This document shows positions 1-30,446 of a stretch of DNA of 30,446 nucleotides, piece by piece. The DNA is from a virus: IMG/VR virus record IMGVR_UViG_3300042868_010158, positions 1-30,446 of that record; one strand, 5' to 3'. The stretch's first letter is position 1; each line of letters starts with the position of its first letter. Both the position numbers and the translations under genes were made by a program. The notes under the pieces are model-generated. The model was given only the letters and a program-made list of their open reading frames with translations. It did not search any database and had not been told where the DNA came from.

Positions 1-81
1 GGTCACGCGCAACGCGCGATGTGTTTTTAGATGCGAATTTTTTAAGCAACTTTCTTTCTTACTTTAGGGGGCGGGAAAAGC
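1..81. other. Left-edge leader upstream of the terminase
   Basis: No complete gene fits here. A GC-rich inverted repeat (GCGC, AAC, GCGC at 7-17) followed by five T at 24-28 could be a weak terminator of an upstream gene. One frame is open from the window edge to a stop at 87-89 and could be the 3' end of a truncated upstream gene overlapping the terminase start. In lambda-like phages cos lies just before the small terminase gene, but nothing here can be recognised as cos from sequence alone. Confidence 0.25.
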
Positions 82-606
82 ATGGGTGAAATCGTCAATA
101 AAGCGCGGCTTTCCAAAATCTTGGGTAAGAGCGAAATGACCCTGACCACATGGCAGAAAGAAGGAATGCCGATAAAGGAAACGGGCGGGAAAAAAGGCAA
201 GTCGAATAATTACGACACCGCCGAGGTGATCGGCTGGATGCTTTTGAGATCCAACAACACGGCGCAAGCGATCGAGAAAGCCAAGCTGCGATTGGTGTTG
301 GCGCAGGCCGAGCTGGAAGAACTCAAGGTGCTGGAGAAGAAAGAGGAACTGATCCCGCTGGAGAAGATGCAATACATCCTCACCCACATGCTCGGAAAGT
401 TCCGGGCAAAAATCTTGGCCTTGCCCAGCAAGCTCGCCCCCCGTGTCGCAAATGAAAAAGAACCCAAGAAGGTTGAAAAAATCCTCACCGTCGCGTGCCA
501 CGAAGTATTGAGCGAGCTTGCAAATAATGACCTTGAACCTGACACCACGCCAAAAAGCAGCAGCTCAAAAGGCGTTAAAAATACTCGCACCGCCGCCGCT
601 TCTTAA
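82..606 (+). CDS. terS: Terminase small subunit (Nu1-like)
   Basis: This 174-residue protein is the DNA-recognition subunit of the packaging motor, which binds the packaging site and hands DNA to the large subunit. Residues about 4-57 form a Nu1/MerR-like winged helix (KARLSKILGKSEMTLTTWQ, then a basic wing GGKKGKSNNYDTAEVIGW). Residues about 60-110 are a charged helical region rich in A, E, L and K, suited to oligomerisation, and the tail is basic and Ser/Thr-rich. The ATG follows a purine-rich AGGGGGCGGGAAAAG. The 3' end overlaps the large-subunit gene by about 80 bases, which suggests translational coupling. The position next to a lambda gpA-type large subunit supports the call. Confidence 0.85.
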   Translation: MGEIVNKARLSKILGKSEMTLTTWQKEGMPIKETGGKKGKSNNYDTAEVIGWMLLRSNNTAQAIEKAKLRLVLAQAELEELKVLEKKEELIPLEKMQYILTHMLGKFRAKILALPSKLAPRVANEKEPKKVEKILTVACHEVLSELANNDLEPDTTPKSSSSKGVKNTRTAAAS

Positions 607-2419
607 ACTATCGGAATGGGCAGATGCGTACCGTTACTTATCCAGCGAGGCCAGCGCCGAGCCGGGTAAGTTCATTGTCGCGCGCGCGCCGTACCAGCGC
701 GAGATCATGGATGCATGCAGCGATGGTGAGGTTGAGGAAGTGATCCTCATCATGGCATCGCAGACCGGCAAAACCGAGATCTTTAACTGCGCCATCGGCT
801 ACTTTATCCATCAGGATCCGGCACCGATAATGATGGTGCAGCCCACCAAGGAAATGGGCGAAGCGTGGAGCAAGGATCGCTTGGTACCGATGGTGCGCGA
901 CACTCCCGTGCTGAATGAATTGATGCACATCGATACCAAGCGTGACGGGGAAAACACGATACTGCACAAGCGTTTCCCCGGCGGCAACCTCACCATCGCG
1001 GGCGCAAACTCGCCCGCATCGCTGGCCTCGCGCCCCAAGCGGATCATGGTGCTGGATGAGGTTGATCGCTATCCGATGTCGGCAAAGAAAGAGGGGCGCC
1101 CATCCAAGCTCGCCATCAAACGTACCACCACGTTTTGGAACCGCAAGATCCTGAAATCATCCAGCCCTACTATCAAGGGTGAGAGCGAGATCGAGGATGA
1201 TTACGAGAGCAGCGACAAGCGGAAATACTGGATCCAATGCCCGCATTGCGGCGAGAAACAAAAGATGCTTTTCGAGCAACTGAAATGGCCGGATGGTGAG
1301 CCAGAAAAAGCCGTGTATGTGTGCAGCGAGAACGGTTGCATCATGACCGATGGGGATAAATACTACATGCTCCAGCACGGCGAGTGGCGCGCCGAGGCAC
1401 CATTCAAAGGCCGCGCGGGTTTCCACCTGTCATCGCTTTATTCGCCCTGGGTAAAGTTTGGTGATTTCGCCAAGCGGTTTGTGGAATCCAAGAGCGACCC
1501 CGAGAAACTCAAGGTGTTCATCAACACCGACCTTGCCGAAACATACGAGGAAAACCTTGATGGTGACGGGATCGATGAGAACGAGATCACCAACCGCGTG
1601 GAGGATTATGAGCATGCGCCTGCTGGCGTGCTGCTCATCACGGCATCGGTGGACGTGCAGGATGATCGCCTTGAGGTGGAAATCTGTGGGTGGGGCGTGG
1701 ATGAGGAAAGCTGGTCAATCCAGTACGCGGTGATCCATGGTGATCCAGGCACCAAGCAGGTATGGCAGGATCTCGATCACCTGCTGGAGGAACCCATACA
1801 GCATGCGCGGTATGACCCCATGCGCATCGAGTGCGTGTGCGTCGATGCGGGTGGTCACCATGCCGATGCGGTTTATACCTACACCAAGCTCAAGCAGAAA
1901 CAGGGGCGGCGCTTCTTTGCGGTGCGCGGCTCATCCACCAGCGGCAAGCCCATCATCAGCAAGCCAAGCAATAACAATGCGCAGCGCGTAAAGTTATTTT
2001 TCATCGGCACCGATACCGCCAAGGATACTATTTTCTCACGGCTCAAACTCACCGAGGATGGCGCAGGCTATTGCCATTTCCCCGCACACTACCCCGAGCA
2101 TTATTTCACCGGGCTGGTTTCCGAGAAGCTGGTGAAGCGTTACACCAAAGGCCGCACCACCAAAGCCTATGTAAAGAAAACAGCCAGCGCCCGAAACGAG
2201 CCGCTGGATCTGCGCGTGTATAATCTGGCCGCGCTCAAAATCCTCAACCCAAACTGGAAGGCAGTGAAGCTGCTCAAGGAAAAGAACCTCGAAAAGAAAC
2301 AGGGTGAAAAAAAGCCTCCCCCGCACTCGGCGAACGTACCCCATACTACGAAAGAAAAGCAGCCTGCGAGCAAAGCGCGAAGCAGGAAGAATCAAGGCTT
2401 TGTAAACAGATGGCGGTAA
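527..2419 (+). CDS. terL: Terminase large subunit (lambda gpA family)
   Basis: This is the ATPase and nuclease of the DNA packaging motor (about 630 residues, normal for the GpA family). Counting from the ATG at 527, a Walker A-like SQTGKT lies at 78-83 and a Walker B RIMVLDEVD around 172-180. A four-cysteine zinc ribbon (CPHC, then CSENGC) lies near 235-275. The C-terminal nuclease domain carries the acidic motifs ASVDVQDDRLE and CVCVDAGG. A TTG at 518 is in frame three codons earlier; the ATG at 527 is preferred. The gene overlaps the small-subunit gene, and the connector gene starts four bases after its stop. The C-terminus is a long Lys/Pro-rich tail. Confidence 0.95.
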   Translation: MTLNLTPRQKAAAQKALKILAPPPLLKLSEWADAYRYLSSEASAEPGKFIVARAPYQREIMDACSDGEVEEVILIMASQTGKTEIFNCAIGYFIHQDPAPIMMVQPTKEMGEAWSKDRLVPMVRDTPVLNELMHIDTKRDGENTILHKRFPGGNLTIAGANSPASLASRPKRIMVLDEVDRYPMSAKKEGRPSKLAIKRTTTFWNRKILKSSSPTIKGESEIEDDYESSDKRKYWIQCPHCGEKQKMLFEQLKWPDGEPEKAVYVCSENGCIMTDGDKYYMLQHGEWRAEAPFKGRAGFHLSSLYSPWVKFGDFAKRFVESKSDPEKLKVFINTDLAETYEENLDGDGIDENEITNRVEDYEHAPAGVLLITASVDVQDDRLEVEICGWGVDEESWSIQYAVIHGDPGTKQVWQDLDHLLEEPIQHARYDPMRIECVCVDAGGHHADAVYTYTKLKQKQGRRFFAVRGSSTSGKPIISKPSNNNAQRVKLFFIGTDTAKDTIFSRLKLTEDGAGYCHFPAHYPEHYFTGLVSEKLVKRYTKGRTTKAYVKKTASARNEPLDLRVYNLAALKILNPNWKAVKLLKEKNLEKKQGEKKPPPHSANVPHTTKEKQPASKARSRKNQGFVNRWR

Positions 2420-2422
2420 ATC

Positions 2423-2971
2423 ATGGCCGATACGGCAAGCACAGAACCCGTTTATTTTATCGCGGGCGATACGGTGAAATGGCAGATGGCGCTCGCCGAT
2501 TACAAGGCCAGCGATGGCTGGGCATTGAGCTACGCACTGCGCGGCCCAAGTAACATCAACCTCACCACCACCGCTGTGGGTGCCGAGCATCTGGTTACCA
2601 TCCCCGCCGCCACCAGCGCCGCATACAAAGCGGGTACCTATGCGTTTGATTCGTATGTCACCAAGGGCGCGGAACGCTACACGGTGGGCAGTGGCTATAT
2701 CGAAATCAAGGCCAACCTCGCAACCCTTACCGCATTCACCGACCGACTGCTCACGTTGCAGGCCGATATCGATGCCATCAATGCGTGGATGGGCAAGAAC
2801 TATAACTATGCCAGCTATGCCATCGGCGGGCGCTCGATGAATAAATACAGCGTGACCGAGCTCTATACCCTGCGCGGCGCAATGATGGCCGAGCTGAGTG
2901 GCTTGAAAGATGCCGAGAAAATCCGCCGTGGCCTTGGTACCAGCAAACTTATCCGCGTGAGGTTCAACTAA
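2423..2971 (+). CDS. gpW-like head-tail connector with N-terminal beta domain
   Basis: The 182-residue protein has two parts. Residues 1 to about 95 are beta-rich (GDTVKWQMALADYKASDGWA, then TIPAATSAAYKAGTYAF) and resemble the Ig/BppU-like domain of small phage baseplate proteins; the protein at 28798 has a similar layout. Residues about 100-182 look like gpW: a helix, then YAIGGRSMNKYSVTELYTLR, a second helix and a basic C-terminus. In lambda, gpW lies between terminase and portal and joins head to tail, and this gene is in exactly that place. Its stop codon overlaps the portal ATG (TAATG). The gpW part rests on pattern and position; the role of the N-terminal domain is unknown. Confidence 0.65.
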   Translation: MADTASTEPVYFIAGDTVKWQMALADYKASDGWALSYALRGPSNINLTTTAVGAEHLVTIPAATSAAYKAGTYAFDSYVTKGAERYTVGSGYIEIKANLATLTAFTDRLLTLQADIDAINAWMGKNYNYASYAIGGRSMNKYSVTELYTLRGAMMAELSGLKDAEKIRRGLGTSKLIRVRFN

Positions 2972-4464
2972 TGTTCGGGCTATCGTTTTGGAAAAAGCGC
3001 AAGCAGCAGGCCTCGCGCCCGCCGCTGCAACGTAACTTTGCCGCCGCAAAGATTGATCGGCTCACGCAAAGCTGGGGTGGCGTAACGGGTAATTCCGATG
3101 CGGTCACCAGCACCTCACTTGCGCGGCTGCGCGCACGCTCGCGCCAGCTCGCCGTTGATAACGATTATGCCCGCCGCTTTTACAAGCTGCTGCGTTCCAA
3201 TGTGGTGGGGCCGCAGGGCATCGGCATGCAGGTGCGTGCCATTTACAAGGAAGGCAAAGGCAGCGTGGTGTATGACGATGATGCCAATAAGTTAATTGAA
3301 AAGAACTGGTACGAGTGGGCAGGCAAGAAGCACTGCACCGTTGATGGGCGGCTTTCGTTGATTGATGTGCAGCAGATGCTCATCGAAACCGTAGCCAAAG
3401 ATGGCGAGATCCTCGTGCGCAAGGTGCGTGGCCGTAACTCGGGCAACCCGTTCGGGTTCGCCCTGCAACTGCTGGAGGCTGACCACCTCAACGAGAATTA
3501 CAACACCACAATGAGCAACGGCAACAAGGTGCGCATGGGCATCGAATACAACGAGTGGGATAGGCCTGTTGCCTACCATGTGTTGAACCGCCACCCAGGC
3601 GAAATAGTTGGCACGGCATACCATGCAGAAAAATATGACCGCATCCCCGCCACCGATATCCTGCACCTGTTCTTTTCCGAACGCCCATCACAATCACGCG
3701 GATTACCGTGGATGATTTCCGCCATGCGCCGCATGCGCATGCTTGGTACCTATGAGGAAAACGAGCTCGTGGCCGCAGGCGTTGCTGCATCCAAGATGGG
3801 GTTTTTCACCTCCACGGATGGCACCGAGTATAAAGGCACCGATGAGGATGCCGATGGCAATCTCATCACCGAGGCCGAGCCGGGGCTGTTTGAGCAACTG
3901 CCCGCTGGCGTAAAGTTTGAGGCATGGGATCCGCAGCACCCCACCACCTCTTTCGGCACGTTTATTAAAACGATGCTGCGCGGTGCGGCATCAGGCATGG
4001 GCGTTAGCTACAACACGCTCGCCAATGACCTTGAGGGTGTGAACTTTTCCTCGATTCGCTCGGGTACGCTTGAGGAACGTGAAATGTGGAAGATCATGCA
4101 AACGTGGATGATCGAGCATTTCTTTACGGACGTTTTCGAGAACTGGTTGCTCATGGCGTTGACCACTCAAAAAATCCCCCTCCCGCTGGCGAAGTTTGAG
4201 AAGTTTAATAGTCCTGTGTGGAGGCCTCGCGGTTGGTCATGGGTTGATCCTCTTAAAGAGGTGAAATCCAACATCGAGGCAGTCAACGCAGGCTTTATGA
4301 GCGCGCAGGATGTGGCGAGCCAGCAAGGGCAGGATATCGAGGATATCTATGCGCAGTTGGCACTTGAGCAATCGTTGCGAGAAAAGCACGGCGTGACACT
4401 CGGCGAACCGGACTTGCAGGGAATGCAGGCGACACTTGAAGTGGGGAAAGAAGATGAAGAATAA
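2971..4464 (+). CDS. Portal protein (lambda gpB family)
   Basis: This 497-residue protein forms the dodecameric ring at the unique capsid vertex through which DNA enters and leaves. Family hallmarks are the early RARSRQLAVDNDYARRFYKL segment, the VVGPQGIGMQV stretch, the FALQLLEADHLNENYN segment and ILHLFFSERPSQSRGLPWM. The mid-to-late GAASGMGVSYNTLANDLEG is the very conserved region of Phage_portal_2. Length is normal. The ATG overlaps the previous stop (TAATG). The last 11 bases overlap the start of the protease-capsid gene, in keeping with tight coupling of head genes. Confidence 0.93.
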   Translation: MFGLSFWKKRKQQASRPPLQRNFAAAKIDRLTQSWGGVTGNSDAVTSTSLARLRARSRQLAVDNDYARRFYKLLRSNVVGPQGIGMQVRAIYKEGKGSVVYDDDANKLIEKNWYEWAGKKHCTVDGRLSLIDVQQMLIETVAKDGEILVRKVRGRNSGNPFGFALQLLEADHLNENYNTTMSNGNKVRMGIEYNEWDRPVAYHVLNRHPGEIVGTAYHAEKYDRIPATDILHLFFSERPSQSRGLPWMISAMRRMRMLGTYEENELVAAGVAASKMGFFTSTDGTEYKGTDEDADGNLITEAEPGLFEQLPAGVKFEAWDPQHPTTSFGTFIKTMLRGAASGMGVSYNTLANDLEGVNFSSIRSGTLEEREMWKIMQTWMIEHFFTDVFENWLLMALTTQKIPLPLAKFEKFNSPVWRPRGWSWVDPLKEVKSNIEAVNAGFMSAQDVASQQGQDIEDIYAQLALEQSLREKHGVTLGEPDLQGMQATLEVGKEDEE

Positions 4465-6337
4465 CGAGATCCGCAAAGACACAGTGCAAGCAGGGATCCT
4501 TTACCGCGCCGCCGAGTTGGGCGCGATCAACGAGGATGACCGCACCGTTGAGCTTTCATTCTCTAGCGAGGCAAGCGTTGATCGCTATTTCGGCGCAGAG
4601 ATCCTCGACCATACCAATAAAAGCGTCATGCTCGACTGGTTCAATACTGGCCGCGCACCGCTACTTTCCGACCATGACACTACCAAGCAAGTCGGAATTA
4701 TCCAACAGGCTGAAATTGGCAAAGACCGCCGTGGAAAGGCGGTTGTGCGTTTTGGAAAAGGCGCGCAGGCCGATGCTGAGTTTCAGGATGTCAAAGATGG
4801 TATTCGCGTCAACGTATCCGTTGGCTACCGGATCCATCAAATGATTCTAGAGGAAGAAAAGGGAAGTGATGCTGTGTACCGCGTCACCAAGTGGGAACCT
4901 TTAGAAATCTCTCTCGTTTCCATTCCAGCAGATCAATCGGTGGGAGTCGGTCGATCAACGGAGGAAAAGTGGGATATCGAAATCATCCAACGAAAACAAA
5001 CCAACAAAACGGAGATTAAAATTATGGATAATCCTACCCCAGCCCCCGCGACCGTACCGGCCGCAGCGGCAATCAACGAGGCAACGCTGCGCGCTGCTTT
5101 CGCTAAAGAGAACGAAACCCGCACCAACGAGATCATGGCACTGGCCAAGCGTCACAACATGATCGATAAAGGTGCAGAGTTCATTGCTACCAACAAATCG
5201 GCTGATGAGTTCCGCACGCATGTGCTGGAAAATATCGGCGCGATTAAGCCCATCAGCACCGTGACCCAAGAAGTTGGGTTGACCGATAAGGAAGCGCGTA
5301 ACTTTAGCTTCCTGCGTGCCATTGCCGCACTGGCGAACCCTACGGATCGCAAGGCGCAAGAGGCTGCTAAGTTTGAGCGTGAGTGCAGTGAAGCCGCAGC
5401 AGCCAAGTATGGCAAAGAGGCCCGTGGCTTCTTGGTACCTAACGAAGTGCTGAAACGCGATCTGTTGGTTGGTACGCCTACCGCAGGTGGTAACCTCGTG
5501 CAGACCGACCTGCTCGCGGGCAGCTTCATCGACGTGCTGCGCAACAAGCTGATCCTCAATGAGCTTGGCATCACCGTGCTTACCGGGCTGCAAGGGCCGG
5601 TGGCGATCCCTCGTAAATCGGCATCGTCCACGGCCTATTGGGTTGCGGAAAACGGTGCAGTGACCGAGAGCCAGCCTGCGTTCGATCAAGTCACCATGTC
5701 GCCCAAAACCGTGGGCGCTTTGGTGGATATCAGCCGCCGTATGTTCCTGCAATCCAGCCCCGATATCGAGAGCCTGGTACGCATGGATATCATCGACACG
5801 CTGGCCGTTGCGCTGGACGCTGCTGGTATTTCCGGCACGGGTGCATCGAACCAACCGCGCGGCATTCTCAACACCGTAGGCATCGGCTCGGTAGCGGGTG
5901 GCACCAACGGTGCCAACGTCACCTGGCAGAACGTGGTGGATCTTGAGGCTGCTGTTGGCACCGCAAACGCGGATGTGGGCAACCTTGCTTACCTCACGAA
6001 CGCGAAACAGCGCGGTAAGTTCAAGGGCATCACGAAAACGTCGCCTGCTACCAGCTTTATCTGGGATGGTGGCGAAGCGCCAGTGAACGGCTACGCGTGC
6101 GGCATTTCCAGCCAAGTACCATCCAACCTCACCAAGGGTACTAGCGTTGGCGTTGCCTCGGCCATCCTGTTCGGTAACTGGGCGGATCTGGTGCTCGGCC
6201 TGTGGGGCGGCTTGGATCTCATCATCGATAACTCGACGGGCTCGGCAGCGGGTACGGTTCGCGTTGTCGCGCTGCAAGATGCTGACTATGGCGTGCGCCA
6301 AGCTGCATCGTTCGCAGCAATGCAAGACGCACTCTAG
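4454..6337 (+). CDS. Prohead protease / HK97 major capsid protein fusion
   Basis: A single 627-residue frame encodes two head proteins. Residues 1 to about 165 are an HK97-type prohead serine protease with probable catalytic His74 (LLSDHD), Ser122 (RVNVSVGYR) and the ELSLV-like EISLVSIPAD near 151-160. Residues from about 190 onward are a scaffold-like helical stretch (about 200-270) and then the HK97 capsid fold, with GFLVPNEVLKR, GTPTAGGNLVQ, the VAIPRKS loop, and AYWVAENGAVTESQPAFDQV before VDISRRMF. The ATG at 4454 has a strong GGGGAAAGA upstream; an upstream in-frame TTG at 4436 is less likely. An internal ATG at 5024 could give capsid protein alone. Protease-capsid fusions are known in other phages. 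Confidence 0.9.
   Translation: MKNNEIRKDTVQAGILYRAAELGAINEDDRTVELSFSSEASVDRYFGAEILDHTNKSVMLDWFNTGRAPLLSDHDTTKQVGIIQQAEIGKDRRGKAVVRFGKGAQADAEFQDVKDGIRVNVSVGYRIHQMILEEEKGSDAVYRVTKWEPLEISLVSIPADQSVGVGRSTEEKWDIEIIQRKQTNKTEIKIMDNPTPAPATVPAAAAINEATLRAAFAKENETRTNEIMALAKRHNMIDKGAEFIATNKSADEFRTHVLENIGAIKPISTVTQEVGLTDKEARNFSFLRAIAALANPTDRKAQEAAKFERECSEAAAAKYGKEARGFLVPNEVLKRDLLVGTPTAGGNLVQTDLLAGSFIDVLRNKLILNELGITVLTGLQGPVAIPRKSASSTAYWVAENGAVTESQPAFDQVTMSPKTVGALVDISRRMFLQSSPDIESLVRMDIIDTLAVALDAAGISGTGASNQPRGILNTVGIGSVAGGTNGANVTWQNVVDLEAAVGTANADVGNLAYLTNAKQRGKFKGITKTSPATSFIWDGGEAPVNGYACGISSQVPSNLTKGTSVGVASAILFGNWADLVLGLWGGLDLIIDNSTGSAAGTVRVVALQDADYGVRQAASFAAMQDAL
5011..5026 (+). promoter_or_regulatory. 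Internal ribosome binding site and start for capsid protein
   Basis: Inside the protease-capsid fusion, GGAG (5011-5014) sits nine bases before an in-frame ATG at 5024. Starting there gives a 437-residue protein beginning MDNPTPAPAT, which is a typical scaffold-plus-capsid length. The codons before it (KQTNKTEIKI) look like a translated intergenic leader and are unlike the flanking domains. Whether this start is used is inference. Confidence 0.5.
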
Positions 6338-6350
6338 GATAACTAGGGTG

Positions 6351-6390
6351 GTGGGGCTGGCGGAGCAGTACGCCAGCCCCACTACGTTTT
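6351..6390 (+). terminator. Strong hairpin after the capsid gene
   Basis: A perfect 12-bp inverted repeat (GTGGGGCTGGCG at 6351-6362, its complement at 6371-6382) has an 8-base loop. It is followed by ACG and TTTT at 6387-6390. It begins 14 bases after the capsid stop codon. It is likely an intrinsic terminator, or a partial one or mRNA 3' stabiliser that raises capsid expression relative to downstream tail genes. Confidence 0.7.
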
Positions 6391-6400
6391 CAAACTGCAT

Positions 6401-6421
6401 GTAACGCAACCAAGAGGTTAC
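6401..6421 (+). promoter_or_regulatory. Ribosome binding site held in a small hairpin
   Basis: GTAAC (6401-6405) and GTTAC (6417-6421) form a 5-bp stem whose loop carries most of the Shine-Dalgarno AAGAGG (6412-6417) for the ATG at 6423. Similar AGAGGTTA leaders precede the genes at 7933 and 10029. A role in translation control is inference. Confidence 0.35.
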
Positions 6422-6422
6422 C

Positions 6423-6722
6423 ATGAAAGTCAAGATTACAAGCGCCTGCGCCGGGGAAAACGGCGAACACCTTGCCGAAGGCACCACGCCCACCGTTGAT
6501 GATGAATTGGGTAAAGCACTCATCCGTTCGGGCCGTGCAAAAAGCATCGGTGAGGATGAGGAAGATGAGCAAGGCGGCACCGATGAGGTGACCGAGCTGC
6601 TCAAGAAAACCAAAGACGAGCTGCTCGATATCGCCGCCGCCGAAAAAGCGGATGCCAATAAGACCATGAACAAGAACGAAATCGCGCAGGCGATTATCCT
6701 CAAACGCAGCGCAGCGGCGTAA
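6423..6722 (+). CDS. Small head protein with C-terminal SAP/HeH-like segment
   Basis: This 99-residue acidic protein follows the capsid gene. Residues 1 to about 42 (MKVKITSACAGENGEHLAEG, then LGKALIRSGRAKSI) resemble the short Mu gp35/FluMu-type proteins found beside capsid genes. An acidic linker (GEDEEDEQGG) follows. The C-terminal KTKDELLDIAAAEKADANKT and NEIAQAIILKRS resemble a Rho-N/HeH/SAP-like helix-extension-helix. The start has a clear AAGAGG six bases upstream. The function is not established; a head decoration, head completion or nucleic-acid-binding role fits the position. Confidence 0.65.
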   Translation: MKVKITSACAGENGEHLAEGTTPTVDDELGKALIRSGRAKSIGEDEEDEQGGTDEVTELLKKTKDELLDIAAAEKADANKTMNKNEIAQAIILKRSAAA

Positions 6723-6723
6723 C

Positions 6724-7041
6724 ATGGCATTTAAGGAAGATTTTTCTATCTTCTTTGACACCGATGGATTCGGGGTGGAGTTCACCTATACCCCATCCAT
6801 CGGTGCATCACTCACATGCAAGGGCATCTTTGATAGCGCTTACAGCGCCGCGCGCGGTGGCGAGGTTGATATCGCCAGCCAGCAGCCGCAGATCGAATAC
6901 GAAACCGCCGCCATCCCCGAACCTACCTATGGTGAGTTCGTGACCGTTGCAGGAAAGCAATACACCATCGTGGGCATCGAACCCGATGGCACGGGCACCA
7001 CCACCCTCAAGCTGGAAGAAACAGACGATGACGCATGCTAG
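6724..7041 (+). CDS. Head-tail joining protein (gpFII-like)
   Basis: This 105-residue protein begins MAFKEDFSIFFDTDGFGVEF and contains SAYSAARGGEVDIASQQPQI, GEFVTVAGKQYTIVGIEPDG and TLKLEE. That is the layout of the lambda gpFII / head-tail attachment family, a small beta-barrel that joins the completed head to the tail. It starts one base after the previous stop with no clear Shine-Dalgarno, so it is probably translated by coupling. The last 14 bases overlap the next gene. The place between the head genes and the gpU-like gene matches the lambda order. Confidence 0.75.
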   Translation: MAFKEDFSIFFDTDGFGVEFTYTPSIGASLTCKGIFDSAYSAARGGEVDIASQQPQIEYETAAIPEPTYGEFVTVAGKQYTIVGIEPDGTGTTTLKLEETDDDAC

Positions 7042-7471
7042 GGATCAGATCCGCGATGCAGTGCTGGCCGCTGTAACCGGCCTCACCACCACCAAAAAAA
7101 ATGCATTCGCCTCGCGTGTGCATCCCGTGAATGACAACGATCTACCGTGCGTGCTGGTGTTCACCCGCGAGGAAACCAGCGAACCCATCACCATGGCACA
7201 GCCGCGCACCATGCAAAGCACGCTTACCGTGATGGTTGAGGGATATGTCAAACTCACCAACGGCTACGATGACAAGCTGGATAAAATAAGCGTTGAGGTC
7301 ACCAAGGCCATTTATAATAGCACCTCCCTGCGTGCAGTGGTTCGGGATATTTTCTTATCTAACACGGCAATCACTTTGATTGGTGATGTCGAAAAACCCG
7401 TGGCGGTTGTGTCCATGAGTTTTACGGCGGAATACCAAACCAAAGAGAACGACCCAGAAACACTTGTTTAG
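7028..7471 (+). CDS. Tail terminator / minor tail protein (gpU-like)
   Basis: This 147-residue protein begins MTHARDQIRDAVLAAVTGLT and continues with FASRVHPVNDNDLPCVLVFT, a pattern common to phage tail completion proteins that cap the head-proximal end of the tail. The ATG at 7028 lies inside the 3' end of the gpFII-like gene and has GGAAGAA upstream. A frame reaching back to 6947 is open but lies wholly over the upstream gene. The position just before the tail tube gene supports the role. Sequence identity with lambda gpU itself is not visible, so the assignment is by family pattern and order. Confidence 0.7.
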   Translation: MTHARDQIRDAVLAAVTGLTTTKKNAFASRVHPVNDNDLPCVLVFTREETSEPITMAQPRTMQSTLTVMVEGYVKLTNGYDDKLDKISVEVTKAIYNSTSLRAVVRDIFLSNTAITLIGDVEKPVAVVSMSFTAEYQTKENDPETLV

Positions 7472-7482
7472 GAGAACTGATT

Positions 7483-7896
7483 ATGGCTACTCGCGTTGGT
7501 AAAGATGGCATTGTACGGATTGGATCCACCCCGGTCACCATCGCGGAAACCCGCGAATGGCAGTTGGAAACCACGGGGGAAACCACCGATTCCAGCAGCA
7601 TGAACACCGTGACCAGCAACGGCGGCTGGCGCACGAAAGTGGCCACGCTGAAAACATGGGCGGGATCGATCACCTGTTTTTGGGATCCTACCGATACCAC
7701 AGGCCAGCAAGCGCTGGATGCAGGGGTTAGCGTTGATCTCAAGCTCTACCCCGAGGGCAACACCACGGGCGATGCATTTTTCAGCGGCACGGCAATCGTG
7801 ACCGGCGTAACCCGTTCGGCCACGCTTGAAGGCTTGGTTGAGGCGGTGTTCGCGTTTGAAGGCACGGGCGCACTCACCGAGGCGGTAGCACCGTAA
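7483..7896 (+). CDS. Major tail tube protein
   Basis: This 137-residue protein forms the stacked hexamer rings of the tail tube. It is beta-rich and begins MATRVGKDGIVRIGSTPVTI. The pattern of TREWQLETTGETTDSSSM, WAGSITCFWDPTDTTGQQAL and LKLYPEGNTTGDAFFSGTA is typical of TP901-like or GTA-like tube subunits. GGAG eight bases before the ATG is a good ribosome binding site. It lies between the tail terminator and the tail assembly chaperone genes, the usual siphophage order. Confidence 0.85.
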   Translation: MATRVGKDGIVRIGSTPVTIAETREWQLETTGETTDSSSMNTVTSNGGWRTKVATLKTWAGSITCFWDPTDTTGQQALDAGVSVDLKLYPEGNTTGDAFFSGTAIVTGVTRSATLEGLVEAVFAFEGTGALTEAVAP

Positions 7897-7932
7897 TACT
7901 GGCGGATTCACAACAACTATAGAGGTTAAGTT

Positions 7933-8295
7933 ATGGCGAACACTACAGCAATTGACCGCGTAAAAGCGCACTACAAGCGGTTGGTGGATGAACCCAAGGT
8001 GATCCGCGTGCCAGAGTGGGATCAAGATGGTGATGAGTTTACCGTATATGCATCGCCACTGACGATCGCCGAGCGCATTAAGCTCAACCGACTCTCTGCC
8101 AATTCAATCGAAATGGCCGTTGAGGTGTTGATCCTTAAAGCCAAGGACGTAAACGGCGAGGCATATTTCACCCGTGAGCATAAACAGGATCTCATGCGCA
8201 GCGGCGATAGCGAAGTGATCCGCCGCATCGCGCAGGAAATCGTGGATGGTTCGCTCACCGATGCGGAACGAGTGGAACAAGCCGAGGGAAACTAA
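7933..8295 (+). CDS. Tail assembly chaperone, short product (gpG-like)
   Basis: This 120-residue protein is the first of two chaperone products that bind the tape measure protein during tail assembly and are absent from the virion. Hallmarks are the N-terminal KVIRVPEWDQDGDEFTVYAS and PLTIAERIKLNRL, then an acidic helical C-terminus ending in VEQAEGN. Just before the stop lies the slippery heptamer GGGAAAC, from which a -1 shift adds a gpT-like tail. The leader AGAGGTTAAGTT matches those at 6423 and 10029. The position between tail tube and tape measure is diagnostic. Confidence 0.85.
   Translation: MANTTAIDRVKAHYKRLVDEPKVIRVPEWDQDGDEFTVYASPLTIAERIKLNRLSANSIEMAVEVLILKAKDVNGEAYFTREHKQDLMRSGDSEVIRRIAQEIVDGSLTDAERVEQAEGN
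8286..8292 (+). other. Programmed -1 ribosomal frameshift site GGGAAAC
   Basis: In the zero frame the ribosome reads GAG GGA AAC TAA. The heptamer G-GGA-AAC fits the X-XXY-YYZ rule, and both tRNAs can re-pair one base back on GGG and AAA. The next codon becomes CTA instead of the stop TAA, and the frame stays open to 8459. Lambda uses GGGAAAG at the same place between G and T. A weak stem (CGAGG at 8297-8301 with CCTCG at 8327-8331) could stimulate the shift. The heptamer is seen directly; its use is inferred. Confidence 0.85.
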
Positions 8296-8459
8296 CCGAG
8301 GATCCCGACCTGCTCATGCTGTACCGCCTCGCGGAACACATGAACAAGCGGATCCCCGAAATGATGCAAATGTCGGTTGAGGAGTATCTTGGGTGGATCG
8401 CTTACCATCGTGTGATGGATAAGCACCGATCCAAGGGATCCCGCTGGTTTGGAAAGTGA
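8292..8459 (+). CDS. Frameshifted extension of the tail chaperone (gpT-like)
   Basis: Reading in the -1 frame after the slippery site adds 55 residues beginning LTEDPDLLMLYRLAEHMNKR to the 120-residue chaperone, giving a product of about 175 residues. The segment MSVEEYLGWIAYHRVMDK matches the characteristic tail of gpT/DUF4035-type chaperone extensions, which recruit tail tube subunits to the tape measure complex. The frame has no good start of its own near its beginning, so expression by frameshift is the simplest reading. The stop at 8457-8459 falls six bases before the tape measure ATG. Confidence 0.85.
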   Translation, partial: LTEDPDLLMLYRLAEHMNKRIPEMMQMSVEEYLGWIAYHRVMDKHRSKGSRWFGK

Positions 8460-8465
8460 TAGGGT

Positions 8466-9935
8466 ATGCGCGGTTTAGGCTTTGATATTTTCGCCCGAGA
8501 TAAGACCGGCCAGGCATTCGCGCAGGTCAATAACAAGGTCAACGGCCTCAACAAAAAATTCGATAGCCTGAAAGGCGCAGTGGGTGGCTTTACCAAGCTG
8601 CTGGCAGGTGGCCTTGCGGTAAAGTTTTTTTCCGATGTGGCGGCGAACGCTTCCAAGATCGATGACCTTTCCAACCGCCTCGGCATCAGCGCCGAGAATC
8701 TATCCCGCTACCAGTTCATCGCCGAGCGCGGGGGTGTGGAGTTGGATGGCATGGCCAAGGCCATGCAACGGCTCGGCGCAAACTCGATAGCAGCCGCGCA
8801 GGGTAACAACGCCGCCGCCGCTGCACTCACCACGCTGGGCATCAATGCGGCCACGTTCAAGAACCTTGGCATGGATGAGCAGTTTGCACTCGTGGCCGAA
8901 AAGATCCAGGGTGTTGAGAACCCCGCCGAGCGCGTGCGCATTGCCATGGATCTCATGGGCAAGGGCGGCGCGGAAATGTTGCAGGTCATGGATCAAGGCG
9001 GTGCCTCGTTCCTTGAATTGCGTGACCGTGCGGATGAGCTGGGCGTTACCCTCACCGATGTGCAGGCCAATGCACTCGATACCATGAATGATGCCTTTGA
9101 TGATGTGGGCTATGCCGTGAAGGGCTTGGCACAAGATCTGCTCGCGTTCCTCGCCCCGGCCATTACCAAAATCGTCAACGCGGTAGCGTGGGCTATCTCG
9201 CAGTTTCAGGTGTTCGATCATGGCATGACAAAGATCGGCTGGGGGCTGGTTTCCCTCGGCAACAAGGTGGGCATCGTTTCGGATGAAATGTATAAATTGG
9301 CAACCATTGAGGCATACGAGCGCATCAATGGGCAGGTGAAGCAAACCAACAAATCCCTCGGGGATCAGGATGAGCTGCTGGAACGCATCAACGGTAAGAT
9401 GCGGCAAACCCCTGCTGAAAGCAAAAAGATGGCCGATAAGGTCAAGCAGGATAACGAGGATATCAAAGACTCGGCCAAGGATCTCGGCGATAGCTGGAGC
9501 GAATCGATCAATGGCATCAAGGTTGATTTCAACGACCTCAAAGGATCCGCACTTAGTGCCATCCAAGAGATAGGGGAATCCATGCTCAAGAACTTCCTCA
9601 AGGGGCAGTTCGCTAGCAGCGGCGGCGGTACCAGCTTTGGCCTGGGCGATATCGGTAGCGCGCTCGGTGGCCTCGGCGATTTCTTTGGTGGGTTCTTTGC
9701 CGAGGGTGGAAACTTCATGGGCGGCAAACCCATCGTGGTGGGTGAGGAAGGCCCTGAAATCATTACGCCGCGGGCGGGTGGTAACGTCATCCCCAACCAT
9801 GCGCTGGGCGGTGGTAGCAACACCATCAATTTCAATTTCCCACCCGGCACCGATGTAGCCAGTTTCCGCCGCAGCCAAAGCCAGCTTGCCGCCATGGCCA
9901 GCCAAGGCATGCAGGTTGGCAAAAAGAATATGTAA
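8466..9935 (+). CDS. Tail tape measure protein
   Basis: This 489-residue protein sets tail length and fills the tail tube. The N-terminus has the typical ARDKTGQAFAQVNNKVNGLN coiled-coil start, then the conserved SRYQFIAERGGVELDGMAKA segment of the family. A central helical region follows. A Gly-rich tail ends with GGKPIVVGEEGPEIITPRAG and VIPNHALGG, the classic C-terminal signature of phage tape measure proteins. The ATG follows GGAAAG by nine bases. At under 500 residues it is short for a siphophage, which suggests a short tail (length ruler of about 1.5 angstrom per residue, established for lambda-type tails). Confidence 0.88.
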   Translation: MRGLGFDIFARDKTGQAFAQVNNKVNGLNKKFDSLKGAVGGFTKLLAGGLAVKFFSDVAANASKIDDLSNRLGISAENLSRYQFIAERGGVELDGMAKAMQRLGANSIAAAQGNNAAAAALTTLGINAATFKNLGMDEQFALVAEKIQGVENPAERVRIAMDLMGKGGAEMLQVMDQGGASFLELRDRADELGVTLTDVQANALDTMNDAFDDVGYAVKGLAQDLLAFLAPAITKIVNAVAWAISQFQVFDHGMTKIGWGLVSLGNKVGIVSDEMYKLATIEAYERINGQVKQTNKSLGDQDELLERINGKMRQTPAESKKMADKVKQDNEDIKDSAKDLGDSWSESINGIKVDFNDLKGSALSAIQEIGESMLKNFLKGQFASSGGGTSFGLGDIGSALGGLGDFFGGFFAEGGNFMGGKPIVVGEEGPEIITPRAGGNVIPNHALGGGSNTINFNFPPGTDVASFRRSQSQLAAMASQGMQVGKKNM

Positions 9936-9964
9936 ACCATTTTCCTGACCTCACGAAAATGGTT
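9935..9964 (+). terminator. Hairpin after the tape measure gene
   Basis: A perfect 10-bp inverted repeat (AACCATTTTC at 9935-9944, complement at 9955-9964) with a 10-base loop begins at the last base of the tape measure stop. No T run follows, so it is a weak intrinsic terminator at best. A second GC hairpin (CCCCGC and GCGGGG) lies within the next 40 bases. It may instead act as an mRNA processing or stabilising element between tail modules. Confidence 0.4.
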
Positions 9965-10005
9965 GAGATAGCATCCCCCGCACCGCCGCTGCGCGGGGTA
10001 TTCTT

Positions 10006-10028
10006 GCGTAACATACGAGAGGTTACGC
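10006..10028 (+). promoter_or_regulatory. Ribosome binding site held in a hairpin loop
   Basis: GCGTAAC (10006-10012) and GTTACGC (10022-10028) are a perfect 7-bp inverted repeat. The 9-base loop displays most of the Shine-Dalgarno GAGAGG (10017-10022), and the stem ends directly at the ATG at 10029. The leader at 6401 has the same GTAAC/GTTAC arrangement. Confidence 0.45.
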
Positions 10029-10628
10029 ATGTCATTTGTTGAAACACAATTTCCACCCGATATTTCCTATGGCGCAACTGGCGGCGCTAAGTTCTCCACC
10101 GATGTAATCGAAACTTTCGGCGGATGGGAACAGCGCAACGTGAACTGGAGCCAAGCACGCGGCCAGTGGAATGTGAGCCATGGCGTTAAAACGGCCACGC
10201 AGCTTGATGCCCTTACCGCGTTTTTCCGCGCCCGCCGCGGGCGCGCGGTTGGTTTCCGTTTTAAGGATTGGGCGGATTTCAAAGCCACCGACCAGATCAT
10301 CGGCACGGGCAACGGCACGGCCACTGCATTCCAACTCGTGAAAAGTTACACCTCGGGCGCGGTGACCGTCGATCGCACCATCAAGAAACCCGTGGCCGGT
10401 ACCGTGCAGGTTTATAAAAATGGCGTATTGCAAGGCAGCGGGTGGAGCGTCAACACCGTGACCGGCGTGGTGACGTTCACCGCCGCCGTAGCTAACGGCG
10501 TGGTGGTTACCGCCAATTTCGAGTTCGATGTGCCGGTGCGGTTCGATACCGACCAGATGGATATCAACCTCGATACCTATAACGCATCCTCGTGGAACAG
10601 TATTCCCATCGTGGAGATCCGCGTATGA
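10029..10628 (+). CDS. Distal tail protein, DUF2460 family (GTA gp12-like)
   Basis: This 199-residue protein begins MSFVETQFPPDISYGATGGA and has the DUF2460 pattern: TQLDALTAFFRARRGRAVGF, then FRFKDWADF, and a C-terminal FEFDVPVRFDTDQMDINLD with PIVEIRV. In the Rhodobacter gene transfer agent this family forms the distal tail ring that connects the tube to the hub. The stop overlaps the next ATG (ATGA), as in an operon of hub genes made in fixed ratio. The start is preceded by a clear GAGAGG. Confidence 0.9.
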   Translation: MSFVETQFPPDISYGATGGAKFSTDVIETFGGWEQRNVNWSQARGQWNVSHGVKTATQLDALTAFFRARRGRAVGFRFKDWADFKATDQIIGTGNGTATAFQLVKSYTSGAVTVDRTIKKPVAGTVQVYKNGVLQGSGWSVNTVTGVVTFTAAVANGVVVTANFEFDVPVRFDTDQMDINLDTYNASSWNSIPIVEIRV

Positions 10629-11479
10629 AGAACCTGACACCCGCCATGCAAGCCCATGTGCAGGGGCAGCTCTTAACGCTTTGCACCTGCTGGCACGTTA
10701 TCCGCCAGGATGGCGTGGAGTTTGGCTTTACAGATCATGATGCGGATCTCATTGTTGATTCGCTTACCTATGCCTCGGCCACGGGCTTTACCGCTACAGC
10801 GGTGGAATCCAAGGCGGATCTATCCGTTGATAATATGGATCTCGATGGCGTGCTTACCAGCAGCGATATCACCGAAACCGATATCCTCAACGGCAAGTAT
10901 GATTATGCCGAGGTTGAAATATTCATGGTCAATTACGAGGATCTCGCCGCGGGCAAGATCTATGTGAAGCGCGGGCGCATGGGCGAAGTGCGCACAGTGC
11001 GCGGCAAGTTCACCGCCGAAATGCGCAGCTTGAGCCAGCAGCTACAGCAAAAGCTCGGCGAGGTTTATACCCCCTCATGCAGCGCAGTGCTTGGCGATGC
11101 GCGATGCAAGAAAGCGCTGGGCTCGTTCACCGTCAACACCACGGTGAGCAGCGCCAGCGATCGCCAGAAATTCAAGGCAACCGCACTTACGCAAGCCGCG
11201 GGCTATTTCACGGGTGGCGAGCTGGTGTTCACCTCGGGCGATAACCTCGGCCTGCGCATGGAAGTAAAAGAGTTTAGCGCTACGCAGATCACGCTGGCGC
11301 TACCCATGCCCAACAGCGTTGATATCGGCGATGCGTTCACCATCATTGCGGGCTGCGATAAAACATCCGCCACTTGCAAGGCGAAGTTTGCCAACCTCGT
11401 CAACTTTCGCGGATTCCCCGATATCCCTGGGCTGGATGCAATGCTCGAAACCGCTGGCACCGCAGATCTGAGGTATTAA
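10625..11479 (+). CDS. Tail hub protein, DUF2163/BR0599 family (GTA gp13-like)
   Basis: This 284-residue protein starts MKNLTPAMQAHVQGQ and carries the family's TLCTCWHVIRQDGVEFGFTD opening and VKRGRMGEVRTVRGKFTAEM core. Four cysteines, C152 and C161 (CSAVLGDARC) and C244 and C251 (GCDKTSATC), sit as two pairs in the C-terminal half. In the structurally characterised Rhodobacter agent the equivalent hub protein binds an iron-sulphur cluster with such cysteines, so a cluster is likely here too (inference). The C-terminal NLVNFRGFPDIPG is characteristic. The ATG overlaps the DUF2460 stop; the NlpC gene follows at once. Confidence 0.9.
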   Translation: MKNLTPAMQAHVQGQLLTLCTCWHVIRQDGVEFGFTDHDADLIVDSLTYASATGFTATAVESKADLSVDNMDLDGVLTSSDITETDILNGKYDYAEVEIFMVNYEDLAAGKIYVKRGRMGEVRTVRGKFTAEMRSLSQQLQQKLGEVYTPSCSAVLGDARCKKALGSFTVNTTVSSASDRQKFKATALTQAAGYFTGGELVFTSGDNLGLRMEVKEFSATQITLALPMPNSVDIGDAFTIIAGCDKTSATCKAKFANLVNFRGFPDIPGLDAMLETAGTADLRY

Positions 11480-11480
11480 A

Positions 11481-11957
11481 ATGAGCAATCAAACCGCTAT
11501 CGTGGCCGAGGCTCGCCAGTGGATTGGCACTCGTTTCCATCACCAAGGCCGCATGAAAGGCGTGGGCACCGATTGTATCGGCATGGTGCTTGGAGCGCTA
11601 CACAATGCGGGCGCCCGTTCTCGCCAGTTAGATGGCGCAGGCAATGCTGTCCCGTTCACCGACTTTGACCAGACCGATTACGCGCCAGATCCAAACAGCG
11701 CGCGGCTCAAACATACGCTTGATGAGCATCTTATCGAGATCCCTGTTGAACGTATCCGCGCGGGCGATGTGCTGCTGTTCAAGATCATCCACCTCCCGCA
11801 GCATGTTGGCATCGTTGCTAACCATCCAAGCGAGGGGCTTTCACTTATCCATGCCTACTCACCGGCCGGAAAGGTTGTTGAGGAGGTGCTTGGCAGTTCA
11901 TGGCTATCACGGGTCATCGGCGCGTACCGAGTACCTAGCAAATGTTTCGGGGGTTAA
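11481..11957 (+). CDS. NlpC/P60 tail peptidase (GTA gp14-like)
   Basis: This 158-residue cysteine peptidase of the tail tip probably cuts peptidoglycan stem peptides during DNA entry. The catalytic triad is visible: Cys32 (GVGTDCIGMVLG), His108 (LPQHVGIVAN) and a third polar residue, probably His124 (SLIHAYS). The AGDVLLFKI strand before the His is also typical of the family. GAGG about eight bases before the ATG is a good ribosome binding site. It lies between the hub and the megatron genes, the gene-transfer-agent order. Confidence 0.9.
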   Translation: MSNQTAIVAEARQWIGTRFHHQGRMKGVGTDCIGMVLGALHNAGARSRQLDGAGNAVPFTDFDQTDYAPDPNSARLKHTLDEHLIEIPVERIRAGDVLLFKIIHLPQHVGIVANHPSEGLSLIHAYSPAGKVVEEVLGSSWLSRVIGAYRVPSKCFGG

Positions 11958-11960
11958 AGC

Positions 11961-14900
11961 GTGGCACAGATTACCTTATCAGCAGTTGGCAACTATTTCG
12001 GTGGCCCCATCGGTGGTGCCATCGGCTCGTTTATTGGCGGCGCGATCGATTCAAAACTGTTTGGTAAAACCACCAAATTGCCCGACCAGATCGGCTCACG
12101 CATTGAAGATCTGTCCGTGCAGTCATCCACCTATGGCGGATCAATCCCGCAGGTGTATGGCTATGCTCGCCTCGCGGGCAATGTGATATGGGCACTCGAT
12201 ATAAAAGAAGTGGAAACCCGCAGCACCACCACCAGCGGCGGCGGTAAAGGTGGCGCAGGCGGCGGCGGTGGCAGTGCCTCACAAACCACCATCACCTACA
12301 ACTACTATGCCACGCTCGCGATCGCCGTATGCGAGGGGCCGATTGATAGCATTGTGCGCGTATGGGCAGATGCCAAGGCGCTGAGTGGTGAGGAACTATC
12401 CGCCGCGCAAGGGAAATATGAAGCGTTTACGGGTACTGAAACGCAATCACCCTCGGCCATCATGGAACGCTATAAAGGCGCAGGCAACGTGCCAGCCTAT
12501 CGCGGCACCGCGTATGTAGTGATCGAGGATATGCCATTGAAGGATTACGGCAATCGCATCCCCAACTTTACGTTTGAGGTGCTGCGCAAGGCGCAGTTCT
12601 CGCCATCGGTGGAGGAAAAAGTCGAATCCATCATGATGATCCCAGGCTCGGGCGAGTTCGTTTACTCGCCGGATGTAGTCAATAAGTTCGATGTGGTGCT
12701 GGATGTAAACGGCATCCCTCGCCAAACTGGTGAAAAGAAGGCCATCAACCAGCATACCTATGAAGGCAAAACCGATGTGCTGGTAGCGATCGATCAGATG
12801 ATCGCCACATTGCCAAACCTTGAATGGGTTGGGCTGTGCGTTTCTTGGTACGCCACATCCAAAGACGCGGGTAACTGCGAGATTTTCCCTAAGGTGGAAT
12901 ACTATGAAACGCAGGCCACCACCACGCCTATTAGCTGGAGCGTGGCAGGCTATTCACGCAACACGGCGCAAGTGGTGCTGGAGTTTTCCGACGGTGTGCC
13001 AACCTATGGCGGCACGCCCAGCGATAAGAGCGTTTTGGATCTATGTGTTTACATGAAATCCAAAGGCCTGAAAGTGATGCTGTATCCGTTCCTGCAAGTG
13101 GATACAATCGCCACCATGCCGGGTGAGGACGATAAGCCATGGCGCGGGCGCATCGCACCAAGCTCATCCGCCGAGGTCACCACCTTCTTTACTCGCACCA
13201 ATGGCTATAACCGTTTCATCCGCCACTACGCGCAGCTCAATATCGGCGGCGTGTATCTCAAGAACAATATCGATGCGTTTATCATCGGTTCGGAAATGGT
13301 GGGGATTACCAGCTATGATGCAGGCGGCAACACATACCCCGGCGTTACCGCATTCAAAACGCTTGCGGCTCTGGTGCAGACCGACCTCGGCGGCACCCCG
13401 CTGGTGAGTTATGCTGCTGACTGGAGCGAGTACCACACCACGGGCGGTTACTTTAATATGGATCCGTTGTGGACGGATACCAATATCGATTTCGTGGGGA
13501 TCGATGCGTATTTCCCCATCACGCCCGACCTGCCACAATCGCAGATTACCGATGCGGTAATCAAAGAGTATTGGGAAAAGGGTGAGGGTTGGGATTATTA
13601 CTACACCGATTCCATCGCCCGCACTGGCCTCACCTCGTATGGCGGTGATCCCAAGTATGCGTGGAAAAACGTGGAGCATTGGTGGAATAGCGCGCACACC
13701 AACCCGGTAGGTGGCGCTACCGGCTGGACTGCCAAGATGAAACCCGTGTGGTTCACCGAGTATGGTTTCCCCTCAACGGATGGCTGCGCCAACCAGCCTA
13801 ATGTATTTTATGATCCGCGCAGCAGTGAAAGCCTGTTCCCCCGCGCAGGCCGTGGGCGCATCGATTTCCAAGCGCAGCGCGTGGCCATCAGCGCTACCGA
13901 GGATTTCCTTGAAGCGCGCCGCCTTGAAGCAGGCAATGCTGACCTAGTGCCGCGCCGTTTCCTGTGGACGTGGGATGCGCGCCCGTTTCCGTTCTTTCCC
14001 GACCTGCGCAACACCTGGGCGGATTACGCGCTTTATCCCACCGGGCATTGGGTCAACGGAAAGTTCGGCGGATCTACGCTCGGCGCGATCGTTGCGCTGC
14101 TGCTGCAAAAGGCAGGCCTTACCGCATCGGATTACGATGTAACGCGCCTCACCACTACCGTTGAGGGCTTTATCCTCGATAACCAAACCACCGTGCGCGA
14201 AGCCATTGCTATCCTGCAATCGGCCTATTTCTTTGATGCAGTGGAAACCGAGGGCATTATCCGTTTCGTACCTCGTGGCGGCACCTCGGCCATCACCATC
14301 GACGAGGATAAGCTGCTACCCACGGGCAGCGATGGCGTGCGGCAGAACATTGAGATCAAACGCGCGCAAGAACTGGATATGCCAAACCGCGTGAACGTGG
14401 ACTATCTAAGCCGCACCAAGGATTACAACACAGTAACGCAGTTTTCCCTGCGCCAAACCGTGAAGGCCACCGAGATCATCGGCCTGCAACTGCCCATCGT
14501 GATGAGTGACCAGGACGCAAAGAAAATTGCGGATGTGGCGCTATACAATGCGTGGATCGGGCGCGTAACATATAGCTTCACACTACCGCCTGAATATCTG
14601 GCGGTGGAGCCGAGCGATATCATCACCATCACGGTCAATGGCGTGAACCATGTGATGCGTGTGATTAGCACCACCATGGCTCGCAATGGTTCGCAGGAAG
14701 TGCAGGCCACCGCCGAGGATGTATCCACTTATGATTTCTATACGCCACCCGGCGAAAGCACGGGCAGCGATGGGCAAGGTGTTGCCATCCCCGAAACCGA
14801 GCTTTACCTGCTCGACCTGCCAGCATTGCCCTATGACACGGGTGCCGATGGCGTACTGCGCGCCGCATGCGTGGCGCTAGGCGATAGCTGGCTTGGTGCT

Positions 14901-15725
14901 ACCGTGTATCGCTCGACCGATGGCGGCGAGCTCGGCGGCAACAACTATAGCGCGCTCACTGGAACCAACAGTAAAACCGTGAAAGGCACCGTGCTGAATA
15001 ACGTGGGTGTATGGACGGGCGGCAACATCATCGATACCGCCAATACCATCGATGTGGTGATGATTTTTGGCGAGCTATCGAGCGTCACAGATCTTGCCCT
15101 GCTCAATGGCGCGAATGCGGCGGTGATCGGCAACGAGGTCATCCAGTTCAAAACCGCAACGCTCACAGCGGATAAGCGCTACACCCTTTCCAACCTGCTG
15201 CGCGGGCGGCTCGGTACCGAGGCGGATATCGTGACACACCTTGCCGGCACTGATTTCATCCTGCTGGATGGCGGCTTGAGTATGATACCCATGCCCGCCA
15301 GCACGTTCGGCCTCATGCGCCATTACAAGGCCGTGACTCTAACCGATACGCTCGCCAATACCGCCGAGCAGCCTTACATCTACACGGGCAAAACCCTGCG
15401 CCCATATTCGCCTGCGCATATTGTGGGCGTGCGCGACGGTAGCAACAACCTCACCATTTCATGGAAGCGTCGCACCCGCGTATCGGGTGAGTGGCGCGAT
15501 GGTGTGGATGTGCCGCTTGGTGAGGAAAACGAGCGCTACGATGTGCAGATTATGAACGGCACCACGGTGGTGCGAACCTTTAGCGCGATCACCACGCCGA
15601 GCGTTGTTTATAGCGCCGCGAATCAAACCACAGATTTCGGCTCCCCGCAGAGTTCGGTGGCGGTTAAAGTTTATCAACTATCCACCGTGTTCGGTCGCGG
15701 TGTAGCTGGCGAAAGAACGGTATAG
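11961..15725 (+). CDS. Baseplate megatron with GTA TIM-barrel domain (GTA gp15-like)
   Basis: This 1254-residue multidomain tail-tip protein starts at a GTG with GGGGG upstream. Residues 1-85 begin with a Gly/Ala-rich hydrophobic segment (GGPIGGAIGSFIGGAI), then IPQVYGYARLAGNVIWA and a poly-Gly linker. Residues about 290-710 are the GTA TIM barrel; Glu445 (IIGSEMVG) and Glu600 (WFTEYGFPSTDG) lie where glycosidases place their acid/base and nucleophile, so cleavage of cell-surface glycan is plausible. Residues about 740-950 resemble phage hub domains (Phage-tail_3). The C-terminal part is beta-rich (NLLRGRLGTE, then SWKRRTRVSGEW), typical of this family. It forms the centre and bottom of the tail tip. 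Confidence 0.9.
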   Translation: MAQITLSAVGNYFGGPIGGAIGSFIGGAIDSKLFGKTTKLPDQIGSRIEDLSVQSSTYGGSIPQVYGYARLAGNVIWALDIKEVETRSTTTSGGGKGGAGGGGGSASQTTITYNYYATLAIAVCEGPIDSIVRVWADAKALSGEELSAAQGKYEAFTGTETQSPSAIMERYKGAGNVPAYRGTAYVVIEDMPLKDYGNRIPNFTFEVLRKAQFSPSVEEKVESIMMIPGSGEFVYSPDVVNKFDVVLDVNGIPRQTGEKKAINQHTYEGKTDVLVAIDQMIATLPNLEWVGLCVSWYATSKDAGNCEIFPKVEYYETQATTTPISWSVAGYSRNTAQVVLEFSDGVPTYGGTPSDKSVLDLCVYMKSKGLKVMLYPFLQVDTIATMPGEDDKPWRGRIAPSSSAEVTTFFTRTNGYNRFIRHYAQLNIGGVYLKNNIDAFIIGSEMVGITSYDAGGNTYPGVTAFKTLAALVQTDLGGTPLVSYAADWSEYHTTGGYFNMDPLWTDTNIDFVGIDAYFPITPDLPQSQITDAVIKEYWEKGEGWDYYYTDSIARTGLTSYGGDPKYAWKNVEHWWNSAHTNPVGGATGWTAKMKPVWFTEYGFPSTDGCANQPNVFYDPRSSESLFPRAGRGRIDFQAQRVAISATEDFLEARRLEAGNADLVPRRFLWTWDARPFPFFPDLRNTWADYALYPTGHWVNGKFGGSTLGAIVALLLQKAGLTASDYDVTRLTTTVEGFILDNQTTVREAIAILQSAYFFDAVETEGIIRFVPRGGTSAITIDEDKLLPTGSDGVRQNIEIKRAQELDMPNRVNVDYLSRTKDYNTVTQFSLRQTVKATEIIGLQLPIVMSDQDAKKIADVALYNAWIGRVTYSFTLPPEYLAVEPSDIITITVNGVNHVMRVISTTMARNGSQEVQATAEDVSTYDFYTPPGESTGSDGQGVAIPETELYLLDLPALPYDTGADGVLRAACVALGDSWLGATVYRSTDGGELGGNNYSALTGTNSKTVKGTVLNNVGVWTGGNIIDTANTIDVVMIFGELSSVTDLALLNGANAAVIGNEVIQFKTATLTADKRYTLSNLLRGRLGTEADIVTHLAGTDFILLDGGLSMIPMPASTFGLMRHYKAVTLTDTLANTAEQPYIYTGKTLRPYSPAHIVGVRDGSNNLTISWKRRTRVSGEWRDGVDVPLGEENERYDVQIMNGTTVVRTFSAITTPSVVYSAANQTTDFGSPQSSVAVKVYQLSTVFGRGVAGERTV

Positions 15726-15728
15726 CAC

Positions 15729-16649
15729 ATGGCAAGCAGTCCTAATCTGGGCATTCCCTACGTTGAGCAAGGGCAATCCCAAAAAGAAGTGACGATGAAC
15801 GAGGCCATCACCATCCTTGATGCGGTGATCGGCGGCGGCGTTCTTGATAAGGATCTAGCCACACCGCCGGGATCACCCGTTGCGGGCGCGCGCTACATCG
15901 TTGCCGCATCGCCTACGGGCGCATGGACGGGCAAGGCCAACCAGATAGCTTACTATTTCAGCGGCGGCTGGCGCTTTATCATCCCCGGAAATTCGTTTTT
16001 TGTGTGGGTGGCCGATGAAGGGATCATGTACGCTTTCAACGGCACCGCATGGGTAGTGGCCAGCGTGGGCAGTGGCGGCAGCATGTTCGGCATTAACGGC
16101 ACCGCCGACACCACCAACCGGCTGCTGGTCAATTCCGATGCCATCCTGTTCAACCATAATGGCACCAGCGTGCAGGCGAAGCTCAACAAAAACGCCATTG
16201 GCAATAGCGCCTCGTTCTTATTCCAAACCGGGTTTTCAGGCCGCGCCGAGTTCGGCACCTTGGGCGATGATAATTTTACTCTGAAATCCTCGCCCGATGG
16301 CAGCACATGGCTTGATGTCATCAAGATGATGGCAGCCACCGGGCGCGTGGCCTTTAAGTCGATCGGCACTGGCCTCACCGCCGCAGGTACCAACCAAGGC
16401 ACCGCGCTTGCCATCACGAAAACTATGTCCGAGTTCACCACGGTGGCCGCATCCACTGGCGGGCGTTTGCCCACCCCGGAGCCGGGTGAGATCTTTGTCG
16501 TTGCCAATAAAGGTGCGAACGCGCTGGCACTTTATCCGCCCAGCGGTGCGACCATCGATAGCCTCGCCGCGAACGCCGCGTTGAGCATGGCCGCGAACAC
16601 CCGCAAACTATTCTTTGCTTTCACCGCCACCCAATTTTACTCACTGTAA
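15729..16649 (+). CDS. DUF2793 tail-tip protein
   Basis: This 306-residue protein begins SPNLGIPYVEQGQSQKEVTM and NEAITILDAVIGGGVLDKDL, the strongly conserved start of DUF2793, followed by GSPVAGARYIVAASPTGAW and FNGTAWV. This N-terminal part (about 115 residues) is an adaptor found at the tail tips of alphaproteobacterial phages. The remaining residues look like a receptor-facing fibre or spike, with many short beta strands and a C-terminal PGEIFVVANKGANALALYPP segment. It begins three bases after the megatron stop. It could be a short side fibre; the receptor is not predictable. Confidence 0.8.
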   Translation: MASSPNLGIPYVEQGQSQKEVTMNEAITILDAVIGGGVLDKDLATPPGSPVAGARYIVAASPTGAWTGKANQIAYYFSGGWRFIIPGNSFFVWVADEGIMYAFNGTAWVVASVGSGGSMFGINGTADTTNRLLVNSDAILFNHNGTSVQAKLNKNAIGNSASFLFQTGFSGRAEFGTLGDDNFTLKSSPDGSTWLDVIKMMAATGRVAFKSIGTGLTAAGTNQGTALAITKTMSEFTTVAASTGGRLPTPEPGEIFVVANKGANALALYPPSGATIDSLAANAALSMAANTRKLFFAFTATQFYSL

Positions 16650-16660
16650 GGAGAGCCGCC

Positions 16661-16930
16661 TTGCCCGAACAAGAACAACAAAAACAAGTGTGGGGCTTTG
16701 AGCGCCGTATCTCACCCACTTGGGTATTAACCACATTTGCGCAGGCCATCGTGCTGATCTGGTATGTGGCCACCAGTAACGCGGAAATGCAAGGGCGGCT
16801 TGCCAGCCTTGAAACGTGGGTGCGCACCAATGACCAGATGGTTGTGCGCGTAACCCGCCTTGAAACGCAGATGACCGGCATCGAGCGTGGGCTGGAACGT
16901 ATCGAAAAAAAAATCGATCAAATAAAATAG
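16661..16930 (+). CDS. Holin candidate, one membrane helix plus coiled coil
   Basis: This 89-residue protein starts at a TTG with a strong AAGGAG (16648-16653) seven bases upstream; no ATG fits. Residues about 20-38 (TWVLTTFAQAIVLIWYVA) form one membrane segment, and residues 42-88 form a charged coiled coil with spaced RLETQM and ERIEKKI heptads. The place directly before the endolysin and the shape resemble single-helix holins or tail-tip-associated membrane proteins of alphaproteobacterial phages. No family motif proves holin activity. Confidence 0.65.
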   Translation: MPEQEQQKQVWGFERRISPTWVLTTFAQAIVLIWYVATSNAEMQGRLASLETWVRTNDQMVVRVTRLETQMTGIERGLERIEKKIDQIK

Positions 16931-16939
16931 GGGGAATCC

Positions 16940-17611
16940 ATGACCACTCGGGAAAAACAGATCGACGTGCTGGCGCGCACCTTGCTGGGCGAGGCCAAGG
17001 CTAACAACGTGGATGATGCCATTGCCATCGCCTGCGTGGTGGTCAATCGGATTGTGCTACCCAACTGGCCGGATGATGCCGTAGCGGTGTGCCTCCAGCC
17101 GTTCCAGTTTTCATGCTGGAATAGCAACGATCCGAACCGCGCGCGCATAACGAAAGCCGCCGCGCGCCCAGGCTCATGGTTTGAGAAGTGCATCGAGATC
17201 GCCACCGCCGCGGTTGATCGCAAGTTGCCGGATCCTACCAAGCGCAGCACACACTACCACACCCCCACCGTGAAACCCGCGTGGTCAAAAAAGAAAACGC
17301 CAGTGTATGAAACCGCAGGCCATCGGTTCTTTAACGATATCGATACCCCGCCGCCTGCCACCGCAACCGAGGCGCTAAACCAAACCGCCCCACTTGGCAA
17401 AACCGATACCATGGTGACCGCCAAGGTGGCGGGCATGGCAAGCGTTGGCATCACCGCCGTGTCGCAAACCGTGGAAGCACTGGAGCCTGCATTACCGCTG
17501 GCGCAAACGCTCGCCGCCGCAGCACCCTGGGCGATTGTAGCCATCTTGGCTATCGCCTTGGCCTATGTGGCGTGGAGCCGCGCGCAGGCACGCAAGGCGG
17601 GCGTAGCATAA
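16940..17611 (+). CDS. SleB-type cell wall hydrolase (endolysin) with C-terminal membrane anchor
   Basis: This 223-residue protein has an N-terminal SleB/CwlJ (Hydrolase_2) domain, residues 1 to about 140. Glu18 in LARTLLGEAK is the expected catalytic acid. QPFQFSCWN and STHYHTPTVKPAW are conserved blocks, and the domain ends with HRFFNDI. A Pro/Ala/Thr linker follows, then a membrane helix at about 190-209 (APWAIVAILAIALAYVAW) and a basic tail. Endolysins usually lack a C-terminal anchor, so release may depend on the membrane, although such tails do occur in related phages. GGGGGAATCC precedes the ATG. The stop overlaps the next start (TAATG). Confidence 0.85.
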   Translation: MTTREKQIDVLARTLLGEAKANNVDDAIAIACVVVNRIVLPNWPDDAVAVCLQPFQFSCWNSNDPNRARITKAAARPGSWFEKCIEIATAAVDRKLPDPTKRSTHYHTPTVKPAWSKKKTPVYETAGHRFFNDIDTPPPATATEALNQTAPLGKTDTMVTAKVAGMASVGITAVSQTVEALEPALPLAQTLAAAAPWAIVAILAIALAYVAWSRAQARKAGVA

Positions 17612-17841
17612 TGGGCGCCCTATTCGCATCCTTGTGGGCGCGCTTTCAGGGCTGGCTGCTCATCGCAGTGGGCGCGGTCATGGCGGTGGTGCTGATATTC
17701 TACCGTGGCAAAACGGCTGGCCGTGAACAGGCCGTAAACAAGCAACGTGAGGTGGATGATGCAGCGCGTAAACGTATGGACGGTGTTAAGCCTGCTGATG
17801 CTGGCAGCACTATCGACAGCCTGCGCAACGGGAAGTTCTAG
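17611..17841 (+). CDS. Inner-membrane spanin candidate (Rz-like)
   Basis: This 76-residue protein has a membrane helix at about 14-30 (WLLIAVGAVMAVVLIFY), then GKTAGREQAVNKQREVDDAA and DSLRNGKF. The short charged helix facing the periplasm and the C-terminal LRNGKF pattern are common to small i-spanin-like proteins after endolysin genes in alphaproteobacterial phages. It is shorter than classical Rz (about 150 residues). The last 86 bases overlap a lipoprotein gene in another frame, the hallmark Rz/Rz1 arrangement. An in-frame start at 17572 exists, but TAATG coupling to the endolysin favours 17611. Confidence 0.65.
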   Translation: MGALFASLWARFQGWLLIAVGAVMAVVLIFYRGKTAGREQAVNKQREVDDAARKRMDGVKPADAGSTIDSLRNGKF

Positions 17842-18025
17842 CAGCGCGGTCACGCCCAAGGTGCCAGATTACTCCCGCCAGTTTCAGGCCAAAGCCGCCG
17901 AGGAAATTGAACGGCTTGGCCCGCCTTGCGCGCATGATGTGGTGATCGACGGGTGCAGCGCTGTGTTACGGCTGGTGATTGATTACAAACAAACCCGCGA
18001 CAAGATCCGCGCTATTCGTGGTTAG
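17756..18025 (+). CDS. Outer-membrane lipoprotein spanin candidate (Rz1-like)
   Basis: This protein of about 89 residues lies in a different frame from the i-spanin candidate and starts inside it. It has a lipoprotein signal: VWTVLSLLMLAALSTAC, with Cys as the expected lipidated residue, followed by TGSSSSAV. Two further cysteines (GPPCAHDVVIDGC) and a charged C-terminal helix ending RDKIRAIRG lie in the mature part. ATG codons at 17756 and 17759 are both possible; GAGG at 17749-17752 fits 17759 slightly better. Nesting with a membrane protein after the endolysin supports an o-spanin role, which is otherwise inferred. Confidence 0.65.
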   Translation: MMQRVNVWTVLSLLMLAALSTACATGSSSSAVTPKVPDYSRQFQAKAAEEIERLGPPCAHDVVIDGCSAVLRLVIDYKQTRDKIRAIRG

Positions 18026-18203
18026 AATCCCCACGCAGGATCCACACCGCCAGCGCTAGGGATACAACCCCGCATCCGATAAGGTAATTGCCACCGCTGA
18101 TATCGAACAGCGGCACGAGCCATGAAAACATGGATGCGGAAAGCCCCATGAATATGGATAACGCCCATCCCAATATGGATCCCACCAGCTTTAGTTTGCA
18201 CAT
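18012..18203 (-). CDS. Small two-helix membrane protein beside attP
   Basis: This 63-residue protein on the minus strand starts MCKLKLVGSILGWALSIFMG and has two hydrophobic segments (residues about 6-28 and 36-54), ending ILRGDSNHE. An AAGGGG nine bases before the ATG at 18203 supports this start over an in-frame one at 18254. Its 3' end overlaps the lipoprotein spanin gene by 14 bases, convergently. Being oriented against the late genes and next to attP, it may be expressed from the prophage. No family is recognised. Confidence 0.5.
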   Translation of the reverse strand: MCKLKLVGSILGWALSIFMGLSASMFSWLVPLFDISGGNYLIGCGVVSLALAVWILRGDSNHE

Positions 18204-18320
18204 AGCGCAACCCCTTGATATATAGCGGGGGCGCTTGTGGTGTAGATGGTTCAAAGGCCGTATAATTTACGGCACATTTACGGCAAGGGAATACGCAACT
18301 AGTTGTAATGCCAACGTTTA

Positions 18321-18342
18321 TCGAGTCCAGTCCTGGGCACCA
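18321..18342 (+). other. attP core: 3' end of a tRNA gene
   Basis: The 22 bases fit, in order, the T-loop (TCGAGT), the 3' strand of the T-stem (CCAGT), a 7-base acceptor strand (CCTGGGC), the discriminator A and CCA. The bases just upstream do not pair with the T-stem and there is no rest of a tRNA, so this is a fragment, not a tRNA gene. The host gene should begin GCCCAGG; a leucine tRNA is possible but not proven. Confidence 0.7.
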
Positions 18343-18384
18343 AAACTAAAATGCGGGGGCTTCCCGTAACCTCCCATATATCCA

Positions 18385-18409
18385 CAAAGCGGCTCACCGC
18401 CTTTGTTTT
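18385..18409 (+). terminator. Possible intrinsic terminator before the integrase
   Basis: CAAAG-CGG (18385-18392) pairs with CCG-CTTTG (18397-18405) around a CTCA loop with one bulged C, followed by TTTT at 18406-18409. It lies between the attP core and the right arm sites. It would stop late-operon transcription before the integrase. Confidence 0.4.
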
Positions 18410-18502
18410 ATAGCTTGCGTCGTTTTCCTAACTTCCCTAGATTTCCCGTATAGTAACACAAAATTACGGCAAAACTACGGCAAAGTTTACGGCAAGGAAT
18501 AT

Positions 18503-19477
18503 ATGGCATTCATACGCAAGCGCAAAGATAGATGGGCAGCTGAGGTGCGTGCCAAAGGCGTATATCGTTGCAAGTCATTCCCCACCCGCGCCGAGGCTCA
18601 ACGATGGGCGCTTGATCTTGAAATGCAGCTTGGCAAAAAATCGTTTGTTATCAGCTCACATAGTATGCGTGAAGCAATGCAGCGTTATGCTTTAGAAGTA
18701 AGCCCATCGCACAAAGGCAGTCAGTGGGAAATCGTGCGGCTCAAGAAGCTGCAACGCGATCCAATCGCTGATATTATGCTGGCTGATATCTTGCGCGATG
18801 ATATTCAGTTGTGGATCGAGCGCCAAACCATCAGCAATGCCAGTATTAACCGTGAGCTAACGATGATCGCGGCAGTATTGCGCGAAGCGCGTGTTCGCTG
18901 GAAATGGATGGCGCACAACCCTATGGTTGATGTGAAGCGACCCAAGCAACCAGCTGGACGCGATAGGCTGCTCAGTAATGATGAGATTGATCGGCTTTTA
19001 TTGGCGCTGGAATACGATGAAAAAGCGCCAGTGAATACATTGCGCCAGGAAATAGCCGTTGCACTCTTGCTGGCCCTTGAAACCGCTATGCGCCAGGGTG
19101 AGATCTGGGGGCTGGATTGGTCACTTGTTTATCTTGATCGTAAATTTGTAACGTTGCCAGACACCAAAAACGGCATGCGTAGAGATGTGGCGCTATCACC
19201 GCGTGCGGTGAAGCTGCTCAAGAAGCTATCACCGAAAAAAAGCGGGCGCGTTTTTAATGTTGCCCAAGCAACAGCTGGCACCGTATTCCGCCGCGCCGTG
19301 GCGATGGCTGGCTTACCCAACTTTACTTTCCATGATTCTCGGCACACGGCAATCACCAACCTCGCCCGCAAACTTGATGTGCTCGATCTTGCCCGCATGG
19401 TTGGTCACCGTGATATCCGCAGCCTGCAAACCTACTACAACGCTACTGCTGAGGATATCGCCGCGCGATTGGCTTAG
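18503..19477 (+). CDS. int: Tyrosine integrase
   Basis: This 324-residue site-specific recombinase catalyses integration and excision at attP. The N-terminal arm-binding domain is at about 1-45 (FIRKRKDRWAAEVRAKGVYR), the core-binding domain at about 55-140 and the catalytic domain at 155-324. Catalytic residues are visible: Arg197 (ETAMRQGEI), Lys222 (PDTKNG), His277 and Arg280 (FHDSRHTAITNLAR), His302 (MVGHRD) and the nucleophile Tyr311 or Tyr312 (LQTYYNAT). AAGGA lies four to five bases before the ATG, inside the third right-arm repeat. The 3' end overlaps the converging Xis-like gene by 4 bases. Length and motifs are complete, so it should be active. Confidence 0.95.
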   Translation: MAFIRKRKDRWAAEVRAKGVYRCKSFPTRAEAQRWALDLEMQLGKKSFVISSHSMREAMQRYALEVSPSHKGSQWEIVRLKKLQRDPIADIMLADILRDDIQLWIERQTISNASINRELTMIAAVLREARVRWKWMAHNPMVDVKRPKQPAGRDRLLSNDEIDRLLLALEYDEKAPVNTLRQEIAVALLLALETAMRQGEIWGLDWSLVYLDRKFVTLPDTKNGMRRDVALSPRAVKLLKKLSPKKSGRVFNVAQATAGTVFRRAVAMAGLPNFTFHDSRHTAITNLARKLDVLDLARMVGHRDIRSLQTYYNATAEDIAARLA

Positions 19478-19731
19478 CGCCGCCGCATGATCCAGGTTTT
19501 CACCTCGGCAGCTACCCACCTCCGTCCGCCTGTTGGTAAAACAATGGGCTTGGGAAAGCCTGGTTTCTCCAAATAATGATTTTGTACAGTTTTCTTAGAG
19601 AGTCGTACAAATATAGATATATCATCCGCATCCCAAAGATCGTTATCGAGTGAGCGGCGATCCATGCGCGCGATTAAATCACGCACTGCGCGCGCTAATT
19701 CTGATTCCTCATCAGTTTCTTTTTTTGTCAT
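19474..19731 (-). CDS. AlpA/excisionase-like DNA-binding protein
   Basis: This 85-residue protein has an acidic N-terminal helix and a winged helix-turn-helix at about 36-80: DADDISIFVRLSKKTVQNHY, then KPGFPKPIVLPTGGRRW and VAAEVKTWI. This is the AlpA/HTH_17 pattern shared by phage excisionases. The position convergent to int and downstream of a Cro-like gene suggests it directs excision, or controls int, after induction. The ATG at 19731 overlaps the upstream gene's 3' end by 20 bases, so the two are co-transcribed leftward. Confidence 0.75.
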   Translation of the reverse strand: MTKKETDEESELARAVRDLIARMDRRSLDNDLWDADDISIFVRLSKKTVQNHYLEKPGFPKPIVLPTGGRRWVAAEVKTWIMRRR

Positions 19732-19927
19732 GCGGGTGGCCTTTCGGTGGAATTTCTAGGATTTCATTGGGGGTGAGAGCTGTAATTTCCCAAATCTTCA
19801 AAAAAAGAATTCGCATTGCTTTGAAGCGCAGACCTGTATCGATCCTGTATTGGGTAGTCCTGCTTGCTCCTATGGATTTCCATAGTTTTTCAAGAACTTC
19901 TCGACCGAGCTTATCCGACATTTTCAT
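19712..19927 (-). CDS. Cro-like regulator candidate
   Basis: This small protein (71 residues, or 69 if it starts at the second ATG, 19921) begins MSDKLGREVLEKLWKSIGAS. It contains SRTTQYRIDTGLRFKAMRIL and ends its conserved part with EITALTPNEILEIPP, an arrangement like the last helices of Cro/XRE domains. It is divergent from the CI-like gene across a 138-base operator region and lies upstream of the Xis-like gene, the usual place of Cro. Sequence identity to known Cro proteins is not evident, so the call is from size, fold pattern and position. Confidence 0.55.
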   Translation of the reverse strand: MKMSDKLGREVLEKLWKSIGASRTTQYRIDTGLRFKAMRILFLKIWEITALTPNEILEIPPKGHPHDKKRN

Positions 19928-19942
19928 AAAATATCCATCATG

Positions 19943-19994
19943 GAAACAAATCTAAATCTCATAGATAGATACTTAATGTCAAGAAACTTGTTTC
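19943..19994 (-). promoter_or_regulatory. Leftward early promoter and operator
   Basis: On the minus strand a perfect -35 TTGACA lies at 19983-19978. The -10 is less clear: GAGATT 16 bases on is the best-spaced choice and TAGATT at 19954-19949 is too far. Half-sites GAAAC (19943-19947) and the palindrome GAAAC-TT-GTTTC (19983-19994) cover the promoter and are good candidates for repressor binding. It would drive the Cro-like and Xis-like genes. Confidence 0.45.
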
Positions 19995-20003
19995 ACTTTT
20001 TTA

Positions 20004-20032
20004 TTGTCAGGTTTCATTATCTGAAATAGATT
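20004..20032 (+). promoter_or_regulatory. Rightward repressor promoter
   Basis: TTGTCA (20004-20009) and TAGATT (20027-20032) are separated by 17 bases, a good sigma-70 match. GTTTC (20011-20015) and GAAAT (20023-20027) form an imperfect inverted repeat between them, echoing the GAAAC/GTTTC half-sites of the leftward promoter, so the repressor probably controls its own gene. It lies about 30 bases before the repressor ATG. Confidence 0.5.
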
Positions 20033-20065
20033 GTGCATAACCGTTAATAACTATTAAGGTAGCCC

Positions 20066-20533
20066 ATGGCCAAGAAATCTATAAATGCCGAATCTGAGCG
20101 GCCAAAAAATAACTTGAGGTCTATCCGTGATTCGCGCGGATTAACTCAGGATGAGGTGGCCCGCATGGTTAATCCTCCAACTACAAAAAGCCAAATTTCA
20201 AAGTTGGAAAATCTATCGTTAAGACTCAACGATATTTGGGTGAGCAAGTTGTGCGAAGCCTTGGGGGTTACCCCGGATACACTCATGATGGAGGGTGTGC
20301 CTGTATCGGGAGGTTTTAAGCCAGTAGATCACGATCTGATGTCAGATATCGCCAGGGCTATCGAGAGGGTAGCTAACAAGCGCGGCCTAAAAATGTCTAA
20401 GGAGCAATTTTTAGATCTATGCGTTGAGCTTTATAATTATGTTCAAGATTATAGGAGCAAATCGGAAAAGGTGGAAATCAATGCTGCTATGGTTGAAATT
20501 TTTATGGATTTGAAGCAACGTGCAGCCATCTAA
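20066..20533 (+). CDS. CI-like repressor (XRE family)
   Basis: This 155-residue protein has an N-terminal XRE helix-turn-helix at about residues 15-75: NNLRSIRDSRGLTQDEVARM, KSQISKLENLSLRL and SKLCEALGVTPDTLM. The C-terminal half is helical and has no S24/LexA-type Ser-Lys protease motif, so induction would not be by RecA-stimulated self-cleavage as in lambda CI. An antirepressor or another signal would be needed (inference). AAGG lies about seven bases before the ATG. It diverges from the Cro-like gene and its 3' end overlaps the next gene. The region is more A+T-rich than the structural genes. Confidence 0.8.
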   Translation: MAKKSINAESERPKNNLRSIRDSRGLTQDEVARMVNPPTTKSQISKLENLSLRLNDIWVSKLCEALGVTPDTLMMEGVPVSGGFKPVDHDLMSDIARAIERVANKRGLKMSKEQFLDLCVELYNYVQDYRSKSEKVEINAAMVEIFMDLKQRAAI

Positions 20534-21002
20534 CGACAATCACAAAAATGAAAGCGAAATGATTTATTCGCTGGCCGAAAGGTTTCTGCCGGACAGGTAC
20601 TTAGACAAAGAATCTAGGGCGGTACATATACCCGTGCTTCATGTTATTGCCGCCATATTGATGTTAGGAATTTTGGGCATCGCTTTTTATGCCATCGGCA
20701 AAGTAGGCAATCAATATATCATCGATAATTCCTACACTGATAATTCAAAGTATATACAAAGCATTAATGTGCGGAACAATCCTTACGTCAAAGATTTGAG
20801 AAAATGGACAGAGTTGAGCCGTGAAGAAAAGAGCGCGATTAAGCAAGAGGCATTGATTAGATTTCCGCAAATTAAAGGCATCGGAAATGGCGTAAATTGG
20901 CGACCAGTAGCAGAATGGTTAGCGGAAGATAAGGGCGTTATTCATAGTAATCCAAGAGATTTATTCAGGGATCGGGCCAGCGAGCCAAGAGATTCTCATT
21001 GA
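20520..21002 (+). CDS. Membrane protein co-transcribed with the repressor
   Basis: This protein has 160 residues from a GTG at 20520, or 147 from the ATG at 20559. One membrane helix lies at about 38-60 (VLHVIAAILMLGILGIAFYA), with a short N-terminal cytoplasmic part and a C-terminal domain facing out (YVKDLRKWTELSREEKSAIK, then WRPVAEWLAED). No family is recognised. The GTG start lies inside the repressor gene, so it should be made in the lysogen, the usual expression of superinfection-exclusion or lysogenic-conversion proteins (inference). Its stop overlaps the converging methyltransferase gene by 7 bases. Confidence 0.6.
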   Translation: MQPSNDNHKNESEMIYSLAERFLPDRYLDKESRAVHIPVLHVIAAILMLGILGIAFYAIGKVGNQYIIDNSYTDNSKYIQSINVRNNPYVKDLRKWTELSREEKSAIKQEALIRFPQIKGIGNGVNWRPVAEWLAEDKGVIHSNPRDLFRDRASEPRDSH

Positions 21003-21736
21003 CTGCCCTCAATTTTCATTATTGCCTTACCAATAATTTCTGGGATTTGAGTCTGCACTGCATTGCCTATTGCTTCAAGTCGCTCCACCCAATAGGGAAT
21101 CCCATCATTAGCTCTGCAAAGCATGGGTGAGTATAGAGCGGATCGCTTTCTGAGATCCTCAATCCCTCCGACATTTTCGAGCCACGAAAATGGCGACTGC
21201 CACGAAAGCGGTTTCTTGTTGCCCCTCTGGCTTCCGTTGCCACCAAGGTGGGCAATAATCCAAACTCGATCCCTTCGATGCAGGGTGCCGATGGCACAAG
21301 CCGGAATAATAAATGGTTGCACGGTGTAGCCGAGATTTTCCAAGTCAAGTTTACAACGGGCGAATGCCATATTGGTGAAGTTAGCAACATTTTCGCCAAT
21401 GACCCAAGTGGGCTTCCATTCTTTAATAATTCGGCACATTTCCGGCCAGAGATCGCGGTCATCCTCCGCACCTCTTTGCTTCCCTGCGAGGGAGTAGGGT
21501 TGGCAGGGGAACCCACCGGTGATGAGATCAATGGTTTTGATTCCATCTCTTTTGAGCTTTGATTTTTTGAGTTTTCGTATGTCGTCATAAATCGGCACCT
21601 CGCTCCAATGTTTGCGTAGAATTTTTTGGCAGTAGGGTTTGATCTCGCAAAATGCGGCGGTTGTCATACCGGCCTTTTCAAGCCCTAGCGACATGCCACC
21701 AATTCCTGAAAAGAGATCTAAAACCTTCATGCTCAT
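20996..21736 (-). CDS. DNA cytosine-5 methyltransferase, compact
   Basis: This 246-residue C5 methyltransferase shows motif I (LDLFSGIGGMSLGLE, 6-20), motif IV with catalytic Cys78 (GGFPCQPYSLAG), motif VI (GENVANF, about 114-120), motif VIII (LHRRDRVWIIAHL) and motif X-like (LEAIGNAVQTQIPEIIGKAI). The target-recognition segment between motifs VIII and IX is only about 50 residues, short for the family but known in small phage enzymes. The start is MSMK at 21736, with a second ATG at 21730; no strong ribosome binding site is seen. It is transcribed leftward, away from the early operon and converging on the repressor unit. It probably protects phage DNA from host restriction. Confidence 0.92.
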   Translation of the reverse strand: MSMKVLDLFSGIGGMSLGLEKAGMTTAAFCEIKPYCQKILRKHWSEVPIYDDIRKLKKSKLKRDGIKTIDLITGGFPCQPYSLAGKQRGAEDDRDLWPEMCRIIKEWKPTWVIGENVANFTNMAFARCKLDLENLGYTVQPFIIPACAIGTLHRRDRVWIIAHLGGNGSQRGNKKPLSWQSPFSWLENVGGIEDLRKRSALYSPMLCRANDGIPYWVERLEAIGNAVQTQIPEIIGKAIMKIEGSQ

Positions 21737-21888
21737 ATTAAAACACTGCTGGGAACCTCCAGTAAGATGTTGCCATAAAGAAACATCCGCAACAAAATAT
21801 CTAAAACAGAAACCGTTTCCGATTGACTAATGTTTCTATCTTTGCAACTTATCCACCTAATAAGAAAACAACACGCACAGGGGTGGAT
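21737..21888. promoter_or_regulatory. Divergent control region with repressor-like half-sites
   Basis: This A+T-rich gap separates the leftward methyltransferase gene from the rightward early genes. It contains GAAAC (21780-21784), the palindrome GAAAC-C-GTTTC (21809-21819) and GTTTC (21832-21836), the same half-sites as in the repressor/Cro gap. TTGACT at 21823-21828 could be a rightward -35, but no convincing -10 follows. It is probably the control point of the rightward early operon. Confidence 0.4.
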
Positions 21889-22167
21889 ATGTACAAAGAT
21901 AGCGTAAACTCTCGTAATGTTGCGATTACCCATTATGGCGCACCTTACCATCATATTTTCCAATCTACTGGATCAGTTTCCCAAGCCTCGGCAAGGCGGC
22001 AGGTACGCAAGCGGCAAAGCCTTTTAGAGGTTATAGGCAACGCCCTTGCGTGCCTGCTCATCATCGCCATCGTTGATATCGCCCTCATCAATTTCTTTGC
22101 ATTCCCTGACTGCAACCGCGTCACCCGCGATTGCTTCCTCGTGGAGAATCTGTGGGGTGCAAAATGA
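21889..22167 (+). CDS. Small membrane protein, first early gene
   Basis: This 92-residue protein starts at an ATG with AGGGGTGG just upstream (MYKDSVNSRNVAITHYGAPY). An in-frame TTG at 21823 is possible but has no ribosome binding site. A basic stretch (ASARRQVRKRQ) precedes one membrane helix (VIGNALACLLIIAIVDIALI), and a Cys-containing C-terminal part (FPDCNRVTRDCFLVENL) lies outside. The two cysteines could pair. No family is recognised. Its stop overlaps the next ATG (ATGA), so it leads the operon that runs to 28735. Confidence 0.6.
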   Translation: MYKDSVNSRNVAITHYGAPYHHIFQSTGSVSQASARRQVRKRQSLLEVIGNALACLLIIAIVDIALINFFAFPDCNRVTRDCFLVENLWGAK

Positions 22168-22673
22168 TCCGCCTGCGCCGCGCTCCCGATTTCGTTATCG
22201 GCAATCCCGATGCGCCTTATTTGCGCCGCTGGTGGATCCTCCCCCGCAACCACTTCTTTAACATCTACCTGCACCAGATCTTGCGCAGCGATGATGACCG
22301 CGCGCTGCACGATCACCCATGGTGGAACGTGTCGATCATCCTCAAGGGTGGATACCGCGAGTGGATGCCGATGTATCTGCCCAAGCACAAGCTCACCTTG
22401 CCCAATTGCAGCCAGCAGATCGGCGAGATCCGCAAATCGGGTGATTTTATTTTCCGCGCCGCGCGTTACGCGCATCGGCTGGAGCTGCTCAACAATGGGT
22501 ATAAGAACCCGCCGCAGGCCATCCCATGCTGGAGCCTGTTCATCACTGGCCCACGCATCCGCGAGTGGGGGTTCCATTGCCCGAACGGTTGGCGGCACTG
22601 GCGTGAGTTCATCGGCGTGGCTGATGGCAATGCCAAAGGCGATGAGATCGGCCCCGGATGTGGGGAGCTATGA
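22164..22673 (+). CDS. Cupin-like phage protein
   Basis: This 169-residue protein has a cupin-like metal-binding pattern: DDRALHDHPWWNVSIILKGG, FIFRAARYAHRLELL and WSLFITGPRIREWGFHC, ending NGWRHWREFIG. HDH near residue 49 and the later His in YAHRLEL are likely metal ligands. The same block order recurs in many phage genomes as an uncharacterised cupin; the substrate is unknown. It starts by ATGA overlap with the upstream gene and ends overlapping the next start. The tight packing and the nearby methyltransferases and ASCH protein suggest a role in nucleotide or nucleic acid metabolism, but this is not shown. Confidence 0.7.
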   Translation: MIRLRRAPDFVIGNPDAPYLRRWWILPRNHFFNIYLHQILRSDDDRALHDHPWWNVSIILKGGYREWMPMYLPKHKLTLPNCSQQIGEIRKSGDFIFRAARYAHRLELLNNGYKNPPQAIPCWSLFITGPRIREWGFHCPNGWRHWREFIGVADGNAKGDEIGPGCGEL

Positions 22674-23098
22674 TGGAAACCGTACCCGTCACGCAACTGC
22701 CAGCAGGTGCCGCACGGTACGCGATGCCGAATGTGGCGGTAACCGCAAACGGTAAAGCGAAATCCAAAAGCTGGTACCAGCCCGCAGGCTTTGCCGATGC
22801 CCTTTACGAGCCATGCCGCGGCGAAACCGCCGTGTGGTGTTCGGTCATTACGCAAGCGCTGGTGGATGCGCGCAGCAACAGCACAAAATCGGAAGCGATC
22901 CGCAACAAGCGCGAGGCGCTTGCGTGGTTCGATAGCGCAGCATTCCGCGATGTGTGCCTTCTCGCCGATTTACACCCCGACGCTACCCGCGAAAAGATCC
23001 GCACTGCCATCGAGAACGATGTGCAGTGGCGGTTACCCGCTGGCCAAGGCTGGCGCACCAAAGGCCGTGAACTTCTAACCCCAAAAGGTAACGCATGA
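22670..23098 (+). CDS. Conserved phage protein, paralogue of the 23417 gene
   Basis: This 142-residue protein (141 if it starts at 22673) has GGGGAG upstream. Its core, VWCSVITQALVDARSNSTKS, EALAWFDSAAFRDVCLLADL and HPDATREKIRTAIE, matches in spacing and residues the core of the protein at 23417-23899, so they are paralogues or a shared domain. The all-helical core with PDATR resembles a small DNA-binding or adaptor module, but no known activity can be assigned. The last bases overlap the next ATG. Confidence 0.6.
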   Translation: MMETVPVTQLPAGAARYAMPNVAVTANGKAKSKSWYQPAGFADALYEPCRGETAVWCSVITQALVDARSNSTKSEAIRNKREALAWFDSAAFRDVCLLADLHPDATREKIRTAIENDVQWRLPAGQGWRTKGRELLTPKGNA

Positions 23099-23451
23099 AC
23101 ACCGTAGTTTTTCCCGCCAGCTATATCGCAAAAATCGCCGATTGCTTGGAAGCGCACAGCATCACCGTGCTGCGCCGCCCCACTGCCACCAAGAACTACC
23201 TCACCATCCTTTCCGCCGAGCTAAAGACCGCGCTCGAAAATGGCGAAGCGGCACAGGCTCGCCTGCCCAATGGGGATAGCGAAGGCATCACCGTGGAGTG
23301 GTGCGAAGCCAACATGGCGTTTGCCGTGATGGATGCAGGCAAAGCCATCGAGTGTTTCCCGACCCGCAAAGAGGCCGTGGCGCACGCAAACGAACTCGCA
23401 ACAGGGGGTGTGACACATGGGGAAGCAAACACGGCGGAACGCGCATGTTAA
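23095..23451 (+). CDS. Hypothetical early protein
   Basis: This 118-residue protein begins MNTVVFPASYIAKIADCLEA and includes a hydrophilic alpha/beta pattern (TKNYLTILSAELKTALENGE, then EWCEANMAFAVMDAGKAIEC). There is no membrane segment and no recognised motif. The start overlaps the upstream stop (ATGA), and the C-terminal 35 bases overlap the next gene. It lies between the two paralogous genes. Confidence 0.5.
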   Translation: MNTVVFPASYIAKIADCLEAHSITVLRRPTATKNYLTILSAELKTALENGEAAQARLPNGDSEGITVEWCEANMAFAVMDAGKAIECFPTRKEAVAHANELATGGVTHGEANTAERAC

Positions 23452-23899
23452 AAAACTTCCAGCAGGGCGTGCGCAAGGCACCGAGTGGAACATCCACACA
23501 GCTAAAAGCACGCGCGGCAAAAGCGGCTTTGGCTGGCAAGAGTATCCTGAAAATGACGGTGCCGCTGACAACGATGGATGCGTTGCACTTTGGCGCGCCG
23601 TGCTCGCCCAAGCCATCATGGATGCCAAGAGCCGCCGCACCAAGCCAGAGTATGGCTACATTCGCAACACCGCCATTTTCTGGCTGCTCGAAAACACCGT
23701 TGATTTCACCATGGTGTGCGACTTCGCGGGATACGAGCCCGATGCCACGCGCAAGCTCATCCTCAACGCACAAGCGCGCGGCTTTATCTGGCGTGCAGGC
23801 GACCACCAACGAACCAAACATGACCGTGCCAGCATGGATGATCTCGGCACTTTCACGCCGTGCGCAATGACGCGCGCGGTGCAACTGGAACTTTTTTAG
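23417..23899 (+). CDS. Conserved phage protein, paralogue of the 22670 gene
   Basis: This 160-residue protein starts MGKQTRRNAHVKKLPAGRAQ, with GGGGG nine bases upstream. The core LWRAVLAQAIMDAKSRRTKP, AIFWLLENTVDFTMVCDFAG and YEPDATRKLILNAQARG aligns with the protein at 22670-23098. The basic N-terminus and the WRAGDHQRTKHDR stretch suggest nucleic acid contact. Similar proteins are frequent in phage early regions and unnamed; I cannot give a function. It lies upstream of the zinc-finger gene in the same operon. Confidence 0.6.
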   Translation: MGKQTRRNAHVKKLPAGRAQGTEWNIHTAKSTRGKSGFGWQEYPENDGAADNDGCVALWRAVLAQAIMDAKSRRTKPEYGYIRNTAIFWLLENTVDFTMVCDFAGYEPDATRKLILNAQARGFIWRAGDHQRTKHDRASMDDLGTFTPCAMTRAVQLELF

Positions 23900-23911
23900 A
23901 GGGGGATGACC

Positions 23912-24385
23912 ATGCAGCAACAGTTATTCTTTGACCAGAAAGCAGTTACAGCCGATTTCCGCGATCGCTTAAAGTGCGGTGACGTGGGCGATTGCCCCAC
24001 CTGTGGGCGGCATGCGCAACTCTACCGCCGCAAGTTCCATTCCAGCATCGCCCGCCAGCTCATCAAGCTCTACCGCCTCGGCGGCACCGCCCATTACATC
24101 CACGCCAGCAAACTTATCCTTGATGGGGTGACCGGCGCGGGTGACTTCACCAAGGCCAAGTATTGGGGGCTGATCCATTCGCGCATCAACACCGATGCTG
24201 ACACGAAAAGCAACGGCCAGTGGATGCTATCCGCCGCCGGGTTGGCATTCGTGCAGGGCAAGCTGCGCATCCCCGCCGAGGTGATGGTGTTCGATGATGA
24301 GGTGACGGATGAGAGCGCCGAAACCATCAGCATCAACGATGCCCTGGGTGACCGCTTTAATTACCACGAACTGATGGAAGCATAA
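23912..24385 (+). CDS. Zinc-finger phage protein
   Basis: This 157-residue protein starts at the ATG at 23912, with AGAGGGGG six to seven bases upstream; an ATG at 23906 touches that purine run and is less likely. A CGDVGDCPTCGRHAQLYRRK segment (near 20-40) offers three Cys plus His as a small zinc site. The conserved blocks KYWGLIHSRINTDADTKSNG, WMLSAAGLAFVQGKLRIPAE and ISINDALGDRFNYHELM place it in a family common in phage early operons, with no assigned role; DNA binding is plausible. The next gene follows after one base. Confidence 0.65.
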   Translation: MQQQLFFDQKAVTADFRDRLKCGDVGDCPTCGRHAQLYRRKFHSSIARQLIKLYRLGGTAHYIHASKLILDGVTGAGDFTKAKYWGLIHSRINTDADTKSNGQWMLSAAGLAFVQGKLRIPAEVMVFDDEVTDESAETISINDALGDRFNYHELMEA

Positions 24386-24386
24386 C

Positions 24387-24785
24387 ATGGAAATACTTGA
24401 TCTTGATGGCATGGGCAAAGAGCATGAGGATTGGATCCGCCACGCGGCGTTCGATCAAGTGCGCAAGCTGCACCGTGGTAAGGAAAAGACTATCGCCGAG
24501 CTGGTGGCCGATGCCACCACGCTTACCGCTTTTTTCCTCGCGCCCGTGGAGAATAAAGCCCCCAAGAAAACCGCGCAGGTCATCCCCCTCACGGTGGTGA
24601 GCAAAGACACTGTGCCACCCGTCGATGATAATGCCGCGCTCAAGCGTTTCTACCAGCGCTACAACGAGGATAACGCCCTCGCCATGACGGATAGCGAATG
24701 GAACGAGTGGGTAAACAAACTGCCCAAGGATGAGTTCCACGCGATGATCTCGGTGCATGATGCCCGTGAAGGGGGTGAAGCATGA
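24387..24785 (+). CDS. Hypothetical early protein
   Basis: This 132-residue acidic protein starts MEILDLDGMGKEHEDWIRHA, with GGAAG six bases upstream. The first half is helical (FDQVRKLHRGKEKTIAELVA) and followed by a Pro/Lys linker and a C-terminal segment with SEWNEWVNKLPKDEFHAMIS. There are no cysteines, signal or membrane segment. No family is recognised. The stop overlaps the next ATG (ATGA), so it is coupled. Confidence 0.55.
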   Translation: MEILDLDGMGKEHEDWIRHAAFDQVRKLHRGKEKTIAELVADATTLTAFFLAPVENKAPKKTAQVIPLTVVSKDTVPPVDDNAALKRFYQRYNEDNALAMTDSEWNEWVNKLPKDEFHAMISVHDAREGGEA

Positions 24786-24997
24786 GCGCTCCCCAAATCG
24801 ATGCCGTTTCCGATATTCTCGATGCGGTCACTCATGAGTGCTGGCAGGCAGTTCTTGGAATATGCGGCAAAAATCTGCCCGTGCTGCTCGCCGTAACCAG
24901 CGCCATGCACGATATCGCACGCATCAATAATACCGTGTGGATCGAGGGAAAGATCCTCACCAGCAAGCCCGTCAAAAAAGAAGGGGATGAAGCATGA
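24782..24997 (+). CDS. Small hypothetical early protein
   Basis: This 71-residue protein begins MSAPQIDAVSDILDAVTHEC and continues with LLAVTSAMHDIARINNTVWI and a Lys-rich tail. It is mostly helical, with two Cys in the first third and no membrane helix. GAAGGGGGTGAAGC precedes the ATG, and both ends overlap neighbours by ATGA. The function is unknown. Confidence 0.5.
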   Translation: MSAPQIDAVSDILDAVTHECWQAVLGICGKNLPVLLAVTSAMHDIARINNTVWIEGKILTSKPVKKEGDEA

Positions 24998-25722
24998 GAG
25001 CGCGCCCAATTCTTTTTTCTGGTGCCATGGTGCGTGCGCTGCTCGATGGCAGCAAAACGCAAACACGGCGGGTAATAAAGCCGCAGCCTGCCGAAGGCGA
25101 ATCCATTTTTATGATGGGGTTGGTGACCCAAAGCTGGATTGCTGGAAAGGTCAATGACCTCAACCACCCGCGTGAGGTGATACCTTGCCCTTACGGTAAG
25201 CCGGGCGATCTGCTGTGGGTGCGTGAAACCATCGCATACCAGTGGCCAGATGATTGCGATAATGGGCGTGTTTATCCCGATGATGAGGGTGATGATATCC
25301 GCGAGTTTGGCAGGCCCATTAAGCAAGCCGAGTGCGATATCCTTTATGCCGCTACAGATCTCGATGCTGAATGGATGGGGGATAACGGCGAGCCATGCAA
25401 GCCAAGGTGGAAACCATCAATTCACATGCCGCGCCGCGCCTCGCGCATAACTCTCGAAATCACGGGTGTGCGCGTTGAGCAGCTTTGGGAAATTAGCGAA
25501 GCGGATGCGATAGCGGAAGGTGCGGAAAAGCTCGGCTACGATGAGAATTATAACTGTTTTGTGCGTTCCGATAACGGCACCCACCGCACGGGGTTTTTTG
25601 GCTTGTGGCATTACATCAACGGGCCTGAATCGTTTGAGGCTAACCCTTGGTTATGGGTGGTTGAGTTCAAGGTGCATCAGCGCCACGTCGATGAGATCCT
25701 GCGCGAGCGAGGTGCCGCTTAA
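24994..25722 (+). CDS. ASCH-domain-like phage protein
   Basis: This 242-residue protein starts MRARPILFSGAMVRALLDGS and KTQTRRVIKPQP, the hallmark start of a large phage family related to ASCH domains (RNA or modified-nucleotide binding, EVE/PUA-like fold). Further blocks are CPYGKPGDLLWVRETIAYQW, ARWKPSIHMPR-like (PRWKPSIHMPRRASRITLEI) and GVRVEQLWEISEADAIAEGA, ending WLWVVEFKV. It sits directly before a C5 methyltransferase gene (TAATG overlap). Such proteins often travel with DNA modification genes, so binding to modified bases is an attractive inference, but biochemical proof for this family is lacking. Confidence 0.8.
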   Translation: MRARPILFSGAMVRALLDGSKTQTRRVIKPQPAEGESIFMMGLVTQSWIAGKVNDLNHPREVIPCPYGKPGDLLWVRETIAYQWPDDCDNGRVYPDDEGDDIREFGRPIKQAECDILYAATDLDAEWMGDNGEPCKPRWKPSIHMPRRASRITLEITGVRVEQLWEISEADAIAEGAEKLGYDENYNCFVRSDNGTHRTGFFGLWHYINGPESFEANPWLWVVEFKVHQRHVDEILRERGAA

Positions 25723-27272
25723 TGCGCTACCTTTCCGTATGCTCGGGCATCGAAGCGGCCACCGTCGCATGGCACCCATTGGGTTGGGAGCCTGCTGCGT
25801 TTAGCGAGATCGAGGCTTTCCCGCGCGCGGTGCTGCAACACCATTATCCGCATGTGCCATTGCACGGCGATTTCACCACCATCAAAGGCGATGAATATGG
25901 ATCAATTGACCTTCTTGTCGGCGGAACCCCCTGCCAAAGTTTCAGCATCGCCGGTAAGCGCCTCGGATTGGATGACCCGCGTGGTAACCTATCCCTCGAA
26001 TATCTTGCCTTGGCTGTACGACTCAACGCCACCTGGTTTGTTTGGGAGAATGTCCCCGGTGTATTCTCAAGCGCCGATGGCGACGACTTCGCAGCTTTCA
26101 TCAGCGCAGCCACGGGCATCGAATACCAAGCGCCAGCAGAAGGCTGGGGCAACGCAGGCATCGCCGCAGGCCGCAGTGACCGATACGGCATTGCGTGGCG
26201 GGTGCTTGACGCTCAATATTTCGGAGTGCCACAGCGCCGCCGCCGTGTGTTCGTTATCGGATATCTTGGAGATTGGCGACCTGCCGCCGCAGTATTATTT
26301 GAGCGCGAAAGCCTGCGCGGGGATATTACGCCGCGCCGAGAAACGGGGGAAGGAATTGCCGGAACAATTGGCGCACGCACTGGCCTTAGTAGCGGAGCGC
26401 AGGACGCACAATGCGGCCACATGATTCCAGCCACGGCGGGTACGCTTTGCGCTGATTCCCACCCCGGTGCCTATACCGGGCAAGATGCCTATAGCGATCG
26501 CTTAATCCCGTGGCCGCAGAATGAAGTGAGCCACACGCTGCGCGCCCAACATGACGCAAGCGAGGATGGCAGCGGGCGCGGCATCCCGCTGGTGACGCAA
26601 TGCCTGCCTATCAATACGCAGATTGCCATGCGTCATAACGAGCTGGGCGAAGGCACTGGCATGGGCATTGGTGCGCCCGGTGATCCGGCATTCACTTTGC
26701 AAGCCCACCACCATCATGCTGTGGCTATTCCCATTCACGACAAAGCAACCCGTCACCAAGGCGGCGGGCGTGAGGGTAACGATGGATGCAGCAACGGCCT
26801 AGGTGTTGGCAAGCAGGGCGATCCCATGCCAACCCTTGATTGCAACAGCCGCCATGCCGTTGCGTTCGATTGCAAAGCCAGCGCCAGCCGCGATATCGCC
26901 CTTGGGCCAGTAAGCCCGACCTTGCGCGCCATGCCGGGTAGCGGCGGCGGGCAAGTGGCAGTGGCATTCGCGCAAAACACCCGCGACGAAGTGCGCGAAA
27001 TGAATGTGGTGGGTGCGCTATCCGCAGATCCAGGCATGAAACAAACCAGCTTCTTGCGCCTCGGTATGGGCGTGCGCCGCCTAACACCACGCGAGTGCGA
27101 ACGCCTGCAAGGCTTTCCCGATGACTACACGCTCATCACCGTGCGCGGAAAACCCGCCGCCGATGCACCGCGCTATAAATCCCTCGGCAACAGCATGGCA
27201 CGCCCCGTCATGGAATGGATCGGCCAGCGGATCCAAGAAGTTCAAACCATCCTCACTGCAAGGAGGCATTAA
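25722..27272 (+). CDS. DNA cytosine-5 methyltransferase with long variable region
   Basis: This 516-residue C5 methyltransferase shows motif I (YLSVCSGIEAATVAW, 3-17), motif IV with catalytic Cys71 (VGGTPCQSFSIAGKR), motif VI (WENVPGVFSS, about 108-117) and motif VIII (GVPQRRRRVFVIGYLGDWR, 168-186). The C-terminal part has RRLTPRECERLQGFPDDYT and YKSLGNSMARPVMEWIG. Between about 200 and 440 lies a long region with loosely repeated units ending in HHAVA/RHAVA-like steps (GIGAPGDPAFTLQAHHHHAV and GVGKQGDPMPTLDCNSRHAV), perhaps several target-recognition elements, as known in multi-specific phage enzymes. It is the second cytosine methyltransferase here. A separate reading frame of 175 codons is embedded at 25897-26424. 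Confidence 0.93.
   Translation: MRYLSVCSGIEAATVAWHPLGWEPAAFSEIEAFPRAVLQHHYPHVPLHGDFTTIKGDEYGSIDLLVGGTPCQSFSIAGKRLGLDDPRGNLSLEYLALAVRLNATWFVWENVPGVFSSADGDDFAAFISAATGIEYQAPAEGWGNAGIAAGRSDRYGIAWRVLDAQYFGVPQRRRRVFVIGYLGDWRPAAAVLFERESLRGDITPRRETGEGIAGTIGARTGLSSGAQDAQCGHMIPATAGTLCADSHPGAYTGQDAYSDRLIPWPQNEVSHTLRAQHDASEDGSGRGIPLVTQCLPINTQIAMRHNELGEGTGMGIGAPGDPAFTLQAHHHHAVAIPIHDKATRHQGGGREGNDGCSNGLGVGKQGDPMPTLDCNSRHAVAFDCKASASRDIALGPVSPTLRAMPGSGGGQVAVAFAQNTRDEVREMNVVGALSADPGMKQTSFLRLGMGVRRLTPRECERLQGFPDDYTLITVRGKPAADAPRYKSLGNSMARPVMEWIGQRIQEVQTILTARRH
25897..26424 (+). CDS. Overprinted frame inside the methyltransferase gene
   Basis: In another frame of the same strand a 175-codon frame starts MDQLTFLSAEPPAKVSASPV, with AAAGG (25884-25888) eight bases before the ATG. 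The C-terminal part, VCSLSDILEIGDLPPQYYLS then AKACAGILRRAEKRGKELPE and QLAHALALV, looks like a real helical domain with heptad spacing. From memory, very similar sequences are annotated as stand-alone hypothetical proteins in other phage genomes, also associated with cytosine methyltransferase genes. It may be a true overlapping gene, or a shadow of the conserved catalytic domain; sequence alone cannot decide. Confidence 0.45.
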   Translation: MDQLTFLSAEPPAKVSASPVSASDWMTRVVTYPSNILPWLYDSTPPGLFGRMSPVYSQAPMATTSQLSSAQPRASNTKRQQKAGATQASPQAAVTDTALRGGCLTLNISECHSAAAVCSLSDILEIGDLPPQYYLSAKACAGILRRAEKRGKELPEQLAHALALVAERRTHNAAT

Positions 27273-27274
27273 CC

Positions 27275-27517
27275 ATGCGAAAGATTAACCCCGAAAAGAT
27301 TAACCCCACGGCGGCGGTTTCGACCATCACCGTGGCCTATACCTCCCTCGTTATCGGCCTCAAACTTGATGGCTACATAGCCATTAGCTGGACGCTGCTG
27401 CTTGCCCCACTATGGGCGCCCATTGCGATGGTGATGGGTTTGATGGCGGCATTGTGCGTGGCATGGCTGGTGTTGTGGTGCATCTGCGCCGCTGCACGAA
27501 AGGATGGTGGCCAGTGA
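27275..27517 (+). CDS. Small two-helix membrane protein
   Basis: This 80-residue protein starts MRKINPEKINPTAAVSTITV, with a strong AAGGAGG eight bases upstream. Two hydrophobic segments (about 16-37 and 43-72: ISWTLLLAPLWAPIAMVMGL then MAALCVAWLVLWCIC) end in a basic tail. It lies between the methyltransferase and the replication initiator, whose GTG start overlaps its stop. It could be a small inhibitor or holin-like protein; no motif supports any role. Confidence 0.6.
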   Translation: MRKINPEKINPTAAVSTITVAYTSLVIGLKLDGYIAISWTLLLAPLWAPIAMVMGLMAALCVAWLVLWCICAAARKDGGQ

Positions 27518-28455
27518 GCAACGGACGTTTCTGCATCATTCCCGCCCGCGCGCTCGGTGATAAGCGGCTCAACCGTACAGATATCATGGTGCTTAATGCG
27601 CTCGGCCTGTTCGGCAACAAGGAGGGCTGGAGCTTCCCGTCAACCAGCACGATCGCGGATATGATCGGCGCGCACCGTGTATCGGTGAGCAAGGCGCTAT
27701 CCAGTTTGGCCGCATGCGGTTATGTGGAAACGCGCACGCGGTACCGTACCGATGGTGGGCAGACCTCTAACGAGTATCGCATCCTGTTTGATGCACCCAG
27801 CGTGCAGGGTAGCCTTGACTTAGGCATGCCATCCGCGCCGGATTATGATGGTGAACCCCCTGTAGCGGATTCACTGCCCCCCTGTAGCGAAACCGCTACA
27901 CCCCCTGTAGCGGCTGGTACTACACCCCCTGTAACTGAGCCGCTACACCATATTAAGGAACCTACCTTAACTCCCCATTCTAACACTGCTTTGCTTTCCG
28001 CAGGCGATGCGAGCGCGGATGCAAAAGGGATCCTCCCCGAGTTCGCCGAGGTGTACCAGCGGGTGCTTGAGATCCTCAACTCACCCACGCCCTACAGCGG
28101 GGGGCCGGTTCACCAATGGCTTGCTGGCGGTGCCATCCCCGAGGTGGATATCTACCCCACCATCAAGCGCATTGCAGCAGGCCGCGAGAAGCCACCAACC
28201 ACGCTCAAATACTTCACCCAAGCCATTGCCGATGCAGTGGCGGATCGCCTCAAACCCATGCCAGAAGGTAACCCCTATGCAAAACCTAGCGCAGCACACC
28301 AGCAACATCATCGCCCAAGCAAAACAGAACGGCTCATTGCAGCAGCCAAACGGGCAAACGGCGGTAGCTTTGGCTTTGATGCAGTGCCCCAAAGCCCAAA
28401 CGGAATTGACGGTGATGCTCATGCAGTGCTTTCAAGCATTGAAACTGTACGGTAA
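27514..28455 (+). CDS. Replication initiator (lambda O-like, HTH)
   Basis: This 313-residue protein starts at a GTG (MSNGRFCIIPARAL) that overlaps the upstream stop (GTGA); an in-frame start at 27412 would lie over the membrane protein gene. Residues about 18-90 are a winged helix (HTH_36): RLNRTDIMVLNALGLFGNKE, FPSTSTIADMIGAHRVSVSK, ALSSLAACGYVETRTRY. A Pro/Thr linker (about 110-150) is encoded by DNA holding the iteron array. The C-terminal half has a helical block (AEVYQRVLEILNSPTPYSGG, then TLKYFTQAIADAV). Location of the origin inside the initiator gene and a helicase-loader-like gene downstream copy the lambda O/P arrangement. Confidence 0.75.
   Translation: MSNGRFCIIPARALGDKRLNRTDIMVLNALGLFGNKEGWSFPSTSTIADMIGAHRVSVSKALSSLAACGYVETRTRYRTDGGQTSNEYRILFDAPSVQGSLDLGMPSAPDYDGEPPVADSLPPCSETATPPVAAGTTPPVTEPLHHIKEPTLTPHSNTALLSAGDASADAKGILPEFAEVYQRVLEILNSPTPYSGGPVHQWLAGGAIPEVDIYPTIKRIAAGREKPPTTLKYFTQAIADAVADRLKPMPEGNPYAKPSAAHQQHHRPSKTERLIAAAKRANGGSFGFDAVPQSPNGIDGDAHAVLSSIETVR
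27856..27947. repeat. Iteron array, probable replication origin
   Basis: Four direct copies of CCCCCTGTAGCG (27856, 27878, 27901; a shorter CCCCCTGTAA at 27925) are spaced 22, 23 and 24 bp, about two helical turns. Two inverted copies CGCTACA (27894-27900 and 27941-27947) pair with them; TGTAGCG-AAAC-CGCTACA at 27883-27900 is a perfect 7-bp hairpin. A more A+T-rich stretch (about 27948-27995) follows, fitting an unwinding region. The array lies in the linker-coding part of the initiator gene, as in lambda ori. Confidence 0.75.
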
Positions 28456-28735
28456 GGAACCCGAGCAGATCGAGGGCGTGATCGCCATGTTTCGCATGGT
28501 GCTGGCGGATTACCCGATGGATAAGATCCGCGCGGCGTTCGGGTTCTACTTGCGCCATAACAGCGAAATGCCCGCCCCAGCCGATATCGCCACCATCATC
28601 GAGCGTGGTGGTAAACCACCGTTTGAGCGTGCGGTGTATGTAAGCCTATCCAAGAAGCATCCCGAGGAACGTACCGCCGCCGAGTGGGAATATATGCGCG
28701 ACTATGAGCGTTTCACCATCAGCGGTAAGCACTAA
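28277..28735 (+). CDS. Helicase-loader-like replication protein (P-like position)
   Basis: This 152-residue protein starts at the ATG at 28277 (MQNLAQHTSNIIAQAKQNGS), with AGAAGG eight bases upstream, inside the 3' end of the initiator gene. A frame reaching back to 28007 is open but lies over the initiator. The core LYGKEPEQIEGVIAMFRMVL, ADYPMDKIRAAFGFYLRHNS and EMPAPADIATIIERGGKPPF recurs in alphaproteobacterial phages right after an initiator gene. The ending EYMRDYERFTIS is also typical. By position it may recruit the host DnaB helicase; no ATPase motif is present, so this is inference. Confidence 0.65.
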   Translation: MQNLAQHTSNIIAQAKQNGSLQQPNGQTAVALALMQCPKAQTELTVMLMQCFQALKLYGKEPEQIEGVIAMFRMVLADYPMDKIRAAFGFYLRHNSEMPAPADIATIIERGGKPPFERAVYVSLSKKHPEERTAAEWEYMRDYERFTISGKH

Positions 28736-28797
28736 AAACCACCTCCCTGCGAACGCGCGCGCAAGCGAGAATGCCTCAATGATCCCATGAGGTATTT

Positions 28798-29151
28798 ATG
28801 ACCATCCAGCCCGGTAAAAAAGATTTCAAGCTGCTGCAAGGCGCTACCTTTGAGGAGTTAATCACTTGGAGCGATGGGGCTGGGCCTATCAACCTCACGG
28901 GCTACACAGCGCGGATGCAAGCCCGCGAGGAATACGAAAGCGCCACGGCGTTCATCGATATCAATACGGGCAATGGCGGCATCACCCTGGGCGGCGTGGC
29001 TGGCACCATCGCGCTGCTCATCACCGCAACAGCTACCGCCGCCATCACCGCCGAGCATGGTTACTATGACCTTGAGCTCGTATCGCCCACGGGGCGTGTC
29101 TATCGCCTACTGCAAGGCAAAATCTGTGTAAGCAAAGAGGCCACGCGATGA
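28798..29151 (+). CDS. Baseplate/fibre adaptor, Ig/BppU-like
   Basis: This 117-residue beta-rich protein begins MTIQPGKKDFKLLQGATFEE. It contains GPINLTGYTARMQAREEYES, GGVAGTIALLITATATAAIT, GYYDLELVSPTGRVYRLLQG and KICVSKEATR, the block order of small phage proteins that sit before tail fibre genes and resemble the N-terminal domain of baseplate upper proteins. GAGG lies seven bases before the ATG. The stop overlaps the fibre ATG (ATGA), so they are made together; it probably links the fibre to the tail. Confidence 0.75.
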   Translation: MTIQPGKKDFKLLQGATFEELITWSDGAGPINLTGYTARMQAREEYESATAFIDINTGNGGITLGGVAGTIALLITATATAAITAEHGYYDLELVSPTGRVYRLLQGKICVSKEATR

Positions 29152-30446
29152 CCGTAACCGTTACCGAGTCCACCGTTGTCACCGTAACGGAAACGGGCAT
29201 CAATGTTATTACAGCAGGAACGCAGGGCGCAGAGGGCGCTAGCGGTACTGGCATCGGCGATATGCTGCGCAGCGTTTATGATCCGGCTGGTGTGGTCGGG
29301 CAGCTCGCGGGTAAGACGTATGTGGATGGCCAGCTCGCGGGTAAGGCTCCCACCGTGCATACGCATACCATAGCCGCCGTAACTGGTTTACAAACCGCGC
29401 TGGATGCAAAAGCCGCATTAGCCCACACGCACGCCGCGGGCGATATCACAAGCGGTACCATGGCCGATGCGCGCATTGCCGCCAGCAACGTGACACAGCA
29501 CCAAGGCTCTATCGTTCACCAGTCAATCAGCGGCGCAGGCACCAACACACATGCGCAGATCGATACGCACATCGCGGATGCTACCAAGCACCGCGTCATC
29601 AACGATGCGGGATCCGCCACCACCGACCTGTGGAGCGCCAGCAAGATCACCACCATGCTGGCGGGAAAGGCGAATACATCGCACACGCACGTCATCGCCG
29701 ATACCACTGGCCTGCAAACCGCGCTGGATGCAAAAGCCGCTTTATCCCACACTCATACCGCCTCGCAGATTACCGATTTCACCGAGGCCACGCAGGATGT
29801 GCTGGGCAGCACGCTGGTTGCAGGCAGCAACGTCACCATCAATTACAATGATGTGGCCAATACTGTCACCATCAGCGCCACGGGCGGCGGCGGTGGCGGT
29901 GGCGTAACCGACCACGGCGACCTTACCGGGTTGGGCGATGATGACCACCCGCAATATATGAACACCGCGCGCGGCGATGTGCGCTATGCACCTCTCGCGC
30001 ACACGCACGCCGCCGCCGATATCACCAGCGGTACCATGGCCGATGCACGCATTGCCGCCACCAACGTAACGCAGCACCAAGGCAGCATTGCCCACCAGTC
30101 AATTAGCGGCGCAGGCACCAATACGCATGCGCAGATCGACACCCACATCGCCGATGCCACTAAGCACCGTGTCATCAATGATGCGGGATCCGCCACCACC
30201 GACCTGTGGAGCGCCAGCAAGATCACCACCATGCTGGCGGGCAAAGCGGCCAGCACGCACACCCACGTCATCGCCGATACCACTGGCCTGCAAACGGCAC
30301 TCGATGCCAAGGCGGCGTTATCGCACACGCACGCCGCGGGCGATATCACCAGCGGTACCATGGCGGATGCGCGCATTGCCGCCACCAACGTCACGCAGCA
30401 CCAGGGCAGCATTGCCCACCAGTCGATCAGCGGCGCAGGCACCAAC
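29148..30446 (+). CDS. Tail fibre protein, truncated by window edge
   Basis: The frame is open from the ATG at 29148 to the window end (433 codons seen, no stop). The N-terminus (MTVTVTESTVVTVTETGINV, then a short collagen-like GTQGAEGASG) is followed by repeats with many His-x-His pairs (HTHAAGDITSGTMADARIAA, THAQIDTHIADATKH, SHTHVIADTTGLQTALDAKA). A different 84-residue block (29748-29999) holds the classic fibre motif DHGDLTGLGDDDHPQYMNTA before the repeats resume. His-x-His pairs in T4 fibres bind iron, so metal-stabilised trimers are plausible. The receptor-binding C-terminus and any chaperone lie beyond the window. Confidence 0.85.
   Translation, partial: MTVTVTESTVVTVTETGINVITAGTQGAEGASGTGIGDMLRSVYDPAGVVGQLAGKTYVDGQLAGKAPTVHTHTIAAVTGLQTALDAKAALAHTHAAGDITSGTMADARIAASNVTQHQGSIVHQSISGAGTNTHAQIDTHIADATKHRVINDAGSATTDLWSASKITTMLAGKANTSHTHVIADTTGLQTALDAKAALSHTHTASQITDFTEATQDVLGSTLVAGSNVTINYNDVANTVTISATGGGGGGGVTDHGDLTGLGDDDHPQYMNTARGDVRYAPLAHTHAAADITSGTMADARIAATNVTQHQGSIAHQSISGAGTNTHAQIDTHIADATKHRVINDAGSATTDLWSASKITTMLAGKAASTHTHVIADTTGLQTALDAKAALSHTHAAGDITSGTMADARIAATNVTQHQGSIAHQSISGAGTN
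29424..30446 (+). repeat. 324-bp tandem repeat in the tail fibre gene
   Basis: A 108-codon unit (starting HTHAAGDITSGTMADARI) occurs at 29424-29747 and 30000-30323, and a third copy begins at 30324 and is cut at 30446. The first two copies are separated by a 252-bp unrelated block. A partial copy of its end (TGLQTALDAKAAL) lies just before the first unit. DNA identity is high, with changes mostly at third positions. Confidence 0.9.

Follow-up and report, generated by a model that had tools for sequence, protein, structure and literature searches.

A probable iteron origin nested in the HTH_36 initiator gene of a temperate tailed phage

The initiator gene and its surroundings

The stretch of DNA analyzed here (the window) is a viral record of 30,446 bp. 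It carries a gene for a replication initiator (Table 1), whose product matched the Pfam family HTH_36 above the family cut-off (E = 1.8 × 10−7) and PHROG families of replication initiation or O-like proteins (top match phrog_270, E = 1 × 10−11). In an AlphaFold2 model, the N-terminal part formed a winged helix (wHTH) whose structural matches comprised the N-terminal domain of pSK41 RepA (4pt7, Z = 9.3), a Rep–DNA complex (5kbj, Z = 8.2), and the N-terminal domain of DnaD (2v79), together with many generic winged helices. A sequence search of the PDB yielded chance matches only, and RepA_N was absent among the Pfam matches of the initiator up to E = 1, so its likeness to RepA_N proteins is one of fold only. 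Based on these family matches and the model, the N-terminal wHTH is predicted to be a sequence-specific DNA-binding domain. pLDDT was below 50 across aa 96–177, a region that includes the residues encoded by the repeats described below. An earlier note on this DNA had placed repeats in the linker-coding part of an HTH initiator; the HTH_36 match and the predicted disorder of the linker agree with this. The C-terminal part showed a weak match to phrog_3926 (replication initiation protein, E = 0.0016) and is presumed to recruit the replisome.

Two C5-cytosine DNA methylase genes were present within this one 30-kb phage. A stretch of low GC content (19500–21500, about 42–46% compared to 55%) lies on the edge of the lysogeny region. 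Also, the sequence AAAGATTAACCCC occurs twice, exactly and 15 bp apart, at 27280–27307, at the start of a small membrane-protein gene before the initiator gene.

Table 1 Features of the window
Feature	Position	Strand	Remarks
Integrase gene	18503–19477		Adjoins low-GC stretch
Cro/CI-type HTH gene	20066–20533		At low-GC stretch
C5-cytosine DNA methylase gene	20999–21736	−	
C5-cytosine DNA methylase gene	25722–27272	+	Also strong match to phrog_864 (labelled DNA primase)
HTH_36 replication initiator gene	27514–28455	+	313 aa; alignment with relatives L001 and L006 places the start at GTG
Winged-helix DNA-binding domain (predicted)	27529–27792	+	About aa 6–93; AlphaFold2 model, pLDDT 81–92 over aa 11–90
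Linker coding region	27802–28035	+	aa 97–174; predicted disordered; holds iterons and A+T-richer flank
Iteron unit 1	27856–27877	+	CCCCC-TGTAGCG, right arm degenerate
Imperfect inverted repeat, 40 bp	27861–27900	none	Spans units 1–2; inverted-repeat call and strand folds
Iteron unit 2	27878–27900	+	CCCCC-TGTAGCG-aaac-CGCTACA, perfect dyad
Iteron unit 3	27901–27924	+	CCCCC-TGTAGCG-gctggt-ACTACA
Imperfect inverted repeat, 42 bp	27906–27947	none	Spans units 3–4, matches that of units 1–2
Iteron unit 4	27925–27947	+	CCCCC-TGTAACT-gagc-CGCTACA
A+T-richer flank, candidate unwinding element	27948–27997	none	60% A+T
C-terminal part of initiator	28036–28455	+	Not alignable with C-termini of L001 or L006
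Next gene	28277–28735	+	Overlaps 3′ end of initiator gene; all-helical in low-confidence model (pLDDT 54)

Anatomy of the repeat array

Four iteron units of about 23 bp occupy positions 27856–27947, inside the linker-coding part of the initiator gene. The earlier note had listed four direct copies of a 12-mer. Three of them are exact (CCCCCTGTAGCG at 27856, 27878, and 27901), but the fourth, at 27925, is degenerate (CCCCCTGTAACT, two mismatches to CCCCCTGTAGCG), and the natural unit is about 23 bp long, of the form C5-TGTAGCG-N4-CGCTACA-like, rather than the 12-mer. Given this form, half-sites alternate forward and reverse every 11–12 bp around CCCCC, neighbours being separated in turn by the C tract and by about 4–6 bp. 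The two inverted CGCTACA sites reported before were located at 27894–27900 and 27941–27947, but a third, partial reverse half-site (ACTACA, 27919–27924) had been missed. Units 1 and 4 are imperfect, and unit 3 forms together with 27894–27900 a perfect C5-centred palindrome (CGCTACA-CCCCC-TGTAGCG). Successive units begin after 22, 23, and 24 bp, which places the copies in different codon frames.

With up to two mismatches allowed, the 12-mer occurred eight times in the window (2.4 expected), a count reached in none of 100 shuffles. In none of 5000 synonymous-codon shuffles of the initiator gene did any 12-mer reach three copies, and none of 500 codon shuffles equaled the five 7-base half-sites (CGCTACA/TGTAGCG) found within 87 bp. 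The search for the 12-mer elsewhere in the genome, suggested in the earlier note, returned only one further copy with at most one mismatch in the rest of the 30,446-bp record (23397, − strand).

Selection on the repeat DNA

Neither direct relatives of the initiator (at 1 × 10−5, among 50,697 phage records) nor relatives of the iteron DNA were found among phage records, and a class-wide pattern scan of 385 genomes returned only G001, the genome holding L006, and one low-complexity match. The evidence on selection comes from the only two close relatives found: (i) L006, the closest, from the Alphaproteobacteria MAG UBA3002, with a wHTH 81% identical to that of the window; and (ii) L001, the more distant IMG/VR phage 3300048597_000646, with a wHTH 69% identical. 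Since a whole-gene count of 7-mers was too blunt for the window, a local count over 130 bp was adopted; for L001, whose units are less uniform, this count fell short of significance (p = 0.15).

Of the residues identical between the window and L006, 50 of 79 in the wHTH but 2 of 25 in the repeats showed synonymous differences (Fisher p = 1.3 × 10−6). Amino-acid identity was about equal in the two regions, i.e. the peptide encoded by the repeats is no better conserved. The earlier note had named loss of the repeats at synonymous sites in relatives as the observation that would speak against its reading; the opposite was seen. In unit 2 of L006, TGTAGTG-aatc-CACTACA replaces TGTAGCG-aaac-CGCTACA, so that the dyad is kept; this paired arm change consists of one of the two synonymous changes and an adjacent non-synonymous one. 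In L001, all half-sites are altered together (CATAGCG/CGCTATG-like for TGTAGCG/CGCTACA) and the C tracts are unchanged. Unit spacing is 22/23/24 bp in the window and L006 and 20/23/24 bp in L001. Judged from these comparisons, selection acts on the DNA of the repeats, and the regularly spaced dyads in the linker region of the initiator gene are conserved as DNA.

Repeats of this kind might also have arisen without any role for the DNA itself, from a proline-rich repetitive peptide or by slipped tandem duplication, and part of the encoded linker indeed reads PPV/PPC repeatedly. The copies lie in different frames, however, synonymous sites are frozen while amino acids vary, and arms change in pairs in the units of the relatives. 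We regard this explanation as scarcely credible.

The A+T-richer flank

The array is followed by a 50-bp stretch that the earlier note had called A+T-richer. The label is fair though modest: A+T content is 60% compared to 44.6% for the window, in which 4.9% of the 50-bp stretches are as rich. The corresponding flank in L006 and L001 also contains 60% A+T, and, across 24 initiators, A+T content was higher on the 3′ than on the 5′ side of the array in 18 (Wilcoxon p = 7 × 10−4). Cumulative GC skew, proposed as a further check, showed no minimum at the array, a measure that is uninformative for a 30-kb record without terminal repeats.

Exchanged C-termini and the next gene

Identity among the initiators of the window, L006, and L001 stops after the iterons, and BLASTP of the window C-terminus against those of L001 and L006 gave no meaningful match. 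The C-terminus of L001 is a DnaA N-terminal domain (DnaA domain I; PF11638, DnaA_N; E = 1.6 × 10−10), which is the helicase-contacting domain of DnaA. L006 has a different C-terminus, followed by a gene for a DnaC-like helicase loader (phrog_50, E = 6 × 10−68). The window initiator ends in yet another C-terminus, and the gene downstream of it encodes a small protein. Because identity stops after the iterons and the three C-termini differ, the wHTH and the iterons act as one cassette joined to differing recruiting ends. In L001, PF11638 at the end of the initiator (3790–4053) looks as if a helicase-recruiting domain had been borrowed and attached to the wHTH initiator of a phage; the ending of L119 looks similar.

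The next gene had been described as helicase-loader-like, a label we could not uphold. Its product matched no Pfam or NCBIfam entry and no loader family, hitting only weak PHROGs of unknown function, and its structural model is of low confidence. A relative with 45% identity was found in L193, where it follows a DUF1376 replication-type protein. The gene for the latter (L193, 2262–3065) contains repeated TAGCAATGC/TAGCATTGC motifs; in-gene repeats may thus extend to DUF1376 initiators.

Comparison with known systems

In phage lambda, ori consists of four 18-bp dyads and an A+T-rich region within O (PMC7466680, PMC6022878). The annotated iterons (NC_001416) are 20, 24, and 23 bp apart and lie in different frames of O, with a spacing nearly that of the window. 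Four dyad iterons in a linker and in different frames, A+T-richer DNA on the 3′ side (modestly so in the window), and a gene in the partner position after the initiator are common to both. The two differ in several respects. Lambda iterons are A-centred (ATCCCTCAAAACGAGGGA), whereas the window sites read C5-TGTAGCG-n4-CGCTACA and do not qualify as lambda-type iterons; the A+T-rich stretch reaches 72% in lambda compared to 60% in the window; the window initiator belongs by Pfam match to HTH_36; and no P homologue was recognised in the window. Of the proposed copy of the lambda ori/O/P design, the ori/O layout is supported but the P part is not, the next gene being P-like by position only.

Four Rep boxes lie in the middle of the rep gene of plasmid pSK41, where the linker is dispensable (PMC5703833). 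RepA_N plasmids (pSK41, pTZ2162) share with the window an N-terminal wHTH of similar fold (4pt7, 5kbj), an origin-encoded linker, and an exchangeable C-terminal domain (PMC5703833, PMC7145576). A tracts are the point of convergence for the iterons of lambda and RepA_N plasmids (PMC6022878, PMC7145576), and binding of pSK41 Rep fell tenfold upon G+C-rich replacement (PMC5703833); in contrast, the window carries a poly-C tract. In the staphylococcal plasmid pPR9, the initiator combines an HTH_36 (pfam13730) N-terminal domain and an origin region of its own; the two were exchanged together onto another C-terminus, and autonomous replication was reported (PMC5703833). Although pPR9 is a Firmicute plasmid whose likeness to the window rests on the HTH_36 domain and origin region, this precedent invalidates the argument for novelty from the fold, on which the earlier note had taken an HTH_36 initiator with a nested origin to be new. 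The nested-origin design is already known (lambda O; pSK41 RepA_N; with HTH_36 in pPR9). What sets the window apart from lambda and RepA_N plasmids is the type of site, with its poly-C tract.

The array could also be an operator rather than an origin, through which the initiator would repress or tune expression of its own gene. wHTH domains are commonly repressors, plasmid initiators often autoregulate, and dyad sites suit the binding of dimers. Yet the array lies about 340 bp into the gene, downstream of the part encoding the DNA-binding domain, its A+T-richer flank is on the 3′ side, and arrays laid out in this way act as origins in lambda and pSK41. We consider an operator of this sort unlikely; autoregulation could coexist with origin function.

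Occurrence in other phages

In a sample picked by protein family and not by repeats (phrog_270 in Alphaproteobacteria, 23 usable genes), 10 genes contained significant local repeats (codon-shuffle p ≤ 0.01), typically 11–12 or 22–24 bp apart, in at least two frames, and of unrelated sequence. Among named phages, Nostoc phage Nsp-JY10 (PP395642, L204) has CCGGCA-CCCCC-TGCCGG sites that resemble those of the window in their place within the gene and their geometry, but not in arm sequence; its gene is annotated as encoding a hypothetical protein. Bradyrhizobium phage ppBdUSDA122-1 carries GGGCACGGGTGCCC sites within the corresponding gene. In both phages, as in the window, a cytosine methyltransferase gene lies upstream. 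In-gene repeats were below significance in the other named phages tested (Margaery, Altadena, MEP301, and phiNP), and are therefore common rather than universal.

Scanning IMG/VR for the motif pair of the window, two CCCCCTGTA 21–25 bp apart, yielded 41 loci, 19 of which lie, as judged by reading, in the linker of wHTH initiators of uncultured phages. With sites of the same form in many other initiators, the array is not the new, isolated iteron set that had been suggested. A stricter scan for repeated TACACCCCCTGTA gave 12 loci; five were already among the 19, and the seven new ones, several of them near relatives of each other, were all in wHTH-type ORFs (by reading). The control pattern ATGTCCCCC gave 15 loci, but the ratio of 41 to 15 is not a clean enrichment statistic, since the control was not neutral: four of its loci (L180, L182, L185, and L190) are by reading C-tract iterons in wHTH initiators. 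These four show a second type of C-tract site, TGTCCCCC/GGGGGACA dyads, in wHTH linkers. In agreement with the reading as wHTH initiators, bulk family scans matched 15 of 34 ORFs to phrog_678, 13 to phrog_270, and 12 to HTH_36.

Within a locus, the outer three bases of one arm complemented those of the other at 1.85 of 3 positions, compared to 1.04 when arms were permuted among the 20 loci (a level not matched in any of 5000 permutations), and all half-sites of one locus, in both orientations, tended toward the same outer bases. The C tract lay on the coding strand in six of the 19 initiators and on the template strand in 13, which argues against a function in the peptide or the mRNA. The latter possibility, hairpins in the mRNA that control translation or attenuation, deserves consideration, as both strands of the array fold strongly (about −40 kcal/mol) and paired arm changes fit RNA stems too. 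Sense and antisense strands are equally stable in the window, however, the C tract occurs on either strand in related initiators, and RNA stems do not require outer bases shared locus-wide in both orientations. We judge mRNA hairpins to be very improbable. Both the RNA-hairpin and the peptide-repeat readings were rejected given the strand-independent C tract and the frozen synonymous sites.

There is, in our estimate, an even chance that this shared site grammar marks a large, unrecognised class of phage origins. The grammar would consist of alternating half-site arrays with an inner TG..CA (often TGTA/TACA) flanking a C5–C9 tract and locus-specific palindromic outer 3 bp, and the arrays would sit in the linker-coding part of the very wHTH initiator gene whose product reads them. 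The open literature searched yielded no account of nested iterons with C tracts, which is not proof of their absence, and the passages found in annotation papers on HTH_36 phage replication genes make no mention of such nesting.

A model for initiation and its implications

Taken together, the array very probably serves a temperate tailed phage, itself probably of an alphaproteobacterium, as a self-nested iteron origin, with binding and origin activity inferred from the features above. The N-terminal wHTH of the initiator would bind, probably as dimers, to the four dyads that lie, within its own gene, amid the coding regions for the DNA-binding and C-terminal domains. Cooperative binding over about 90 bp may then build an O-some-like complex, which would strain and possibly melt the A+T-richer DNA on the 3′ side of the gene. 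Recruitment of the host helicase for loading would fall to the C-terminal part, perhaps aided by the protein that the next gene encodes. As the protein and its site share a single stretch of DNA, the wHTH and the iterons may move as one specificity cassette and be joined to different C-terminal recruiters.

The array offers a place to test where the phage starts replicating. The synonymous-site evidence shows that the wHTH evolves together with its putative binding sites as a single cassette, whereas the C-terminal part is swapped, in one case for DnaA domain I. Uncultured phages, whose origins would otherwise stay hidden, can be screened for this signature in their initiator genes. If the shared grammar holds true, the origin specificity of many such phages would be readable from their initiator genes alone. 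Also, a recognition code between the wHTH helix and the outer arm bases could be derived, for which the window family provides a candidate (AHR to AHH with TGTAGCG to CATAGCG).
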